From positions 1,240,001 through 1,304,000 of the forward strand of contig BBSY01000002.1 of assembly GCA_000974665.1 (NCBI GenBank): a DNA stretch of 64,000 bases. Direction: 5' to 3'. The stretch is from an alpha proteobacterium U9-1i (GTDB taxonomy: Bacteria; Pseudomonadota; Alphaproteobacteria; Caulobacterales; Aquidulcibacteraceae). Under the pieces are notes generated by a model. That model was not told the DNA's origin and did not search any database. It was given only the letters and a program-made list of their open reading frames with translations. This document shows positions 1 through 64,000 of this stretch, piece after piece. Every line of letters begins with the position of its first letter. The stretch's first letter is position 1. Both the position numbers and the translations under genes were made by a program.

Positions 1-35
1 CGAACTCGCACGCGGATAACTAAGTGGGGAATTTC

Positions 36-1328
36 ATGCGTACTCTGGTATTGGCTGCGTCAGTGTTGTTGTTGGCAACCCCCGCGCTCGCACAACCATT
101 CTCCACGCCGACTGAAGCGGCGATCCAGTCGGCGCTGCCGCGCATGATCACCTGGCGACGCGATTTCCACCAAAACCCGGAGCTTAGCTACGAAGAGGTG
201 CGTACGTCGCGCATCGTCGCCCAGCACCTGCGTTCGCTGCGCATGGAGGTGCGCACTGGCATCGCACAAACCGGGGTCGTTGGCGTGTTGCGCGGCGGGC
301 GGCCCGGCCCAGTGATTGCGCTCCGCGCCGACATGGACGCGCTGCCGGTGACGGAAGAGGGCGATTTGCCGTTCCGTTCGCGCGCACGGGGCACGTACAA
401 CGGCCAGGACGTTGGCATCATGCACGCCTGTGGGCATGACAGCCACGTCGCAATCTTGATGGCCGCGGCCAGCGTGCTCGCCGCGCGCCGCGAGGAGATC
501 GCCGGCACGATCATCTTCGTGTTTCAGCCTTCAGAAGAAGGCGCGCCTCCCGGCGGTATGGGCGGCGCGCGGCGCATGTTGGCGGAAAACGTGTTCGGCG
601 ATCTGCGACCCGAAGCGATTTACGGCCTCCACGCTTGGCCGGCCGCAAGCGGCACTGTGATGATGATCCCCGGGCCGATGATGGCGGGTTCCGATCGGAT
701 CGACATCACCGTCACTGGCAGTCAAACCCACGGTGCGCAGCCGCACGCGGGCATCGACCCAATCGTCGTGTCGTCGCAGATCATCAACGCGCTGCAAACG
801 ATCCCGTCGCGACAGATGGATGCGGTGCGTTCGCCAGTGATCGTGACCATCGGCATGATCCAGGGCGGCGTGCGCTACAACATCATTCCGCAAACCGTCG
901 AGATGCAGGGGACGATCCGCTATCTCAATCCGCAAACGCGCGAGGATCTCTACAATCGCATCCGACGCACGATCGCCGAGACCGCCGCAGCGTCAGGCGC
1001 GACCGTGGAAGTCTCGATTTCCGAAAATGCGATCCCGACCGTCAATCCGCCAGAGCTGCTGGCGCGTGCGCGCGCTGCGGCAATCGGCGCGCTGGGCGAG
1101 GAAGCGGTGCAGGGTGGCTATCCGGTGATGCCGGCGGAGGACTTCGCGTATTTCCAGCAAGCCGTGCCGGGAGTGTTCTTCTTCTATGGTGTCAACGCAC
1201 CCGGCGTTGCTCCGGCGGAAGCCGCGCCAAATCACAATCCACGCTTCTTCGTGCATGAGCCGGCGATGGAAACCGGCCTGCGCGCCATGCTTGCGATCGC
1301 GCTTGACCGCGTCGGCACGGCAAACTGA
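36..1328 (+). CDS. M20D-family amidohydrolase (IAA-amino acid / hippurate hydrolase type), exported
   Basis: Predicted metal-dependent amidase that removes N-acyl groups from amino acids or peptides. An N-terminal signal peptide (MRTLVLAASVLLLATPALAQ) places it in the periplasm. The family signatures are present: RADMDALPV near residue 97, ACGHDSH at about 131-137, SEEG, GLHAWP, and a late PNHNPRF histidine, together supplying the two-metal site. Length (430 aa) is normal for the family. I prefer ATG at 36 over GTG at 24 because GTGGGGA lies five bases before it and the signal peptide then begins cleanly. The stop overlaps the next start as TGATG, so the two genes form an operon. Substrate is not determinable from sequence. 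Confidence 0.9.
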   Translation: MRTLVLAASVLLLATPALAQPFSTPTEAAIQSALPRMITWRRDFHQNPELSYEEVRTSRIVAQHLRSLRMEVRTGIAQTGVVGVLRGGRPGPVIALRADMDALPVTEEGDLPFRSRARGTYNGQDVGIMHACGHDSHVAILMAAASVLAARREEIAGTIIFVFQPSEEGAPPGGMGGARRMLAENVFGDLRPEAIYGLHAWPAASGTVMMIPGPMMAGSDRIDITVTGSQTHGAQPHAGIDPIVVSSQIINALQTIPSRQMDAVRSPVIVTIGMIQGGVRYNIIPQTVEMQGTIRYLNPQTREDLYNRIRRTIAETAAASGATVEVSISENAIPTVNPPELLARARAAAIGALGEEAVQGGYPVMPAEDFAYFQQAVPGVFFFYGVNAPGVAPAEAAPNHNPRFFVHEPAMETGLRAMLAIALDRVGTAN

Positions 1329-2608
1329 TGGCGAGCGACCTTTCCCGCCGCGCGCTCTTTGCCGCCCCTGCGCTGGCAGCCTGCGCGACGACGATGGAGG
1401 CGCTGCCGCTGATCGCGCCGCCATCGGGCGTATCGTCGGAGGATTTGGCGCGCGACGAAGCGTACTGGCGCCGTATCGCTTCCCTCTACGATGCGCCCCA
1501 GGGCTTTCTCCAACTCGAGAACGGCTATTGGGGCGCGATGACGCGGCCCGTGCAGGAGGCCTTTACGCGCTACACGGCGATGGCCAACCAGCAAGGTTCG
1601 CACTATGCGCGCCGCGAGTATGACGCCGACCTGCTGGAGCTTCGCGCGCACTTGGCGGCTATCCTCCAAGTGGCGCCGGAGGAGATCGCTTTCACGCGAA
1701 ACGCGACCGAATCCTTGTTCGGTCTCATCAGCGGCTACAACAAGCTGCGCCCCGGCGACGCAGTGCTCTATGCTGACCTCGACTACGATAGCGCCATCGA
1801 AGGCATGGAATGGTTGCGCCAGCGGCGCGGCGTCGATGTGATCAAAATCGATCTGCCGCACCCGGCGACGCGACAGGGGATCATCGACGCTTACGACGCG
1901 GCCTTCGCGGCCAATCCGCGTGTGCGCATGGCGCTGGTCACGCATGTGAGCCACCGCACGGGGCTCGTTCCTCCGGTCGCCGAAATCGTGGCGGCCGCAC
2001 GCCGTCACAATGTCGATTGCATCGTCGATTCCGCGCACGCTCTCGGGCAGCTCGACTTCACACCATCGGCGATGGGCGTGGATTTTGCGGTGTTCAATCT
2101 GCACAAATGGATCGGCGCGCCCATCGGCGTCGGCGCGCTCTATATCCGCCGAGACCGCATCGGCGATATCGATCCCTACATGAGCACGCGCGCCAGTGAC
2201 CGCACCAACGCCCGTGTCCATACGGGCACCACCAATTTCGGCGCTTTCCTGGCGGCGCGAGACGCGCTGGCGCTGCATACCCAGATCGGCGCCGCCAATA
2301 AGCAAGCCCGCTTGCGTCGATTGCGCGGCCTATGGGCCGAGCGCGTGCGCGCCCACCCTGGCTTCGAAGTGATGACGCCTAGCGATCCGACAATGACAAG
2401 CGCGATCACCTCGTTTCGCCTGCGCGGCCGTGTAAGCGACGAGGACAACCGCCAACTCGCCGCGCGCCTGCTGGATGAGTTCGGCGTGTTCACCGTCGTC
2501 CGCATCGGAACCGCGTCTGGCGCTTGCGTCCGCGTCACGCCGGCGCTCTTCACGCCGGAAAGCGACATGATCCGGTTCGCGGAAATCCTGGAAAGCATCG
2601 CCGGTTAG
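1328..2608 (+). CDS. Class V aminotransferase-fold PLP enzyme (isopenicillin-N-epimerase-like), Tat/lipoprotein-type leader
   Basis: Fold-type I PLP enzyme of the class V group (cysteine desulfurase / isopenicillin N epimerase relatives). The PLP lysine is K260 in NLHKWIGAP; the cofactor aspartate and following histidine are in DSAHALG (234-240). The N-terminus is unusual for this family: SRRALF followed by a hydrophobic stretch and LAAC, which reads as a twin-arginine signal with a lipobox (Cys19). This would put a PLP enzyme outside the cytoplasm, consistent with Tat export of a folded cofactor protein. It overlaps the upstream amidohydrolase stop by one base, suggesting a joint extracytoplasmic pathway for modified amino acids. 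The reaction is unknown. Confidence 0.88.
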
Positions 2609-2784
2609 GCCGGCTGACGACGTCCGCAGGGCGCGGCCAGTCACCAAGGATTCAGCATCCTCGTGCTCGGCATATTCGCTTTTGCTTGACTCGTTGGAAC
2701 CGCAAGGCCCAATGGGGGACGGTTCTCGGAAGGAACTGGACGTCGGTCGCCTCCGCGACGCGACTCTGCGGAAGGAACGTGCCC

Positions 2785-2994
2785 ATGGCTACCGGCGTCG
2801 TGAAATGGTTCAACATGGCAAAGGGGTTCGGCTTTATCGCACCGGATGAAGGCGGACAGGATGTTTTCGTGCACGTGAGCGCCGTGCAGCGCTCGGGATT
2901 GCAGGGCCTTCGGGAAGGCCAAGCCGTTTCCTTCGACGTCGAAAACGATCCACGCAAGAACAAGCCGTCCGCGGTCAATATCAAGCCGGTCTAA
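2785..2994 (+). CDS. Cold-shock domain protein
   Basis: A 69-residue single CSD protein, the usual size for bacterial Csp. It carries both nucleic-acid-binding motifs: RNP1 as KGFGFIAP (about residues 13-20) and RNP2 as VFVHVSA (about 26-32). Such proteins bind single-stranded RNA/DNA and melt secondary structure. ATG at 2785 starts [10 protein letters not shown], the canonical CSD start, with GGAAGGA about ten bases upstream. The 176-base spacer before it has no gene and could hold a long 5' leader, common for cold-shock genes. A strong terminator follows. It is not possible to say whether this copy is cold-inducible. Confidence 0.95.
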
Positions 2995-3021
2995 TCGCCG
3001 GTTCCTCGCTTGAATTTTCGG

Positions 3022-3053
3022 TCGCCGCGCGGTTTGTCCGTGCGGCGATTTTT
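3022..3053 (+). terminator. Rho-independent terminator after the cold-shock gene
   Basis: An 11-base stem TCGCCGCGCGG / CCGTGCGGCGA with one G-T pair, a TTTGT loop and a trailing TTTTT. It lies 28 bases past the csp stop and 19 bases before the GST start, so GST must have its own promoter or rely on read-through. Confidence 0.85.
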
Positions 3054-3071
3054 GCTTTCGGAGAAGTACCC

Positions 3072-4124
3072 ATGACCGCTCCCTTCCGCCTTTATGGCGC
3101 GGAGCTTTCGCCTTATTCGGTGAAAGTGCGCTCTTATCTGCGCTTCAAGGGCCTCGCGTTTGAATGGCTCGAGCGCAGCAACGCCCGGCAGGAAGAGTTT
3201 TCGCGCTACGCCAAGCTGCCTCTGGCCCCGATCCTGGTCGATGCGGACGAAAACGCCATGCAGGATTCCACGCCGATGATCGAGGCGCTGGAGCGCGAGT
3301 ACGCCGAACCGTCGATCACGCCTGATGATGCGTCGCTCGCGTTCCTGTCAGCGCTGCTGGAGGATTATGCCGACGAATGGCTGAACAAAGCGATGTTCCA
3401 CTATCGCTGGGCCTATCCCGAAAACCAGGACAGCGCCGCCAAGCGTATTGTCGACATGCTGTTTGAAGGCGCGCCGACACCTGACGGCATGGAAGACGCC
3501 GTGAAGACGCGCATGATCGGCCGGCTGCATCATGTCGGCTCGACGCCTGAGACCGCGCCCTTGATTGAAGGTTCGTTCACGCGCGTTCTGGCCACGCTCG
3601 ACCGCATGCTTGCCGCCAACAAATATCTATTCGGCGGGCGCCCGAGTTTAGCGGATTTTGGCCTCGCCGGTCAGCTTGGCCAGTTGCGTTCCGACCCAAC
3701 CCCAGGGGCAATCATCAAGGCGCAAGCGCCGAACGTGTCGCGCTGGCTCGACCGGATGGATAGCCCAGGCGTGGAGGGTGGATTTGCATCGCTGCCTTCA
3801 CTGCAGGACGACCTGGCGTCCCTGCTGCGGGAAGAGATCGCCGGCGCTTACCTGGTCTGGATGGCGGCCAACGCCCAGGCCGTTCGCGATGACGCGCCCG
3901 GCGTCACGGCTTTCATTGCTGGCGAGACTTACACGCAGAAGCCCCAACGCTACGCGGCCAAGGCGTTCGCGGAACTGCGCCGCAAGCGCGCGCTCGTCAC
4001 TGACGAGGCGTTGGCGGCGTTGTTGGGAGACACGGGATGCGATGCGTTCCTGGCTTCGCCGCCCGGTATGGCGACGGAGGAGCCCGAGGTCGACGATGAA
4101 GGTGACGACGACGGCGAGGACTAA
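3072..4124 (+). CDS. Glutathione S-transferase family protein with long C-terminal extension
   Basis: The N-terminal 80 residues are a thioredoxin-fold GST domain: SPYSVKVRSYL holds the usual active-site region, LAPILVD supplies the cis-proline, and QDSTPMIEALE the glutathione-binding segment. An all-helical C-terminal domain follows to about residue 250. At 350 aa it is about 120 residues longer than a typical GST; the surplus contains a basic helix (ELRRKRALVTDEAL) and ends in a very acidic tail (DDEGDDDGED). The substrate is unknown. The stop overlaps the stop of the convergent kinase gene by four bases. Confidence 0.82.
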   Translation: MTAPFRLYGAELSPYSVKVRSYLRFKGLAFEWLERSNARQEEFSRYAKLPLAPILVDADENAMQDSTPMIEALEREYAEPSITPDDASLAFLSALLEDYADEWLNKAMFHYRWAYPENQDSAAKRIVDMLFEGAPTPDGMEDAVKTRMIGRLHHVGSTPETAPLIEGSFTRVLATLDRMLAANKYLFGGRPSLADFGLAGQLGQLRSDPTPGAIIKAQAPNVSRWLDRMDSPGVEGGFASLPSLQDDLASLLREEIAGAYLVWMAANAQAVRDDAPGVTAFIAGETYTQKPQRYAAKAFAELRRKRALVTDEALAALLGDTGCDAFLASPPGMATEEPEVDDEGDDDGED

Positions 4125-5884
4125 GCCGCGCGCTGGATGGGTTCCTTGAGAACCACCGGCGCGGTGAGGACGAATGTCAGTCCGTCGCCGCCACGCGCTT
4201 CGATGGCGCCGCCGAGAAGGGCGATGACGCGGCGCGTTACGGCCAGGCCCAACCCCGCGCCGCCGTCGTCGGCGGTGAGGTCTGCTGAGCGGTAGGCCTC
4301 GAACATGCGCGCTAGCTGTTCGTCGCTTGGCGCCGGTCCGCTGGCGTTGATCTCGAATCGTACGATGTCGGCGCGCGGGCCGATCGCACAACGCTCCGCG
4401 CGCAAGCGCACCGCCGCGCCTTCGCTTGCGCCGCAGGCGTGCGTGAGCGCGCTCACGAGACACTGGCGTAAGCGAGCTTGGTCGGAGAACACCACGCCGA
4501 TGCCCGGCTGAATATCCACATTGATCGAGCAGGCGCGTGCGCGCGCCACGGGCGCTGTGACACTGATCGCCTCGCGCACAAACTCAGCCACGTCGAAGGC
4601 TTGGGGTTTGAGTGTGAGTGATCCGGCCTCAAGCTTCGAGAGGTCGAGAATGTCGTTGACCATGGTCAGGACGTGGCGCGCCGCGCCGGTGATGTTCTCC
4701 AGATCCGCGCGCGCCGTTTCCGTGCGGCCATCGGCGAGATCTTCCGAAATCAGGTCAGCATAGCCAATCACCGCATTGAGCGGCGTTCGCAATTCGTGAC
4801 TGATGTTGGCCAGGAAGTCGGACTTCAACCGGTTTGCCGTGGCGGCGGCGTCGCGCTGCATCTGCGCGTCCTTTGCCCGAATAGCCGCCTCGCCAGAGCG
4901 CGCGACGAGCGCGTTATAGGCGTCGATGAGGCGGGTGATTTCGTCGTCAACGATGGCGTCGGACGCCAGCGGGGTAGGCTCGCCGCTGTCGTTGAAATGT
5001 TTCTCCATGCGGTCGAGCCGGCGTAGAATACCAACGCGCAGCAGGACCCACAGCAGTATCGCCAGAAGCGCCGATATCCCTGCGAACAGAGCGAGCGTGA
5101 TGGTGGTAGCGCGCGAGCCCAAGGCGGTGATGTCACGCGCTTGTCGCGCTGCGGCGGCGCCGACAAGCAGGCCGTTCGAATCGCGAAGCGCGATGAGCGA
5201 AAGCAGTTCCTTTCGGCCCGTCCATGTCATTGCGTCTTGGGTCTGAAGCCCGTTCAGGTGGGCGTCATTCTGTTCGTCGGCGTGCATCAAGGTCAGTTCG
5301 AGCTGCACCTGCGTGCTCAAAGCGGCATCCGAAAGGCGTTTGGCGATAATGAAGACGCCGCGCGGAGCGCCGCTTCCGTCGCTCATGGTGATCGGCGCCG
5401 CGCCGTACACCGCGAAACCATAACCATCGAGCCAGGTTACGCCTGAGGTGGCCTCGCGCGTCTCATTTACTTGGCGGGTGAGGGTCACGAGGGCCGCTGC
5501 GGCGCCCCGGTCGACAGCCGCCGCACCGCGCGCCGCTCCGCCCAGCGCCCAGAAAACGCGGCCTTGGTCGTCGCCCACGATCATCAGGTCAACGCCGTAA
5601 TCGGCAAACCAATCGTCGCCGTAATCGTCCACGAAGTCGGGATTGTCGCCGCGGGCGAACAAATAGGTGTCGTCCCAGTACGCATAATCAGTCGCGCGCT
5701 GACGAATGTCGTTGCGCAGGGCGTCGAGATTCGCGACCACGCGCGCGCGGTCGCGCGCATGCGCCTCCGCCTCGAGTTGCTCGAACTCGGGCCGCACAGC
5801 GCGGTCCAAAATGATCGCGGACCCGGCGAACAAAGCCAGGAACACGGCCACCAAAGCCGCAATTGCTTTCTGCGTGATCGTCAT
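4121..5884 (-). CDS. Membrane sensor histidine kinase, CHASE4-like periplasmic domain, degenerate ATP-binding motifs
   Basis: Two membrane segments (about 8-28 and 260-283) flank a roughly 230-residue extracytoplasmic domain with the DYAYWDDTY signature of CHASE4 sensors; a HAMP-like linker leads to HisKA with H363 in NISHELRTPLNAV, then an HATPase_c domain. The G2 box (GAGLGLAV, 543-550) is intact, but the N-box reads RLRQCLVSALTHAC, so the Mg-binding Asn is a His (about 482), and the DxGxG box is replaced by NASGPAP (513-519). These losses suggest weak or absent autokinase activity, or a phosphatase/pseudokinase role. No response regulator is adjacent. Confidence 0.85.
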   Translation of the reverse strand: MTITQKAIAALVAVFLALFAGSAIILDRAVRPEFEQLEAEAHARDRARVVANLDALRNDIRQRATDYAYWDDTYLFARGDNPDFVDDYGDDWFADYGVDLMIVGDDQGRVFWALGGAARGAAAVDRGAAAALVTLTRQVNETREATSGVTWLDGYGFAVYGAAPITMSDGSGAPRGVFIIAKRLSDAALSTQVQLELTLMHADEQNDAHLNGLQTQDAMTWTGRKELLSLIALRDSNGLLVGAAAARQARDITALGSRATTITLALFAGISALLAILLWVLLRVGILRRLDRMEKHFNDSGEPTPLASDAIVDDEITRLIDAYNALVARSGEAAIRAKDAQMQRDAAATANRLKSDFLANISHELRTPLNAVIGYADLISEDLADGRTETARADLENITGAARHVLTMVNDILDLSKLEAGSLTLKPQAFDVAEFVREAISVTAPVARARACSINVDIQPGIGVVFSDQARLRQCLVSALTHACGASEGAAVRLRAERCAIGPRADIVRFEINASGPAPSDEQLARMFEAYRSADLTADDGGAGLGLAVTRRVIALLGGAIEARGGDGLTFVLTAPVVLKEPIQRAA

Positions 5885-6011
5885 GACCCCGCGCCAATAC
5901 CCTTCGTGGTCCGCATCTCAGGACGCGGCTTCTCACGCCGATACACTACTATTGAGGTCTTAAAATCGGCTGCGCGAGCGTGGTTAAGCAGCGATGAAAT
6001 ACAGCACAAAC

Positions 6012-6042
6012 AAGCGGCGCGCGGGGAGGGCGCGCGCCGCTT
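6012..6042 (-). terminator. Terminator-like hairpin downstream of hsp20 with C-rich loop
   Basis: Perfect 12-base inverted repeat AAGCGGCGCGCG / CGCGCGCCGCTT. Read on the minus strand the loop is CCCTCCC and the stem is followed by GTTTGT, a weak U-rich tail. It probably ends the hsp20 transcript. Confidence 0.65.
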
Positions 6043-6065
6043 GAGGCGTCAGGGTCGATGGTGGA

Positions 6066-6112
6066 GCTCGCCGCGCGGCGCGGGGGAGGGGGGTGATAGC
6101 CGCGCGGCGAGC
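6066..6112 (-). repeat. 14-bp perfect inverted repeat with C-rich loop in the hsp20 3' region
   Basis: GCTCGCCGCGCGGC at 6066-6079 pairs with GCCGCGCGGCGAGC at 6099-6112. The 19-base loop on the minus strand is dominated by CACCCCCCTCCCCC. It lies just after the hsp20 stop and before the terminator hairpin, so an hsp20 3'UTR transcript would carry two stable C-rich loops. Confidence 0.7.
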
Positions 6113-6129
6113 GGGAAGCGGGTGATGAA

Positions 6130-6621
6130 CTACGCCGCTTCAGTCTCGTCATTGGCAACCGCTTCGACCACTTTGGCGGTCTTCTTCGGTTGGCCGGTTC
6201 CGATCTGGATTTTGCGCGGCTTCAGGATTTCCGGAAGTTCGCGCACCAGGTCGATGGTCAACAATCCGTTCTCCAGTTTGGCCCCCGCTACGCGGACATG
6301 GTCGGCGAGGCCGAAGCGGCGTTCGAAATTGCGCTCGGCGATCCCGCGGTGGAGGAACTGCCGTGCGCCTTCTTGGGGTTTACGCGCGCCGGTGACGGTT
6401 AGATTGTTTTGCTTGAACTCAATTGTGAGATCGTCCTCACCGAAGCCGGCTACGGCGAGTTCAATGCGGAAGGCATCCTCGCCAACCTGCTCAACATTGA
6501 AAGGGGGATAGCCCGGCGCAGCGTCCAAACGCGCGGCCTGGTCCATCAGATTCGCGATCCGGTCGAAGCCGACCAGTGTCCGGTATAATGGGTTCAATTC
6601 GTTGGTGCTCATGGATTTCAT
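6130..6621 (-). CDS. Small heat-shock protein Hsp20 (IbpA-type)
   Basis: An ATP-independent holdase chaperone of the alpha-crystallin family. The N-terminal segment LYRTLVGFDRIANLMDQA and YPPFNVEQVGEDAFRIELAV are typical of proteobacterial IbpA/HspA proteins; the alpha-crystallin domain covers about residues 40-125, ending with AKLENGLLTIDL. The C-terminal IxI-like tail IQIG is followed by a short extension. Length 163 is normal. GGAAGG sits just before ATG 6621; ATG 6612 is an alternative start three codons in. A heat-shock-type promoter and a long leader lie upstream, and C-rich hairpins lie downstream. Confidence 0.93.
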   Translation of the reverse strand: MKSMSTNELNPLYRTLVGFDRIANLMDQAARLDAAPGYPPFNVEQVGEDAFRIELAVAGFGEDDLTIEFKQNNLTVTGARKPQEGARQFLHRGIAERNFERRFGLADHVRVAGAKLENGLLTIDLVRELPEILKPRKIQIGTGQPKKTAKVVEAVANDETEAA

Positions 6622-6737
6622 GTCCTTCCTTAAAGCGACACGTTCTCTCCCGGCTGGGAGGGAGCGCGGATGCCGGTGAAGCCCCCGAAGGCGGCTCCGT
6701 CACCCTTTCGCGGCCTCGGTTGAGCGCCGCGTAACGA

Positions 6738-6767
6738 CTAAGTAAGGAGGCAAATTCCGCCTTCAAG
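6738..6767 (-). promoter_or_regulatory. Candidate sigma-32 (RpoH) promoter for hsp20
   Basis: On the minus strand CTTG (complement of 6764-6767) is followed after 17 bases by CTTACT (complement of 6741-6746), close to the alphaproteobacterial RpoH pattern CTTG-N17-CYTATNT. Transcription from here would give an hsp20 leader of about 110 bases, long enough for an RNA thermometer. Confidence 0.45.
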
Positions 6768-6858
6768 CCTGCCTGCGGCATTTCGGAAAGGCTTCGTTAA
6801 GCCCGGATTTGCTGCCGATGTTTTGACAAAATCAACGCCGACCGGTTAGCGCCTACAC

Positions 6859-7764
6859 ATGCCCATGATTAGTCGCCGCCATGCCGCCGCGCTCTTCGCA
6901 GCCGCTCCCTTGATGGGATGTGGCGGCCGCGAGGTTGAGGGCGAAAGCGACGGCGCGTCGGAGCGCGGTTCACTCGAATGGGCCGCGGCTGGCGAATGGC
7001 GCATCGACCCGGCGCGCGACGATTGGCGCCATCCCATCGAAACGCTGCGCTTCTGGGGCATCGAGCCTGGGATGACAGTGCTTGAAATCCTGCCGGGCCT
7101 TGGCTGGTACACGTCGATCCTTGCACCCTACCTCGCTCAAGGCGGCGGCCGCTTGATTGTCGCGAGTTTCGATCCTGTCGGTGGTTCGGTCGCTCAACGC
7201 GAAACCTTGGCGGCGTTCGATGCGCGCTTTCGTGACACGCGCCGCTACGGCGAGATCCAGCGCGCAATCGTACCGACGCGTGATGGCGATGCGCCGATGG
7301 CGCGTGCGCTCAGCGTTGATCTCGCGATTATCGCCAACAACACCCACACATTAATGGCCGAAGGCGCCGCGGAGCGCGTGTTCGACGACATCTACAACGC
7401 GTTGAAGTACGGCGGCGCGCTCGGCGTGGAGCAACATCGCGCATCTTCCACCGGTGAGCCCGATCCCATCGCCGCCAGCGGTTACGTGCAGGAGGCCTAC
7501 GTTAAGAAACTGGCGCAAGAAGCGGGCTTCAGTTTCGTCGCCGCCAACGACATCAACGCCAATCCACGCGACGAGCGCGAGCATCCGTTTGGCGTCTGGA
7601 CATTGCCGCCCACACTGCGCACCTCGCCGCTCGGCCAGCCGGCCGATCCGAGCTTTGACACCGCGCCCTACGAGGACATCGGCGAGAGCGATCGCATGAC
7701 GCTCAAATTCCGCAAGCCCACGCGCCCCGGCGGCGCCAACGCCCCGCTTGGGCCGGGGGGATGA
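6859..7764 (+). CDS. Class I SAM-dependent methyltransferase-like protein, exported (COG4798 type)
   Basis: A 301-residue protein with a Rossmann methyltransferase core: VLEILPGLGWYTSIL (about 75-89) is the SAM-binding motif I. The N-terminus MISRRHAAALFAAAPLMGC has a twin arginine, a hydrophobic stretch and a lipobox-like MGC, so it is probably exported and perhaps lipid-anchored, as in the predicted-methyltransferase family COG4798. Exported SAM enzymes are hard to explain because SAM is cytoplasmic; the family function is unknown. Second possible start is codon 3. It reads divergently from hsp20, with about 237 bases between the two starts. Confidence 0.8.
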   Translation: MPMISRRHAAALFAAAPLMGCGGREVEGESDGASERGSLEWAAAGEWRIDPARDDWRHPIETLRFWGIEPGMTVLEILPGLGWYTSILAPYLAQGGGRLIVASFDPVGGSVAQRETLAAFDARFRDTRRYGEIQRAIVPTRDGDAPMARALSVDLAIIANNTHTLMAEGAAERVFDDIYNALKYGGALGVEQHRASSTGEPDPIAASGYVQEAYVKKLAQEAGFSFVAANDINANPRDEREHPFGVWTLPPTLRTSPLGQPADPSFDTAPYEDIGESDRMTLKFRKPTRPGGANAPLGPGG

Positions 7765-7864
7765 CGTGAGGTGACGCCGCCGTCACTCTTGCGGGCGGGG
7801 CGCGGCTGGTGTGTAAGGGGCGGACGAAATTCTAGCCCCCAATTGGCCCACCGGAGGACTGCCC

Positions 7865-8164
7865 ATGACGTTCGATGAAATCTACAGCCGCTTTTCGGGC
7901 GCCGGCGTAACCGTCACCGGCAAGAAGGTGAAGTTTGATTTCGGCGACGAAGGCAAGATCTATCTCGACGGCACGTCCAACACGGTCAGCAAAGACGATG
8001 GCCCCGCCGACACGACTTTGAAGCTGAAGCTCGCCGACTTCATCGACATGGCCGAGGGCCGTCTCGACCCGACCGCTGCGTTCATGCAAGGCAAGCTGCG
8101 CGTTGAGGGCGACATGGGCGTCGCCATGCAGCTGCAAAGCGTAATGGCGAAGTTGCGCGGCTGA
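7865..8164 (+). CDS. SCP2 sterol-binding domain protein
   Basis: A 99-residue stand-alone SCP2 domain, the usual size. FDFGDEGKIYLDG, ADTTLKLKLADFIDMAEGRLDPTAAFMQGKLRVEGDMG match the lipid-carrier fold with its conserved DPTxAFMxGKLxVxG stretch. Such proteins bind acyl chains or sterol-like lipids and often accompany lipid hydrolases. Here a lysophospholipase-like hydrolase starts only four bases after the stop, so the two are almost certainly cotranscribed. GGAGG lies seven bases upstream of the ATG. Confidence 0.9.
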   Translation: MTFDEIYSRFSGAGVTVTGKKVKFDFGDEGKIYLDGTSNTVSKDDGPADTTLKLKLADFIDMAEGRLDPTAAFMQGKLRVEGDMGVAMQLQSVMAKLRG

Positions 8165-8168
8165 TCGC

Positions 8169-9113
8169 ATGGCGTTCGTTCGCGTCCCCGGTAACGACAC
8201 CCCCGAGGGCGCGGAAGAGCATTGGTTCGAAGGTCGTGGCGGCATCAAGATCCGCGTGTTGACCGCGCCTTCGACAAATGGTCCTCCGCGCGGGTCGGTT
8301 ATCGTCGCGCCTGGACGCACCGAGTTCATCGAAAAATACTTCGAGGTGCTGCGCGAATTGCAGGGCCGTGGCTATGCCGTATTCTGCATCGATTGGCGCG
8401 GGCAGGGCCTCTCGGGCCGCGAGACGCCGAATCCGCTCAAAGGCCATTTCGCCAGCTTCGACGACCCGGTGAACGATCTCGCCACTGCTTTGAAGCTGCT
8501 TTCGCACAAGCTGCCGCGCCCGCATGTCGGGCTGGCGCATTCGATGGGCGGAGCGATCTTGCTGCGGGCGCTGCAAACGCGCCGCGTCGAATTGGACGCG
8601 GCGGCGTTCACGGCGCCGATGTGGGGCATCGCCAATCTCGGGCCAATGGGCAAGAAATACGTCCGCTTCATGAACTCGCTCGGTGCGGGTTTGAACTTCG
8701 CGCCCGGCGTTGAGCAAAAATGGAAGCGGGAACAATTCAAGCGCAATCCCGTGACCCACGACAAAGAGCGGCACGCCCGCGGCCAAGGCTTGATTGCCGA
8801 AGAGCCACGCCTGGCCTTGACCGGCCCGACCATCGGCTGGGTCGCGGCGGCGGCCGATTGCTGCGAAGGGTTTCTACAATCGGCTGGGTTCGCGCACTTG
8901 CGCATCCCGATTCTGGTGCTGACGGCGCAGCAGGAATTGCTTGTCGACAATGCGAGCCACGACGCGGTCGCGGCGTTGCTTCCGGACTGCACGCACGTGA
9001 CCATCGCCGGCGCCAAGCATGAAATTTTGATGGAGCGGGACGATATCCGCACCCAATTTTGGGCGGCGTTCGACGAACTCCTCCAACGCGTCCCGCAGCG
9101 GGCGACGGTCTAA
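8169..9113 (+). CDS. Alpha/beta hydrolase, lysophospholipase / monoacylglycerol lipase type
   Basis: A 314-residue serine hydrolase of the Hydrolase_4 group (PldB/monoglyceride lipase relatives). The nucleophile elbow is AHSMGGA (serine about 120), the oxyanion region contains IVAPGRTEF, DWRGQGLSG follows, and a late AKHEIL supplies the catalytic histidine. No signal peptide is visible, so it is cytoplasmic or peripheral. It follows the SCP2 gene by four bases, suggesting transfer of lipids or fatty acids between the pair. The exact acyl substrate is unknown. Confidence 0.87.
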   Translation: MAFVRVPGNDTPEGAEEHWFEGRGGIKIRVLTAPSTNGPPRGSVIVAPGRTEFIEKYFEVLRELQGRGYAVFCIDWRGQGLSGRETPNPLKGHFASFDDPVNDLATALKLLSHKLPRPHVGLAHSMGGAILLRALQTRRVELDAAAFTAPMWGIANLGPMGKKYVRFMNSLGAGLNFAPGVEQKWKREQFKRNPVTHDKERHARGQGLIAEEPRLALTGPTIGWVAAAADCCEGFLQSAGFAHLRIPILVLTAQQELLVDNASHDAVAALLPDCTHVTIAGAKHEILMERDDIRTQFWAAFDELLQRVPQRATV

Positions 9114-9130
9114 ACCAAAAGGAAACCCAC

Positions 9131-10168
9131 ATGACCGGTGAAACCATCCTCGTCACCGGCGGCTCGGGTTTTGTCGGCGCGCACTGCATTCTGCAGGCGA
9201 TCTCGGCTGGTTATCGGGTGCGCACCAGCGTGCGCTCGCTCTCGCGCGAGGGCGAGGTGCGTGCGATGCTCAAAAATGGCGGGGCAGAGCCCGGCGACCG
9301 GCTTTCCTTCGTCGCCGCTGATCTCAACGCGGACGCGGGCTGGGCGGACGCCGTTGCTGGCTGCACCTACGTGCTGCACGTCGCCTCGCCATTTCCACCG
9401 GCGATCCCAAAGCATGAGGACGAGATCATCATTCCCGCGCGCGATGGCGCTTTGCGCGTGCTGAAAGCGTCGCGTGACGCCGGCGTTAAGCGCGTGGTGC
9501 TGACGTCGTCCTTTGCGGCGATTGGCTACGGCCTTCCGCACCGTGCAACGCCGTTTACCGAAGCGGATTGGACCGATCCCGAGGGCGCAGACGTCCGCGC
9601 CTACGTCAAATCCAAGACGCTTGCCGAACGCGCCGCCTGGGATTTCATCGCGCGCGAGGGCGCGGCGCTTGAACTCTCGGTGATCAATCCAGTCGGCGTG
9701 CTCGGCCCTGTGCTTGGTCCGGATTATTCTACCTCGATTTTGCTGGTGCAGCGTTTGATGGACGGCGCGATGCCTGGCTTGCCGCGTTTTGGTTTCGGTC
9801 TTGTCGATGTGCGCGACGTCGCCGACCTACACCTGCGCGCCATGACCAATCCAGCCGCGAAGGGCGAGCGCTTTCTGGCGGTGGCCGGCCCATCGTTGTG
9901 GATTGGCGATATCGCCCGCGTGTTGAAGCAACGCCTCGGCCGCGCCGCGGCGCGCGTGCCGACACGTGAATTGCCAAACTGGCTTGTCCGTATCGCGGCG
10001 ATGCGCGACCCCGCCGTTGCGCAGATGCTTCCGGAATTGGGCAAGCTCAAGCACGCGTCGAACGACAAGGCAAAGCGCGTATTGGGCTGGAACCCGCGCA
10101 GCGCGGAGGATTCGGCGATCGCCACCGCCGAAAGCATGATCGCGCTGAAATTGCTGAAGGCGGCCTGA
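9131..10168 (+). CDS. NAD(P)-dependent epimerase/dehydratase, dihydroflavonol-4-reductase-like aldehyde reductase
   Basis: An extended short-chain dehydrogenase. The Rossmann motif is VTGGSGFVGAHC at the N-terminus; TSSFAAIGYG supplies the catalytic serine region and AYVKSKTLAE the YxxxK pair. NPVGVLGPVLG and RDVADLHLRAM are typical of the DFR-like aldehyde/ketone reductase group. ATG at 9131 has AAGGAAA eight bases upstream and opens directly into the nucleotide-binding strand, so in-frame upstream codons are not used. Its 345 aa are normal. It follows the hydrolase by 17 bases. Confidence 0.9.
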   Translation: MTGETILVTGGSGFVGAHCILQAISAGYRVRTSVRSLSREGEVRAMLKNGGAEPGDRLSFVAADLNADAGWADAVAGCTYVLHVASPFPPAIPKHEDEIIIPARDGALRVLKASRDAGVKRVVLTSSFAAIGYGLPHRATPFTEADWTDPEGADVRAYVKSKTLAERAAWDFIAREGAALELSVINPVGVLGPVLGPDYSTSILLVQRLMDGAMPGLPRFGFGLVDVRDVADLHLRAMTNPAAKGERFLAVAGPSLWIGDIARVLKQRLGRAAARVPTRELPNWLVRIAAMRDPAVAQMLPELGKLKHASNDKAKRVLGWNPRSAEDSAIATAESMIALKLLKAA

Positions 10169-10239
10169 CGGCGATGTCGAAATGCGCTTGCGCGGCGCGT
10201 CACTGAGCCGAGGGTATGAGCGCCCGAAGGAGACGCAAG

Positions 10240-10587
10240 ATGCAATACATGCTGCTGATCTATGGCGATGAAGCGAAATGGGGTGCGCTGTCGCCGGAAA
10301 AGCTGTCCGAGGAGATGGGCGCATACTTCGCTTACACGCAGGAGCTGGCCCAGTCCGGCAAGCTGAAGGCTGGCGACGAATTGCATCCGGTGTCCACGGC
10401 CAAGACGCTGTCGCTCATGGGCGGCAAGCAGAGCGTGGTTGACGGCCCGTTCGCCGACACCAAGGAAGCGCTCGGCGGATATTACTTGGTCGATGTCGAC
10501 TCGATTGAAGAAGCGCTCGAATGGGCCGCCAAATGCCCTGGCGCGCGCTACGGGCGCATCGAGGTGCGTCCCGTCGTCATGCGCTGA
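10240..10587 (+). CDS. YCII-related DGPF-domain protein 1
   Basis: A 115-residue protein of the YCII/DGPF family: MQYMLLIYGDEAKW at the start, VVDGPFADTKEALGGYYL with the name-giving DGPF, and CPGARYGRIEVRPVVMR at the end. The role of DGPF proteins is not established, but they occur beside ECF42 sigma factors, as here. AAGGAG lies nine bases before ATG 10240, which is why I reject the ATG at 10216. It is the first of three paralogues in 2.5 kb. Confidence 0.9.
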   Translation: MQYMLLIYGDEAKWGALSPEKLSEEMGAYFAYTQELAQSGKLKAGDELHPVSTAKTLSLMGGKQSVVDGPFADTKEALGGYYLVDVDSIEEALEWAAKCPGARYGRIEVRPVVMR

Positions 10588-10627
10588 GGCAAATGTCGAA
10601 CGCGGCGTCGGTCAGCCGACATCGTGC

Positions 10628-10650
10628 GCGCGGGGCGCTTTGCCCCGCGC
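10628..10650 (+). other. Intercistronic hairpin between DGPF genes 1 and 2
   Basis: Perfect 9-base stem GCGCGGGGC / GCCCCGCGC with a GCTTT loop. There is no U-run, so it is more likely an RNA-stabilising or processing structure than a terminator. Confidence 0.5.
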
Positions 10651-10669
10651 CACGAACGGAGCAGAGGCC

Positions 10670-11017
10670 ATGCGTTACATGCTGCTGATCTATAGCGCGC
10701 CGACCAGATGGGTTGGTCTGAGCGACGCCGAAATCGGCGAAGTGTTGGGCGCGTATCGCGCGTTTAGCGAGGCGCTCGCGGTGGAAGGCAAGCTCGTCAG
10801 CGCCGACGAATTGGCCCCGACAAATCGTGCAAAGAGCGTCACGCGCCGCCACGGCGCGAAGTCCGTGATTGATGGGCCCTATGTCGATACCAAAGAGGCG
10901 CTAGGCGGGTATTACCTCATTGAGGTCGCCGACGAGGCGGAGGCTTTGACGTGGGCCGCACGCTGCCCAGGCGCCGCTTATGGCGGCATCGAGGTGCGGC
11001 CTATGATGATCAGGTGA
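10670..11017 (+). CDS. YCII-related DGPF-domain protein 2
   Basis: 115 residues, closely similar to the previous gene: MRYMLLIYSAPTRWVG, VIDGPYVDTKEALGGYYLIEV and CPGAAYGGIEVRPMMIR. The DGPF phenylalanine is a tyrosine here (DGPY). Its stop TGA overlaps the sigma-factor GTG start (GTGA at 11014-11017), indicating translational coupling to the sigma factor and a likely functional pairing. Function of the family is unknown; ligand binding or catalysis by the ferredoxin-like fold is possible. Confidence 0.9.
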   Translation: MRYMLLIYSAPTRWVGLSDAEIGEVLGAYRAFSEALAVEGKLVSADELAPTNRAKSVTRRHGAKSVIDGPYVDTKEALGGYYLIEVADEAEALTWAARCPGAAYGGIEVRPMMIR

Positions 11018-12234
11018 ACCCAGCGCAAACCGCCGAGCGTGTCGCGCGCGAGAGTTACGGGCGTCTGCTCGCCATGCTCGCCGCGCGCACGCGCAACGTG
11101 GCCGCCGCCGAGGACGCGCTCGCGGACGCGTTCGCGGCAGCACTTTCGGCCTGGCCGCGAGGCGGCGTGCCGGAAAAACCCGAAGCGTGGTTGTTCGCGG
11201 CCGCGCGCCGCAAGCTGATCGATAGCGCACGCCGCGCGCAAACTGCCAGCGCCGCGCAGGACGCGCTCATTTTGACGATGGAGGAGTTGGAAGAGATGGG
11301 ACGCGACGATGCGCCCGATCGCCGCCTCGGCCTGTTGTTCGCTTGCGCGCATCCAGCGATCGAGCCCAGCGTGCGCACCCCCTTGATGCTGCAAACCGTT
11401 CTTGGTTTTTCCGCCGAGCGCATCGCTTCGGCGTTCTTGATGGAGCCAACGGCGATGGGACAGCGTCTGGTGCGGGCGAAGAAGAAGATCCGCGACGCGG
11501 CGATTCCGTTTGACGTGCCAGAGCCCGCCGAATGGCCGCAGCGCCTCGCCGCCGTGCTTGACGCGATTTATGCGGCGTACGGTGTGGGCTGGACCGATCC
11601 GCTCGGCGCCGATCCGGAGCGGCGCGGTCTGGCGGAGGAAGCGATCTGGCTCGGCCGTGTGCTCGTGGCGCAAACGCCGGATGAGCCCGAGGCGCTCGGC
11701 TTGCTGGCGCTGATGCTGCATCTGGACGCGCGCCGCTATGCGCGCCGAGTCGGCGGCCGCTACGTGCCGCTGGAGTCGCAGGACACCACGCTTTGGCGGC
11801 GCGAGTTGATCGTCGAGGCCGAACGGGCGCTCGTGCATGCGGCCCGCGCCGGCGCGCCCGGTCGTTTTCAGTATGAAGCCGCGATCCAATCCGCTCACGC
11901 GGCGCGCGCGATTCAAGGCGTCGTGGACTGGGGCGCCGTCGTGCTTTTGTACGACGCCCTGGCGCGGTTCACCGGCTCGCCAGTGGCGCGTCTCAACCAT
12001 ATCGCTGCGCTCGCGCGCCGGGATGGCGCCGAGGTAGCCCTCGCCGCGTTGGAGGCTCTTTCGGACCGGCACCCTCAATTGGGCGAGTACCAGCCCTTTT
12101 GGGCGCTCCGCGCTGATCTTTGTGGACGCGCCGGCCGTAAGCACGAAGCGCGAAGAGCATTCTTGCAGGCGATAGAGCGGGAGTCAGATCCAGCTGTGGT
12201 TGAGTTTCTAAAAAAACGCAGCGCGGAGCTCTGA
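11014..12234 (+). CDS. ECF42-type RNA polymerase sigma factor with C-terminal extension
   Basis: A 406-residue ECF sigma factor. The first ~160 residues are sigma region 2 (LLAMLAARTRNVAAAEDALA, then PEAWLFAAARRKLIDSARR) and region 4 (TVLGFSAERIASAFLMEPTA, VRAKKKIR). The remaining 240 residues are the DUF6596/TPR-like extension typical of ECF42, with GRYVPLESQDTTLW and GRFQYEAAIQSAHAA. ECF42 factors lack a cognate anti-sigma factor, sit next to DGPF genes, and need the C-terminal extension for activity. GTG 11014, overlapping the upstream stop, is the best start. No anti-sigma gene is visible nearby, as expected. Confidence 0.92.
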   Translation: MNPAQTAERVARESYGRLLAMLAARTRNVAAAEDALADAFAAALSAWPRGGVPEKPEAWLFAAARRKLIDSARRAQTASAAQDALILTMEELEEMGRDDAPDRRLGLLFACAHPAIEPSVRTPLMLQTVLGFSAERIASAFLMEPTAMGQRLVRAKKKIRDAAIPFDVPEPAEWPQRLAAVLDAIYAAYGVGWTDPLGADPERRGLAEEAIWLGRVLVAQTPDEPEALGLLALMLHLDARRYARRVGGRYVPLESQDTTLWRRELIVEAERALVHAARAGAPGRFQYEAAIQSAHAARAIQGVVDWGAVVLLYDALARFTGSPVARLNHIAALARRDGAEVALAALEALSDRHPQLGEYQPFWALRADLCGRAGRKHEARRAFLQAIERESDPAVVEFLKKRSAEL

Positions 12235-12308
12235 CGGTCGAAGTCCGGGCCGTAGCCGCGTCGTGTCGGTGGGCGGCGGTTGCGCCGCTCAACGCCAGGA
12301 GCAATCAG

Positions 12309-12656
12309 ATGAAATACGCAGTGCTTGTTTACGAAACTGCTGACGATTTCGCCGCGCGCGAAGACCTTCGTAGGGAGGCCTATTGGGGCGGTCACGGCGC
12401 TTATGTTGCAATGTTGCAGTCGACCGGCGCGTTTGTCGGCGGCGCCGGCCTCGCCCCACCGCACGCCGCCACTACGGTCCGCGTGCGCGGCGGCGCACGT
12501 CAGGTGCTCGATGGCCCTTACGCCGAGATCAAAGAGCAACTGGGCGGTTTCTACCTGATCGAAGCCGCGAATCTCGACGCTGCGTTGACCTGGGCGGAGA
12601 GATGTCCTGGCGCCGAGACAGGCTCGATCGAAGTGAGACCTATGCTGGAGATGTAG
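12309..12656 (+). CDS. YCII-related DGPF-domain protein 3
   Basis: 115 residues and the third DGPF paralogue, more divergent at its N-terminus (MKYAVLVYETADDFAAREDL) but with VLDGPYAEIKEQLGGFYLIEA and CPGAETGSIEVRPMLEM. It lies 74 bases after the sigma gene with CAGGAGCAA in front of the ATG. Its stop abuts the stop of the convergent acid phosphatase. It may be an ECF42 target or partner; this is inferred from position only. Confidence 0.9.
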   Translation: MKYAVLVYETADDFAAREDLRREAYWGGHGAYVAMLQSTGAFVGGAGLAPPHAATTVRVRGGARQVLDGPYAEIKEQLGGFYLIEAANLDAALTWAERCPGAETGSIEVRPMLEM

Positions 12657-13331
12657 CTATTCCGGATAGGTCCGCGCCAATTCGCGTCGCGCGGCGTCCA
12701 GCGCACGGCGATACTCCGCATCGCCGTGCAAGCGCGCTACGGCGCCGGCGGCGACGAGGCGGCTGGCTTCGATGTCGCTCGGAAAATGATAGCCGCAAAT
12801 GATGCGGCTTTCGCCGAAATCGCGGCCGCGCTGCAGGATCGCGTCGGCGCGTGACGGGATCAGTTCGGCCAGCACCAACGCCAAGGCCCAGCCGCCCGCG
12901 CCGTGGCCTGAAGGGTAGGAGCCTGCCGTGTTCTGACCGGGATCGTCGCACTGGATGACGCTCCGGTCCGCGAACGGGCGCGTGCGTGGGTGTGCATCCT
13001 TCGCGGCGTTGATGGTGGGCCCGACGCCTTGCATGGTCGCGGCAATCGCCGCCGCCGTGCGCGGCAATTGTGTACGCGTGAAGCCCTCGCCCAACACCGG
13101 CTGGAACATCGCCCACGCGTTGAACGCCTGATCCGTGCGCGCTTGCGCAAGCCGCTCCGCGCTCACCGCCGGCTTCATCGCCAACCGATCCGCCGCATCG
13201 CGCGGGGACCCCGCCGCAGGTGGCGCGCCCGCGAGCGCGGGCCCGTCGATGATCGGCTGCGCGGCCTGTGTTTGCGCGAAGGCTGGGCTCGCCATGGCGA
13301 GCGCGAGTGCGAACAATGAAACTCTGATCAT
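12657..13331 (-). CDS. Secreted class A acid phosphatase (PAP2 superfamily)
   Basis: A 224-residue non-specific acid phosphatase. A signal peptide (MIRVSLFALALAMASPAFAQ) sends it to the periplasm. The three PAP2 signatures are complete: K111-x6-RP (KDAHPRTRP), PSGH (140-143) and SR-x5-H-x3-D (S175 to D186) with the catalytic histidines H143 and H182. Enzymes of this type release phosphate from organic phosphomonoesters. Size and arrangement match PhoN/PhoC-like proteins. No Pho box is evident upstream. Confidence 0.92.
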   Translation of the reverse strand: MIRVSLFALALAMASPAFAQTQAAQPIIDGPALAGAPPAAGSPRDAADRLAMKPAVSAERLAQARTDQAFNAWAMFQPVLGEGFTRTQLPRTAAAIAATMQGVGPTINAAKDAHPRTRPFADRSVIQCDDPGQNTAGSYPSGHGAGGWALALVLAELIPSRADAILQRGRDFGESRIICGYHFPSDIEASRLVAAGAVARLHGDAEYRRALDAARRELARTYPE

Positions 13332-13461
13332 GTCCTAACCCATAGCCACAACCCGCGACGATGCAAACGCCCGCGCGTCGCATTTCCGCCCGTGCGCACA
13401 CAGATCGATCCTGCAGGATGCGAAGGCGTCCCGCACTCTTCTGCGGAGGGGGAGCTAACCG

Positions 13462-13935
13462 CTAGCCGCGGCGGGCGGCGTCGATCTTGGCGACGTCAAT
13501 CTTCTGCATTGTCATCATCGCATCGAACGCACGTTTGGCTTCGGCGCCCCCGGCGGCCATTGCTTCGTTGAGCGTGCGCGGCGTGATCTGCCAGTTGACG
13601 CCCCATTTATCCTTGCACCAACCGCATTCGCTTTCCTTGCCGCCATTGCCCACGATGGCGTTCCAGTAGCGATCGGTCTCTGCTTGATCCTCGGTTTGGA
13701 TTTGAAACGAGAAAGCCTCGGTGTGCGGAAACGTCGGCCCGCCATTTAGGCCGATGCAGGGAATGCCGACTACGGTGAATTCCACGACGAGCGGATCGCC
13801 CGTCTTGCCGTCCGGATAGTCGCTCGGCGCATAATGGACGGCGCCCACGGACGTATCAGGGAAGGTGTCGGCGTAAAACCGTGCGGCGGCCTCAGCGTCG
13901 CCATTGTACCAAAGGCAGATCGTATTCTTGTTCAT
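13462..13935 (-). CDS. VOC-superfamily protein, PhnB-like
   Basis: A 157-residue glyoxalase/bleomycin-resistance-fold protein of the PhnB / 3-demethylubiquinone-methyltransferase-like group. ICLWYNGDAEAAARFYADTFP opens the first repeat; GPTFPHTEAFSFQI, ECGWCKDKWGVNWQI and ALMTMQKID-like residues at the end are typical. Despite the old family name, these proteins are not methyltransferases and their substrate is unknown. ATG at 13935 has AAAGGGC upstream and opens the domain correctly. Confidence 0.87.
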   Translation of the reverse strand: MNKNTICLWYNGDAEAAARFYADTFPDTSVGAVHYAPSDYPDGKTGDPLVVEFTVVGIPCIGLNGGPTFPHTEAFSFQIQTEDQAETDRYWNAIVGNGGKESECGWCKDKWGVNWQITPRTLNEAMAAGGAEAKRAFDAMMTMQKIDVAKIDAARRG

Positions 13936-14088
13936 GAAAGTGCCCTTTGTGCGGGTAAGCTTCTGGAAAACGAGCGCGGCGTTCAACCGTTCCACGATGC
14001 TCTGCCCTGAAGCGCTTGGAGATTCTTGCGAAACCGTGTCGGGACCGGTAGCGCGCGATCGTCCTTTGGAGCGATCAGGGAGAACAGC

Positions 14089-14736
14089 ATGACGATCACC
14101 ATCACAGCCTTCAAGCGCTCGCTCGACCAGGGCGTGGGCTTGGCGCGGGACATGCGCGTGCGCTGGGCGTTGGAGGAGGTGGGTCAGCCGTATGACGTGC
14201 GGCTGGTGCCGTGGGAAAAGTTCAAGGAGGAGGCGCACCTGGCGCGCAACCCGTTCGGCCAGATCCCGACTTACGAGGAGGGCGATCTCACGCTGTTCGA
14301 GTCCGGCGCGATCGTACTGCACATCGCCGAGCGCTTTCCGGGCTTGTTGCCGAAAGATGCCGACGCGCGGGCGCGCGCGATCATGTGGATTTTCGCCGCG
14401 CTCGGCACGATCGAGCCGCCGATCGTTGATCGCGACGTTGTGGAATATTCCGAGGCCGGCAAAAGCTGGCAGGGCGAACGCTTCGCGATGGTGGATGAGC
14501 GCATTCGCGGGCGATTGAACCAGCTCACGGCGCGCATGGGCGATGGCGCATGGCTCGACGGCGCCTTCAGCGCGGCGGACATCATCATGGTGCACGTGCT
14601 GCGGCGCCTGGAAGGCTCAGGTATTCTCGAAGACTATCCGACACTCGTCGCCTACATTGCGCGCGCCCAAGCGCGGCCAGCGTACAAGCGCGCATTCGCG
14701 GCGCAATTGGCGGTGTGGGAAGCGAACAAGGGGTAG
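14089..14736 (+). CDS. Glutathione S-transferase family protein
   Basis: A 215-residue GST. The thioredoxin-like domain includes DMRVRWALEEVGQPYDVR, NPFGQIPTYEEGDLTLFESGAIVLHI with the cis-Pro and the ES glutathione contact; the C-terminal helical domain contains GDGAWLDGAFSAADIIMVHVL. ATG 14089 follows AGGGAGAA and starts the first beta strand, so the in-frame upstream codons are not part of it. Two bases separate its stop from the DHFR-like gene, so they form an operon. Substrate unknown. Confidence 0.9.
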   Translation: MTITITAFKRSLDQGVGLARDMRVRWALEEVGQPYDVRLVPWEKFKEEAHLARNPFGQIPTYEEGDLTLFESGAIVLHIAERFPGLLPKDADARARAIMWIFAALGTIEPPIVDRDVVEYSEAGKSWQGERFAMVDERIRGRLNQLTARMGDGAWLDGAFSAADIIMVHVLRRLEGSGILEDYPTLVAYIARAQARPAYKRAFAAQLAVWEANKG

Positions 14737-14738
14737 CA

Positions 14739-15281
14739 ATGGCCAAGCTCATCTTTGGAATGAACATGTCGCTGGACGGCTATGTCGATTACGACAAGTT
14801 CGCGCCTGATCCGGTGCTGTTCCGCTATTTCATCGCGCAAACGCGCAACACAGCCGGCAGCATCTACGGGCCCCGCTTGTACGAACTGATGAGCTATTGG
14901 GATGGCGACGCGTGGAATCAGGACGGGCGCGCGCAAGACGATTTGCGCGCGTTCGCCGAGGCGTGGCGAGCGATGCCGAAATGGGTTGTGTCAAAGTCGC
15001 TGAAGCAGGTTGGTCCGAACGCGACTTTGATTAGCGGAGATTTCGAAACGGCGATCCGCAAACTGAAGGCCGAGCGCGACGGCGAGATCGAAGTCGGCGG
15101 GCCGAAGCTTGCGGCGAGCTTGGCGAAGCTTGGTCTGATCGATGAATATCACGTCTTCCTGCATCCCGTCGTGCTGGGCGAGGGCGAGCCGTTCTTCGCT
15201 GGCGTGACGCCGAAGCTGCGGTTGGTAGGGAGCGAGCGGATTGGGGAGGGGGCGGTGAAGCTGACGTATGCGCCGGCTTAG
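14739..15281 (+). CDS. Dihydrofolate reductase / RibD C-terminal-domain family protein
   Basis: A 180-residue protein of the RibD_C/DHFR-like group: MAKLIFGMNMSLDGYVD opens the fold, SGDFETAIRKLKAERDGEIEVGGPKLAASL contains the nucleotide-binding GGP loop, and PVVLGEGEPFFAG is a strong family signature. Stand-alone members such as YyaP/YwjB are not true DHFRs and their reactions are unknown. It begins two bases after the GST gene and ends two bases before the convergent DUF1963 gene. Confidence 0.88.
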   Translation: MAKLIFGMNMSLDGYVDYDKFAPDPVLFRYFIAQTRNTAGSIYGPRLYELMSYWDGDAWNQDGRAQDDLRAFAEAWRAMPKWVVSKSLKQVGPNATLISGDFETAIRKLKAERDGEIEVGGPKLAASLAKLGLIDEYHVFLHPVVLGEGEPFFAGVTPKLRLVGSERIGEGAVKLTYAPA

Positions 15282-15283
15282 AT

Positions 15284-16696
15284 TTAGCAGGTCAACTCGA
15301 CCTCGGAGAAGTCTCCGGCTGCGAGCTTCTCGGGATCAATCCAAAAATGAAATGACCCCTCCGATCCGCGAAGCATTGAGTCTCCGCAATCGAGTCGCAA
15401 CAACAGCACCTTCTCCGCACGTTGGTTCGGGTGCACCGCTGTGTGATCATATGAACCATGTCCAAGCATATGATGCATCGTCACGTAGAGGTCGAGATCG
15501 TCGTCGGTGCGACGGATGGTGGGCCGCGTGTCAAGTTCGTCTTGGAGCTGTTTAGGTACGCGTGCGAGTTCACCGGCCTCAGACGCGAGGTTGGCCGCGT
15601 GCCGAAAAACCTCAGCGCAAAGCGTAGAGAAACGCGCACCGAGATCGTAGCTGATCCGCTTCGTTTGACGTCGTTCTGAGAAGTCCCGGAGGAACTCCAA
15701 GAATCCGTCCGCGCTGGCGCTACTAGGTCTTTCCAGAGGCGGTAAGCCCTCTGTCAGCCGCAACCATCGCGCCGCTTCTTCTCGAGCCCAGTTGTTCTCG
15801 GTTCCTACGTCGTGTTCTGCTGCGTCTTCAGGCAACGGACGCAACAGGCCTCGCGCAAATGCAATGATGATAGCCCAGCAAAAAATCAGGTCAGACGTGA
15901 ATTTGGCTGGGTTGTAGAGGGGAATGTAAGTCCGTTCGCCACGAGCTCGTGGTGCCACCGCATCTAAGAGACTATCGCGTTGAAGGCGCTGCAGCGCATC
16001 AAAGCCGTCGTGCTCGCATGCGTACGCCCACGCGGTCTCAAGGCCCGCGAACTCCACGTATGCGGCGCCGAGGCTCCCAGTGGAGGGGTGAGCGGCGAGC
16101 AAACTCGTAAGGTCAAGGGACTCTTGATCTGAAAGCGAGCCGAGAGGCACATCGCTCAGCTCGACATGCTCTGGCGCGCTCCTAAAGGGCGCAAAAGTCA
16201 AGTTGAAGCGGAAGTGCCCGTGATTGCGATAGTCCTTGTCGTCAAGATAGTTGGGCGCACTTGCCACCGAGTCATTGCTTGTGACCATGCGCTGAGGCTG
16301 CGGCCTGAGTGGCCACTCGTGGGACGAGTGTTCAGAGTATAACACGACACAGGGCATCACGCCCTCTTCGCTTTCGTGTTCGTCGTCTCCCATTTCCCAA
16401 GTGTCTTTGTAGAAGAAATAGAGAATGCCGGATTTTGGCAGCGCGGCGCGTCCGGCAAAGTCGGGCAGGTCCGAGAGGTTGATCTGTCCGGCGAAGACCA
16501 GTCCGGCGCGCTCGCCTCCTTCATCAATGGTCGGCCATTCCATATCCGGAGGCAAAAACGGCAGTCCTCCGAGAAAGCTCCGTTCGGGCGCATCGAGCGC
16601 GTCGGCGAACGAACTCGGGAGGAGCAATAGCGCTGACTGCCGAGGGTCGTTCGCAGCGAACTCTTCGATTGCTTGCCTGGGCGTACGCATCGGCAT
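15284..16696 (-). CDS. DUF1963 (YwqG-like) protein
   Basis: A roughly 470-residue protein with a DUF1963 domain in its first half: FLGGLPFLPPDMEWP, AGLVFAGQINLSDLPD and LPKSGILYFFYKD are typical of YwqG-like proteins. The second half is rich in charged residues and ends with SYDHTAVHPNQRAEKVLLLRLDCGDSML, also family-typical. ATG at 16696 (or 16690) is chosen; an upstream TTG at 16723 overlaps the terminator of the preceding gene and would be a poor start. Base composition looks less GC-rich than in neighbouring genes, which may indicate transfer. Function unknown. Confidence 0.82.
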   Translation of the reverse strand: MPMRTPRQAIEEFAANDPRQSALLLLPSSFADALDAPERSFLGGLPFLPPDMEWPTIDEGGERAGLVFAGQINLSDLPDFAGRAALPKSGILYFFYKDTWEMGDDEHESEEGVMPCVVLYSEHSSHEWPLRPQPQRMVTSNDSVASAPNYLDDKDYRNHGHFRFNLTFAPFRSAPEHVELSDVPLGSLSDQESLDLTSLLAAHPSTGSLGAAYVEFAGLETAWAYACEHDGFDALQRLQRDSLLDAVAPRARGERTYIPLYNPAKFTSDLIFCWAIIIAFARGLLRPLPEDAAEHDVGTENNWAREEAARWLRLTEGLPPLERPSSASADGFLEFLRDFSERRQTKRISYDLGARFSTLCAEVFRHAANLASEAGELARVPKQLQDELDTRPTIRRTDDDLDLYVTMHHMLGHGSYDHTAVHPNQRAEKVLLLRLDCGDSMLRGSEGSFHFWIDPEKLAAGDFSEVELTC

Positions 16697-16723
16697 CCCC
16701 GTATCAGAAGCTGCATGGAACAA

Positions 16724-16754
16724 AAAGACCGCGCCTTACAGCGCGGCCTTAGTG
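16724..16754 (-). terminator. Rho-independent terminator of the deoxyhypusine-synthase-family gene
   Basis: On the minus strand AAGGCCGCGC, a short TGTAA loop and GGCGCGGTC are followed by TTTTT. It ends 22 bases after the stop at 16777 and separates this gene from the DUF1963 gene. Confidence 0.88.
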
Positions 16755-16776
16755 TTTCTGCGCTCGCGCAGTTCGC

Positions 16777-17832
16777 TTACTTGAACAGCTTCGCCCAATT
16801 CCGCGCTTCGCGTTTCCTCCAGCCGCCGCGGTGATACGCGTCGCTCACGATCAGCGGGGCGACGCTGGTTGCTTCCGCGAACACCATCTGTTCGTGCACG
16901 GTGCTCACCTTGCCCCAGCTCGCCGCTTCTTGCAGCGTCGAGGAGGAGCAGGCGCCGTCGCGGACGTCGGCGACGGTGATCTGCACGGCGTATTTGTGCA
17001 CTTCGACATCCTCGTGGCCGAGGATTTCGGCGCAGACGACGGTGTCTTGCGCGAAATTCTTCGGCACGCCGCCGCCGACCATGAAGAGGGCGGTGGTGCC
17101 GGCGGCGAGTTTGATTTCCGTCAGCTCACGGAAGTCGCCGCCGCTGTCGATGGTCAGATACGGCTTGCCGGCTTTGCGGCGCTCGACTTGGTGCTTGACG
17201 ATGCCGAAGCCCGCCGAGCAATCGCTGAACGCCGGCACGAAGATCGGCACGCCTTTTTCGTAGGCGCGCTGGATCAGCGAATCCTTCTTCTTGGCGTTGC
17301 CGGCGGCAAGCCACTTGCCAAGCTCATAGATGAACTCGCGCGACGTGTAGGGGCGCGGCTCGAGCGCTTCGCAGATGTCGTAGATCGTGTGATCGACGTG
17401 CTGCAGTTCTTCTTCGTCGATGTAGGTATCGTAGATGCGATCGATGTAGAGCGAGCGCAGAACGTTGTCGTCCGGGATTTCCTTGGCCTGGTAGTGCTTG
17501 AAGCCGAGCGCTTCGAGGAAATCCATGTCGATGATCGAGGCGCCGGTGGCGACGATGGCGTCGGCCATGTTGTACGTCACCATATCGCGCCAGACATGCA
17601 GGCAGCCGCCCGCGCCCGTCGAGCCGGCCATGATGAGCCAGGTCGAGCACTTCTGATCTTCGAGCGCCATGTTCAGGATTTGCGCGGCGCGCGCGGTGTC
17701 GCGGCTGGTGAAGCTCATCTTGCCGTAGGCGTCGATGATCGGGCGCGCGTCGAACGTCGTGATGTCGATGTGCTCGACGACGTTGGCGAGAAGTTCGGCT
17801 TTGCGGTTCGAGTCGATTTTGGCGTCAGCCAT
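16777..17832 (-). CDS. Deoxyhypusine synthase family protein (bacterial polyamine enzyme)
   Basis: A 351-residue member of the deoxyhypusine synthase fold. The active-site lysine of the eukaryotic enzyme is matched by K308 in EAASWGKVS; STGAGGCLHVWRD, FSDCSAGFG and FMVGGGVPKNF form the NAD-binding region. Bacteria lack eIF5A, so such enzymes are taken to transfer aminobutyl or guanidinobutyl groups between small polyamines (homospermidine-type or guanidino-polyamine products); the exact substrate cannot be read here. ATG 17832 has AGGAG eight bases upstream. A type III ornithine/lysine decarboxylase lies 1.6 kb away, supporting a polyamine role. Confidence 0.88.
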   Translation of the reverse strand: MADAKIDSNRKAELLANVVEHIDITTFDARPIIDAYGKMSFTSRDTARAAQILNMALEDQKCSTWLIMAGSTGAGGCLHVWRDMVTYNMADAIVATGASIIDMDFLEALGFKHYQAKEIPDDNVLRSLYIDRIYDTYIDEEELQHVDHTIYDICEALEPRPYTSREFIYELGKWLAAGNAKKKDSLIQRAYEKGVPIFVPAFSDCSAGFGIVKHQVERRKAGKPYLTIDSGGDFRELTEIKLAAGTTALFMVGGGVPKNFAQDTVVCAEILGHEDVEVHKYAVQITVADVRDGACSSSTLQEAASWGKVSTVHEQMVFAEATSVAPLIVSDAYHRGGWRKREARNWAKLFK

Positions 17833-18042
17833 GGAGAGAGCTCCTATGGGCGGCGTCGTGAGACCATGAGCGGTCAACCGCGCGGACGCTCCGCCGACAC
17901 GCGATCGCCGCTGCAAATAGGGCAATGCGCCGGGAATGCAAGTCATTTACGGCGCGCTTGCCGGCACGGGCGGCGGCGCGGCGCTGGCGGGCGCGCGGCG
18001 CAGTCCTTAAGGTGCGTTCGGTCAGCTGAACGGGAGGAAGGT

Positions 18043-18624
18043 ATGCGCTTGTTCTTGGTCGGGGCCGCGCTCGCGCTCGCGGCGTGCAATCCCTCCGCAC
18101 AACCGGGCGCGGAAGCGCCAGTAGCGGAAGTCGCCAACGTCAGCGGCCCGAACAACTGCCCGGCGACCGCGTCCACGCAATGGCGCGCCGGCGGTCAAAC
18201 GATCACCATCGACGCGTCCGCGCAGGGCGCCGATTGCGCCAGCGCGCAAGCGTCGCTCGTGTTCCGCGGCGCCAATGGCGCGGAACTTTATGCCGAGACG
18301 TTCGAGGTGAGCCAAGTGATGGTGCTCGCCGCGCCAGACTCGGTCGACGATTTGCAGCGACGCTTGAATGAGTGGATCAGCCCGCCGGGTGCGGCGCGTG
18401 ACAGCACCGACGATCTGCCGGTGTGGGAGGCGAACGCGCAATCGCCGGTGTCGGGCGAGTTTCCGTTCTACCCGGAAGAAGGTTTGGACCGCGCGGCCTA
18501 CACGGCGCTGCGCGCCGCCGACGCGCCAATGTTCTGCTTTGTGCAGGGCATGGAGAGCGAAGCGTGCCTGACAGTGCAAGGCGGAAGCTTGCGCAAAGTC
18601 GGCGTGCAGACGTTTCCAGGCTAA
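18043..18624 (+). CDS. Hypothetical lipoprotein
   Basis: A 193-residue protein of unknown family. The N-terminus MRLFLVGAALALAAC is a lipoprotein signal with lipobox ALAAC (Cys15), so it is membrane-anchored. The rest is alanine-rich with four further cysteines (around residues 39, 65, 166 and 175) that could form disulfides. GGGAGG lies five bases before the ATG. Eleven bases separate it from the SDR gene, so they are likely cotranscribed. Confidence 0.75.
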   Translation: MRLFLVGAALALAACNPSAQPGAEAPVAEVANVSGPNNCPATASTQWRAGGQTITIDASAQGADCASAQASLVFRGANGAELYAETFEVSQVMVLAAPDSVDDLQRRLNEWISPPGAARDSTDDLPVWEANAQSPVSGEFPFYPEEGLDRAAYTALRAADAPMFCFVQGMESEACLTVQGGSLRKVGVQTFPG

Positions 18625-18635
18625 AGGAGGATCAC

Positions 18636-19409
18636 ATGGGCGATCTCGCGGGGCGCGTGGCGCTGGTGACGGGCGGCGCGCGCGGGCTTGGGGCGGCGGC
18701 GGCGAAAGCGCTCGCGGCTGAAGGCGCGAAGGTCGTCGTGAGCGATGTGAGCGACGGCAGCGAGATCGCGGCCATTATTGGCGGCGCGTATGTGAAGCAT
18801 GACGTGACCAGCGAGGATGATTGGATCGCCGCGGTCGCGTTTGCCAAGGATCGCTTCGGCGGGCTCGACATCCTCGTCAACAACGCCGGCATCTTCTGGC
18901 TGAAGCCGATGGAAATGGAGACGCTGGAGAGTTTCCGGCGCATGCAGCAAGTGAACGTCGAAGGCGTGTTTCTTGGGCTGAAGCACGCGATCCCCGCGAT
19001 CGCCGAACGTGCGCAACAGTGGGAAGGCGGCGGCGCCGTCATCAATCTCTCGTCGGTCGCCGGGCTCGTTGGTGCGCCGAATTTGATCGCCTACAATGCC
19101 TCGAAGGGCGCGGTGCGTCTGATGACCAAAGCGGCTGCGATGGAATCCGCGCCACTCAAGGTGCGCGTCAATTCGATCCATCCCGGCATCATCGATACGC
19201 CGATGATGGCCGGCGCGGCGGCGGCCATCGAGAAGGCGACGGGCCAAGGCGCCAACGTCACTCGCACGCGGTTCGCCGAGCGCCACCCGCTTGGCCGCAT
19301 GGGCCGCGACGTTGATATCGCCAACGCCGTCGTGTTCCTCGCTTCCGACAAAGCGGCGTTCATGACCGGCAGTGAACTTGTCGTCGATGGCGGCATGACG
19401 GCGATGTGA
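18636..19409 (+). CDS. Short-chain dehydrogenase/reductase
   Basis: A 257-residue classical SDR. TGGARGLGAAAA is the NAD(P)-binding glycine motif, LVNNAGIF the NNAG motif, and INLSSVAG with YNASKGAV gives the Ser-Tyr-Lys triad. HPGIIDTPM and the C-terminal LVVDGGMTAM are typical of the hydroxysteroid / cyclic alcohol dehydrogenase branch. AAAGGAGG lies six bases before ATG 18636. The substrate is unknown. Confidence 0.93.
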   Translation: MGDLAGRVALVTGGARGLGAAAAKALAAEGAKVVVSDVSDGSEIAAIIGGAYVKHDVTSEDDWIAAVAFAKDRFGGLDILVNNAGIFWLKPMEMETLESFRRMQQVNVEGVFLGLKHAIPAIAERAQQWEGGGAVINLSSVAGLVGAPNLIAYNASKGAVRLMTKAAAMESAPLKVRVNSIHPGIIDTPMMAGAAAAIEKATGQGANVTRTRFAERHPLGRMGRDVDIANAVVFLASDKAAFMTGSELVVDGGMTAM

Positions 19410-19419
19410 GCGCAAACGT

Positions 19420-19447
19420 AACGGGGCCCGCTTGCGCGAGCCCCGTT
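19420..19447. terminator. Bidirectional terminator between the SDR and decarboxylase genes
   Basis: AACGGGGC / GCCCCGTT inverted repeat between the convergent stops at 19409 and 19471. T-rich sequence follows on the plus side (GATTTGGGTTTT); on the minus side the tail is weaker. Confidence 0.7.
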
Positions 19448-19470
19448 CGATTTGGGTTTTGGCGGTGAGC

Positions 19471-20679
19471 TTAAGCCTGCGTCGGCTTCCGCGCGCGGGT
19501 GCGCTTCGGCTTGGCCTGCGCGGCTGGTGCTTGGCCGTACATGCTTGGCCACGGCGCGTCGGCGGAGGTCACCGTTACGGTTTCGCCAAAGCCGTTGAAG
19601 CGTGTGCCCATCGCCGTGCCGTACGCGCCGAGCGAGCCGATCTCGATCAGATCGCCTTCTCGGATATCGGCCGGCAGCATGAAGGGGCCCGCAGCCGCAT
19701 CCATCGAATCGCAGGTTGGGCCGTAAAGGCGGAACGGCGCGAGCTTGGCGCGGCTGGGCTCGGTGCGCAGCAGTTTCGCTGGGAACGACCAATTGAGGTG
19801 CGTCGCGTCAAACAGCGTGCCGAAGGCGCCGTCGTTGAGGTAAAGCGCATCGCCCTTGCGCAGCTCCACGCGCGTAACGGTGGAGCCCGCTTCCGCGACG
19901 AGCGCACGGCCGGGCTCGGCCCAGAGCTTGGCGTTCTGGGCGACGAACATTTCCTCAAAGCCCGCCTTGATCGCATCGACGTACTCGATCATCGCCGGCG
20001 GGCTCATGCCCGGATAGATCGCGGGGAAGCCGCCGCCGACATCGACGATGTCCGCCAGCACGCCGGCTTTCACGATGGCGCGGTTGCAGACATCCATCGC
20101 CGCCCGGAACGCGTCAGGACGCATGCACTGGCTGCCGACATGGAACGAGACGCCCAACATTTCCTCGCTGACGCCGCGCGCTTTGCGCAGCAGCGCCGGC
20201 GCTTCTTCGGCGGTGACGCCGAATTTGCGCGTAAGCGGGTAGGCGGCGCCGTCGCCGGACACGGCGAAGCGCACCATCAGGGTGAGATCCTTGGCGTTGT
20301 TGGTCTCGGCCAAAATCTTCTCAAGCTCGTCCTCGCTGTCGAGCGCGAACGTCTTGACGCCAAAATCGTGAAAGGCGCGGGCGATGGCGCGTCGGCTTTT
20401 CACCGGGTGCATGAAGGCGATCTGCGCTTTGGGAAAGCGCGTCGCGATCAACTCGGCTTCGGCTTCCGAGGCGACGTCGAAATTCTTGATGCCATTCTGC
20501 CAGAGTGCATTCAGCACCCACGGGCTCGGGTTCGCCTTGACGGCGTAGAACGTCTCGCCCGGAAAATTGTCGCGGAACCATTGCGCCGCCACAGCGACGC
20601 GATGCGGACGCGCGATCGCCACGGGCCCATCGGGCGCGGCGCCAGAGACGAGTTCGAGAGGCGAGAGGACTTGGTCCAC
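19471..20679 (-). CDS. Type III PLP-dependent ornithine/lysine decarboxylase
   Basis: A 402-residue alanine-racemase-fold decarboxylase producing putrescine and/or cadaverine. PLP lysine K48 lies in FYAVKANP; HVGSQ (180-184), VGGGFP and EPGRALV bind the cofactor phosphate; C323-D324 in GPTCDSMD are the catalytic pair from the partner subunit. Length is typical for bacterial type III ODC; the C-terminal basic tail KPKRTRARKP is extra. The ~215-base region upstream folds into a duplicated structured leader. Together with the deoxyhypusine-synthase-like gene it points to polyamine synthesis. Confidence 0.93.
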   Translation of the reverse strand: MDQVLSPLELVSGAAPDGPVAIARPHRVAVAAQWFRDNFPGETFYAVKANPSPWVLNALWQNGIKNFDVASEAEAELIATRFPKAQIAFMHPVKSRRAIARAFHDFGVKTFALDSEDELEKILAETNNAKDLTLMVRFAVSGDGAAYPLTRKFGVTAEEAPALLRKARGVSEEMLGVSFHVGSQCMRPDAFRAAMDVCNRAIVKAGVLADIVDVGGGFPAIYPGMSPPAMIEYVDAIKAGFEEMFVAQNAKLWAEPGRALVAEAGSTVTRVELRKGDALYLNDGAFGTLFDATHLNWSFPAKLLRTEPSRAKLAPFRLYGPTCDSMDAAAGPFMLPADIREGDLIEIGSLGAYGTAMGTRFNGFGETVTVTSADAPWPSMYGQAPAAQAKPKRTRARKPTQA

Positions 20680-20743
20680 CGGCGTACTCCCAATATGACC
20701 GCAGCGCCCCGCTTCGGAAGCTTCTGCGAGTTAAACCCAGGCC

Positions 20744-20892
20744 GGCGTTAGTCGGACATGCATTAATGTCAGGTCCGCCCTTGGGAGCTTGCGCCGGAGG
20801 ATCGCCAGAGAGCTTCCTGCTCTCCGTTTTCCGCGATCCCCCAGGTGGCCTGGGCCGAGGGGGCGTTAGTGGACGCTGTTTCCAGGTCCGCC
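20744..20892 (-). ncRNA. Structured leader of the ornithine decarboxylase gene, candidate speF-type RNA
   Basis: Read on the minus strand, the element GGCGGACCTG ... GTCC(G)ACTAACGCC occurs twice (complement of 20862-20892 and of 20744-20779). In each, GGCG pairs with CGCC and GGAC with GTCC around a conserved ACTAA. Between them lie a CCCAGG/CCTGGG hairpin and a long arm closing GGGGGATCG with CGATCCTCC over GAGAGC/GCTCTC. It ends 65 bases before the decarboxylase ATG. Alphaproteobacterial ODC genes are known to carry the conserved speF RNA motif; the family assignment is inferred from position, the structure is seen. Confidence 0.6.
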
Positions 20893-20996
20893 GGTAACGC
20901 GCTGCATATGGTGAAAGGCTCGCCGTTGTAAAGAGTTATTCGTGGTTAATTACGGCTGCGAAGCGAACTGACGCAGCTGTGTGTTGCACGCGCGCG

Positions 20997-21014
20997 CCGT
21001 CACAGAACTGACGC
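20997..21014 (+). promoter_or_regulatory. Weak Pho-box-like direct repeat upstream of the porin
   Basis: CCGTCAC at 20997 and CTGACGC at 21008 are spaced 11 bases apart like Pho-box half sites (consensus CTGTCAT). Match is partial (about 5 of 7 each). The porin starts 125 bases downstream. Confidence 0.3.
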
Positions 21015-21139
21015 GCCACGTTCGCGTTCGCTTCATTGAAGCTTCAATCAGCTGTCGCCGCCCGCCTCTAACCCCCGCGCCATCCGGGGCGGCGTTAATG
21101 AGTCGTTGATCCCCGGGCTCGGTTCACACGGGGGTTCCA

Positions 21140-22516
21140 ATGTTCTGGAAGAAGAAGACGATCACGACGGCCGCACTCGCCGCCTTGGCGACAGCGGCTG
21201 GCGTCGGCGTAAGCAGCGATGTGTTCGCACAAGCCACCATCAACTCGCCCGTCAGCGGCGCGCCTGAAATCCGCGAAGGCCAGCAGCGCTTCAAGATGCG
21301 CGGGCGCTTCCAGTACGACATTCTGTCCAGCGACTTCGACGTCGGCACGGACGACGGCACGCGCTCCTACGTACGGCGCGCGTTCCTTGGTGCGCAGGGC
21401 CGGTTTTCGGATCGGTGGCGCTACAAGATCGACTTCGTGCTGAGCCCGGGCGCCAACGACGTGGCATCGGCCACGACGGCTCTGCTTTGCCAAAGCAACG
21501 CGACGCAGGTCGTCGTGCAGCGCACGGCGTGCGTCGCCGGCGAAACCAACCGCGGCACTGTGGTGACCGCCCAAGGCGCTGGCGGTGGCGACGATGTGGG
21601 CGTCGATGACGCCTACCTCGAATACGCGGGCGACTTCTTCTCGTTTGTCGTGGGCGAACACAACATCACAGCCCCGCTCGAAGATCGCACCTCGTCTCTC
21701 GACACGCCGTTCAACGAGCGTTCGAGCTACATCAATGCGTTCGGCTATGGCCGTGCGGCCGGCGTTGGCTTCCTGACGACGGGCGCCAACTGGATGGCTG
21801 CCGTCGCCGTTCAGGGCGATTCGCTCAACAACCAGGACTCGGGTTTCACCGCCGACGAGCAAATGAGCTATAGCGGCCGCTTCACCTGGGCGCCGATCTT
21901 CGAGGCGTCGCCGGATGGCTACACGCTCGTCCACCTCGGCGTTTCGGGTCGTTACCGCTACATCGGCGACGATTCCGGCATTCGCTACCGCAGTCGCCCA
22001 TTGCTCGGTCGCGGCGCGCGTCCGCTCGATGTTGGTTCGGGCGCCACGGTGCTCGGCGAGCAAGACACCACCTGGGGTCTTGAAGCGGCGCTCCAATACA
22101 ATTCGTTCGGCGCGACGATCGAGCACGGCATCCTCGACGGCGAAACCGCCGGCGCTGGCCCTGCTGATTACGGCTTCCACTCCACCTACGTTGACCTTTT
22201 CTGGTCGCCGACCGGCGAAGCGCGCGTCTATCGCGGCAACCAAGGCTCTTTCGGCCCGGTCATTCCGCGCCGCTCGATCGTCGATGGCGGTATCGGCCAC
22301 ATCATGATCGGCGCCCGCTACGAAACGTTGGAGCTGAATGGCCTCGGAACCGGCGCGAGCCGTGGCGATCAGACCAGCTATGCCGTCGGTGTGGACTGGA
22401 TCCCGATCGACCACGTCCGCTTCAAGCTCAACTACGCCCAAAGCGAGTTCGATCTCTTCTCGGCGCCGGACGAAGAAGCGCAAGTCATCTCCTTCCGCAC
22501 CCAGTTCGACTTCTAA
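21140..22516 (+). CDS. Phosphate-selective porin O/P-type outer-membrane protein
   Basis: A 458-residue beta-barrel porin. A signal peptide (about 30 residues ending SSDVFAQ) precedes FKMRGRFQYDILSSDFD, FLGAQGRFSDRWRYKIDFV and a C-terminal FRTQFDF strand ending in aromatic Phe, the outer-membrane sorting signal. Family members allow phosphate or polyphosphate across the outer membrane. Its position directly before pstS, pstC and pstA supports a phosphate role. A cysteine pair loop (CQSNATQ...TAC) near residues 117-132 may be disulfide-bonded. It is followed by a strong terminator, so it is its own transcript. Confidence 0.88.
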   Translation: MFWKKKTITTAALAALATAAGVGVSSDVFAQATINSPVSGAPEIREGQQRFKMRGRFQYDILSSDFDVGTDDGTRSYVRRAFLGAQGRFSDRWRYKIDFVLSPGANDVASATTALLCQSNATQVVVQRTACVAGETNRGTVVTAQGAGGGDDVGVDDAYLEYAGDFFSFVVGEHNITAPLEDRTSSLDTPFNERSSYINAFGYGRAAGVGFLTTGANWMAAVAVQGDSLNNQDSGFTADEQMSYSGRFTWAPIFEASPDGYTLVHLGVSGRYRYIGDDSGIRYRSRPLLGRGARPLDVGSGATVLGEQDTTWGLEAALQYNSFGATIEHGILDGETAGAGPADYGFHSTYVDLFWSPTGEARVYRGNQGSFGPVIPRRSIVDGGIGHIMIGARYETLELNGLGTGASRGDQTSYAVGVDWIPIDHVRFKLNYAQSEFDLFSAPDEEAQVISFRTQFDF

Positions 22517-22532
22517 CCCCCGACCCCGCACT

Positions 22533-22571
22533 GGCGGAGGGGCGGTCACGCGCCGCCTCTCCGCCGATTTT
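22533..22571 (+). terminator. Rho-independent terminator after the porin
   Basis: 13-base stem GGCGGAGGGGCGG / CCGCCTCTCCGCC with one mismatch, loop TCACGCG, followed by GATTTT. Confidence 0.85.
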
Positions 22572-22589
22572 CAAGCTATGCGGCTGCGT

Positions 22590-22618
22590 CTGTCATCGAA
22601 TTGTCACGCAAGTGTCAC
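22590..22618 (+). promoter_or_regulatory. Triple Pho box upstream of pstS
   Basis: Three heptamers CTGTCAT (22590), TTGTCAC (22601) and GTGTCAC (22612) at an exact 11-base period. PhoB binds tandem CTGTCAT-like repeats with 4-base spacers, so pstS should be induced by phosphate starvation. The pstS ATG is 55 bases downstream. Confidence 0.85.
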
Positions 22619-22672
22619 CGACGCGAGACGCGGATCACCTAGACGCCAATCCATCCCACCAGGGAGCATCCC

Positions 22673-23689
22673 ATGCAGATCAGTTTCCGTAGTTTGAGCC
22701 TCGCCGCGGCCGCCGCCGTGCTTGCGTTCTCCACACCGGCCGCCGCCCAAGGCGCCGGAGCGCCTTTCACCATTCAAATCGACGGCTCTTCCACCGTGTT
22801 CCCGCTTTCCGAAGCTGTGGCCGAAGGCTTTCAGCAGCAGACGCAGGGCCGCGTGCGCGTCACCGTCGGTGAGAGCGGCACGGGCGGGGGCTTCCGCAAA
22901 TTCTGCCGCGGCGAGATCCACATAGCCGGTGCGTCGCGCCCGATCCGCACCAGCGAAATGGCTTCTTGCGCAGCGGCAGGCGTCCAGTACGTCGAGATCC
23001 CCGTAGCGTTTGACGGCCTCACCGTTGTCGTCCATCCGTCCAATCCGGTCCGTTCGCTGACGGTCGCGCAGCTGCGCCGCATCTGGAACACAGGCTCGAG
23101 CGTTTCGAACTTCAATCAAGTCGATCCGTCCTTCCCGAACCTGCAAATGCAATTGTTCGGGCCAGGCACCGCGTCCGGTACGTTCGACTATTTCACCGAA
23201 GCCGTGAACGGCACCGCGCGCGCGTCGCGCACCGACTACACGCCGTCGGAAGATGACAACGTGCTGGTGCAGGGCGTCGCCACCAATCCGGGCGGCATGG
23301 CTTACTTTGGCTTGGCTTATTACGAAGAGAATCGCTCGCGCCTGCGCGCGCTCAGCATCGACAATGGCAATGGCCCGGTTGAGCCGTCGGTCGCCAATGT
23401 CGTCAACGGCACTTACGCGCCGCTTTCGCGACCGATCTTCATTTATGTGAGCGCGGCCGCTCTTCGGCGTCCTCAAGTTGCGCAGTTCACGCAATACTAC
23501 GTGAACAACGCCGGCACGCTCGCCACGCGCGTCGGCTATGTGCCGTTGCCGGCCGCCGCCTATCAAACCTACGGTCAGCGCGCCCAGAGCCGCCAAGTGG
23601 GTACGGCGTTCGGCGGTCGTCAGGCCATCGGCATCACCATCGAGCAATTGCTCGCGCGCCGCTTGGTTCAGACCGCGACGTCCGATTAA
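22673..23689 (+). CDS. pstS: Phosphate ABC transporter substrate-binding protein PstS
   Basis: A 338-residue periplasmic phosphate-binding protein. Signal peptide MQISFRSLSLAAAAAVLAFSTPAAAQ; the mature start IDGSSTVFPLSEAVAEGFQ and GESGTGGGFRKFCRGEI hold the phosphate-coordinating Ser/Thr/Gly residues of the PstS-2 branch; PSEDDNVLVQGVA and GMAYFGLAYYEEN are also typical. It precedes pstC with a hairpin between, and is preceded by a triple Pho box. Confidence 0.95.
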   Translation: MQISFRSLSLAAAAAVLAFSTPAAAQGAGAPFTIQIDGSSTVFPLSEAVAEGFQQQTQGRVRVTVGESGTGGGFRKFCRGEIHIAGASRPIRTSEMASCAAAGVQYVEIPVAFDGLTVVVHPSNPVRSLTVAQLRRIWNTGSSVSNFNQVDPSFPNLQMQLFGPGTASGTFDYFTEAVNGTARASRTDYTPSEDDNVLVQGVATNPGGMAYFGLAYYEENRSRLRALSIDNGNGPVEPSVANVVNGTYAPLSRPIFIYVSAAALRRPQVAQFTQYYVNNAGTLATRVGYVPLPAAAYQTYGQRAQSRQVGTAFGGRQAIGITIEQLLARRLVQTATSD

Positions 23690-23703
23690 GCAGACCTGGA
23701 ACC

Positions 23704-23730
23704 CGCCGGCGGGCCTCACACCCGCCGGCG
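23704..23730 (+). terminator. Intercistronic hairpin between pstS and pstC (attenuator-like)
   Basis: Perfect 10-base stem CGCCGGCGGG / CCCGCCGGCG with loop CCTCACA and a weak CTTCCTCTT tail. Partial termination or 3'-end protection here would give more PstS than permease, as is usual for substrate-binding proteins. Confidence 0.65.
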
Positions 23731-23746
23731 CTTCCTCTTATAATCG

Positions 23747-24718
23747 GTGAAAGAATCGGGCGCCCTCTGGGCGCCTTTTGGCCAGAAGGCGGCGGGGGCT
23801 TCAGTGGAACGTGACTTCACCAAGAAGAAGCTGCGGCCCTTCGAGCAGCTCATGGAGGGCTTGCTCTTCATCGCCGCCGCGCTCGCCATCGCCATCGTCG
23901 GCGGTATTCTCTACGTCGTTATTTCAGAGGCGGCGAAATTCTTCATCCAAGTTTCGCCGCTTGAGTTCGTCACCAGCACGCAATGGACGCCGCTGTTTGA
24001 CGACCCAAGCTACGGCATCGCCCCGCTGCTCACCGGCACCTTTATGTCCACACTTGTGGCGCTTTCGGTCGCGGTGCCGCTGGGCCTGCTCGTGGCTGTG
24101 TATCTTTCCGAGTTCGCTGGCCCCCGTGCGCGCGAGACCATCAAGCCGACGCTCGAATTGCTCGCCGGCGTGCCGACCGTTGTTTACGGCTATTTCGCGC
24201 TGCTGTTCGTGACGCCGCTGCTGCAAGGCTTCTTTCGCTCGGCGTTTGGCTTTGAGCTGCCGGGCTTCAACCTTCTCTCCGCCGGCATCGTGATGGGCTT
24301 GATGATCATTCCCTACATCGCGTCGCTCTCGGAGGACGCGATGCGCGCGGTGCCGCGTTCGATGCGCGAAGGTTCGTTCGCCATGGGCGCGACGCGGCTT
24401 GAGACGGCATTTCGCGTTGTGTTTCCTGCCGCCGTCTCCGGCATCGTTGGCGCGGTGATCCTCGGCATGTCGCGCGCCGTAGGGGAGACGATGATCGTCG
24501 TCGTCGCTGGCGGGCAATTGCCGCAGATTGTCACTTCGCCAACCGACCAAGGCGCCACCGTCACAGCCTTCATCGCGCAGGTGGCGCTTGGGGACATCCC
24601 GTTCGGCACGCTTGAGTATCAATCGATCTTCGCGGCCGGCTTGGCGTTGTTGCTGCTGACGCTCGTGTTCAACTTCATCGCCTTTGCGCTGCAGCGCCGC
24701 TTCCGGGAGGTTTATTGA
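23747..24718 (+). CDS. pstC: Phosphate ABC transporter permease PstC
   Basis: A 323-residue inner-membrane permease with six helices. LEFVTSTQWTPLFDDPSYGIAPLLTGTFMSTLVAL is characteristic of PstC, as are the EAA loop RSMREGSFAMGATRLETAFRVV and GMSRAVGETMIVVVAGG, which contain the ATPase-coupling segment. The start is uncertain: GTG 23747 gives a leader of about 30 residues, GTG 23804 (VERDFTKKKLRPFEQ) is an alternative closer to the first helix. The stop overlaps the pstA start (TGATG). Confidence 0.92.
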   Translation: MKESGALWAPFGQKAAGASVERDFTKKKLRPFEQLMEGLLFIAAALAIAIVGGILYVVISEAAKFFIQVSPLEFVTSTQWTPLFDDPSYGIAPLLTGTFMSTLVALSVAVPLGLLVAVYLSEFAGPRARETIKPTLELLAGVPTVVYGYFALLFVTPLLQGFFRSAFGFELPGFNLLSAGIVMGLMIIPYIASLSEDAMRAVPRSMREGSFAMGATRLETAFRVVFPAAVSGIVGAVILGMSRAVGETMIVVVAGGQLPQIVTSPTDQGATVTAFIAQVALGDIPFGTLEYQSIFAAGLALLLLTLVFNFIAFALQRRFREVY

Positions 24719-25860
24719 TGACCGCCGTCACCGAAGGCGCAGCACCCGTGCGCGACATCACCGCCCACCCGCCGGGCCTTGCCGCACGCAAGTTCAAGGA
24801 TCGTAGTTTCGTTTTCTGGGGCCTCCTGGCGACGCTCATCGGCCTCGGCACGCTTGTGGCGTTGGTCAGCGATTTGGCCATGGATGGCGCGCACCGGGTG
24901 TCGCTCGACTTCTTTTTCAAGTTTCCATCGTCCGATCCAGCAGAGGCCGGAATTTACTCTGCTTGGGTCGGTTCGATCCTCGTGATTGTAACGACGGCCG
25001 TGATCGCCATCCCCATCGGCGTGTTGGCCGGTCTCTACCTTGAAGAATACGCGCCGAAGAACGCTATCACGTCGGCGATTGAGATCGCCGTGAACAATCT
25101 GGCCGGCGTTCCGTCCATCATCTACGGGCTTTTGGCGGTTGGTCTGTTCGTGCAAGTGCTGGCGCTTGGCCAATCGATCCTCACCGCGGGCATTACGCTT
25201 TCGCTGCTCATTCTTCCTGTCGTTATCGTCGCAACTCGCGAAGCCGTGCGCAGCGTGCCGCTCGAAATGCGCCAAGGCGCGCTCGCCGTCGGCGCCACGA
25301 AGTGGCAGGCCACGCAGCATCACGTGCTGCCCTATGCTATGCCAGGCATCGTCACTGGCATCATCATCGGCATATCGCGCGCGATTGGTGAAACCGCGCC
25401 TTTGATTCTGATCGGCGGCTTGACGTTCGTGGCGTTCCTGCCGGTTACGCTGCCGGGCGATGCAAAGTTCACTGTGGTCGGCGCGGTTGATGAATACGGC
25501 GCGCCGGTGACGCCGGACGCTACTGAAAGTATTCGCATCAGCGCTGATGGCGTTGTGGTGATGCCGGATTTCAGCGAAGTCCCGGTCACAGCCGGCCAGA
25601 CGATTGAGCTTCCGCACGGCGCCACGGTGCAATCCGTGGCCAGCCTCGGCGACGCCGCGCAGAGTTGGCTTCCCAGCCATTGGCTCGGCTCCGAATTCAC
25701 GGTGATGCCAATTCAGATGTTCAACTGGACGTCGCGTCCGCAGGCAGAGTTCCTGGAGATCGCCGCCGCCGCCGGCCTGGTGCTGCTGGCGATCACGTTG
25801 CTGCTGAACGGTTCAGCAATCTGGCTGCGCTACCGGCTGCGAAAAGCGATCAAGTGGTAG
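24718..25860 (+). CDS. pstA: Phosphate ABC transporter permease PstA
   Basis: A 380-residue permease. YAPKNAITSAIEIAVNNLAGVPSIIYGLLAVG, REAVRSVPLEMRQGALAVGATKWQATQHHVLP (EAA loop) and ISRAIGETAPLILIGG are PstA signatures. Between the last two helices (about residues 245-320) it has an ~80-residue hydrophilic insert, predicted periplasmic, with a small-domain look (TVVGAVDEYGAPVTPDATES). ATG 24718 overlaps the pstC stop; a TTG one codon earlier is less likely. No pstB ATPase or phoU follows: the next gene is convergent. Confidence 0.92.
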   Translation: MTAVTEGAAPVRDITAHPPGLAARKFKDRSFVFWGLLATLIGLGTLVALVSDLAMDGAHRVSLDFFFKFPSSDPAEAGIYSAWVGSILVIVTTAVIAIPIGVLAGLYLEEYAPKNAITSAIEIAVNNLAGVPSIIYGLLAVGLFVQVLALGQSILTAGITLSLLILPVVIVATREAVRSVPLEMRQGALAVGATKWQATQHHVLPYAMPGIVTGIIIGISRAIGETAPLILIGGLTFVAFLPVTLPGDAKFTVVGAVDEYGAPVTPDATESIRISADGVVVMPDFSEVPVTAGQTIELPHGATVQSVASLGDAAQSWLPSHWLGSEFTVMPIQMFNWTSRPQAEFLEIAAAAGLVLLAITLLLNGSAIWLRYRLRKAIKW

Positions 25861-25870
25861 TGCAGCCACT

Positions 25871-27085
25871 CTAAACGCGGTTTGCACGCTCGGCCTTTTT
25901 CGCCAACCGCGCCGCGCGCTGGGCCTCGCGGCGCGCCCGTGCGCGCCGGCGCGCCTCGGCCAGACGGGTCCAGAAGCGCTTCTTCTCCGGTTTCGGCAGC
26001 GGTTCGAGGTTTTTGCGAAACTCCTCGGCGCAGGCGCGCCAGGAATAGCGTTCCGCCAGCGCACGCGCGTCCTGGCGCGTGAGCTTCAGCGCTTCCAGGC
26101 ACGCGGTTTTGAGGTCGGTGTTCACAACACCCGCGCCTGTGCCGGGTAATATGTCTTTCGGGCCGGGCGCCACGTAAGCCGCAACTGGGGTGCCGGTGGC
26201 GGCCGCCTCCAGGATCACCAGTCCAAAGGTATCGGTGAAGCTTGGGAAAACAAACACGTCCGCGTCCGCGTAGTGGCGCGCCAGCTCCTCGCCGAACTTT
26301 GGCCCGACAAAGTGCGCGTCGGGATATTTCGCTTTCAACTCATCCAGCGCCGGCCCGCCACCGACGACCACTTTCGAGCCCGGCAGATCGAGCTTCAGGA
26401 ACGCCTCGATGTTTTTTTCAACCGAAACCCTGCCCACATAGGCGAAGACCGGCTTTGGCAAATCCTTGAACAAGCCGCCATCGATGCCGCGCTTCGATGG
26501 GTGGAACATTTCCACGTCCACGCCGCGGCTCCAGATCGCCGTGTTGCGGAAGCCGTGCATGTCCAGCAATTCCATCATCGTCGGTGTCGCAACCATGACG
26601 CGGCCCGACTTGTCGTGGAACGCGTGCATGTACCGGTAGCCCGCCCAAAGCGGAATCCAGGCAAAGCGCGCCGTGACGTATTCCGGGAATTGCGTGTGGT
26701 AGCTCGTCGTGAACGGAAACTTGTGTTTCAGGCAGACGGCACGCGCGTCCCACCCTAAGGTGCCCTCGGTGGCGATGTGGACGGCGTCCGGTGCGAAAGA
26801 GAGAAAGCGGTCCTCCACATCTTCGCGCGCGCCTAAAGCCAAACGTATCTCCGAATACGTGATCAGCGGCACCGTGTTTGGATAGTCGGCCGGTGAGATC
26901 ACTTCGATCTCGCAGCCCATGGCTTTCAGCTCACCCATCGTGTTGGACAACGTCCGCACGACGCCGTTCACCTGAGGCTCCCATGCGTCGGTGACGAGCA
27001 TGATGCGCTGGGCCAGCTGCGGGCGCTCCGGGCTGGCGTCGGCGGCATCGCTCGCCGGGTCAGGGATCTGGGTGTCTGTGCTCAC
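25871..27085 (-). CDS. GT4-family glycosyltransferase with basic C-terminal extension
   Basis: A 404-residue GT-B glycosyltransferase. MLVTDAWEPQVNGVVRTLSN near residue 29 is the acceptor-side signature of the lipid mannosyl/glucosyl-transferase group; FAYVGRVSVEKNIEAFL and FPSFTDTFGLVILEAAATGTPVAA carry the donor-binding EX7E region. The last ~60 residues are strongly Arg/Ala-rich, suggesting membrane or RNA contact. It is convergent with pstA. Relatives make glycolipids that replace phospholipids under phosphate starvation; that role is inferred from location only. Confidence 0.85.
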   Translation of the reverse strand: MSTDTQIPDPASDAADASPERPQLAQRIMLVTDAWEPQVNGVVRTLSNTMGELKAMGCEIEVISPADYPNTVPLITYSEIRLALGAREDVEDRFLSFAPDAVHIATEGTLGWDARAVCLKHKFPFTTSYHTQFPEYVTARFAWIPLWAGYRYMHAFHDKSGRVMVATPTMMELLDMHGFRNTAIWSRGVDVEMFHPSKRGIDGGLFKDLPKPVFAYVGRVSVEKNIEAFLKLDLPGSKVVVGGGPALDELKAKYPDAHFVGPKFGEELARHYADADVFVFPSFTDTFGLVILEAAATGTPVAAYVAPGPKDILPGTGAGVVNTDLKTACLEALKLTRQDARALAERYSWRACAEEFRKNLEPLPKPEKKRFWTRLAEARRRARARREAQRAARLAKKAERANRV

Positions 27086-27187
27086 CCGCGCTCGTCAACC
27101 ACAAGGGCAGGGGTGGCGCAAGGGCGCCGCCTGAACGGTGGTCGTCCGGGTCTTGCCCTTGGGTCCGGTCGCGCGCAAAAGGCGCCC

Positions 27188-30100
27188 ATGAACGCCTCCG
27201 TGGAAAAGCTCACCCCCGCCTCGATCGATTGGGATGCGCTCGACGCGCTGAAATATGCCGACGAAGACGCTGCTGTCGCCAAATTGCTCGCGGAGGCGCC
27301 ACTCGATCCCGCCGCTCGCGCCAGCGTCGGAGCCGAAGCCCGCTCGCTGGTCGTCAAAGCGCGCAAGCTGAAGCGCCGCAAGGGCGTGATGGAGAGCTTC
27401 CTCGAGGAATTCGGCCTCTCTAACGCCGAAGGCTTGGCGTTGATGTGCTTGGCCGAAGCTCTCCTGCGCGTGCCCGACGCCGAGACGGCTGACAAATTGA
27501 TTGCCGAGAAGATCAAGAACGGGCGTTGGGCCGAGCACATCGGCAAGTCCGATCATTGGCTCGTGAACGCGGGAACCTGGGGGCTGATGCTCACCGGGCG
27601 CATTGCGACACTGCCGGAAGAGATGAAGGGCGACGCCGGACAATTCATGGCGCATCTCGTCAGCCGCGCCGGCGAACCCGTTGTCCGGGCCGCGGCAATG
27701 CAGGCAATGCGGATCCTGGGCGAGCAATTCGTGCTTGGCCGCAACATTGAAAGCGCGCTGAAGCGCGGCGCCGCGATGTCGCGCGGGCCCGCAGCGACGC
27801 GCTATTCGTTCGACATGCTGGGCGAGGGCGCCCGCACCGACGCGGACGCTGTGCGCTACACAGAAAGTTACGCCGCCGCGATCGCGGAGGTTGGCGAAGC
27901 GAGCGCCGGCGCTGGCCCTATCGCCGCCAACGGCATCAGCGTGAAAATGTCGGCGCTGCATCCCCGCTATGACGCGCGCCAGGAAGAGCGCGTGTTCGCC
28001 GAGCTTTACCCGCGCGTACTGCGCTTGGCGCAGGATGCGAAGCGCTGGAACATCGGCCTGACACTTGACGCAGAAGAGGCGGATAGGCTCGTCCTGTCGC
28101 TAAAAATTTTCGAGCGCCTTGCCGGCGAGCCATCCCTCGCGGGCTGGACAGGTCTCGGCCTTGCGGTGCAGGCCTACCAGAAGCGCACGCGTGACGTGCT
28201 CGCGCGCCTTACACAGCTTGCGCGCCGGCGCGGAACGCAGATCCAGGTAAGGTTGGTGAAAGGCGCGTATTGGGATGGCGAGGTGAAGCGCGCCCAGATT
28301 GCTGGCCGCGTTGACTTTCCGGTGTTCACCACCAAAGCGGCGACGGACGTTCACTACCTCGCTTGCGCACGCGATCTGATCGCCGCCGGCGACGCGATCT
28401 TTCCGCAGTTCGCGACGCACAACGCCCACACCGTCGCCGCCGTTCGCCGCATGGCGGAGGCGGCGGGGCGCATCCAATATGAATTCCAACGCCTGCACGG
28501 CATGGGCGAGGCCTTGTACGCCGCGCTTGAACCTGCGGCGCCGGTGCGGGTGTACGCGCCGGTGGGGGGGCACGAAGATCTGCTGCCGTATCTGGTGCGG
28601 CGTCTGCTGGAAAACGGCGCCAACACCAGCTTCGTGCACTCCTTCTTGGACGACGACGTTTCGCCCGAAATCGTGGCCGCCGATCCGATCACGCAACTCG
28701 AAGCGCAACCTCACCGTCATCCGCGTTTGCCGCCGCCGCCGCGTCTGTTCGGCGCGAGCCGCCGCAACTCGACGGGGCGTGATTTATCGATCGCGGCGGA
28801 TCGCAGCGCGCTCTACCCACCGCCAAGCGGAGGAACGATGCCGACGATCGAGACTGACGCCGCTGCCTCTATCGCCACGGCGCGCGCGGCCTTTCATGAT
28901 TGGAACGCCTGCGGCGGTGCGAAACGGGCACGCATCCTGCGCGCGATGGCCGATAAACTTCAGGAACACCACGATCCGTTGGTGCAGCTGATCGCGCACG
29001 AAGCTGGCCGCAATCTACAGGACGCCATCGACGAATTGCGCGAGGCGGTCGATTTCTGTCGCTATTACGCCGCCGAAGCTGAGCGTCTGTTCGCTGGTGC
29101 TGTTGCATTGCCGTCACCGGCTGGGGAGACCGATCATCTCGAACTGCACGGCCGCGGCGTGTTCGTTTGCATCAGTCCGTGGAATTTTCCGTTGGCGATT
29201 TTCACCGGCCAGCTCGCCGCTGCACTGGCGGCGGGCAACACGGTTGTCGCCAAGCCCGCCGAGCAAACGCCGCGGATCGCCCGCGCCGCTGTTCATTTGT
29301 TCTACGAAGCGGGTTTGCCGCAGGGCGCGCTTCAGCTCGTGCTCGGCGCTGGCGACGTGGGCGCAGCGCTCGTCGCCGATCCGCGCATTGCCGGCGTCGC
29401 CTTTACCGGCTCGACCGAAGTGGCACGCGCCATCAATCGCACGCTCGCCGCCAAGGACGGGCCGATCGTGCCGCTGATCGCCGAGACAGGCGGGCTGAAC
29501 GGCCTGTTCGTCGATACCACCGCACTGAAAGAGCAAGTGGTGGATGACGTGATCGTCTCCGCGTTCAACAGCGCCGGCCAACGCTGCTCCAGCTTGCGCC
29601 TTCTGTTCCTGCCGCACGAAACCGCCGATGAAATCCTTGAGACGCTGCAAGGCGCGATGGACGCACTGGTTATCGCCGATCCCGCCGATCCGCGCACCGA
29701 TATCGGCCCCATCATCGACGCCGAAGCGAAAGCCAATCTCGACAGGCACATCGCCAAGATGAGCGGTCAGGTGCTGAAGCAACTCGATGTGTCGAAACTC
29801 GGCGGCAATTTCTTTGGTCCCGCGATCATTGAACTGAAGAGCCTAAGCGAGATCGACCGCGAGGTGTTCGGCCCGATCCTGCACGTCATCCGCTACGATC
29901 CCGCCGACATCGCAGCCATCGGCGCGGAATTGGCGGCCAAAGGCTATGGCCTCACGCTTGGCGTTCACTCGCGGCTTGATAGCTTCGCCGAAGCGGTGCG
30001 CGCGGCGGTTCCTGCCGGAAACTGCTACGTCAACCGTACGATCGTCGGCGCCGTCGTCGGCGTACAGCCGTTCGGCGGCAGCGGCTTGTCGGGCACCGGC

Positions 30101-30205
30101 CCGAAGGCCGGCGGCCCGAACTATCTGCCGCGCTTTGCCGAAGAGCGCGCGCTGAGCGTCAACATCGCCGCCCAAGGCGGCGATCCGCACCTGTTGAATC
30201 TCTAG
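27188..30205 (+). CDS. putA: Bifunctional proline dehydrogenase / P5C dehydrogenase PutA
   Basis: A 1005-residue two-step proline catabolism enzyme (proline to glutamate). The PRODH barrel spans about 80-510 with [16 protein letters not shown] and [13 protein letters not shown] for FAD and proline; the P5C dehydrogenase domain spans about 560-990 with [29 protein letters not shown] and catalytic Cys in [10 protein letters not shown]. No N-terminal ribbon-helix-helix domain is present, so it is not a self-regulating trifunctional PutA. ATG 27188 is chosen because upstream in-frame residues look non-coding. It is divergent from the glycosyltransferase gene. Confidence 0.95.
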
Positions 30206-30325
30206 CGCGCTGGCGATCCGTGGGCGGCGCGCTAGACACCCCCACGCCGCGAAGCGTCCTCGCTCCGCGCCTCGGGCGCGTGCGCGCCTTGCTAGGCCGG
30301 GGTACGGGACGTACATCTCAGCGGC

Positions 30326-30823
30326 ATGTCACGCGACAACGTCACGCCGTTCCGCCGTCCGCCGCGGCGCCCGCCGCCAAAGCCCTCGGGAAAATTGGGG
30401 CTGACGACGCATCGCGGCAAAGCAGTGTTCGTCCACATCCTGACCTTGGCGTGCTTTGCGACGCCGTTCGTGCTGGGCGGGCAACTTGGACAGATGGTTG
30501 GCCTCGCGCTGGGCGTGGCGGCGGGCTTCATCGCTTATTCGAGCCGCTACGATTCGATGCCATGGGCGATGACGCACCATGAGCACGCGCTGCGCACTTT
30601 GATCATTGCCTTCGTCGTGCGCACGATCGTGAGTTTGCCGAGCTTGCTGATCTCACGCGACCCGCCTCAAGGCTTCATGATCCAGGTGCTTGAAGTTTAC
30701 GGCCTGATCTCATTCTGGGTCGGCTTGATCGTATTGATCTGGGTGGTCATTCGCGCAGGCGTTGGTTTGGTGCTGGCGATCTTGCGCAAGCCGATCTGGC
30801 ATCCGCGCGGCTGGCTGCTCTAG
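30326..30823 (+). CDS. Hypothetical membrane protein
   Basis: A 165-residue protein with a proline/arginine-rich cytoplasmic N-terminus (FRRPPRRPPPKPSGK) and three or four hydrophobic segments (about 34-50, 53-70, 88-105, 125-155). The layout resembles DUF4870-type small membrane proteins, but I cannot assign a function. Its stop overlaps the convergent gene by four bases. Confidence 0.7.
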   Translation: MSRDNVTPFRRPPRRPPPKPSGKLGLTTHRGKAVFVHILTLACFATPFVLGGQLGQMVGLALGVAAGFIAYSSRYDSMPWAMTHHEHALRTLIIAFVVRTIVSLPSLLISRDPPQGFMIQVLEVYGLISFWVGLIVLIWVVIRAGVGLVLAILRKPIWHPRGWLL

Positions 30824-31140
30824 TTGACGACGCGGCAGCCGAATTCCTCTTCGTAGATCGCTTCTGAGCTGAAGGCGCCAAAGAGCGCCGAGGCGCGTAC
30901 GAGGTTGCCGTCCTCGACGATGCTCATCTGCTCGCGCGCCGCTTGATCGGGGAAGTCGGCGAGGCAACTTTCCATGCTGCGCCCACTGACGAAACGGCAG
31001 GAGCACGTCTGCTTGGCGGCGTAGCCGGTGGCGATGCCAGCGAACGTGAAGCTATCGCGCATGGCGTAAGCGCCGCCGCCGACAAGCAGCAGCAACGCTA
31101 CGGCAATGCCGCCAATCCAAAGCCAACGTTTGCCGCCCAT
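30820..31140 (-). CDS. Hypothetical single-pass membrane protein
   Basis: 106 residues. One N-terminal membrane segment (WLWIGGIAVALLLLVGGGAYAM) anchors a periplasmic domain with four cysteines (CSCRF, SCLADF, EFGCRVVN). It is divergently arranged with the beta-lactamase-family gene, whose start is 54 bases away; similar small proteins often sit beside that hydrolase, so a shared role is possible but unproven. Confidence 0.7.
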   Translation of the reverse strand: MGGKRWLWIGGIAVALLLLVGGGAYAMRDSFTFAGIATGYAAKQTCSCRFVSGRSMESCLADFPDQAAREQMSIVEDGNLVRASALFGAFSSEAIYEEEFGCRVVN

Positions 31141-31194
31141 GCCGCTTCCCCTCTATGATTGCGATCGAGTTTAGTGAAGCGGGGGGCGGGCGTC

Positions 31195-32355
31195 ATGCTG
31201 CGCGGCGCGATTTTCGCGACATTGTGGATTGTCGCCTGGGCGGGCGCGGCCAGCGGGCAACCGCTTACGCCGTTGCCGCCGCAGCCGGCAAACGTCGCAT
31301 GGCCGACGCAGGAGTGGCCGGTTGCGCCGCTGCCGCGCGACGTGGATCGCGCGGCGTTTGATCTGGCGGTCACCGAAGCGTTTTCCGGCTTGCATCCGTT
31401 GATGGGTGAAACGCGGGCGGTGGTGATTATCCAAGGCGGCCAGCTTGTGTTTGAGCGCTATGGCGAAGGCTATACGCGCGACACGCGGCTAATCTCGTGG
31501 TCGGCGGCGAAATCGCTGACGCACGCGCTGGTCGGTGCGGCGGTGCTACAGGGGCGGGTGCACATCGACGAGCCGATGGGCAATCCGCACTGGCGCGCGG
31601 GCGATCGGCGCGCATCGATTCCGTGGCGCACATTTCTCACCATGACGGACGGGCTCGACTACAATGAGACGGCGCCGGAAGTGGCGCACGCCGGCAATGC
31701 GCGGATGCTGTTCGGCGATGGCCGAAGCGATACGGCGCGCTGGGGCGCCGGCTTGCCGCTGATCCACGATCCGGGAACGCACTGGAATTATTCATCGGCG
31801 ACGACGTTGCTGATTTCCGATGCGTTGACGCGCCGAGTCGTCCCTGATCCCGCCGATGCCAACGATCGGCGCCGGCGGATGCGCGCTTGGATGAACGAAG
31901 TGCTGTTCGACCCGACCGGGATGCATCCTGTCGTCGAGTTCGATCCGCAGGGCAATTTTTACGGATCGTCGCTCATCTGGGCGAGCGGGCGTGATTTCGC
32001 GCGTTTTGGGCAGCTCTATCTGCGTGACGGCGTGTGGGATGGTCGGCGGCTGTTGCCGGAAGGCTGGGTCGACTTCGCGCGCTCGCGCGGGCCGGCGCTG
32101 AACGCGGACGTTTACGGCGCCCAATGGTGGCTAACGCCGGCGAGCGGGACAGGCCGGCCTATGCGGTCGCTGATTGTCGCGCCGGGTTTGGAGGATGCCT
32201 TCTCGGCGCAGGGGCATGAGGGGCAGGTGATCTTGGTCGTACCGTCGAAGGATCTGGTGATGGTGCGGCTTGGGCTGTTCCATGGCGGCAGCGAAGCCTG
32301 GGATGAGCTCGGCAATTGGATGGGGCGCTTCGTCAACGCGTTCGGAGATCGATAG
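31195..32355 (+). CDS. Beta-lactamase-family serine hydrolase (class C / EstB fold), exported
   Basis: A 386-residue serine hydrolase. Signal-like N-terminus MLRGAIFATLWIVAWAGAASGQ. Catalytic S103-x-x-K106 lies in SWSAAKSLTHAL; the YxS/N element is Y199-S-S in HWNYSSATT; a late GHEGQ replaces the KTG box. This pattern fits 6-aminohexanoate-dimer hydrolase/esterase relatives more than true beta-lactamases. ATG 31195 has a GGGGGGCGGG stretch upstream and begins the signal peptide; an earlier TTG is unlikely. Confidence 0.87.
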   Translation: MLRGAIFATLWIVAWAGAASGQPLTPLPPQPANVAWPTQEWPVAPLPRDVDRAAFDLAVTEAFSGLHPLMGETRAVVIIQGGQLVFERYGEGYTRDTRLISWSAAKSLTHALVGAAVLQGRVHIDEPMGNPHWRAGDRRASIPWRTFLTMTDGLDYNETAPEVAHAGNARMLFGDGRSDTARWGAGLPLIHDPGTHWNYSSATTLLISDALTRRVVPDPADANDRRRRMRAWMNEVLFDPTGMHPVVEFDPQGNFYGSSLIWASGRDFARFGQLYLRDGVWDGRRLLPEGWVDFARSRGPALNADVYGAQWWLTPASGTGRPMRSLIVAPGLEDAFSAQGHEGQVILVVPSKDLVMVRLGLFHGGSEAWDELGNWMGRFVNAFGDR

Positions 32356-32423
32356 GCGCGCACTGGCGCCCGCGCGAAGCGACGCTCCGGCGGTGCTGGT
32401 GGCTGCGGAATGAAAGGCCCGCC

Positions 32424-32933
32424 CTAAGAGGAATCGTTGCCGCTTTTGCTTATGCACGGCGCAAGCGCCAGCTCATCAAATCCGAAATCGAACACATAGC
32501 GGAGGATGCGCGTGAGGCCGCGCCTAAGACGGCGGATGAGCGCCGCGATGAGCTTTTGGGGTTCGCGCAACATGGCCGCCAGTGTGGCGATGCTTTGGCT
32601 ATTGCTGAGGCCGCGCAGTCTGCGCTTCAGCGTTGGGCCAACGAACGCGCGCGCGGCGTTTATGCGGCGTTGCGCTTCCTTAGCGTAGAAGCGCCCGGCG
32701 CATGGCGTTTTGTGCTGGACGTGACGCGTCGCCGCGACGAGCAGCACGAGGCCTAGAATTTTGGTGACTTGCTGAATTGCGTGGCGGATCGGCGCGTTGA
32801 GTTTGCGCGTAACGCGGAAGCGCTGAGCAACACCGCAAGCGATTTCGGCGAGCCAACCGAGGCAAAGTCCCACTCTGACCACAATGCGGGCGAAGCGGGG
32901 ACTGTCGGGAAATTTGTGAGCGGCGGATTTCAT
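32424..32933 (-). CDS. Hypothetical protein
   Basis: 169 residues, basic and arginine-rich, with one moderately hydrophobic stretch (IQQVTKILGLVLLVAA, about 54-69) and a predicted helical C-terminal half (LREPQKLIAALIRRLRRGL). Codon use on this strand has GC-rich third positions, better than the antisense frame, so I take it as the real gene. No family recognised and no clear Shine-Dalgarno sequence. Confidence 0.5.
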   Translation of the reverse strand: MKSAAHKFPDSPRFARIVVRVGLCLGWLAEIACGVAQRFRVTRKLNAPIRHAIQQVTKILGLVLLVAATRHVQHKTPCAGRFYAKEAQRRINAARAFVGPTLKRRLRGLSNSQSIATLAAMLREPQKLIAALIRRLRRGLTRILRYVFDFGFDELALAPCISKSGNDSS

Positions 32934-33081
32934 TGTTGCGGCGTAGTGTAGCGGCGTGCGGCCGCTGTAGGATTGATTTTGGCGATTTGCTTATGCGCCA
33001 AGGGCCGGGGCGCCGTTTAGGCGGGGATAGATATGCTTGAGCCTACGGCATCGAGCGGTAAAGTGACCGCCGGGGGAGCGC

Positions 33082-34806
33082 ATGGCCGATATTTTTGTCA
33101 GCTACAAGAAGGACGACAAGGCCCGTGTCGAGCCGCTGGTGCGGGCGCTTGAGTCTCAGGGTTTCACCGTCTGGTGGGATTATGAAATCGAAACCGGCGG
33201 CGATTGGCTGCAGCAAATATTGAAGGAAATCGACGTCGCGCGCGCCGTCATTGGCGTGTGGTCGCAGCAGAGCGTCACCGCAGATGGCTGCTTCGCCGTA
33301 AGCCGCGGATCGACCATCTCCTACGTCGATCGTGAACATGCGCGGGCGCAAACGAAGCTCGCTCCGGTACTTTTGGATCGCGTTCGAACGCCATTCGAGT
33401 ATGAAAAAATTCAGGCCGCCGATCTCACCGATTGGGGTGGAGACGCGAACCATCCAGGGTTTCGTCAGGTCGTGGCGCGGATCGAGCAATTGGCCCTGCC
33501 GCTTTGGGTCGAGCGCAAATTGCTTGCGGCGAATGCGGCCGCCGATACCGAGCGTCGCCGTCGCGAGGCAGCCGAGGCTAACGCGGCCGCACGGGAGAGC
33601 GAGATTGAGCGGCTAACGAGAGGCCAAGTTGATCTCTCCATTGCGCAGGCGCGAGTGCGCGCGCTTGAGGAGCAACTTGCCGGCGCGGGGATGCAGCCCA
33701 AGGGAGATCGCGTGATCGCACGCGACGGGATGGCGACAATTGTGATGCCGGCCATGACCGCCGCTCGCAGCGAAGGCAAGCGAACGATTGCGGCGGTAAA
33801 GCTAGCGCGCACGCTTGAAGGGCATCTGGGGCATGTCACTACGCTGGCGTGGGCCCCGGACGGAAAGAGGCTGGCGTCAGGCTCGCGTGACGAAACTGTA
33901 GCGATTTGGGATGTGGCGGCGGGGCGCCGCGTTGAAAGTCTGAGCATCGAAGGCGCCAGTGCCAGCGTTCAATTCGATCCGCGCGGTGCGTGGTTGGCGG
34001 TCGGCCCCGCACCGGCGCGTTGGGGTGTTTCGCTGGTCAATTTGCGGGATTCCAAGATCGTTCGTTCGCTTCCCTTCGGCGAGTTTTGCTTCGCTGGTTC
34101 CGGTAGCATCTGGGCGACCGAGTACAAAAACGGCTACAACCTGAACGAATATCCGCACGGCAAGCTTTCGGAGCTAGGCGCGAAAGCTGTTGTCGCCGCG
34201 CCGAAGAAGGGACTGTTTGGTTCAAAGCCGGAGCGGCCCAGGCACGACTCAAGCAAATCCGTGAATACGATTCTGACCGGGCACGCGCCAGAACACCTTG
34301 CATTCACCAACAAGCACGACGTTCTGGCCGTTGGATTGGGCGCCGCGGGCGTTACCTTTTTCAATCTGTCAAACTGCTCAAGTATTGGAGCAATCACGCA
34401 AATCGAAGCGGGCTCGCGCGGAAACGTTGGCACACACGCATCCGGGACGTTCGCGACGAGCCAGGCAACCCCCGAGGTCACTGTGCTTGGAGCACGCGGC
34501 GGCAACAGAGGGATGACGGAAGCATTTCGCTACAATGTGACGTCGCAACGTTTGATCGGTGAGCTTCGGACTGAGCAGTACGACAGCGTCGCCTCCGTCG
34601 CTTACTCTCCAACTGGCGCCGAAATCGCCCTTGGGTTTGCGCGGATTGGCGTTACGATTTTTGATGCAGCCTCCTCAAAGCCGATCTGCGAACTTCCAGA
34701 CCACAACGGCGCGGTGTTCGCGGTCAATTTTTCGCCGGACGGCTCGCTTCTCGCCACGGCTTGCGAAGACGGCGCCGTGCGATTGTGGGAGCTGGTGTAT
34801 GCTTAA
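33082..34806 (+). CDS. TIR domain - coiled coil - WD40 repeat protein
   Basis: A 574-residue modular protein. Residues 1-140 are a TIR domain: DIFVSYKKDDKARVEPLVRALESQGF, the BB-loop-like WWDYEIETGGDWLQ, and E85 in YVDREHARA at the position of the SARM1 NADase glutamate. Residues 150-200 are an Ala/Glu/Arg-rich coiled coil. WD40 blades run from about 240 (LEGHLGHVTTLAWAPDGKRLASGSRDETVAIWD) to the end (VFAVNFSPDGSLLATACEDGAVRLWEL), with degenerate repeats between. Bacterial TIRs of this kind cleave NAD+ or make cyclic-ADP-ribose signals, often in phage defence. The gene looks less GC-rich than its surroundings. Confidence 0.88.
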   Translation: MADIFVSYKKDDKARVEPLVRALESQGFTVWWDYEIETGGDWLQQILKEIDVARAVIGVWSQQSVTADGCFAVSRGSTISYVDREHARAQTKLAPVLLDRVRTPFEYEKIQAADLTDWGGDANHPGFRQVVARIEQLALPLWVERKLLAANAAADTERRRREAAEANAAARESEIERLTRGQVDLSIAQARVRALEEQLAGAGMQPKGDRVIARDGMATIVMPAMTAARSEGKRTIAAVKLARTLEGHLGHVTTLAWAPDGKRLASGSRDETVAIWDVAAGRRVESLSIEGASASVQFDPRGAWLAVGPAPARWGVSLVNLRDSKIVRSLPFGEFCFAGSGSIWATEYKNGYNLNEYPHGKLSELGAKAVVAAPKKGLFGSKPERPRHDSSKSVNTILTGHAPEHLAFTNKHDVLAVGLGAAGVTFFNLSNCSSIGAITQIEAGSRGNVGTHASGTFATSQATPEVTVLGARGGNRGMTEAFRYNVTSQRLIGELRTEQYDSVASVAYSPTGAEIALGFARIGVTIFDAASSKPICELPDHNGAVFAVNFSPDGSLLATACEDGAVRLWELVYA

Positions 34807-34854
34807 AGGCTTCGCAGAGTTCGCGGCTACACCGACACATGAACGGAGCGCCGC

Positions 34855-35466
34855 ATGAAAAGCGCGCGCACCATCTCTACGCCCGCAGTGATTGGCGCCG
34901 TGACGATCTCCGCGTTGGCGATCGTTGCGTACGGGTTTGCAACCAATGACGGCTGGAACGAGGAAGGCGCCGGCGCTGCCGCGCGGCTGACGGCGCGCTT
35001 TTCGTTTCCGATATTCGTGCTGGCGTGGTCCGCGTCGGCATTGGCGCGCTTGTGGCCGGGCGGATGGCGCAGCGTCGTGTTGCGCCGGCGCCGCGCGATT
35101 GGATTGAGTTTCGCTGCCGCGCACTTCGTGCATTTGGGGGCGTTGTTGATCGCCGTGCTGGTGTTCGGCGATCAGCCAAAACCGACAACAGTCTTTGGCG
35201 GCGGCGCCGGCTACGTGCTGATTGCGGCAATGGCGCTCACATCGAACGATGCGGCGGTGCGAGCGATGGGCCCGCGCAATTGGAAGCTGCTCCACGCTGT
35301 CGGCGGTTACGCGATCGCCACCATTTTCGCGGTTTCGTATCTTGGGCGGGTGGAAACAAATCCAGCGCTTGGCGTTCCCGCCATGATTTTGATTGGCGCC
35401 GCGGCGTTGTTGCGGCTGGCGGCTTGGTTAAAATCACGCACGCCGCGCGCGGCTTTACAGCGTTAG
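34855..35466 (+). CDS. Ferric-reductase-like (MsrQ/YedZ-type) transmembrane protein
   Basis: A 203-residue integral membrane protein with about six hydrophobic segments. Two histidines in helical positions (AAAHFVHLGALLIAVL and WKLLHAVGGYAIATIF) resemble the heme ligands of the ferric reductase transmembrane domain family. No FAD/NAD domain is attached, so it would pass electrons only. GGAG lies six bases before ATG. It starts 48 bases after the TIR-WD40 gene and may share its transcript. Its 3' end overlaps the convergent gluQ gene by 12 bases. Confidence 0.78.
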   Translation: MKSARTISTPAVIGAVTISALAIVAYGFATNDGWNEEGAGAAARLTARFSFPIFVLAWSASALARLWPGGWRSVVLRRRRAIGLSFAAAHFVHLGALLIAVLVFGDQPKPTTVFGGGAGYVLIAAMALTSNDAAVRAMGPRNWKLLHAVGGYAIATIFAVSYLGRVETNPALGVPAMILIGAAALLRLAAWLKSRTPRAALQR

Positions 35467-36285
35467 CATCGCGCGCACGTCCGCCGGCGTTCGGCCGGCT
35501 TCGCGCAGGGCGCGGAGCGCGGCGGCTTGGTCGCGCTTGGCGAGACGTTTGCCATCGTCGCCGAGGATCAGGCGATGATGCAGGTAACGCGGCGTCGGCA
35601 GGCCGAGCAGGCGTTGTAGCAGTGCGTGCAGGTGCGCGGCGCCGCGCAAATCCTCGCCACGGATCACGTGCGTCACGCCTTGCTGTGCGTCGTCCCAGAC
35701 GCTGGCGAGGTGATACGAGGTCGCGAAATCTTTGCGCGCGAGCACGACATCGCCGTGTTTTTCCGGCTCGGCGCGCACGAGGCCGGTCTCATCCTCGAAC
35801 ATCAGCGTAAAAAATGCCGGGCCGAGCGCGGCGCGCGCTTTCTTGATCGACAAGCGCCACGCATAGGATTCGCCCGCGTCGAGCTTTTCTTGTTCCTCGA
35901 CGGGATCGAGCGCTTCGCCACGAAACACGTCGCCGGTCTCGCCGTGTGGCGCCGATGCGATGGCGTCAGCTACTTCCTTGCGGGTGCGGAAGCAGCGATA
36001 GACGAGATTGCGCGCAATGAGATCATCGAGCACGCGCGCATATTCTCCCAGATGCTCGGATTGGCGGCGAACGGGATGTTCCCACTCAATGCCGAGCCAA
36101 GCCAAATCCTCAAGGATCGCCACCTCAAACTCCGGACGTGCGCGGCCTTGGTCGATGTCTTCGATGCGGAGGATGAAGCGACCGTTCGCAGCGCGTGCGC
36201 TCTCGAACGCGGTCAGCGCGGAGAAGGCGTGGCCGAGATGGAGATGGCCGGTGGGCGAGGGCGCGAAGCGGGTGACGAAGCTCAT
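35455..36285 (-). CDS. gluQ: Glutamyl-Q tRNA(Asp) synthetase
   Basis: A 276-residue paralogue of glutamyl-tRNA synthetase lacking the anticodon-binding domain, which attaches glutamate to queuosine at position 34 of tRNA-Asp. The HIGH-type motif is HLHLGHAFSAL (14-24), RIEDIDQGRARPE binds glutamate, and KRLAKRD (about 247) is the KMSKS counterpart. Length and termination after the catalytic domain fit GluQ-RS. Confidence 0.93.
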   Translation of the reverse strand: MSFVTRFAPSPTGHLHLGHAFSALTAFESARAANGRFILRIEDIDQGRARPEFEVAILEDLAWLGIEWEHPVRRQSEHLGEYARVLDDLIARNLVYRCFRTRKEVADAIASAPHGETGDVFRGEALDPVEEQEKLDAGESYAWRLSIKKARAALGPAFFTLMFEDETGLVRAEPEKHGDVVLARKDFATSYHLASVWDDAQQGVTHVIRGEDLRGAAHLHALLQRLLGLPTPRYLHHRLILGDDGKRLAKRDQAAALRALREAGRTPADVRAMLTL

Positions 36286-36333
36286 GGCGCCTTAAGGCTA
36301 CCCACGCGCGGCTCGAGTGGGTAGGAGAACCGC

Positions 36334-37011
36334 ATGACGGTATTTATCGACGGGCCACGTATTCCGCCGGCGGGTGGGGGCAAAGCGGACGCGCTGGTCG
36401 TCTTGCTGCACGGCTACGGATCGAACGGCGCGGATTTGATCGGCTTGGCGCCCTATTGGCAAAAGGCATTGCCGGGTGTGGCGTTTGTAGCGCCGAACGC
36501 CGTAGAGCCCATTCCGGGCATGCCTGGCTCATATCAATGGTTCCCCATCACCCAGCTCGACCCTGGCTTGATGGAGCACGGAGCGCGCGCCGCGGCGTCG
36601 TCCGTAGATCGTTTCATCGATAGGGAACTCGAGCGCACTGGGCTCGACGAAAGCCGGCTGGCGCTGGTGGGGTTTTCTCAGGGTACGATGATGGCGCTGC
36701 ATGTCGGCGTGCGGCGGAAAAGGGCAATCGCCGGCGTGGTTGGGTTTTCCGGCGTGCTCGTAGGCGCCCGGACGTTGAAGGAGGAAATGACCTCCAAACC
36801 GCCGATCCTGCTTATCCACGGGACCGAGGATGACCGCATTCCGGTGTCGGCGATGTTTGAATCTGCGGAGGCCCTTGCTGCCGCAGACCACGGCGCGCAA
36901 TGGCACCTGAGCTACGGCGTACCGCATTCGATTGGGCCGGACGGGCTCGAACTGGGTGGCGATTTCTTGTCTAATGCGTTGAAAACAAAGAAAACTCTAC
37001 TATCGGCTTAA
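36334..37011 (+). CDS. Alpha/beta hydrolase, phospholipase/carboxylesterase family
   Basis: A 225-residue esterase of the Abhydrolase_2 group (YpfH-like). VVLLHGYGSNGADLIGLA is the oxyanion region, GFSQGTMMAL the nucleophile elbow (serine about 112), GTEDDRIP the acid and GVPHSI the histidine. Cytoplasmic. Divergent from gluQ with 48 bases between starts. Confidence 0.9.
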   Translation: MTVFIDGPRIPPAGGGKADALVVLLHGYGSNGADLIGLAPYWQKALPGVAFVAPNAVEPIPGMPGSYQWFPITQLDPGLMEHGARAAASSVDRFIDRELERTGLDESRLALVGFSQGTMMALHVGVRRKRAIAGVVGFSGVLVGARTLKEEMTSKPPILLIHGTEDDRIPVSAMFESAEALAAADHGAQWHLSYGVPHSIGPDGLELGGDFLSNALKTKKTLLSA

Positions 37012-37159
37012 CGGAGTCGCGCCGCTGTTGCGGGCTTGTCACGCCAAAGCCACGCAAATCAGGCATAGTTCGCTTGCTCGCGGTCCTGGTGGCTCGGGAT
37101 CTTGGAGCGAAAGGAGGCCGTCTTCAGTCCAGATCAGGTTCATCCCCGGTCCCATCCGC

Positions 37160-37176
37160 CGCACCTCCAGGGTGCG
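37160..37176 (+). promoter_or_regulatory. Hairpin that would cover the ribosome-binding site of the HNH gene
   Basis: GCACC, a short TCCA loop and GGGTGC form a stem ending six bases before ATG 37182. The only plausible Shine-Dalgarno (CAGGGT) is inside the 3' arm, so translation may be switched by folding of the leader. Confidence 0.4.
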
Positions 37177-37181
37177 CAAAG

Positions 37182-37742
37182 ATGAGTGTTTCGAGCGCCC
37201 CCTTGGCTGGCTGGCCCGCGCTCGTGTTGAACGCGGACTTTAGACCGCTCTCGTATTTCCCGTTGTCATTGTGGCCGTGGCAGGAAGCGGTGAAGGCCGT
37301 GTTCCTGGAGCGGGTCGATGTGGTCGCGCAATACGATCACGTTGTGCATTCGCCGTCCTTTGAGATGAAGCTGCCGTCGGTGATCTCGCTGCGCGAATAC
37401 GTGGCGCAGGATCGCCCGCCTGCGTTTACGCGCTTCAATCTGTTCCTGCGCGACGGCTTTGCCTGCCAATATTGCGGCGACACCGACGATCTCACCTTCG
37501 ATCACGTGCTGCCGCGCTCGCGCGGTGGGCGCACGACCTGGGAGAACATCGTCACCGCCTGCGCGCCGTGCAATTTGCGCAAGGGCGGGCGTTACGCGCA
37601 CCACGCGCAGATGCGGCCGTACCGCAAGCCGCGCCGGCCAACCATGCACGAGCTTCAGCACATGGGCCGCCGCTTCCCGCCGCATCACATGCATGAGAGC
37701 TGGCTGGATTACCTCTATTGGGATGTCGAGCTGGACGCTTAA
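37182..37742 (+). CDS. HNH endonuclease family protein
   Basis: A 186-residue HNH nuclease: FACQYCGDTDDLTFDHVLPRSRGG with the first zinc cysteines and catalytic His, then TTWENIVTACAPCNLRKGG with Asn and second CxxC. It belongs to the common chromosomal group found singly in alphaproteobacteria (RNA/DNA processing role unknown), not a mobile intron enzyme. ATG 37182 opens MSVSSAPLAGWPALVLNADF, the family's usual start. An unusual hairpin and a ~150-base leader precede it. Its stop overlaps the convergent pilin gene by four bases. Confidence 0.9.
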   Translation: MSVSSAPLAGWPALVLNADFRPLSYFPLSLWPWQEAVKAVFLERVDVVAQYDHVVHSPSFEMKLPSVISLREYVAQDRPPAFTRFNLFLRDGFACQYCGDTDDLTFDHVLPRSRGGRTTWENIVTACAPCNLRKGGRYAHHAQMRPYRKPRRPTMHELQHMGRRFPPHHMHESWLDYLYWDVELDA

Positions 37743-37897
37743 AACGCGCCCGCGACCGTCGTGAAGGTGCCGCCGAGCGAGCCGCCGATGGAGGTGACAG
37801 CGGCGATGATCACCATGCCGATCAAGCTGGCGACCAGCGCATATTCAATCGAGGTGGCGCCGTTTGCATTGGCCAGGAAGCGCTTCAGCATATTCAT
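37739..37897 (-). CDS. Flp-family type IVb pilin (orphan)
   Basis: A 52-residue Flp pilin. After a short leader, GATSIEYALVASLIGMVIIAA contains the prepilin cleavage site region (G/ATSIEYA with the +5 Glu) and the hydrophobic alpha-1 helix used for Tad pilus assembly. No tad/cpa genes are nearby, so assembly machinery must be elsewhere. Its ATG overlaps the TGA of the upstream MutT-type gene (ATGA), with GGAG seven bases before it, implying translational coupling to an unrelated function. Confidence 0.9.
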   Translation of the reverse strand: MNMLKRFLANANGATSIEYALVASLIGMVIIAAVTSIGGSLGGTFTTVAGAF

Positions 37898-38325
37898 TTG
37901 GCGCTCCATTCGATCAAGCGATCCACCAGCACGACATCGGCTGGCGGCATCGCGTAGTTGCGCAAATCGCGCGCGTGCGCCCACGCCAACGCTTGCGCTT
38001 CGCGCGCAACCGGTTCGCCAGTCCAATGCTTGATCATGTAGAGCGGCATCAGCAGGTGGAACTCCGGGTAGGCGTGGCTTGCGAACGCGAACGGTTCGAG
38101 CGCGTCGGCGCTCACGTTCACGTCCAATTCTTCTTTCAATTCACGCACGAGCGCCGCTTCCGGCGCTTCGCCCGCCTCGACCTTGCCACCAGGAAATTCC
38201 CAGAGGCCGCCGAGCTGTTTGCCGGCCGGTCTTTGTGCGATGAGCACGCGTCCGGAGGCGTCAACCATCGCGGCGGCCGTCACCAGGAGCAGCTTCCGCG
38301 ACGCTGCACTATGATCGTTTTGCAT
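37894..38325 (-). CDS. mutT: Nudix hydrolase, MutT / 8-oxo-dGTP diphosphatase type
   Basis: 143 residues with a complete Nudix box: GGKVEAGEAPEAALVRELKEEL (starting about residue 46), preceded by GLWEFPG, which is typical of MutT. It sanitises 8-oxo-dGTP in the nucleotide pool. QRPAGKQLGGLWEFP matches the substrate-binding strand. The gene is translationally coupled to the flp pilin gene downstream. An 8-bp palindrome lies 30 bases upstream. Confidence 0.88.
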   Translation of the reverse strand: MQNDHSAASRKLLLVTAAAMVDASGRVLIAQRPAGKQLGGLWEFPGGKVEAGEAPEAALVRELKEELDVNVSADALEPFAFASHAYPEFHLLMPLYMIKHWTGEPVAREAQALAWAHARDLRNYAMPPADVVLVDRLIEWSAK

Positions 38326-38354
38326 GAAGAAGCCGTGAGCCCGATTGGTTGATC

Positions 38355-38372
38355 GCCGCTAACCTTAGCGGC
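38355..38372 (-). promoter_or_regulatory. Perfect 8-bp palindrome upstream of mutT
   Basis: GCCGCTAA / TTAGCGGC separated by two bases, 30 bases before the mutT start and 28 bases after the DUF4287 gene. No U-run follows, so an operator is more likely than a terminator. Confidence 0.4.
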
Positions 38373-38400
38373 CGTTTACCACGGCAGGACCGCTTCCGCG

Positions 38401-38976
38401 CTAGCCTGCGGCGTCGAAAGCGCGTTTGACGTAGCCGACGATCTTGGCGTCCACTTCATCGGCGGTGGTGAGGGGTACGATGTATTGGCACATGCCGCCG
38501 GGCGGGACGATTTTCACGCGCGTGTCGGAGATGTCGTCCTTGAGGTTCAAGCCGAGCTCAAAACGGTCGTTGGTCTTGGGGCCGAGCATGGCGAATTGTT
38601 TTTTGCGGCGAAGCGAGACGTACCCCTTCTTCGGCGCGATTTCGAAATCGCCCATCTTGGCGATGGCCGCCATCAGCTTGTCGTGGATCGGGCGGAGCGC
38701 GGCCTTCTTGCCGGCATAGATCTCCGCGAGCACATCGTCAGTGGAAGCGCCGGACGCCTTAGCGGCGCTTGCGCCGTCGGACTTAAGGCTGTGATGGGCG
38801 ACGAGGTTCGCGTCGCCATGGCCGAGGCCGTACGTTTCGATCAGCCAGGTACGAATTTCGCCGTGCTTGGCTTTGCCAGACTTGGCGATCGCCGCGCCGA
38901 GTTGGGCCATGGATTTCCCGGTTTTCTTCTCGATATTGCCGATCTGCGTAGCGATCGCCTTGTCCGTGTCCGCCAT
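38401..38976 (-). CDS. DUF4287/DUF5655 domain protein
   Basis: 191 residues. The N-terminal half (TQIGNIEKKTGKSMAQLGAAI, then KHGEIRTWLIETYGLGHGDANLVAH) is DUF4287; the C-terminal half (IHDKLMAAIAKMGDFEIAPKKGYVSLRRKKQFAML) matches DUF5655. The two often occur fused; the function is unknown. GGGAGG lies six bases before ATG 38976. Confidence 0.88.
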   Translation of the reverse strand: MADTDKAIATQIGNIEKKTGKSMAQLGAAIAKSGKAKHGEIRTWLIETYGLGHGDANLVAHHSLKSDGASAAKASGASTDDVLAEIYAGKKAALRPIHDKLMAAIAKMGDFEIAPKKGYVSLRRKKQFAMLGPKTNDRFELGLNLKDDISDTRVKIVPPGGMCQYIVPLTTADEVDAKIVGYVKRAFDAAG

Positions 38977-39063
38977 GGACGCCTCCCGGGGTTTGATTGA
39001 ACGGTCAATCAAGTGCCGTGGCAAGCTTTTTTTGGTTGGAGGGCGCGCGTCGTGAGGCGGCGC

Positions 39064-39879
39064 TTAAGCGGCGGCGCGAGCGGTGGGGGATTTGCCGTAG
39101 GCGGCGCCATGCGCGGCGAAGCTGTCGGCGCCTTCGGGAAGCGCCTCGCCTTGGCCGAGCACGAGCAAGCCGTGCGGTTCGAGCACGTCGCCGAGGCGAT
39201 CTAAAGTCGCGAGGCGCGTTGGCGCGTCGAAGGCAGCGAGCACGTTGGCGCAGAGGATCAGGTCGAAGCGGCCGAGCGCATCCAGGGTTTCGAGCAGATT
39301 GACGCGCTCAAACCGCACCCGCGCGCGCATACGATCGGAGATGCGCCAGAGGTCGCCAGCCTTCTCGAAATGGGCAATCAATTTGCGGATCGGCAAGCCG
39401 CGCTGCACTTCGAACTGTGTGTAGAGGCCGCTGCGCGCCTTATCGAGCAAACGCTCTGAAGCGTCGATGCCGATGATTTCTGCGCCGATGAGCTGGCCCT
39501 CCTGGCGCAACTCCTCAGTGAGCATCGCGATCGAATAAGCTTCCTGGCCGGTTGAGGCGCCGGCGCAGAGGATACGCAGCGCGCCGCCCTTTTTGTGGGC
39601 GAGCGCGGGGATGGCGTCGCGCAAATGCGCAAAACCCGCGCGGTCGCGAAAGAAGCGCGTTTCGCTTTGGATCAGCGCATCGGCGATGGCCCCGGCGAGT
39701 TTGCCGTCCTCGCGCGTGCGCGCGGCGGTGACAAATTCGGACACGCTGGAAAAGCTTTCGCGCCGGGCGATCGGCGTGAGGCGCTGTTCGATCAACGCCG
39801 CCATTTCGCGTGTTAGCACCGCGCCCGAGCGCGCCTTGCATTCGCGCGTCACAAATTGGAGATCGGCGTCGCTCAGCAT
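39064..39879 (-). CDS. cheR: CheR-type protein-glutamate methyltransferase
   Basis: A 271-residue chemoreceptor methyltransferase. The N-terminal helical domain carries ALIQSETRFFRDRAGF, the CheR substrate-side signature, and the SAM motif is ILCAGASTGQEAYS. No receptor or CheA gene is nearby. Its ATG overlaps the stop of the CheY gene (TAATG). In Caulobacter an equivalent cheR lies in the chpT neighbourhood, so it may be tied to cell-cycle or c-di-GMP signalling rather than to a full chemotaxis array. Confidence 0.9.
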   Translation of the reverse strand: MLSDADLQFVTRECKARSGAVLTREMAALIEQRLTPIARRESFSSVSEFVTAARTREDGKLAGAIADALIQSETRFFRDRAGFAHLRDAIPALAHKKGGALRILCAGASTGQEAYSIAMLTEELRQEGQLIGAEIIGIDASERLLDKARSGLYTQFEVQRGLPIRKLIAHFEKAGDLWRISDRMRARVRFERVNLLETLDALGRFDLILCANVLAAFDAPTRLATLDRLGDVLEPHGLLVLGQGEALPEGADSFAAHGAAYGKSPTARAAA

Positions 39880-40244
39880 TAGGCAAGGCCCGCTTCAGCG
39901 AATTTTGACGCGAGGATGTCGCCGTCGAACGGCTTCATCATGTATTCGTCGGCGCCGGCTTTGATGGCTTCGGCGATTTTCTCAACGTCGTTTTCTGTGG
40001 TGCAGAACACAACCGTTGGCGCATCGCCGCCCGGCTCCAAGCGCAGCTGACGCAGGAAATCGATGCCGCTCATCACAGGCATCGTCCAATCGAGCAGGAT
40101 GGCGTCCGGCATGTGCCGGCGGCACGCTTGCAGCGCTTCAAGGCCGTCAGCGGCCTCTTCGATCTCGAAGCGCATGTCTTCAAGGATGCGGCGCGCGACT
40201 TTGCGGATCACGCGGCTGTCGTCCACGACGAGACAGCGTTTCAT
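39879..40244 (-). CDS. Single-domain response regulator, CheY-like
   Basis: A 121-residue receiver domain with no output domain. Acidic pocket D8/D9, phosphoacceptor D52 in LLDWTMP, T82/T83 and K104 in MMKPFD are all present. It is cotranscribed and one-base overlapped with cheR, and follows chpT by 65 bases. Possible phosphate source: ChpT or a cytoplasmic kinase. Confidence 0.92.
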   Translation of the reverse strand: MKRCLVVDDSRVIRKVARRILEDMRFEIEEAADGLEALQACRRHMPDAILLDWTMPVMSGIDFLRQLRLEPGGDAPTVVFCTTENDVEKIAEAIKAGADEYMMKPFDGDILASKFAEAGLA

Positions 40245-40290
40245 AGGGTCGGCTCCGTCGGAATCTCTTCCAACAGATGCGCCTCAGCGG

Positions 40291-40305
40291 TTAACGCTTG
40301 TTTAC
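40291..40305 (-). promoter_or_regulatory. CtrA-like site upstream of the CheY/CheR pair
   Basis: TTAA-N7-TTAC at 40291-40305, one base from the CtrA consensus TTAA-N7-TTAA, 47 bases upstream of the CheY start. Match is short and could be chance. Confidence 0.3.
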
Positions 40306-40309
40306 GGCC

Positions 40310-40933
40310 TCAGATTTTGAACGCTTCCGATCGCGCAATGAGCTCGATCCGCTCTTCCGCTTCGATCGCCGACAGCTCGACGCCGCCTTGACGGGCGAGA
40401 AGCCCGGTCAGCGTCGGCTGGATGGTGTGGCCGGACAGGTGCTCGTCGCCGCCGTCCCCCTTGAGGGCGGTGGCGGTGGGCTCACGCAATTTGGCGCGCG
40501 GACCGGTAGCAATGATTCTCACTTCGCCGGCTTTGCCCGTCACTTCCACCGTTCCGCCCCGCGGCAGGCATTCGTTGGCGATAAGCAACAAATTCACGAT
40601 TACGCGCACGGCTGGGCGCGGCATGGCGATTGGCGGCACGTCCCATTTCAGCTCGGCTTTGAGGACGGAGTACAATTTGATCGCGACTTCGCGGCCTTCA
40701 TCGATGGTGGACTCGCCTTCAGCGATGGCGCCGGCCATGGCGAAGCGGAAGAATTCGAGCTTCGCCCAGGCTTTTCCCACGCCGTGGTCCAGAAGCGAGA
40801 GCGCATCGGGGTCGGTTTTGCCGTCCGCGCCCTTGATCATTTCGAGGCCCTGGATGATCGCCGACATCGGCTCCACCATGTCGTGGCAGATGCGCGAGGC
40901 GACGAGCGCCGTGAGCCGCGTATTCTCGATCAT
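40310..40933 (-). CDS. chpT: Histidine phosphotransferase ChpT
   Basis: A 207-residue dimeric phosphotransferase that relays phosphate from CckA to CtrA and CpdR. The phosphorylated histidine is H17 in SRICHDMVEPMSAI, and the C-terminal half is the degenerate ATPase-like domain (NLLLIANECLPRGGTVEV) that lacks ATP-binding motifs, as in Caulobacter ChpT. Its presence strongly supports an alphaproteobacterial host. Gene order chpT-cheY-cheR is conserved around this locus in Caulobacter relatives. Confidence 0.9.
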   Translation of the reverse strand: MIENTRLTALVASRICHDMVEPMSAIIQGLEMIKGADGKTDPDALSLLDHGVGKAWAKLEFFRFAMAGAIAEGESTIDEGREVAIKLYSVLKAELKWDVPPIAMPRPAVRVIVNLLLIANECLPRGGTVEVTGKAGEVRIIATGPRAKLREPTATALKGDGGDEHLSGHTIQPTLTGLLARQGGVELSAIEAEERIELIARSEAFKI

Positions 40934-41060
40934 GCCGCTCTCCGTTTGGGGAAGACGCGAACAATACCGAGATTCGCGGCCGGAAAAGCGGCGTCGATGC
41001 TTTGGGGCTTCTCATGAAGGCGCTGGGGCGCCACATGCGGCTGTGAATTAAGGGTTTGAG

Positions 41061-42902
41061 ATGGCGGTTGAGGCAGCGGCGGACGGCGGTTTGGGGCTTG
41101 AGCACGCGGTGGCGCTGCTGGCGGCGGCCGTGGTTGCTGCGCCGCTGTTTCGGCGTGTGGGGCTCGGCTCGGTGCTGGGCTACCTCGCGGCTGGCCTGCT
41201 GATTGGGCCATACGGCATCCGGCTGTTCGGCGACCCCGAAAGCATCCTGCACGTCGCTGAATTTGGCGTGGTGATGTTCCTGTTTCTGATCGGCCTCGAA
41301 ATGCGGCCGAGCAAATTGTGGGCGTTGCGTAAGGAGATTTTCGGCCTCGGGCTTGCGCAAGTCGTGGCGTGTGGCGTGCTGCTTTCGCTTGTGGGCATCG
41401 CCGCGGGCTTGCCGCCGTCGGCTGCGGTGATCGGTGCGATGGGTTTCGTGCTGTCATCGACGGCCGTGATCATGAAGATGCTCGACGACACCGGCGAGAC
41501 GTCGTCGCCGGCCGGGCAACGCGCAGTGTCGATCCTGCTGTTGGAAGATCTGGCGATCGTGCCGTTGCTCGCCGGTGTTGCGGTTCTGGCTTCGCTGATG
41601 GGCGTGCAGGAAGAAACGCGGCCTGCGTGGCAAAGCATCGGCATCGCGCTCGCGTCATTGGCGGCCGTGGTGGCGGTCGGCAAATGGGCGCTCAATCCGC
41701 TGTTTGCGATCCTGGCGCGCTCGGGTGCGCGCGAAGTGATGACGGCGGCGGCGCTGCTGGTGGTTCTGGGCGCGGCGCTGTTCATGCAATGGGGCGGCCT
41801 GTCGATGGCGATGGGCGCGTTCCTCGCTGGCGTACTGCTTTCGGACTCGACGTTCCGTCATCAGCTCGAAGCGGATGTCGAGCCGTTTCGCGGCATCCTC
41901 TTGGCGCTGTTTTTCATCAGTGTCGGCATGTCGCTCAACCTGACGATCGTTGTCGATCAATGGCAGCTGATCGTCGGCGGCGTTCTGGCGTTCATGGTGG
42001 TGAAAGCGGCGGGCATCTATGGGATCGCGCGGCTGTTCAAAGCCAACCACCGCGAATCCATTCAACGCGCGGCCCAATTCGCGCAGGGCGGCGAGTTCGC
42101 GTTCGTGCTTTACGCGGCGGCGGTGGCGGCCGGCGTGATGGCCGGCGAGATCGCCGCGGCCATGACGGCGATCGTGATCATTTCAATGGCGCTGACTCCA
42201 CTCGTTGTGCTGATCTTGCACCGTTTGACGCCCGCGCCGGAAATTTCCCACGATGGGGTGGAGGAGGCGGCAAACCTCAACGGACGCGTGCTGTTCATCG
42301 GGTTCGGGCGCTTCGCGCAGGTGGTGAGCCAGGCCTTGCTGGCGCGTGGCGTCGATGTGTCGCTGATCGAAACCGACGTGGAGATGATCCAGGCCGCCGG
42401 CAAATTCGGTTTCAAAGTTTATTACGGCGATGGCACACGGCTTGACGTGCTGCGCGCGTCGGGCGCGCAGACGGCCGAGGCCATTCTCGTGTGCGTCGAT
42501 AAACCGGAAGTCGCCGACCGCATTGTCGCGCTGGCGAAATCGGAGTTTCCGCACGCGAAGTTGTTCGTACGTGCGTTCGATCGTGGGCATGTGCTGCGCC
42601 TGATTAGCGCGGGCGTCGATTATCAAATTCGGGAATTGTTTGAGTCGGCCATCATGTTTGGCGGCGCGGTGCTGCGCGAGCTTGGCTTCACCGAATTGGA
42701 AGCGGCGGAAACCTTGGAAGAGGTGCGCGACCGCGATGCAGCGCGGCTTGAGTTGCAAGTCGCCGGCGGGCTGGAGGCGGGGCGCTCGCTGATCCGCGGC
42801 AACATGGCGACGCCGCAGCCGGCGCCGTTGGTGACGCCGCGCAAGAAGGCGCAAGCGCTCAACGAGGAGGCCGCCGAAGCGATCGGCGACGCGCCCAACT
42901 AA
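41061..42902 (+). CDS. CPA2-family monovalent cation:proton antiporter (KefB/KefC-like)
   Basis: A 613-residue antiporter. About twelve hydrophobic segments to residue ~390 contain GYLAAGLLIGPYG, GFVLSSTAVIMKML and QFAQGGEFAFVLYAAA, signature stretches of KefB/C. Residues ~410-530 are an RCK/TrkA-N domain (RVLFIGFGRFAQVVSQALL, YGDGTRLDVLRASG) that binds NAD(H) or glutathione adducts. A short Gln/Pro-rich tail follows. It likely exports K+ under electrophile stress. No KefF/G ancillary gene is visible. Confidence 0.92.
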   Translation: MAVEAAADGGLGLEHAVALLAAAVVAAPLFRRVGLGSVLGYLAAGLLIGPYGIRLFGDPESILHVAEFGVVMFLFLIGLEMRPSKLWALRKEIFGLGLAQVVACGVLLSLVGIAAGLPPSAAVIGAMGFVLSSTAVIMKMLDDTGETSSPAGQRAVSILLLEDLAIVPLLAGVAVLASLMGVQEETRPAWQSIGIALASLAAVVAVGKWALNPLFAILARSGAREVMTAAALLVVLGAALFMQWGGLSMAMGAFLAGVLLSDSTFRHQLEADVEPFRGILLALFFISVGMSLNLTIVVDQWQLIVGGVLAFMVVKAAGIYGIARLFKANHRESIQRAAQFAQGGEFAFVLYAAAVAAGVMAGEIAAAMTAIVIISMALTPLVVLILHRLTPAPEISHDGVEEAANLNGRVLFIGFGRFAQVVSQALLARGVDVSLIETDVEMIQAAGKFGFKVYYGDGTRLDVLRASGAQTAEAILVCVDKPEVADRIVALAKSEFPHAKLFVRAFDRGHVLRLISAGVDYQIRELFESAIMFGGAVLRELGFTELEAAETLEEVRDRDAARLELQVAGGLEAGRSLIRGNMATPQPAPLVTPRKKAQALNEEAAEAIGDAPN

Positions 42903-42974
42903 CGCGCCGGCGCGACGGAAGCGGGCGCTGTCGGAAAAAATGCTGCTAAGGTGTGTGCATTAGGGGGATCCACC

Positions 42975-44255
42975 GTGCGCTTAATCGCTTCGCTTTTCTT
43001 GTTCGCTGCCGTCGCGTGCACACCGCAGGCGGCGCCGGCCGATCTTGGTCCTATCGCTGAAAGTTATGTGCGCCTCACCTTGGAAATGGACACGCACGAG
43101 GAGGGATACGTCGATGCGTATTACGGTGACCCTGCGTGGCGCGAGGATGCCCGGGCCAATCCCCGTTCGATCGCCGATCTGAAAACGGCGGCCGATGCCT
43201 TGCTGGCGCAGATCGAAGCTGGCCCGCAGGCGCCGAGCGACGCTGCTTCGGCGCGCCGCGCGGAATATCTGCGGACCGCGCTCGTCAGTGCGCGCTTTCG
43301 TCTCGACATGATGGAGGGTGCGCGCATCCCATTTGCGGACGAAGCGGAGCGCCTGTTTGGCCTTCGCCCCGTTCTCCATCCGCTTGAGAGTTACGATGCG
43401 GTGTTGGCGCGCATCGATGCGCTCGCGCCTGGCCCCGGGCCATTGGCCGAACGCGTCGCGGCGTTTCGCGCGCGTTACGTTGTTCCGCCAGCGCGCCGGC
43501 AAGCCGTCATGGAAGCGGCGATTGCCGAGTGCCGCCGCCGCACGATGGCGCATCTTGAATTGCCGGCGAACGAGAGCTTCACACTGGAATTCGTCAGCGA
43601 CAAAAGCTGGGGCGCCTACAATTGGTATCATGGCGAAAACCGCAGCGTCATTCAGGTCAACACTGATCTTCCAACTTATATCAACTCGGCAATCGGCTAT
43701 GGCTGCCACGAGGGCTATCCAGGCCATCACGTGCAAAACATCTACGCTGAGCGTGCGTATCGCGAGCAAGGCATGGTGGAGTTCTCGGTGCTGCCGCTTT
43801 ATGCGCCGACCGCGCCTTTGAATGAGGGCGGCGGAAATTACGGGGAAGAGCTCGCGTTTCCGGGTGACGAGCGCATGATTTTCGAGCGCGATGTTCTCTA
43901 TCCGCTCGCTGGTATCGATCCGTCGGGAGCGGTGGCGTACCGTGAATTCCAGGCGGCGGCATCCGAGCTTGCGGGCGCTGCCCGCACGATCGACGCAATG
44001 TATCTGGATGGCCAAATCGACCGCGCCCGCGCCGTGGAATTGCGGATGCGCTATACGCTGAACTCTAGAGGTCACGCCGAGCAATCGCTGGATTTCGCCG
44101 ATCAATACCGCTCCTACGTGATCAATTATTCGAGCGGCCTCGAATTGGTGCGGGATTACGTGGAGCGGACAGCGCAATCGCCTGACGAGCGTTGGGCGAT
44201 CTACGCCCGCTTGTTCAGCGAACCGACGGTTCCGGCTGAGCTGCAGGCGAACTAA
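42975..44255 (+). CDS. DUF885 protein, probable metallo-peptidase-like lipoprotein
   Basis: 426 residues. GTG 42975 has AGGGGG seven bases upstream and gives the lipoprotein signal MRLIASLFLFAAVACTPQ (lipobox AVAC). The defining GCHEGYPGHHVQNIYAE motif (about 243-259) is the DUF885 HExxxHH-like metal site. Family members are annotated as uncharacterised zinc-peptidase-like proteins. ENRSVIQVNTDLPTY is also typical. Confidence 0.87.
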   Translation: MRLIASLFLFAAVACTPQAAPADLGPIAESYVRLTLEMDTHEEGYVDAYYGDPAWREDARANPRSIADLKTAADALLAQIEAGPQAPSDAASARRAEYLRTALVSARFRLDMMEGARIPFADEAERLFGLRPVLHPLESYDAVLARIDALAPGPGPLAERVAAFRARYVVPPARRQAVMEAAIAECRRRTMAHLELPANESFTLEFVSDKSWGAYNWYHGENRSVIQVNTDLPTYINSAIGYGCHEGYPGHHVQNIYAERAYREQGMVEFSVLPLYAPTAPLNEGGGNYGEELAFPGDERMIFERDVLYPLAGIDPSGAVAYREFQAAASELAGAARTIDAMYLDGQIDRARAVELRMRYTLNSRGHAEQSLDFADQYRSYVINYSSGLELVRDYVERTAQSPDERWAIYARLFSEPTVPAELQAN

Positions 44256-44296
44256 TTCGCATCGAACCCTCATGGCGCCGTGCTATGCTCGGCGCC

Positions 44297-45283
44297 ATGA
44301 GCACATCACAACTTGCGTTCCGTAACGTCAGCACAAACGGCATCAATGTGCGCGCCGCCATTCAGGGCAGCGGGCCACTTGTTGTCATGGTGCACGGGTT
44401 TCCCGAGAGTTGGTATTCGTGGCGCCATCAGATGGCGCCGCTCGCCGCCGCTGGTTTCACGGCGTGCGCGATCGATGTGCGCGGCTACGGCGGTTCGGAC
44501 AAGCCACACGCCGTTGAAGCGTATTCGATGCAGGAACTGACCGCTGACGTCGCCGGCGTGATCGAGGCGCTTTCGCCGGGCGCGCCGGCGGTGGTGATCG
44601 GCCACGACTGGGGCGCGCCGATCGCATGGCACACGGCGGTGTTGCACCCCAAGCATGTGCGCGCCGTGGCGGGTTTGTCGGTGCCATATTTCGCGCTGCC
44701 GCCGGCGCCGCTGAACCAAATCTTCAAGGCGATGTACACGGACCAAGGCGCGTTCTTCTACATGGCCTATTTCCAGGACGAGGGCGTCGCCGAGGCCGAG
44801 TTCGAAGCCGACGTGCGCGGCGCCCTGCGGCGCTTGTATTTTGCGTCGTCCGCCAATTCTAAGGGGCGGTGGGGCAATAAGCACAAGCCGGTTGGCGAGC
44901 CGATGTTGCAGGGGCTCGACGATCCCAATCCGTTTCCAGCCTGGCTGAGTGACGCCGACATCGACTATTTCGTTGGCGAGTTCGAGCGCTCCGGCTTTCG
45001 CGGGCCGATCAATCGCTATCGCAATTTCGAACGCGACTGGTCGTTGATGAACGCAACGCCGGATCGCATCATCCACCAGCCGGCGATGTTCATGGCCGGC
45101 GCCAAAGACATGGTGCTGCAGATGTTCGGCGCCGGCGATATGTCGGCGATCGAAGCGCGCTTGCGGGAAAACGTGGCCGATCTGCGCGCCTTTCACATCA
45201 TTCCAGACGTGGGCCATTGGACTCAGCAAGAGAAGCCGGAACTTGCGACCGGCCACATCATTGACTGGTTGGCCACGCTTTGA
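44297..45283 (+). CDS. Alpha/beta hydrolase, epoxide hydrolase type
   Basis: A 328-residue epoxide hydrolase-like enzyme. HGFPESWYSWRHQ is the oxyanion HGxP motif, VIGHDWGAPIAW gives the nucleophilic Asp (GHDWG, about residue 103), VPDVGH-type PDVGHWTQQ supplies the catalytic His. The cap tyrosines around YMAYFQDEG and RNFERDW fit the family. ATG 44297 gives a normal N-terminus. Confidence 0.9.
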   Translation: MSTSQLAFRNVSTNGINVRAAIQGSGPLVVMVHGFPESWYSWRHQMAPLAAAGFTACAIDVRGYGGSDKPHAVEAYSMQELTADVAGVIEALSPGAPAVVIGHDWGAPIAWHTAVLHPKHVRAVAGLSVPYFALPPAPLNQIFKAMYTDQGAFFYMAYFQDEGVAEAEFEADVRGALRRLYFASSANSKGRWGNKHKPVGEPMLQGLDDPNPFPAWLSDADIDYFVGEFERSGFRGPINRYRNFERDWSLMNATPDRIIHQPAMFMAGAKDMVLQMFGAGDMSAIEARLRENVADLRAFHIIPDVGHWTQQEKPELATGHIIDWLATL

Positions 45284-45389
45284 GCCATTGACGCGGTCGA
45301 TGGCCGCGACGGGCTATATCTATGGATGATTGCCTTGCTCGCGCGAGGCGCGAAAACCACATCAAGGCTGAGTATTCTGAGGGTCTTCC

Positions 45390-45863
45390 ATGCCGAGCAC
45401 ACGCAACGACATTCCGGATAATTCCCGCAAGGCGATGATCGCGCTTTTGAACGCGCGCCTGGTCGATGCGATCGATCTCCGCCTGGCGATCAAGCAGGCG
45501 CACTGGAACGTGAAGGGGCCGAACTTCATCGCGCTGCACGAGCTGTTCGATCAGATCCAAGCGCGCGTCGACACGTTTGTGGATGACATCGCCGAGCGCG
45601 CGGTGGCGCTCGCGGGCGCCGCGCACGGCACCACGCAAGCGGTGGCGAAAGGCACGAACCTGCAGCCTTACCCGCAAGATCTGATGGACGAGAAGGGCCA
45701 TTTGCAAGCACTGGCCGATCGCATCGCCGCCGTGGGAAAACTGGTGCGCAAGGCCATCGATGAGGCCGATGAAGCGTCGGACAAAGATACGGCCGACCTC
45801 TTCACCGGTATCTCACGTCAGCTCGATAAAGACCTCTGGTTTATCGAGGCGCACCTGCAATAG
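45390..45863 (+). CDS. dps: Dps, DNA-binding ferritin-like protein
   Basis: 157 residues of the Dps family, which sequesters iron and protects DNA in starvation. The inter-subunit ferroxidase centre is seen as KQAHWNVKGPNFIALHELFDQI with downstream VDTFVDDIAERAVALAG. Size is typical; the N-terminus is short and only weakly basic. No OxyR-type site recognised upstream. Confidence 0.93.
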   Translation: MPSTRNDIPDNSRKAMIALLNARLVDAIDLRLAIKQAHWNVKGPNFIALHELFDQIQARVDTFVDDIAERAVALAGAAHGTTQAVAKGTNLQPYPQDLMDEKGHLQALADRIAAVGKLVRKAIDEADEASDKDTADLFTGISRQLDKDLWFIEAHLQ

Positions 45864-45866
45864 CGC

Positions 45867-46757
45867 TTAAGTCGGGCCGTGCAGGGTGACGTATCTGACT
45901 TCGTAACGCATCGGGTCGTCGAGATTGTTGTCCTGAAACTTCGCTGAGCCGCCGTCGTCGTTGAGATCAATCGCGGCGGTGAGCAGGTGATGGTCTGAAT
46001 TGCCGAAATTGAAGCTGAAGCCTTGAATGGCGGCGAGGCCGGCGGGCACGCGAGCGGTGTCGCGTCCGCGCTCACTGCCGGTGATTGTGCCGCGCGCGGC
46101 GATCGCGGTGTTGGGTACCCACGCATATTGCACGACAACGGTGTAACGCCGGCCGACATCGGGGCCGCTCCTGCCGACGGCGCGTCTCGGCCGCAGATCA
46201 AGGCGTTCATCGTCGACCAACGTGATCTCAAGCATATCTCCCGCCGGCGCGAGATTGATCGACATGGCGCGGATATTGGCGTCGGTGCCCGCCGCGCGTC
46301 GAAACTCAAAGCCACGCAGCACGAACGTGTGGTTGGCTGGTGCGGCCGTGATAGCGACTTGCGCGATCACGCCGCCGCCGCTGTTGGCGGTCACGCTATG
46401 GGCGCTGCCGCCCACGATGTTCACCCATCGCGCCCGCGCGGTGAACGGATCGTCATCACCAAGATCGTTGAGGGCGAAGCGCGCGGAGGCGCCATTGGGC
46501 AAGACCTGAATACGCCGGAATTTGTGATCGCCGTTTTCAAAGCCGAGCGCGAACATAGACAGCGCCGACACCGTCGCGATCGGCCGATCAGGCGCGGTGG
46601 TGACGGAGCCGCGCGCGCCGGTGGTTTCCGCGAACGATGTGCCGTTGGTGGGCAAAAGCCGGATTGTCGGCGTGGTGGGGATGTAGACCATTTGCGCTTG
46701 CGCGACGCTGGCGGCGAGCGTCAGCGCAAGGGCGGGTGCTAGGAATGCAAGTCGCAT
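45867..46757 (-). CDS. Hypothetical exported protein
   Basis: 296 residues with a signal peptide (MRLAFLAPALALTLAASVAQAQ). The rest is rich in beta-forming stretches (HKFRRIQVLPNGASARFALND, then AQVAITAAPANHTFVLRGFEF), suggesting one or two beta-sandwich domains; the end is similar in style (HHLLTAAIDLNDDGGSAKFQDNN), hinting at an internal repeat around the phrase H(K/H)..NDxGxx.A(R/K)F. No family recognised. AGGAGAGG lies before ATG 46757; it is convergent with dps. Confidence 0.75.
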   Translation of the reverse strand: MRLAFLAPALALTLAASVAQAQMVYIPTTPTIRLLPTNGTSFAETTGARGSVTTAPDRPIATVSALSMFALGFENGDHKFRRIQVLPNGASARFALNDLGDDDPFTARARWVNIVGGSAHSVTANSGGGVIAQVAITAAPANHTFVLRGFEFRRAAGTDANIRAMSINLAPAGDMLEITLVDDERLDLRPRRAVGRSGPDVGRRYTVVVQYAWVPNTAIAARGTITGSERGRDTARVPAGLAAIQGFSFNFGNSDHHLLTAAIDLNDDGGSAKFQDNNLDDPMRYEVRYVTLHGPT

Positions 46758-46859
46758 ATTCCTCTCCTGACGAGGGCCTCGCGACGTCGACGCTAGCCGA
46801 CCGGCGCGCACGCGCAAGCGTACTCGCGGAAGCGTTGGAAAGCGCTTTGGAATTTGCGG

Positions 46860-47606
46860 CTAGATCAGCTCCCAGGGCGGTGTGGGCAGCGCGCGATAGG
46901 CGGCGCGAAGCGAGTCCGACCAGCTGTTCTGAATGATCGTGAAATAGGGATCGTCCGCGTGCATGCGGTGGCGGTGCGAGACGCGCAGCGCGTAGCGTTT
47001 GATCACCAGCAAATCCGCCGGCAGGCCGACGGAGAAATTCGAACGCAAGGTCGAGTCCATCGAGATGCACGCGAGCTTCACCGCGTCTTCGAGCGGGATA
47101 TCGTACTTGGCGACGCGATCGAGGATCGGCTTGCCGTATTTGGTTTCGCCGATTTGCAGGAACGGCGTGTCTTGCGTGGCCTCAATAAAATTGCCCGCGG
47201 AATACACCATGAAGAGGTGCATGCCGCTGCCGGCGATTTCGCCGGCCAGCAGGAAGTTTACGTCGAACTGATAATTCTGCGCCGCGAGCGCTTCGCCGTC
47301 GCGCAGGAATGCCTGCCGCACCGCTTCGCCGACAAGGCAGGCGGCGTCGTACATTGTCGGCACGGTCCACAATGTCATCGGCTCGCGATCGCCGGCGTTG
47401 AAGCCGACGCCCTCGGTGAGACGTGCGATGATCGCCTGGGTGCACGCAAGATTGCCGGACGCCATGAGCGCAATCACCCGGTCGCCTTGCTTTTCAACCA
47501 CGGAGAGCTTGGAAAAGGAGGCGAGGTTGTCCGGCCCCGCATTGGTGCGGGTGTCCGACAGCATCACAATGCCCTGGTCGAGCGCGAGCGCTACGCAGTA
47601 CGTCAT
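46860..47606 (-). CDS. Anbu, ancestral proteasome beta-subunit-like peptidase
   Basis: 248 residues of the COG3484 / Anbu family. Thr2 in MTYCVALALDQG is the expected N-terminal nucleophile once Met is removed; D18 (LSDTRTNAG) and K33 (SFSKLS) complete the Ntn-hydrolase site. Anbu assembles into open-ring or helical particles whose substrates are unknown. It is downstream of alpha-E and circularly permuted ATP-grasp genes, the conserved Anbu neighbourhood, but the transglutaminase partner is not here. Confidence 0.92.
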   Translation of the reverse strand: MTYCVALALDQGIVMLSDTRTNAGPDNLASFSKLSVVEKQGDRVIALMASGNLACTQAIIARLTEGVGFNAGDREPMTLWTVPTMYDAACLVGEAVRQAFLRDGEALAAQNYQFDVNFLLAGEIAGSGMHLFMVYSAGNFIEATQDTPFLQIGETKYGKPILDRVAKYDIPLEDAVKLACISMDSTLRSNFSVGLPADLLVIKRYALRVSHRHRMHADDPYFTIIQNSWSDSLRAAYRALPTPPWELI

Positions 47607-47627
47607 GTTCTCCTCGGGGCGCGCCTG

Positions 47628-48560
47628 TCAGCGCATGTAAAACGCGAATACGGCGTCGCCTAGATCGTTTGTTCGGTCAATGAGTTGGGTGACGTGTTCG
47701 TGCAAACCGGACTGAAAAATGTCCTCGATTCTTGCATAGCGGAGTTGCGCGGATATGGCGCCTGCAAGCCTGTGGCATTCGCCGCGACGCCCGCCATGGT
47801 CGGCGGAGATGGAGTCGAGGCACTGTGTGATTTTGTCATAGCATGCGCGCAATGAGCGCGGGAACTCGGGGCGCAGCACCATCAGCTCGGCCACGTTCCA
47901 AGGCTTCACCTCGTCCTTATACATATATTGGTACGCGCGAACCGCCGACACCGCACGCAGGATCGTGGTCCATTGATAATAATCCAACATGCCGCCGACG
48001 CCTGAGTAGGACGGCAGCAGCACGTGGTATTTGACGTCGAGAATGCGCGCGGTGTTGTCGGCACGCTCGAGCGCCTGGCCGAGTTCGATGAAATGGAAAA
48101 TTTCGTTGCGCAGCATCGTCGTTTGACAGGCGCCGGCGAAACGCGTCGCCGCTTGACGCACCCAATCGAGCGTATCCGGCAACATCTCCGGCATGAATTC
48201 CTTCGCGCCGAAGCGGCGTCCCTCAAGCCATGCGCCGTTCACGGCTTCCCACATGTCGCGCGTGAGCATCGTCCGCATGGCGCGCGCGTTGATACGCGCT
48301 TGATCGAGGCAGTTCAGGATTGAATTTGGATTGTCGCGATCGCAGCCCATGAACAGAGCCGCGCGTTCCGGCGTGACCACATCATGCTTCGCGAAATACC
48401 CTTCGTCGGCGCCCACGGCGATCAAAGTGGATTTCCATTCCTCATCCTGATTGGAGAGGCCGGCCATCATCTGCGCGGCTTCCATCATGCGCGCGAGCGC
48501 ATCCAGCCGTTCCATATACCGGGCGAGCCAGAACATGCTGTCGGCGGCGCGAGCTAGCAT
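47628..48560 (-). CDS. Alpha-E domain protein (COG2307)
   Basis: 310 residues, entirely helical in appearance. MLARAADSMFWLARYMERLDALARMMEAA is the family start, and HFIELGQALERADNTARILDVKYH and YQWTTILRAVSAVRAY are further signatures. ATG 48560 overlaps the ATP-grasp stop (TAATG), so the pair is translated together. The two are thought to build an uncharacterised peptide-like product; Anbu follows 21 bases later. Confidence 0.92.
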   Translation of the reverse strand: MLARAADSMFWLARYMERLDALARMMEAAQMMAGLSNQDEEWKSTLIAVGADEGYFAKHDVVTPERAALFMGCDRDNPNSILNCLDQARINARAMRTMLTRDMWEAVNGAWLEGRRFGAKEFMPEMLPDTLDWVRQAATRFAGACQTTMLRNEIFHFIELGQALERADNTARILDVKYHVLLPSYSGVGGMLDYYQWTTILRAVSAVRAYQYMYKDEVKPWNVAELMVLRPEFPRSLRACYDKITQCLDSISADHGGRRGECHRLAGAISAQLRYARIEDIFQSGLHEHVTQLIDRTNDLGDAVFAFYMR

Positions 48561-49999
48561 TATTTGGACGCTCCGCCGTTTGGCGCGCGGAGCACCCATG
48601 TGTCTTTGGTGCCGCCGCCTTGGCTGGAATTGACCACCAGCGAGCCCTCGGTGAGCGCGACACGGGTAAGTCCGCCGGGCACGATGCGGATTTTGTCTGC
48701 GCCACAGAGCACGAACGGGCGCAGATCGATGTGACGGGGCGCGACGCCGCTTTCCACAAAGGTGGGGCAAGTGGACAGTGCGAGAGTCGGTTGAGCGATG
48801 TAGGCCGAAGGGCTCTTGCGCAATTTCTTGGCGAAGTCCGCACGTTGTTTCTTCGTGGCGTGCGGGCCGACGAGCATTCCGTAGCCGCCGGAGCCGCGCG
48901 TTTCCTTCACGACCAATTCGTCGAGGTGGTCGAGCACGTAGGCGAGCGCGTCGTCCTTGGCGCAATCCCATGTTGGCACGTTCTTGAGGATCGGTTCCTC
49001 ACCCAAATAGAAGCGCACCATCTCGGGAACATAGACGTAGACGGCCTTGTCGTCGGCCACACCCGCGCCGGGCGCGTTAGCGAGCGTGACATTGCCGGCG
49101 CAATAAGCTTGCATCAGTCCAGGAACGCCGAGTGCGCTATCAGGCCGGAAGGCGAGCGGGTCGAGGTAATCGTCGTCGATGCGGCGATAGATGACATCGA
49201 CCTTTTTGGGTCCGCGGGTGGTGCGCGTGAACACCTGATTGTCGCGGACGATCAAATCGACGCCTTCGACCAATTCAACGCCCATCTCGTCAGCGAGAAA
49301 GGTGTGCTCGTAATAGGCGCTGTTGTACTGGCCTGGTGTAAGCACGACGACGGTCGGTTCTCCTTCGCAGCGCGGCGGGGCAATCGATTGCAAAGTTCGC
49401 AACAGGAATTCAGGGTAGCGCGAGATCGGCTCGACGCCGGCATTGGCGAACAGATCCGGGAAGAGGCGCATCATTACGGCGCGATCTTCCAGCATGTAGC
49501 TGACGCCCGATGGCGTGCGGCAATTGTCCTCCAGCACGTAAAATTCGTCTGGCCCAGTGCGCACAAGATCGATGCCGGCGATGTGGGTGTAGATGCCGCG
49601 CGGCGTCGCGCATTTTATCATCAGCTTTTGATAGGCCGGGTTATCGTCCACCAGCTCGGTGGGGATCTTTCCGGCCGAGATAATTTCGCGTTCGCCGTAG
49701 ATGTCGGCCAAAAACGCGTTCAGTGCCTTTACGCGCTGAATAAGGCCCCGCTCCAAAGTCGCCCATTCATCGGAGTCGATCACGCGGGGAATGATGTCGA
49801 ACGGGATCAGTCGCTCGGGATCGCCGCCTTCGGTGTACACGGCGAAGGTGATGCCGGTGCGGCGAAACAGACGCTCTGCTTCCTCGCGCTTGGCAGCGAG
49901 GATCGCAGGCGGGGTCGCCTTCAGCCAGGTTTCGATGGCCGCGTACGCGGGGCGGGTGACGCCATCGGCGCCGCTCATTTCATCGAAGATGTCCCGCAT
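48560..49999 (-). CDS. Circularly permuted type 2 ATP-grasp protein (COG2308)
   Basis: 479 residues. RIIPFDIIPRVID-like (ERLIPFDIIPRVIDSDEWATLERG), RPGTGVYTHIAGIDLVR-type (TPRGIYTHIAGIDLVRTGPDEFYVLEDNCRTPSG in pieces) and KETRGSGGYGMLVGPHA carry the permuted ATP-grasp core; PFVLCGADKIRIVPGGLTRVAL closes it. Such enzymes probably ligate amino groups to carboxylates. ATG 49999 is preferred to GTG 50002 because AAGGAG is four bases before it. First gene of the Anbu cluster. Confidence 0.92.
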   Translation of the reverse strand: MRDIFDEMSGADGVTRPAYAAIETWLKATPPAILAAKREEAERLFRRTGITFAVYTEGGDPERLIPFDIIPRVIDSDEWATLERGLIQRVKALNAFLADIYGEREIISAGKIPTELVDDNPAYQKLMIKCATPRGIYTHIAGIDLVRTGPDEFYVLEDNCRTPSGVSYMLEDRAVMMRLFPDLFANAGVEPISRYPEFLLRTLQSIAPPRCEGEPTVVVLTPGQYNSAYYEHTFLADEMGVELVEGVDLIVRDNQVFTRTTRGPKKVDVIYRRIDDDYLDPLAFRPDSALGVPGLMQAYCAGNVTLANAPGAGVADDKAVYVYVPEMVRFYLGEEPILKNVPTWDCAKDDALAYVLDHLDELVVKETRGSGGYGMLVGPHATKKQRADFAKKLRKSPSAYIAQPTLALSTCPTFVESGVAPRHIDLRPFVLCGADKIRIVPGGLTRVALTEGSLVVNSSQGGGTKDTWVLRAPNGGASK

Positions 50000-50113
50000 C
50001 ACGCTCCTTCAAGCGCAGATGGGGCGGTGGAATGCGCGGATCGTCAAGACAAAGCGTGACGGCGTGGGGCCGAGCGCCCAAGAGAATGGCGCCGGCGCCT
50101 CGGAAACGGGCCG

Positions 50114-50359
50114 TCAGGAATCGTCCTCGATTTCGACCTCGGGACGGTCATCGCCGCGCGAAAGCTCTTCGTGCCAGCGACCGCGTTCGTCTTCCCAGGA
50201 AATGCCGGTGGTTTCGCCGGCGCGCATCTGTTCCATGGCCACGCGCTTGGCGGCGGAATATGCCGCGTCGTGGTTACGAAACGTCTCGGAGATGGTGTCG
50301 CCCAGTTTGAACGCCCAGCCGCCGTCATGCTGGATGATGTGATAGACGATCTTGGTCAT
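50114..50359 (-). CDS. DUF2188 domain protein
   Basis: 81 residues. MTKIVYHIIQHDGGWAFKLGD and SETFRNHDAAYSAAKRVA fit DUF2188, a short beta-beta-alpha domain. The acidic tail DDRPEVEIEDDS is extra. Function unknown. GGAG precedes the ATG; the acyl-CoA synthetase gene upstream on the same strand begins nearly 2 kb away, so the gene could share its transcript. Confidence 0.8.
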   Translation of the reverse strand: MTKIVYHIIQHDGGWAFKLGDTISETFRNHDAAYSAAKRVAMEQMRAGETTGISWEDERGRWHEELSRGDDRPEVEIEDDS

Positions 50360-50428
50360 GGGCGGTCTCCTAGACGAACGTGGGGCCGCTCCCCGCCGAA
50401 TGCAAACGATTGCCGACCGCGTGCGGTT

Positions 50429-52174
50429 TCAGAATTCCGGCGTTTCGATCTGCTTCTTCAGTTCCTTTTTCATGATCTTGCCGTTGGCGTTGCGGGGCAG
50501 CGTCTCGGGCCAGAAAATCACGTCAACGGGCACTTTGAACGCGGCAAGTTTCTGCGCGACATGATGGCGGAGCTCAGGGGCGCTCGCTTCGAAGCCCGGC
50601 TTCAGGTGCACGACGGCGAGGGGTTCTTCGCCCAAGGTTTGATGCGGCTTGCCGATCACTGCGGCGTCCATCACCGAAGGATGGTCGTAGAGAGCGTTTT
50701 CGACCTCCACGCAATAGATGTTCTCGCCGCCGCGGATTAGCATGTCCTTGGCGCGATCGACGATATAGACGAAGCCTTCCTCATCGATCTTGGCCAGATC
50801 GCCGGTTTTCACCCAGCCGTCGAAGAACGTCTCGGCTGTCGCTTTGGGGTTTTCCCAGTAGCCGCGCACGACAATTGGGCCCTTGTACCAAAGCTCGCCC
50901 ACCTCATTGGGGCCGAGCACTTTGCCGTCGGGATCGACGATCTTGGCTTCGCCGGTGGCCGCGCACACGCCAGTGCTTGAGGGTTTACGCTCGTAGTCCT
51001 CCGCGGTGTTTGACACGGCGGTGGCCGAGGTTTCGGTCATGCCCCAGCCTTGGCTCGGCAGCGCTTTCGGGAAGCGCGACTTGATCAGTTTTACCAGTTC
51101 CGGCGCCGCCGGCGCACCGCCGTAGGCGACGCTTTCGATCGACGAGAGATCGTACTCGCCCATGCGCGGATGAGTGAGCACTTGCCAGGCGATGGTCGGC
51201 ACGCCGCCGATGTGAGTGATGCGTTCCTTTTCGATCAAGGGCAGCGCTTGGTCTGTATCCCACCGGCGTTGCATCACGATTTTTTGCCCCGCCATCAGAA
51301 ACGGGATCATCACGGCGAAGCAGCCGGTCGCGTGGAAGAACGGCACCGACACCAGGTAGGATTTCTGCGGCGCGCTTGGGTCCGGCGCAGGGGGCGCTTC
51401 ACCTCGGCGCAGAAACGCGCGCGCCTGAGCGGAAGCCGAGTTGAACATGTTGGAAATGATGTTGCGGTGTGAAACGACGGCGCCCTTGGGGTGCCCAGTC
51501 GTGCCAGATGTGTAGAAGATCGACACGTCATCATCTGGCGCCATCGCGACTTCAGGCGGCGCGATCGCGCCGAAGGATTTCCACTCATTCGTCAGGCCGA
51601 TAACGTCCTCAAGCCGCGCGACGGGCGGGTCGGCAGTCTCTTCGGGTAGGCGCGACACATAGATTTTGCGGATCGCCGGGCAGTTCGGCAGATGCTCGCG
51701 CAAGCGCTCGTAGCGCTCGGCGTCGACGATCAGCAGCGAAGAACCCGAATTGTTCAGGCCGTATTCGAGCTCGGAACCCGTCCACCAGGCGTTGAGCGGC
51801 GTGACAATAGCGCCCGCGAGCACTGCGCCCCAGAACGCCACCGGCCATTCCGGCAAATTGCGCATGACGATGGCGACGCGGTCGCCCTTCTTCACGCCAT
51901 CGGCCACGAGTTGGTGCGCCATCTTGGCTGCGGCGGCTTGGAATGCCGAAACCGTGGCGCGCTCATCCTCGAAGACCAAATGGTCGCGCGCGCCGAACAG
52001 GGCGCCAAGCGCGAACACTTCACGCAACGTCGCCGGGGCGTTTTTCCAGATTTTATAGCTGACGCCGCGAATTTCGGCGTCGCCGAGTTCGAACATGGAG
52101 CCGGGCTGGGTCAGCAGCCCGTGCGCCTGAGCGATCGACATGGCGGGCGGGCCGGGCGTGGCGGCTTCGGTCAT
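50429..52174 (-). CDS. Class I acyl-CoA synthetase (AMP-binding family)
   Basis: 581 residues. It activates a carboxylic acid as acyl-AMP and transfers it to CoA. The P-loop is FYTSGTTGHPKGAVVSH, followed by GWGMTETSATA, KTGDLAKIDEEGFVYIVDRAKDMLIRGGENIY (in parts) and the catalytic lysine in NANGKIMKKEL. Overall layout fits medium/long-chain fatty acyl-CoA ligases. ATG 52174 has GGGAGGAG 11 bases upstream. Divergent from the macroglobulin gene with 200 bases between. Confidence 0.9.
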   Translation of the reverse strand: MTEAATPGPPAMSIAQAHGLLTQPGSMFELGDAEIRGVSYKIWKNAPATLREVFALGALFGARDHLVFEDERATVSAFQAAAAKMAHQLVADGVKKGDRVAIVMRNLPEWPVAFWGAVLAGAIVTPLNAWWTGSELEYGLNNSGSSLLIVDAERYERLREHLPNCPAIRKIYVSRLPEETADPPVARLEDVIGLTNEWKSFGAIAPPEVAMAPDDDVSIFYTSGTTGHPKGAVVSHRNIISNMFNSASAQARAFLRRGEAPPAPDPSAPQKSYLVSVPFFHATGCFAVMIPFLMAGQKIVMQRRWDTDQALPLIEKERITHIGGVPTIAWQVLTHPRMGEYDLSSIESVAYGGAPAAPELVKLIKSRFPKALPSQGWGMTETSATAVSNTAEDYERKPSSTGVCAATGEAKIVDPDGKVLGPNEVGELWYKGPIVVRGYWENPKATAETFFDGWVKTGDLAKIDEEGFVYIVDRAKDMLIRGGENIYCVEVENALYDHPSVMDAAVIGKPHQTLGEEPLAVVHLKPGFEASAPELRHHVAQKLAAFKVPVDVIFWPETLPRNANGKIMKKELKKQIETPEF

Positions 52175-52375
52175 TCTGGGTCGCTCCTCCCGCGGCGGCG
52201 TTCTCAAAAAGGCGCCGCTCGCGTCATCTTTTTGTATCGAGCTGTTTCCGAACGTCTAGTCCTGGCGCCAAAAGCCGCGCTTGCCCGAAACTTGCCGGAA
52301 TTTAATGATGTATTGCGGCTTGCGCGAAGCTCGGGCAAGCATGCGTTTATCCGGGCGGGACGGGAGACGCGCATC

Positions 52376-55300
52376 ATGGCTTTCAATTGGAAATCCGTGC
52401 TCGAACGGCTTGATCCAAACAAGCTGCCGGGCTTCACGCGTGCGCGTGACTTCGTGCTGGCCAATCGCAATGCGGTTTTGGCCACCTCCATAGCATTGTT
52501 CGTCGGCCTTTGGGGCGGCGCGGTGATGGGGCGCGTGAGCGCCGGCGCGCCAGCGTTCAGCTTTGCCCAGCTTGGTTCGGTTGGCGCAGGCGGCGCTGCG
52601 CGCTCGGCCAACGCACCGCGCGCCGGCGCAAACCAGTTCGACGGCATGGCGTTCGTGCGCTTGCGCACCGAGCTTGATCAAGCCGAGCCACGTGCGTGCT
52701 TGGAATTCTCGCGCAATCTCTCGACCAACGCTTCGGTCAACTATTCCGATTACATCCAACTCGAACCGGCCGTGCCGTTTCAGGTGGATGTGTCCGGCAA
52801 TCTGCTTTGCCTCGCGGGGCTTCCGTTCGAGCCAGAGCGCCAGATCACCATTCGCCAAGGCCTTCCGGCCGAAGGCGGCGAAGTCACCGAAGCGGATGAA
52901 AGCTTCCAGCTCACCTTCGGTGATCGCCCCGCTTATGTCGGCTTTGCCGGCGCTGGCGTGATCCTGCCGCGCGCGGAAGCCGATGGTATTGCGATCGAGA
53001 CCGTGAACGTTTCGAAGCTTGAAGTCCGCGTGCTGCGTGTGCCGGACCGCATCCTGTCTCAGCACGAAATCTCGCCCGGCGAAAACAACGAAGAGGGCGG
53101 TTGGAACTATTGGAGCTTCGACTACGCCGCGTCCGACGTTGGCGTGCAGGTGTACGAAGGCGAGATCGACGTTGCCTTGACCGGGCATCGCAATGAAGCG
53201 GTGACGACGGTGTTCGCGCTGGGCGCGGCGCTCAACGAGCTGCGTCCAGGCGCTTACGTTGTAAAGGTGCGCGACGCTTCCGAGAGCGCCGGGCCGGACG
53301 ATGGCGATAACGCTTCAGTGGCTTCGGCGTATCGCTGGATTCTCTACACGGACATGGCGTTGCAGACATTCTCCGGCGCCACCGGCATCGACGTTGTGGT
53401 GCGTTCGCTCCGCACCGCGCGGCCGATGGCAAATGTGAATTTGGCGCTGATCGCGCAAAACAATGAAGAACTCGCGCGCGCCCGTACGGACAACGAAGGC
53501 CGCGTGCATTTCTCGGAAGCGCTCGTCAACGGCGATGGCCCGTCGCGGGCGCGCTACGTGATGGCGTACGGATCAGCCGGCGATTTCGCCGCGCTTGATC
53601 TGCAGCGCCCCGCGATTGATCTCTCCGATCGCGGTGTCGACGGCCGCCGCGCCGCAGGCGACATCGATGCCTACCTTTACACCGAGCGTGGCGTCTACCG
53701 CCCTGGTGAACGCGTGCGCTTGATCGGCTTGGTGCGCGACGAAGTGGGGCGCGCGATTTCCGACCGGCAATCGACGCTCGTGGTCTATCGCCCGAACGGC
53801 ACCGAAGCGCGGCGCATTCGCTTGCAGGAAGCGCGTGACGCCGGCGCCATCGCCAAAAACATCGAGCTCGACCGTTCCGCGCCGCGAGGCATGTGGCGGG
53901 CGACGTTGCAGGTTGACGGCCAAGAAGCGCTCGCCGGCGAAGTGTCGTTCTCGGTCGAGGATTTCGTGCCGCAGCGTCTGCGCGTGCAGATCGACGCGAA
54001 CGAAGCCGTGTTGCTGCGCGGGCAGGCGCGTCCGATCAGTGTGCAGGCCGATTTCCTTTACGGCGCACCGGGCGCCGGCCTGAACGTCGACGGTGAAGGC
54101 CGATTGATGGTCGATCCAAATCCGTTCCCGGAATTCGAGGGCTACCAATTCGGTCGCGCCGATGAATCGTTCTCCGAGCGCTTCTTCCAATTGCCGAGCA
54201 CCGTGACTGACGGCGACGGCCATGCGGACCTTTCGGTGCAATTGCCGGAGGAGCCGGAAACATCGTTGCCGCTGCGCGCACGCGTGCTCGCAAGCGTCGC
54301 CGATCCGGGCGGGCGCGTGGTGCGTGAAAGCTTCACGCTGCCGGTGCGCCTCAACAATGTGTATCTCGGCCTCAAGGCTGGTTTTGAGAACCAGCGCGCC
54401 GGCGCCGGGGAACGTGTCGCGTATGACGTGATCGCGGTGAACGCCAACGGTCAACGCGCCGGCTTGCGCGGCGTCCAGTGGACGTTGGTGCGCGAAGATT
54501 GGAGTTACGATTGGTATCTCGATAATGGCCAATGGCGCTGGCGCCGGACGGGCCGCGACATTCCTGTCGATGGCGCGACGGTCGACATCGCCGCCAACCA
54601 ACCGCTGCGCATTGCCCGCGATAGCCTGCGCGAAGGCTCCTACCGTTTGATGGTGCGCGGCGGCGGCACGGAAGCCTCCACGCGCTTCGGCGTCGGTTGG
54701 GGCGGCCCGGCCGATGATGATTCCACGCCGGACATGGTGACGGTGATCGCGCCGGAAAATCCGACACGGCCTGGCGCGCGCGCGCGCGTACAAATCCGCC
54801 CGCCTTATGCCGGCGAAGCGCAGATCGTGGTGGCGACCGACCGCGTGATCGAAACGCGTACAATCCGCGTGAGCTCCGATGGCGCGACCGTCGATTTGCC
54901 GGTGAACGCTGAATGGGGTTCGGGCGCCTATGTGCTCGTGACCGTTATGACAGCGCGCGATCCGGTGAATTTGCCGGTGCCGCGTCGGGCCATAGGCGTC
55001 GCCTATGTGCCTGTCGACATGGGCAATCGCACGCTCGACGTGGCGGTGGGCGAAGGTCTGCAGAATGTGCGACCGCGCACGACCGTGAACGTTCCGATCG
55101 TGGTGCGTGGTGCGCCTTCTGGCGAGCGTGTGCGCGTTGCGATCGCGATGGTGGACGAGGGCATCCTCAACCTCACCAAATACACAAGCCCGAACCCGAC
55201 GGAGTATTTCTTCAGCCGTCGCGCGCTGGGCGTCGACATGCGCGACGATTACGGGCGCTTGCTCAATCCGAATTTGGGCGCGCCGGCAAATGCGCGTCAG

Positions 55301-57403
55301 GGCGGTGACTCGCTCGGCGGTGAGGGGCTGACAGTTGTGCCAACGCGCACGGTGTCCTTGTTCTCCGACATCGTGACGCTATCGGGCGGGCGCGGAACCA
55401 TTGCACTCGACATTCCCGACTTCAACGGAACGCTGCGGCTGATGGCGGTGGCGTGGAGCGAAAGCGCACTTGGGCAAGATGCGGAAGAGGTGGTGGTCCG
55501 CGACCCTGTGGTGGCGGAACTGATCATGCCGCGCTTCCTAGCGCCCGGCGATGAAGCCCAAGCCGCGCTCAATATCGACAACGTCGAAGGCCCCAACGGC
55601 GCTTACACGGTGACGATCAGCGGCACGGACACTGCGCGCATCGCGGCCCAACCGCGTCGTTTCACGCTTGCGCGTGGGCAACGCCAGACGGCTTACATCC
55701 CGTTGACGGGCGGTCCGCTGGGGGTTGGGCGGATTTCGCTCCGCCTCGAAGGACCACAAGGCTTCGCCGCGGTTGATCGAACGTATGACATCCAAACCCG
55801 CGCCCCGTTTATGCCGATCACGCTCACGGAAACGGCGCCATTGGCGTCGGGCGGAACGTGGACGGCGCCGCCGGATGCGCTCTCGCGCTTCCAGCCGAGC
55901 GGGCAAGCGTTGATCTCGTTCTCCAACCTGGCGGGCATCGATCCCGCGCCGTTGCTGGATGAACTGTATCGCTATCCGTATGGCTGCTCGGAGCAATTGG
56001 TGTCGGTGGCGATGCCGCTGCTTTACTACAACACACTGTCAAGCGAAGCGGGTCGCCGTGCGGATGTACGCATCACGCGGCGTGTGCAGGAAGCCGCAAC
56101 GCAATTGCTTGACCGGCAAACGCCGGACGGTGCGTTCGGTTTGTGGAGCGCGGGCGACCGCAACGCGACGCCATGGATCGGCGCTTACGTGGCGGACTTC
56201 CTGTTGCGCGCGCAAAGCGCTGGCTTTGCGGTGCCGCGCGCGCCGATGGAGCAAGCTTATGCAGCATTGCGGCAAGTGGCGCGGCTGAACGATTTCGGTT
56301 CGGTTGGCTATCAGTTTGAAATCTATCGCTGGCCCGGCTCGAACGACTCGGACGCTTTGATGCGTTCGCGCGCGGCGGCGTATGCGCTGTATGTGCTGGC
56401 GAAAGCCGGGCGCGCCGACATCGGCCAAGTGCGGTACTATCACGACGCACGCTTGCGGGATGAGCCCTCGCCATTGGCGCGGGCGCAGATCGCGGCGGCG
56501 CTGGCGCACTTGGGTGATCGTGTCCGCTCGCGCAACGCCTTCCGCATGGCCGAGCGCGCGCTTGGCTATCGCAACACCGGCGACTGGTATCAAACGCCGC
56601 TGCGCGATCTCGCGGGCGTGTTGGCGCTTGCTGCCGAAGCGGGCGAAACCGAGATGGTGGATCGCCTGCGCCGTCGTCTCGAGCGCGATGCGCCGGAAGC
56701 GGGCGCGTTGATGACGCAAGAGCAAGTGCAATTGTTGCTGGCTGCGAACTCTCTGCTTGAAGGCTCAGGCCCGGTGAACGTTACGCTGAATGGCCAGCCC
56801 TTGCCGGAACGCCGCTTGATGGCGGATGCGCGGCGCTTGGCCGAAGGCTTGGCGTTCCGCAACGCGTCTCCGCGCGGCGCGGTGTGGCGGACGCTGCAAA
56901 CGTCCGGCCCCACGCGCGAGCCGCCGCCGGCGATGCAGGCGGGCTACACGATCGACAAGCGCGTGTTCACATTGAACGGTGCGCTCGCCGATCTCGACAA
57001 CATCCGCCAGGGCGATCGTGTGGTGGTGGTGGTGTCGGGCCAACCGGAAGGCGCGCGCAATTATCCAACGGTGTTGGTGGACATGCTGCCGGCTGGTCTC
57101 GAGATCGAAAGCTTGCTCGGGCCGCAGGATGGCAGCGGATCCGAGAATTATGATGGCTCGCGTCGCAACGGCCCGTTCGCCTGGATTGGCAACATCACCT
57201 ACACGGATGTGTCGGAAGCGCGCGACGATCGCTACGTCGCTTCGGCCAATCTGCGCGGCGCTTATCGCTACGCCTACATCGCACGCGCGGTGACGCCCGG
57301 GCGCTACACTATGCCGGGCGCGCAGGTTGAAGATATGTATCGCCCGGGCGTGATGGCGCGTACGGCCGCCGGCACGATCCGCATCAGTCCGCGCGGAGGC
57401 TAA
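52376..57403 (+). CDS. Bacterial alpha-2-macroglobulin family protein (YfhM-like), membrane-anchored
   Basis: 1675 residues. A periplasmic protease trap: a single N-terminal membrane anchor (about 33-52) is followed by repeated MG domains, a bait region and the complement-like thioester domain with CSEQ at C1204 (YGCSEQLVSVAMPLLYYN). E. coli YfhM uses a lipobox; here a membrane helix replaces it. The next gene encodes PBP1C, the standard partner, so the pair likely protects and repairs the cell wall against hostile proteases. ATG 52376 is preferred since upstream codons are antisense to the synthetase leader. Confidence 0.92.
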   Translation: MAFNWKSVLERLDPNKLPGFTRARDFVLANRNAVLATSIALFVGLWGGAVMGRVSAGAPAFSFAQLGSVGAGGAARSANAPRAGANQFDGMAFVRLRTELDQAEPRACLEFSRNLSTNASVNYSDYIQLEPAVPFQVDVSGNLLCLAGLPFEPERQITIRQGLPAEGGEVTEADESFQLTFGDRPAYVGFAGAGVILPRAEADGIAIETVNVSKLEVRVLRVPDRILSQHEISPGENNEEGGWNYWSFDYAASDVGVQVYEGEIDVALTGHRNEAVTTVFALGAALNELRPGAYVVKVRDASESAGPDDGDNASVASAYRWILYTDMALQTFSGATGIDVVVRSLRTARPMANVNLALIAQNNEELARARTDNEGRVHFSEALVNGDGPSRARYVMAYGSAGDFAALDLQRPAIDLSDRGVDGRRAAGDIDAYLYTERGVYRPGERVRLIGLVRDEVGRAISDRQSTLVVYRPNGTEARRIRLQEARDAGAIAKNIELDRSAPRGMWRATLQVDGQEALAGEVSFSVEDFVPQRLRVQIDANEAVLLRGQARPISVQADFLYGAPGAGLNVDGEGRLMVDPNPFPEFEGYQFGRADESFSERFFQLPSTVTDGDGHADLSVQLPEEPETSLPLRARVLASVADPGGRVVRESFTLPVRLNNVYLGLKAGFENQRAGAGERVAYDVIAVNANGQRAGLRGVQWTLVREDWSYDWYLDNGQWRWRRTGRDIPVDGATVDIAANQPLRIARDSLREGSYRLMVRGGGTEASTRFGVGWGGPADDDSTPDMVTVIAPENPTRPGARARVQIRPPYAGEAQIVVATDRVIETRTIRVSSDGATVDLPVNAEWGSGAYVLVTVMTARDPVNLPVPRRAIGVAYVPVDMGNRTLDVAVGEGLQNVRPRTTVNVPIVVRGAPSGERVRVAIAMVDEGILNLTKYTSPNPTEYFFSRRALGVDMRDDYGRLLNPNLGAPANARQGGDSLGGEGLTVVPTRTVSLFSDIVTLSGGRGTIALDIPDFNGTLRLMAVAWSESALGQDAEEVVVRDPVVAELIMPRFLAPGDEAQAALNIDNVEGPNGAYTVTISGTDTARIAAQPRRFTLARGQRQTAYIPLTGGPLGVGRISLRLEGPQGFAAVDRTYDIQTRAPFMPITLTETAPLASGGTWTAPPDALSRFQPSGQALISFSNLAGIDPAPLLDELYRYPYGCSEQLVSVAMPLLYYNTLSSEAGRRADVRITRRVQEAATQLLDRQTPDGAFGLWSAGDRNATPWIGAYVADFLLRAQSAGFAVPRAPMEQAYAALRQVARLNDFGSVGYQFEIYRWPGSNDSDALMRSRAAAYALYVLAKAGRADIGQVRYYHDARLRDEPSPLARAQIAAALAHLGDRVRSRNAFRMAERALGYRNTGDWYQTPLRDLAGVLALAAEAGETEMVDRLRRRLERDAPEAGALMTQEQVQLLLAANSLLEGSGPVNVTLNGQPLPERRLMADARRLAEGLAFRNASPRGAVWRTLQTSGPTREPPPAMQAGYTIDKRVFTLNGALADLDNIRQGDRVVVVVSGQPEGARNYPTVLVDMLPAGLEIESLLGPQDGSGSENYDGSRRNGPFAWIGNITYTDVSEARDDRYVASANLRGAYRYAYIARAVTPGRYTMPGAQVEDMYRPGVMARTAAGTIRISPRGG

Positions 57404-57406
57404 GTG

Positions 57407-59506
57407 ATGCCCCCTTCATTCGAGGGAGGGGGAAGAGTACGCCGAGGGCCCCGTGCTGCGCTGCCGCTGACGGACAAGCAACGCGGCTGGGCGCGCGTGC
57501 TGTTGGTGGTGATGCTCACGCTGTTTACGCTCGACGTGGCATTGCCGCCGCCGCTGGCGCGGGTGCGCGATGTTTCGCCGGTAGTTTTGGATCAGCACGG
57601 TCAGTGGCTGATGGCGTTCACCACCACGAACGGCACGTGGCGGCTCGAAGCACGGCTCGATGAAATCGATCCTGAATTCCAGCGTCGGCTGATCGCCATT
57701 GAAGACGAGCGATTTTGGTTTCACCCCGGCGTCGATCCCATTGCGCTGGCGCGGGCAAGTGTCGCTTATGCGCGCGCCGGCCGTGTAACGCAGGGTGGCT
57801 CGACGATCACCATGCAGCTGGCGCGCTTGCTGGAGCCGCGACCGCGCACGATTCAATCCAAGTTGATCGAGATCGTCCGCGCGGTGCAGATTGAGCGGCG
57901 TTGGTCGAAGCGCGAAATCCTCGCCGCGTATCTCACCATGGCCCCGTATGGCGGCAACCTCGAAGGCGTGCGGGCGGCGTCGCGCGCGTACTTCCAGCGC
58001 GATCCGCAATGGTTGGACGATGCGGAGATGGCGTTGCTGATCGCTTTGCCGCAGGCGCCGGAAGCGCGGCGTCCGGACCGGCGCCCGCAGGCGGCGCGTG
58101 CATCGCGCGACCGGGTGCTCAACATGTTTGTGCGCATCGGCGCGATCAGCCGCGGTCGGGCGGCAGAGGGGCGGCAGGCGGCGATACCGACGCGTGCGCC
58201 GTTCCCATACTCGGCCCCGCACGCGGCGGAAGCATTGGTCGCGGCGCATGAAGGGGAAGGCGTTGTTGCGTCGACGCTCGATGCGCGTTTGCAGAGCGAC
58301 TTTGAAGCGCTGGCGCGTCGACGCGCTGAACCGTTGGAGCGCGAAGCGCAGGTGGCGATCCTGGCTGTCGAGCTTGAAGGGCGCGGCGTGCGCGCCCGCG
58401 TTGGCGGCGCAGGGCGCGAGCGCGCGGGCGGCTACATCGACATGACCCGCGCCATCCGCTCGCCCGGTTCGGCGTTGAAGCCGTTTCTCTACGCGATCGC
58501 GTTCGATGAAGGAATCGCCGCGCCGGAGACGTTGGTGCGGGACGCACCGCGCCGATTTGGCGGGTATCTACCGGAAAACTTTGATCGGCGTTTCCACGGT
58601 GACGTGTCACTCGAAGATGCGCTGCGGCATTCGCTCAATCTGCCGGCCGTCGCCACTTTGGATCGCATTGGCGCCAATCGCTTCCGCGCGGCGCTGACGC
58701 GCGCTGGCGCCGAAGTGCGGATGCCGGATCGCGCTGATTCCGAGCCTGGCTTGGCGCTGGCGCTTGGCGGCGTGGGCATGAGCTTGGAAGGCTTAGTGCA
58801 GCTTTATGCGGCGCTCGGCGATGAAGGCAATGCGCGTCCGCTGGCAAGCGATCCGCTCCAAGGGTTTGCGTTTACACGCCGTTTCGTGCGCGCCGAAACC
58901 GCCGAGCGCGTGCTTGAGATCCTCGCCACGTCGCCAAGTCCCGCGGGCCGCACGCCGTCGCAGCTGGCGCAGAATGCCCCGCAAGTCGCATTTAAGACGG
59001 GCACGTCTTACGGTTTTCGCGATGCGTGGGCGTTGGGCGTCGCCAATGGCTACGCGATTGGCGTGTGGGTTGGCCGGCCCGATGGCGCGCCGCGTCCAGG
59101 CGCGACCGGTCGCGATGCGGCGTTGCCGATTTTGTTCGAGGCGTTCGATTTGCTGGGTGTGCCGACCCGGCCCGAGCGGCAACATGAGGAAGAAGAAGTT
59201 GCGCCCGCTTTGGTGCGGCTCGACGCCGAAGACAACGGCGCTGAGCAACTCTCTATCCTGTTCCCGCTCAACAACACCGAAGTTCTCGTGCTCGATTACG
59301 GTGCGGATTCTCGCGGGCTGTCGCTCTCGGCGCGCGGCGGGCGAGCGCCGCTGACATGGTATGCGGAGGGTGACCGGGTGCCGATAGAGGACACAAGCGG
59401 GCGCTCGATCTGGCGCCCGTCCGCGCCAGGTTTCCATGAGGTCACGGTGGTTGATGCCGAGGGCCGCAGCGCGCATGTGCGCGTGCGCATCCGGAGCAGC
59501 GGCTGA
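57407..59506 (+). CDS. pbpC: Penicillin-binding protein 1C
   Basis: About 699 residues. A bifunctional peptidoglycan glycosyltransferase/transpeptidase. One membrane helix (about 28-46); the GT51 active site is E99 in [15 protein letters not shown] with [13 protein letters not shown]; the transpeptidase has SxxK as SALK in [10 protein letters not shown], SxN as SLN in [10 protein letters not shown], and KTGTS. A C-terminal BiPBP_C domain ([22 protein letters not shown] onward) is present, diagnostic for PBP1C. ATG 57407 lies three bases after the macroglobulin stop with GCGGAGGC before it. Confidence 0.93.
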
Positions 59507-59901
59507 TGGGATTGCTCCGCGCCGGCGCGAGCTATTTCGCGATTGTGTTCGTGGTCGCGTTCGCGCTTGGAACCGTGCGGACGCTTTGGCTTGAGCCGGC
59601 GCTTGGCGAGATGTGGGCGGTTGCGTGTGAAACGCCGTTGCTGGTTGCGGCGATGTTTTTCGCGGCCCGCTGGCTTGTGCCACGATTCAATGCGCCCTCG
59701 CCGCCTCGTTGGCTGGGCGTTGGGCTGATCGGTTTCGCATTGCAGCAAATCGCGGAGATTGCCTTGGTGCTCGCCAGCGGCGAGACCTTGGCGATGCACG
59801 CGGCCTATTTGCGTACGCCGGCGGGAATGATCTATCTCTCCGCGCTCGCGGTGTTCGTCATGATGCCGCTCTTGGTGTGGGCGTTCACGCGCAAGCGGTG
59901 A
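59506..59901 (+). CDS. Hypothetical membrane protein
   Basis: 131 residues with four hydrophobic segments (about 8-26, 40-57, 70-90, 105-125). It overlaps the pbpC stop as TGATG and so belongs to that operon. Helices and spacing give no family match. A role in envelope maintenance is inferred only from the operon. Confidence 0.75.
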   Translation: MGLLRAGASYFAIVFVVAFALGTVRTLWLEPALGEMWAVACETPLLVAAMFFAARWLVPRFNAPSPPRWLGVGLIGFALQQIAEIALVLASGETLAMHAAYLRTPAGMIYLSALAVFVMMPLLVWAFTRKR

Positions 59902-59911
59902 GGGGACGAGT

Positions 59912-61285
59912 ATGCGAAATTGGGTCATCGCCGCTATGGCGGCGTGCGTTTGCGCGGGCTCTGCTGCGGCGCAGGCGCCGACGAGCGACCATGCTTTGCT
60001 GCGCCAAGTCGCGGGCGAGGTAAGCGAAGAGCGCTTGCAAGGCTATATCGCCCGCATGGTGGGGTTCGGCACGCGCCACACGATGTCGGACACGCGCTCG
60101 AACCGGCGGGGCATAGGCGCTGCGCGGCGTTGGGTGGAGGCGGAGTTCCGCACGATGTCCAGCGCATGCGGCGGCTGCCTGGAGATCGCGACGCCATCGG
60201 AAACGATCAGCGGGACCCAGCGCATCCCGACGCCAACCGAAGTGGTGAACGTGTTGGCGATCCAGCGCGGGACGAGCGACCCAACACGCGTGATCATCAT
60301 CTCTGGCCACCTCGATAGCCGCGTCAGCGACGTGATGGACTTCACCTCTGACGCGCCGGGCGCGAACGACGATGCATCCGGCGTCGCCGCGGTGATGGAA
60401 GCGGCGCGTGTGCTATCGCAGCATCGCTTCGCGGCGACATTGGTGTATGCGGCGCTCTCTGGCGAAGAGCAGGGCTTGCACGGGGGCAAGGTGTTGGCCG
60501 ACTACGCACGCGCGCAGGGTTGGCGCGTCGAGGCTGTGCTCAACAACGATATCGTCGGCAACACCGAAGGCATTGGCGGCACACGCAATAACACCCAGGT
60601 GCGCGTGTTCTCCGAAGGCACGCGTGCAGTCGAGACGCCGGAAGAAGCCAATCGCCGCCGCTACAATGGCGGCGAAGTGGACTCGCCCTCGCGCAACCTA
60701 GGCCGCTTCATGGACCGCATGGCCGATGTGTATCTCACCAATTTCGACGTCAACATGGTCTATCGCACCGACCGGTTCGGGCGCGGCGGCGATCAGGTTC
60801 GTATGCTGGAAGCCGGATATCCCAGCGTCCGCGTAACGGAGGCGGCTGAGAATTACCATCGCCAGCACCAGGATTTGCGCCGCGAGAATGGCATTCGCTA
60901 CGGCGACACCATCGACGGCGTGGACTTTGCGTATCTGGCGCAAGTGACGCGGCTCAACATCGTGTCGATGGCAGCACTCGCTAACGCGCCGGCGCCGCCG
61001 GGCGGCGTCAACATCAACGGCGCTGTCAGCGCGGATACGATGGTGTCGTGGCAAGCCGTTGAAGGCGCCGTCGGCTATCGCGTGTGGTGGCGCTCCACAA
61101 CGGACGCGCAATGGCGTTACGTGCGCCATGCGCCCGCTAGCGCGACAGAGCTTAAGCTTGAGAATGTGGTGATCGACGATTGGTTCTTCGGCGTGTCGGC
61201 GGTATCCGCCGACGGTTATGAGAGCCCCGTCGTGTTTCCCGGCGTGGCCGGCGCGTTCTTCCCCGTTGCGCCGGCATCGCGCTGA
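59912..61285 (+). CDS. M28-family zinc metallopeptidase with C-terminal fibronectin type III-like domain
   Basis: 457 residues. Signal peptide MRNWVIAAMAACVCAGSAAAQ. The metal site is H133 in IISGHLDS, D153/154 in PGANDDASG, E185/E186 in LSGEEQG, followed by LNNDIVGNTEG and a late NYHRQHQ histidine, typical of aminopeptidases that cut N-terminal residues. Residues ~365-455 (VSWQAVEGAVGYRVWWRS...) form an Fn3-like domain. Four bases-plus AGGGGACG precede the ATG. A 14-bp terminator hairpin begins ten bases past the stop. Confidence 0.92.
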   Translation: MRNWVIAAMAACVCAGSAAAQAPTSDHALLRQVAGEVSEERLQGYIARMVGFGTRHTMSDTRSNRRGIGAARRWVEAEFRTMSSACGGCLEIATPSETISGTQRIPTPTEVVNVLAIQRGTSDPTRVIIISGHLDSRVSDVMDFTSDAPGANDDASGVAAVMEAARVLSQHRFAATLVYAALSGEEQGLHGGKVLADYARAQGWRVEAVLNNDIVGNTEGIGGTRNNTQVRVFSEGTRAVETPEEANRRRYNGGEVDSPSRNLGRFMDRMADVYLTNFDVNMVYRTDRFGRGGDQVRMLEAGYPSVRVTEAAENYHRQHQDLRRENGIRYGDTIDGVDFAYLAQVTRLNIVSMAALANAPAPPGGVNINGAVSADTMVSWQAVEGAVGYRVWWRSTTDAQWRYVRHAPASATELKLENVVIDDWFFGVSAVSADGYESPVVFPGVAGAFFPVAPASR

Positions 61286-61294
61286 ACAAGAGAA

Positions 61295-61404
61295 AAGGCG
61301 CGAACCTCTTCGAGCGGGGGGCTTGAGGTTCGCGCCTTGATCGATGACCGCCCGTATTTTGAGCGGGGTTAGCGGGCGAGCGGCCATCGAAATTGGTATT
61401 GTCC
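61295..61404. repeat. Hairpin repeat unit 1 (adjacent to the M28 gene)
   Basis: First of three tandem ~105-base units. Hairpin A: perfect 14-base stem AAGGCGCGAACCTC (61295-61308) / GAGGTTCGCGCCTT (61325-61338). Hairpin B: imperfect stem around 61343-61390. Both loops carry GAGCGGGG (61312 and 61361). The unit ends in TTGTCC. On the minus strand a TTTTC tail follows hairpin A, so this may be a terminator for that strand; on the plus strand it can end the M28 transcript. Confidence 0.8.
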
Positions 61405-61413
61405 GAAACGGTG

Positions 61414-61517
61414 AGGCGCGGATCCCATTTGAGCGGGGGAGCTTGGGATCCGCGCCTAATTCAATCGCCGCCTATTGGAGCGGGGTTGGCGGGTTCGGCG
61501 ACGATTGAAACTTGTCC
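61414..61517. repeat. Hairpin repeat unit 2
   Basis: Hairpin A: perfect 14-base stem AGGCGCGGATCCCA (61414-61427) / TGGGATCCGCGCCT (61444-61457). Hairpin B: TTCAATCGCCGCC (61460) / GGCGACGATTGAA (61497-61509), one mismatch. Loops again show GAGCGGGG at 61431 and 61478. Ends in TTGTCC. Confidence 0.8.
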
Positions 61518-61552
61518 TCTTTGGCGCCCAGAAGGTCGCCGGTTGATGGGGC

Positions 61553-61657
61553 AAGGCGCGGACCCGGTGAGCGGGGGAGCTATCAAGGTCCGCGCCTTTT
61601 TCGATCGCCGCCTTGGAGCGGGGTTGGCGGGTTAGGCGGCGATCAAATTCGTTGTCC
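61553..61657. repeat. Hairpin repeat unit 3
   Basis: Hairpin A: perfect 12-base stem AAGGCGCGGACC (61553-61564) / GGTCCGCGCCTT (61587-61598) followed by TTT on the plus strand. Hairpin B: perfect 10-base stem GATCGCCGCC (61603-61612) / GGCGGCGATC (61635-61644). Loops carry GAGCGGGG at 61569 and 61616. Ends in TTGTCC. The minus-strand reading of 61632-61646 gives LIAA-stop, a remnant of the micro-ORF ending. Confidence 0.8.
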
Positions 61658-61689
61658 AGTGAACGCTAAATCGCCGATTTGGTTTCCTC

Positions 61690-61705
61690 CGTGACCGAGG
61701 TCACA
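61690..61705. promoter_or_regulatory. CRP/FNR-like palindrome 1
   Basis: CGTGA-CCGAGG-TCACA, one base from the TGTGA-N6-TCACA consensus, between hairpin unit 3 and the first micro-ORF region. Confidence 0.45.
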
Positions 61706-61802
61706 GTCCGAACGGTTTTGTTGCAAACCTACTGATTTGTAAGACGCGGACCGCGCTCAGTGGCCCGCGCTTGGACCGATCGCCGCCGCGAGAGCGGGAG
61801 AG

Positions 61803-61895
61803 TTAGGCGACAATCAAAGCGGCCTGGTTGAGGGTGCTCAGCGCCACCGGAACGAAGAGGGCTGCGGCGGCGAACAGGCTGAAAAATTTGGTCAT
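61803..61895 (-). CDS. Micro-ORF 1, hydrophobic 30-residue peptide
   Basis: ATG 61895 with GGGAG seven bases upstream encodes a 30-residue peptide beginning MTKFFSLFAAAALFV and ending NQAALIVA. Hydrophobic centre with a basic N-terminus gives it a single-membrane-helix or signal-peptide look. It shares start (MTKF), the FxPVAL core and the IVA-stop end with micro-ORF 2, which argues strongly for real translation. Its last codons (TTGATTGTCGCC on the minus strand) form one arm of a hairpin with sequence after the stop. Function unknown; a type I toxin, an exported peptide or a small membrane regulator are possible. Confidence 0.65.
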   Translation of the reverse strand: MTKFFSLFAAAALFVPVALSTLNQAALIVA

Positions 61896-61960
61896 GCGAT
61901 GCTCCCGTGTGCTCGTGAAATCTCGATGCGCTGAACCTAGGCGGGGCCGCGTATTGTCGA

Positions 61961-61976
61961 TGTGACGGTGGTCACC
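61961..61976. promoter_or_regulatory. CRP/FNR-like palindrome 2
   Basis: TGTGA-CGGTGG-TCACC, one base from TGTGA-N6-TCACA, centred about 73 bases upstream of micro-ORF 1. It also lies in the divergent region before the 62178 gene. Confidence 0.5.
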
Positions 61977-62177
61977 GAGCCCCATGATCGTCGGACACGC
62001 GTCAAGCCGACCAAGCTCCGTCGATCGGCCGCGCCCGCTCCAAACCTCAATCACAAGCGCGTCCACCCTTTCTTCATGGGCGCAGCGCACAGCCTGCAGG
62101 ATCACAGCGCAAACGTTGACCTCGCTGTTTCAGAGCGCGACGCTTCGAGGCGTCCAGAAAGTGCGCGGAGGGCCGAG

Positions 62178-63329
62178 ATGAAGGCAGGCTGGCGTGCAGG
62201 GGCTTTGGTGGCGGGCGTCGCCGCGCTCGCGTTCGCGGCGGTGGCGGCGGCGGTTGAGTTGCGCTCCGGCAACGATGTGCAGCTCAACGGCACATTCTCC
62301 GACCTCGCGTTTGCGGCGGGGGACAATGTCAGCCTCAGCCTCACGACCACGGACGATCTGGCCGCTGCCGGCGGCGAAGTGGCCGCGCGAGACGCGATCA
62401 TGGACGACGTGTTCCTCTTTGGCGGGGATATCTCCTTCATCTCGTCGACGGCGCGCGATCTGTTCGCGGCGGGTGGCGAGATCGATGTACTGAGTGGAAC
62501 AATCGCCGACGATGTCGTTGCGGCCGGCGGGCGCGTTAAACTGGCGCGCGAGGCGCGGGTTGACGGCGCAGTCGTGGTCGCAGGGCGTGAGATCACGATC
62601 GAGGCGCCCGTGGGCGCGGGCCTGCGTGCGGCGGGCGGATCGATATCGCTCAACACCAATGTCAACGGTGACGTGTATCTCGACGGCGGAACGATCGTGA
62701 TTGGTCCCGACACGCACATCACCGGCACGCTGACGCATCGTGGGCGCCGCGTTGAGCTTGCGCCGGACGCGCAGATTGACGGCCAGATTGTCGCGCTGAC
62801 GCCGCGCGCGGAGCCGGACTACAAACGCCTTGCGCAAGTTGCCGGCTGGCTGGCGCTTAGCGTCTCACTTGGATTCTTGCTGTTGGGCGCGGTGGTTGCG
62901 CTGGCGATGCCGCGCCTAATGAATGAAACCGCGGCAATCGCGCGGCGGCGGCCGTTGTCGATGCTGGGGCTCGGTTTTTTGATTTTCCTGCTCGCTCCAA
63001 TCATCTTCCTGTTCTTGATCGTATCCGTGCTTGGGCTGGCGCTCGGTTTTCTGTTGGCCGCCATCTACGCGGTGCTGTGGCCGCTCGCGCTTGCTGGGGC
63101 CGCGTATGCGCTTGGCATGCTCATCCGAACACGCGTGCGTCCGCTTGCGGCGCCGACACCAGGCGCAGGCGCGCGTTTGATGTGGAGCGCGATCGGGCTT
63201 GTGTTGCTGGTGCTCGTCGGTCTGATCCCGTTTCTTGGCTCGCTTGTTTGGCTGCTGGCGTTCCTGGTCGGGCTCGGCGCTGTTTCGGTTGAAGCCTCGC
63301 GCGCTTTGGCGCGCACGCCGGCGGCCTGA
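62178..63329 (+). CDS. Polymer-forming/bactofilin-like membrane protein
   Basis: 383 residues. Signal/first helix (residues 1-26), then an extracytoplasmic right-handed beta-helix of short repeats (GGEVAARDAIMDDVFLFGGD, AAGGEIDVLSGTIADDVVAAGGRV, VNGDVYLDGGTIVIGPDTHI in pieces), then about four C-terminal membrane helices (GWLALSVSLGFLLLGAVVAL onward). This matches the polymer-forming cytoskeletal family (bactofilin-related), here exported. GGAGG lies six bases before ATG 62178. Role unknown, probably envelope structure. Confidence 0.82.
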   Translation: MKAGWRAGALVAGVAALAFAAVAAAVELRSGNDVQLNGTFSDLAFAAGDNVSLSLTTTDDLAAAGGEVAARDAIMDDVFLFGGDISFISSTARDLFAAGGEIDVLSGTIADDVVAAGGRVKLAREARVDGAVVVAGREITIEAPVGAGLRAAGGSISLNTNVNGDVYLDGGTIVIGPDTHITGTLTHRGRRVELAPDAQIDGQIVALTPRAEPDYKRLAQVAGWLALSVSLGFLLLGAVVALAMPRLMNETAAIARRRPLSMLGLGFLIFLLAPIIFLFLIVSVLGLALGFLLAAIYAVLWPLALAGAAYALGMLIRTRVRPLAAPTPGAGARLMWSAIGLVLLVLVGLIPFLGSLVWLLAFLVGLGAVSVEASRALARTPAA

Positions 63330-63349
63330 AACTCATCATCCGCAAACGA

Positions 63350-63385
63350 GAAAGGCGCGACGCCTGGCGGGGCATCGCGCCTTTC
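63350..63385 (+). terminator. Terminator after the bactofilin-like gene, related to the hairpin family
   Basis: GAAAGGCGCGA / TCGCGCCTTTC stem with inner GCC/GGC pairs, 21 bases after the stop. It shares the AAGGCGCG core with the neighbouring repeat hairpins. Confidence 0.75.
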
Positions 63386-63490
63386 CGCTTCGTGCTGCGA
63401 GACATGACCAAGCAGCGCAGAAGACGATGCATCAAGGATGCATGCGGCCCGCAACGTGGATGCTGGGTAATGCAATTGTGCAAAGAAAAA

Positions 63491-63514
63491 GGCGCAGACC
63501 CGAAGGTCCGCGCC
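63491..63514 (-). terminator. Terminator of micro-ORF 2
   Basis: On the minus strand GGCGCGGACC, a TTCG tetraloop and GGTCTGCGCC are followed by TTTTT. A textbook rho-independent terminator 31 bases past the micro-ORF stop. Confidence 0.9.
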
Positions 63515-63545
63515 TGACACACCGTCGCCTGGGACAGGACAGGGT

Positions 63546-63638
63546 TTAGGCGACGATTTGAGCCGCTTGCGCGGCAAGGGCGAGCGCGACAGGCGCGAAA
63601 AGCGTGAAGGCGATTGTGATGCTGATGAACTTCGTCAT
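63546..63638 (-). CDS. Micro-ORF 2, hydrophobic 30-residue peptide
   Basis: ATG 63638 with AGGGGAA eight bases upstream encodes a peptide beginning MTKFISITIAFTLFAPVAL and ending QAAQIVA. The frame, length (30), MTKF start, FxPVAL core and IVA-stop end match micro-ORF 1 despite 1.7 kb between them. The last codons and stop form a hairpin arm with AGGCGAC / GTCGCCT just after the gene. A perfect terminator follows, so it is an independent minus-strand transcription unit. Function unknown. Confidence 0.65.
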   Translation of the reverse strand: MTKFISITIAFTLFAPVALALAAQAAQIVA

Positions 63639-63754
63639 GTGAAATTCCCCTCTGTTGAACTCTTACAACTGAGATGCCAGACGCGGCCGTAATGGATGCG
63701 GCGCAGCAGAAATTCTTCAGTGCGCGCACAGCGCTTCATCGGCGCACAAAAAGT

Positions 63755-63783
63755 AAGGCGCGGACCTTGGGGGTCCGCGCCTT
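63755..63783 (-). terminator. Terminator of micro-ORF 3
   Basis: Perfect 12-base stem AAGGCGCGGACC (63755-63766) / GGTCCGCGCCTT (63772-63783). On the minus strand ACTTTTT follows. Nearly identical in its arms to the hairpins at 61553 and 63491. Confidence 0.88.
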
Positions 63784-63811
63784 GTCCAACCGTCGCTTGC
63801 GGTGTGAGGGA

Positions 63812-63892
63812 TCAGGCGACGATCAGATATGCGTGCGTCATCGCGCCGCGACGGAGCGCGGGCGCGAAGGCAAAACGGATACGTTTGCTCAT
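63812..63892 (-). CDS. Micro-ORF 3, 26-residue peptide
   Basis: ATG 63892 with CAGGGA upstream encodes MSKRIRFAFAPALRRGAMTHAYLIVA in outline: M-S-K start, FAFAPAL core and the same LIVA-stop end as micro-ORFs 1 and 2, but more basic (RIR, LRRG) and shorter. The core retains F-x-P-A-L. It keeps the hairpin-forming last codons and its own terminator. It may be a diverged or decaying member of the family. Confidence 0.55.
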   Translation of the reverse strand: MSKRIRFAFAPALRRGAMTHAYLIVA

Positions 63893-63972
63893 GACGAAAA
63901 TCCCTGTCGCACCTTGGATGCGGCAAGGGGCGCGCTTGGATGCGCCGGCGTCGAGAAAATTTTGGTTAAGTG

Positions 63973-64000
63973 AAAGGCGCGGACCCGGGCAAGGTCCGCG
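63973..64000 (-). repeat. Truncated GGCGCGGACC hairpin at the window edge
   Basis: AAAGGCGCGGACC ... GGTCCGCG runs to the last base. By analogy with units at 63491 and 63755 it should be the terminator of a further micro-ORF beyond the window. Confidence 0.7.

Follow-up and report, generated by a model that had tools for sequence, protein, structure and literature searches.

Micro-ORFs at an alphaproteobacterial locus belong to a lineage-specific, multi-copy family of putative small membrane proteins

Micro-ORFs and hairpin units at the locus

The analyzed window is a stretch of 64,000 nucleotides from the alpha proteobacterium U9-1i. Three minus-strand micro-ORFs of 30, 30 and 26 residues had been proposed for it in an initial annotation and could be located: micro-ORF 1 (61803-61895; MTKFFSLFAAAALFVPVALSTLNQAALIVA), micro-ORF 2 (63546-63638; MTKFISITIAFTLFAPVALALAAQAAQIVA) and a third ORF (63812-63892; MSKRIRFAFAPALRRGAMTHAYLIVA). 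The Shine-Dalgarno sequence and own terminator claimed for each correspond to a purine stretch resembling a Shine-Dalgarno sequence and a G+C-rich downstream hairpin at all three ORFs. The terminator-like hairpins lie on the minus strand at 61742-61774 (micro-ORF 1), 63488-63517 (micro-ORF 2) and 63755-63784 (26-aa ORF).

Upstream of micro-ORF 1, a CRP-like palindrome GTGAC-N4-GTCAC was found (61962-61975; no strand assigned), together with the minus-strand −10-like sequence CCTAGGTT (61934-61941; class A consensus TAggTTC), for which a promoter role is suggested. Leaders with this arrangement are referred to as class A. Micro-ORF 2 is part of an array and carries a different element, GCATCC-N16-GCATC (class B; 63673-63699, minus strand); an element of the same kind precedes the 26-aa ORF (63917-63943, minus strand). 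The array also contains a remnant unit on the minus strand, in which a class B element (63437-63463) is followed by a terminator-like hairpin without a recognisable family ORF. A further true copy of the family lies just beyond the window end, at 64036-64128 in window coordinates.

Three units without an ORF are arranged in tandem on the minus strand at 61293-61649. Each consists of a hairpin resembling the stop-codon hairpin of the array copies and a terminator-like hairpin. A second palindrome is located nearby (61691-61704). On the plus strand, an alpha-2-macroglobulin gene (51692-57403) and a PBP1C-type gene (57404-59506) were identified by Pfam matches. The PBP1C-type gene adjoins the array in relatives too, and synteny and Pfam matches show that the array keeps this neighbour in three genera.

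The initial annotation had described two of the ORFs as clearly homologous. With micro-ORF 2 as the query, a search of the own genome retrieved micro-ORF 1 with 60% identity (E 0.0088), and a 13-row profile, which includes both micro-ORFs among its rows, matched micro-ORFs 1 and 2 at 1.4e-15 and 1.4e-12. The 26-aa ORF was matched by no family profile in the own-genome, genus-level and wider profile searches, and its best 19-residue hydropathy is 0.87, compared to at least 1.6 in 166 of 167 family peptides. Since it occupies an array position with a class B element and a terminator-like hairpin, it is probably a degenerate array unit and not a working member. The supposed family of three is thus reduced to two members among these ORFs, whereas the family itself is much larger, with 13 copies in this genome and up to 23 in relatives.

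Size and distribution of the family

Each of the 13 copies in the 4.05 Mb genome was detected by the profile search with E ≤ 1.8e-10. At these E values, and with strong purifying selection (see below), the copies are not due to chance. The family could be identified in 29 of 30 genomes of the own genus, with 1 to 23 copies each, and in two sister genera. The copies occur as singles, arrays and, in many cases, bicistronic pairs. Profile searches of the sampled genomes of the order and class yielded no other convincing members; the partial matches in G379 and G579 of the class sample and in G289 of the order sample, each lying within a longer open frame (388, 222 and 240 codons), were deemed due to chance. 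Five profile matches that lacked a usable start codon were left out of the member set, as was any later match of this kind, and all counts take each sequence once after removal of duplicates. The residue-count set comprises 137 distinct family sequences.

In Pfam, NCBIfam, PHROGs and PADLOC (three peptides per library) and in the PDB (family profile A2), there were no matches at E ≤ 1, and the literature searched holds no account of the family. Judged from the sequences collected, it is a lineage-specific, multi-copy and previously undescribed family of peptides of about 30 residues.

By eye on the N-termini of the neighbouring proteins, the dispersed copies of the own genome share no common neighbour theme, and no recurring exporter, receptor or protease gene was found beside them; inspection by eye revealed no recurring downstream gene after the own-genome copies either. 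The plasmid and phage collections, searched with one peptide of a relative, gave no match, and none of the 73 pattern matches in IMG/VR was confirmed as a relative. On these grounds, an origin from mobile elements was set aside.

Evidence for translation

For the analysis of selection, members of 30 codons with an ATG start were used. The pooled pN/pS was 0.25, and pN was lower than pS in all 61 disjoint pairs (61/61). In view of this selection on the protein, a noncoding RNA with an incidental ORF was rejected as the sole explanation. Translation of the family ORFs is strongly supported by the substitution pattern, which marks them as real genes. The initial annotation had postulated that the micro-ORFs form a translated family too short for the usual annotation cut-offs and had named a homologue search combined with a test for synonymous excess as the check. 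Its proposal is borne out by the many homologues and the pN/pS value; neither a lack of homologues nor a lack of preference for synonymous change was observed.

Promoter elements and transcripts

The class A palindrome, in the form GTG[AC]C-N4-G[TG]CAC, was found in 98 out of 139 family leaders, compared to 0.08 expected, and the class B spacing GCATC-N17-GCATC in 43 out of 139, compared to 0.40 expected. Both promoter elements are also present upstream of genes for exported or cell-envelope proteins. Class B sites were found in front of a DUF6249-ECF sigma operon, a DUF6249 relative, two DUF2807 proteins, lipoprotein-like proteins and an S41-type protein. The association of class B with an ECF sigma-factor operon and with exported-protein genes suggests an ECF sigma-factor promoter with GCATCC as the −35 and GCATC as the −10 sequence.

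Because of a possible bias in the reversed-pattern control for GCATCC-N16-GCATC, the number of class B sites was compared with the other families of the order instead. The genus mean was 16.8 sites per genome, versus 3.7 in 24 genomes from these families. Three of the latter (G037, G041 and G043) carry 10 to 15 sites each, which shows that class B elements also occur outside the genus. Candidates for the responsible regulators are an ECF sigma gene at G000:C3, about 953,890-954,440, and a CRP-family gene at about 1,396,840-1,397,540; they were chosen by proximity, a recognition-helix motif and the assumption of autoregulation, and both assignments are to be taken as tentative.

A 5′ hairpin was identified in 62 of 86 leaders. 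Of the 43 class B and hybrid members, 27 have a tail hairpin, as do 25 of the 56 second genes of pairs, and a terminator-like hairpin follows the ORF within 150 nt in 108 of 134 last-in-unit members. The leader and tail hairpins, together with the ORF-less tandem units, would suit an explanation in which the ORFs are leader peptides or incidental to small RNAs. This is scarcely credible given the selection on the protein, the position of the terminator-like hairpins closely behind the ORF and the lack of a recurring downstream gene in the own genome.

The window has no Rfam match at gathering scores; three weak ones between 61000 and 64000, the best with E = 1, fall well short of their cut-offs. 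Outside this genome, the ORF-less hairpin array matched short pieces only; of the 29 genomes from the rest of the genus, 7 contain one. Six of these places were inspected: in three (G005, G024 and G006) the pattern search gave a family ORF with the piece at its tail, and in the other three (L131-L133) it gave none. An anti-Shine-Dalgarno role like that of cuckoo or CcsR RNAs was considered for this array and set aside.

Sequence features of the peptides

The peptide counts were limited to lengths of 27-37 aa and, for hydropathy, to ATG-started peptides. All 167 peptides of the hydropathy set lack D and E. In the main set, position 3 is K or R in 135 of 137 peptides, P16 and Q24 are invariant (137/137 each), A18 is found in 134 of 137 and residue 19 is bulky. 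Position 20 is A in 105 peptides, followed by S (20), T (5), V (5), I (1) and N (1), so that A or S is present in 125 of 137. The last seven residues, with the C-terminal motif QAAxIVA, are the best conserved stretch. Most sister-genus copies retain this motif. In 12 of 22 alignable peptides from the sister genera, the proline is found at position 20 in place of 16, one helical turn further, and three others (3/22) have V20. The ORFs are shorter than 50 aa and encode one hydrophobic span, two features of small stress-induced single-span membrane proteins, taken as a kind and not as homologues.

These features could also be read as a Sec signal peptide in residues 1-20, cut after position 20 by signal peptidase I, with the conserved 10-residue TLNQAAQIVA released to the periplasm or the outside in a signalling or structural role. 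A18, mostly A or S at 20, the bulky residue 19, P16 four residues ahead of position 20, a hydrophobic core of about 11 residues and the high conservation of the last seven residues fit this reading. The P20 and V20 peptides of the sister genera do not, as both residues are expected to prevent or impair cleavage after this position; P or V occupies position 20 in 15 of 22 copies, and one conserved small-residue site (−3/−1) was not found across the whole family. A shifted cut after 18 is conceivable for the eight P20 peptides with A16 and A18, but the other four of the 12 have L or M at 16. A kinked helix would accommodate the shift of the proline by one turn, which also disrupts the site after position 20. 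The lack of a recurring exporter, receptor or protease gene beside the dispersed own-genome copies, as judged by eye, argues in the same direction.

A further precedent is TimP of Salmonella, a toxic protein of 38 aa repressed by the sRNA TimR, whose hydrophobic, signal-sequence-like N-terminus is described as uncut in spite of a predicted signal peptidase I site, though with Leu at −3 and Asp at +1 (PMC7667032). The family N-terminus is likewise hydrophobic and signal-sequence-like with a predicted site of this kind; unlike TimP, the family is multi-copy and its peptides contain no D or E. Because of the good-looking site in the own-genus peptides (A18, A/S20, bulky 19), a cleaved form keeps some weight, although it appears rather unlikely. 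The exported-signal role offered in the initial annotation may still apply.

Proposed function and comparison with known systems

In our view, small membrane proteins fit best among the three roles offered earlier. We consider it somewhat probable (about 0.58) that the peptides are translated, lineage-specific, multi-copy and stress-regulated small single-helix proteins of the inner membrane. The basic N-terminus (K/R3) would face the inside, followed by one proline-bearing hydrophobic helix, with QAAxIVA at the outer face. The mRNAs would be short and mono- or bicistronic. A CRP-like site at the apparent −35 region and a 5′ hairpin are present in most leaders, and a second set, including the array of this window, has the apparent ECF sigma-factor promoter. 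Given that genes for exported and envelope proteins share these elements, accumulation of the peptides in the inner membrane during envelope or nutrient stress would be most likely. There, they may alter membrane properties or partner proteins in a way similar to YohP of E. coli.

YohP is a single gene, which differs from the 1 to 23 family copies in singles, pairs and arrays, and we know of no sequence link between the two. At 27 aa, it is described as a very short membrane protein tied to stress conditions (PMC12719787), and the family peptides are likewise very short and predicted to be membrane-bound and stress-linked.

An extension of the membrane-protein reading is that first-gene and second-gene products assemble into hetero-oligomers in the inner membrane. 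With as many as about two dozen near-copies per cell, the dose of a single envelope-protecting assembly could then be set by a CRP-family regulator and, separately, by an ECF sigma factor; this assembly would support the adjoining alpha-2-macroglobulin/PBP1C defence. Second peptides of the bicistronic pairs resemble each other more, and first peptides are equally like first and second ones. As first peptides are no more alike than first and second peptides, this extension is given a lower weight and seems doubtful.

The type I toxins Ldr, Ibs and TisB are short hydrophobic peptides, some with tandem paralogues, which also applies to the family; its promoter elements and distribution are different. 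Restraint by antisense RNAs would be expected if the peptides were toxins of this type, and their length, hydrophobicity, tandem copies and short transcripts resemble those of known ones (see PMC8309996). The promoter elements common to exported-protein genes, the genus-wide distribution with one syntenic locus and the plasmid, phage and IMG/VR results speak against such toxins, which we regard as very unlikely. Positive support for the toxin role is limited to length, hydrophobicity and tandem copies.

The CcaF1-CcsR loci of Rhodobacter are similar in that an alphaproteobacterial small-protein gene lies near tandem hairpin RNA units, comparable to those at 61293-61649. CcaF1 is described as an RNA-binding protein, in contrast to the hydrophobic family peptides, which have no Pfam match.

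With more than 100 distinct sequences, strong selection and no match in the libraries searched, the family is a clean example of genes overlooked due to their very short length. It also represents one protein family under two separate promoter elements, each common to exported-protein genes. If class B is an envelope-stress sigma promoter, the role of very small stress membrane proteins would be directly testable in a cultured relative such as Terricaulis silvestris (named in PMC12700997). The carriers of the family are one group of soil and water bacteria.

Family members in the U9-1i genome

All three minus-strand micro-ORFs described in the initial annotation were found at 61803-61895 (micro-ORF 1), 63546-63638 (micro-ORF 2) and 63812-63892 (26 aa). 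They had been grouped as one three-member family; this holds for the first two, which are among 13 copies in the genome, and probably not for the 26-aa ORF, which was matched by none of the family profiles. The 13 places, spread over three contigs, were obtained with the 30-aa peptide of 63546-63638. Profile A1, built from these matches, recovered the same places at E ≤ 1.8e-10 along with three weak additional matches (E 0.28-0.71). By our count, eight copies are single genes amid ordinary genes, two form one pair, two lie in the array of tandem units near the window end and one follows a divergent relative. One true copy is located just past the window end (window coordinates 64036-64128). 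On the Kyte-Doolittle scale, the hydropathy maximum was 0.87 for the 26-aa ORF, compared to at least 1.6 for 166 of 167 family peptides. Because promoter element and terminator-like hairpin are kept, we read this ORF as a putative degenerate array unit.

Translation and selection

The proposed check by homologue search and silent-site comparison yielded many homologues and a consistent pattern of constraint. When 123 different ORFs of 30 codons were sorted into 61 disjoint pairs of nearest sequences, 467.2 differences were synonymous (approximately 22.3 sites) and 360.8 non-synonymous (approximately 67.7 sites); pN was below pS in 61 of 61 pairs (pooled pN/pS 0.254), and codon positions 1, 2 and 3 carried 219, 121 and 488 differences. 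The same holds for all 45 pairs of 10 own-genome paralogues (means 0.213 vs. 0.578), and three pairs among the copies in or just past the window gave pS/pN values of 0.75/0.31, 0.61/0.36 and 0.50/0.25. Out of 187 distinct upstream stretches, 134 contain a Shine-Dalgarno-like motif at the right distance, compared to 20 when a control interval was examined. For 108 of 134 members that are last in their unit, a terminator-like hairpin was found within 150 nt downstream (16.0 in shuffles).

Distribution

Using the 50-row profile A2 (E ≤ 0.001), 1 to 23 copies per genome were detected in 29 of the 30 genomes from the own genus, the single genome without copies being 57% complete. Among 299 sampled genomes of the order, matches beyond the own genus were found in four genomes of the sister genus g22 and one of the sister genus g8, together with one partial match in a different family. 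Sampling of 385 genomes across the class gave full-length members solely in the own genome; in two others, partial matches fell within open frames of 388 and 222 codons. The genome sampling is MAG-heavy. MAGs labelled Hyphomonadaceae, Caulobacterales, Caulobacteraceae, Terricaulis, Alphaproteobacteria or Proteobacteria account for 61 loci on named genome contigs, and the own genus is probably Terricaulis in the sense of GTDB. A single peptide from a relative gave no match in plasmid and phage collections, three peptides each gave none in Pfam, NCBIfam, PADLOC and PHROGs at E ≤ 1, and the family profile gave none in PDB; IMG/VR gave no confirmed relative.

Peptide anatomy

For the analysis of conserved positions, 137 distinct peptides of 27 to 37 aa were used, taken from 159 members with E < 1e-3. 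Position 3 is K or R in 135 of them, P16 and Q24 are present in all 137, and A18 was found in 134, A or S at residue 20 in 125, A25 in 136, A26 in 135, I or M at position 28 in 136 and V29 in 130. A30 occurs in 123 of the 127 peptides that reach this position. Acidic residues are absent from all 167 ATG-started peptides of 27 to 37 aa; the member G000:C3:45626 is longer and contains acidic residues if an ATG further upstream is the start.

As judged from sequence, this anatomy fits a single membrane span as well as a signal peptide with a 10-residue mature part. Of 26 distinct sister-genus peptides, 22 were alignable on the Q motif, with the C-terminal motif retained or slightly varied. Nine have P16 (three of these with V20), one combines S16 with A20, and 12 have proline at position 20 and none at 16. 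The shift of the proline by one helical turn is compatible with a kink in the helix and should impair cleavage after residue 20, so that we favour membrane-anchored peptides. On the other side, eight of the P20 peptides carry A16 and A18, which could act as an alternative cleavage site; residue 16 is L or M in the other four. TimP is a precedent for a signal-like sequence left uncut (PMC7667032).

Promoter elements

Of 196 members with E < 1e-3 in all fetched loci, 139 were classified as leaders and 56 as second genes, and one had a short upstream stretch. Second genes are defined by a family-like tail just upstream and neither promoter element, a rule that takes element-less members out of the leaders if another copy precedes them. 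The palindrome GTG[AC]C-N4-G[TG]CAC (class A) was found in 98 of the 139 leaders (0.08 expected) and GCATC-N12-24-GCATC (class B) in 43 (0.40 expected, both from two-base block shuffles), 41 of these with the same 22-bp period. Both elements are present in 11 leaders (hybrid) and neither in nine.

In the own genome, the exact palindrome GTGAC-N4-GTCAC was counted 15 times, compared to three for the reversed control. Judged by coordinates, six immediately precede family ORFs, one stands at the head of the divergent pair at C3:45376, one (window 61691-61704) at the head of an ORF-less hairpin array, and seven lie elsewhere, five of them near starts that appear exported- or lipoprotein-like by eye. 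At G000:C3:45300-45712 (L014), a divergent pair with a palindrome upstream consists of a 32-aa ORF ending AHAAQFTA (profile E 0.011) and, after it, an extended member ending SQAANIVA. One family copy has a CRP-family gene, encoding cNMP-binding and Crp HTH domains, at a distance of about 2.4 kb; the helix SREKVNRKL of this gene product resembles the recognition helix of E. coli CRP. Among 13 fetched Crp-type HTH loci it alone matched the motif pattern, the other 12 being possible as well. A CRP-like regulator is a candidate for the dispersed copies. A 5′ hairpin was detected in 62 of 86 class A leaders (8.1 in shuffles and never above 15 over 200 rounds). Its frequency, its start 32-37 nt past the palindrome in 55 of 62 cases and its 25 different stems suggest a conserved structure.

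GCATCC-N16-GCATC was found 21 times in the own genome, four times in the window array and its edge and 17 times elsewhere. Of the latter, 13 were judged to precede a start in the right orientation by about 35-150 nt, and for nine of these the N-terminus, inspected by eye, resembles a signal peptide or that of a lipoprotein; the remaining four are inside genes or without a clear start. The products include a DUF6249 and ECF sigma factor operon, a DUF6249 relative (which falls short of the curated cut-off), two DUF2807 proteins, an S41-type peptidase, an outer-membrane efflux protein and a DUF4932 protein. At G000:C3 ~953,500-954,930 (L186), the same element as for the array peptides heads a row of three genes, for a DUF6249 protein, an ECF sigma factor and a 127-aa protein that matched nothing in Pfam. 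They are a candidate for an envelope-stress sigma regulon whose promoter is unusual. The spacing of 16 bp and the position ahead of the sigma-factor operon suggest that the element is a putative −35/−10 pair of this ECF factor. ECF factors are generally autoregulated. By our sums, the element occurs on average 16.8 times per genome (4-27) in the own genus (n = 30), 5.0 times (0-11) in other genera of the family (n = 7) and 3.7 times (0-15) in other families (n = 24; three with 10, 13 and 15). It is therefore enriched in the own genus, yet not exclusive to it.

Stress signals would probably act through regulators that we infer to be an ECF factor for the array copies and a CRP-like protein for the dispersed ones, giving short mRNAs with a 5′ hairpin. 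The peptides would insert into the inner membrane, build up there and alter membrane properties or partner proteins, by analogy with YohP (PMC12719787). The observed parts of this scheme are the gene-level ones alone.

Pairs, array and ORF-less units

In total, 57 adjacent pairs (≤120 nt) were found, 51 of them spaced 25-53 nt. Mean identity was 0.701 between second peptides, 0.598 between first peptides and 0.599 between first and second; second peptides are thus more uniform, and first peptides are diverse and form no second tight group. Not one of 300 random swaps reached the separation statistic of 0.047; kinship between genomes is left out of account in this test.

Relatives carry counterparts of the window array with 3-5 units. 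Orthologues of the PBP1C gene (57404-59506) were present in 15, of the EF-hand protein in eight and of the response regulator in nine of 22 compared loci, which include at least two repeats (L128 and L129, the same places as L104 and L115) and several loci too short for both sides. PBP1C together with one of the other two was found in six of 22. The PBP1C matches include g22 and g8 loci; the other array side was matched only in loci from elsewhere. Alpha-2-macroglobulin and PBP1C-type genes adjoin at window 51692-59506, and the PBP1C gene neighbours the array in relatives.

The last codons can form a stem with sequence in the first 55 nt past the stop in 17 of 32 class B members (4.8 in shuffles), 10 of 11 hybrid members (2.0) and 25 of 56 second genes (8.1); class A showed no excess over shuffles (9 of 82 vs. 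9.2). On the minus strand at 63437-63463, a class B element and the terminator-like hairpin downstream of it enclose no family ORF, which marks a further remnant unit. Three tandem ORF-less units, headed by the CRP-like palindrome at 61691-61704, lie on the minus strand at 61293-61649 and are possibly a repeat small RNA or remains of micro-ORF units. Each contains a hairpin resembling the stop-codon hairpin of the array copies and a terminator-like hairpin, and the loops have common CCCCGCTC-like letters.
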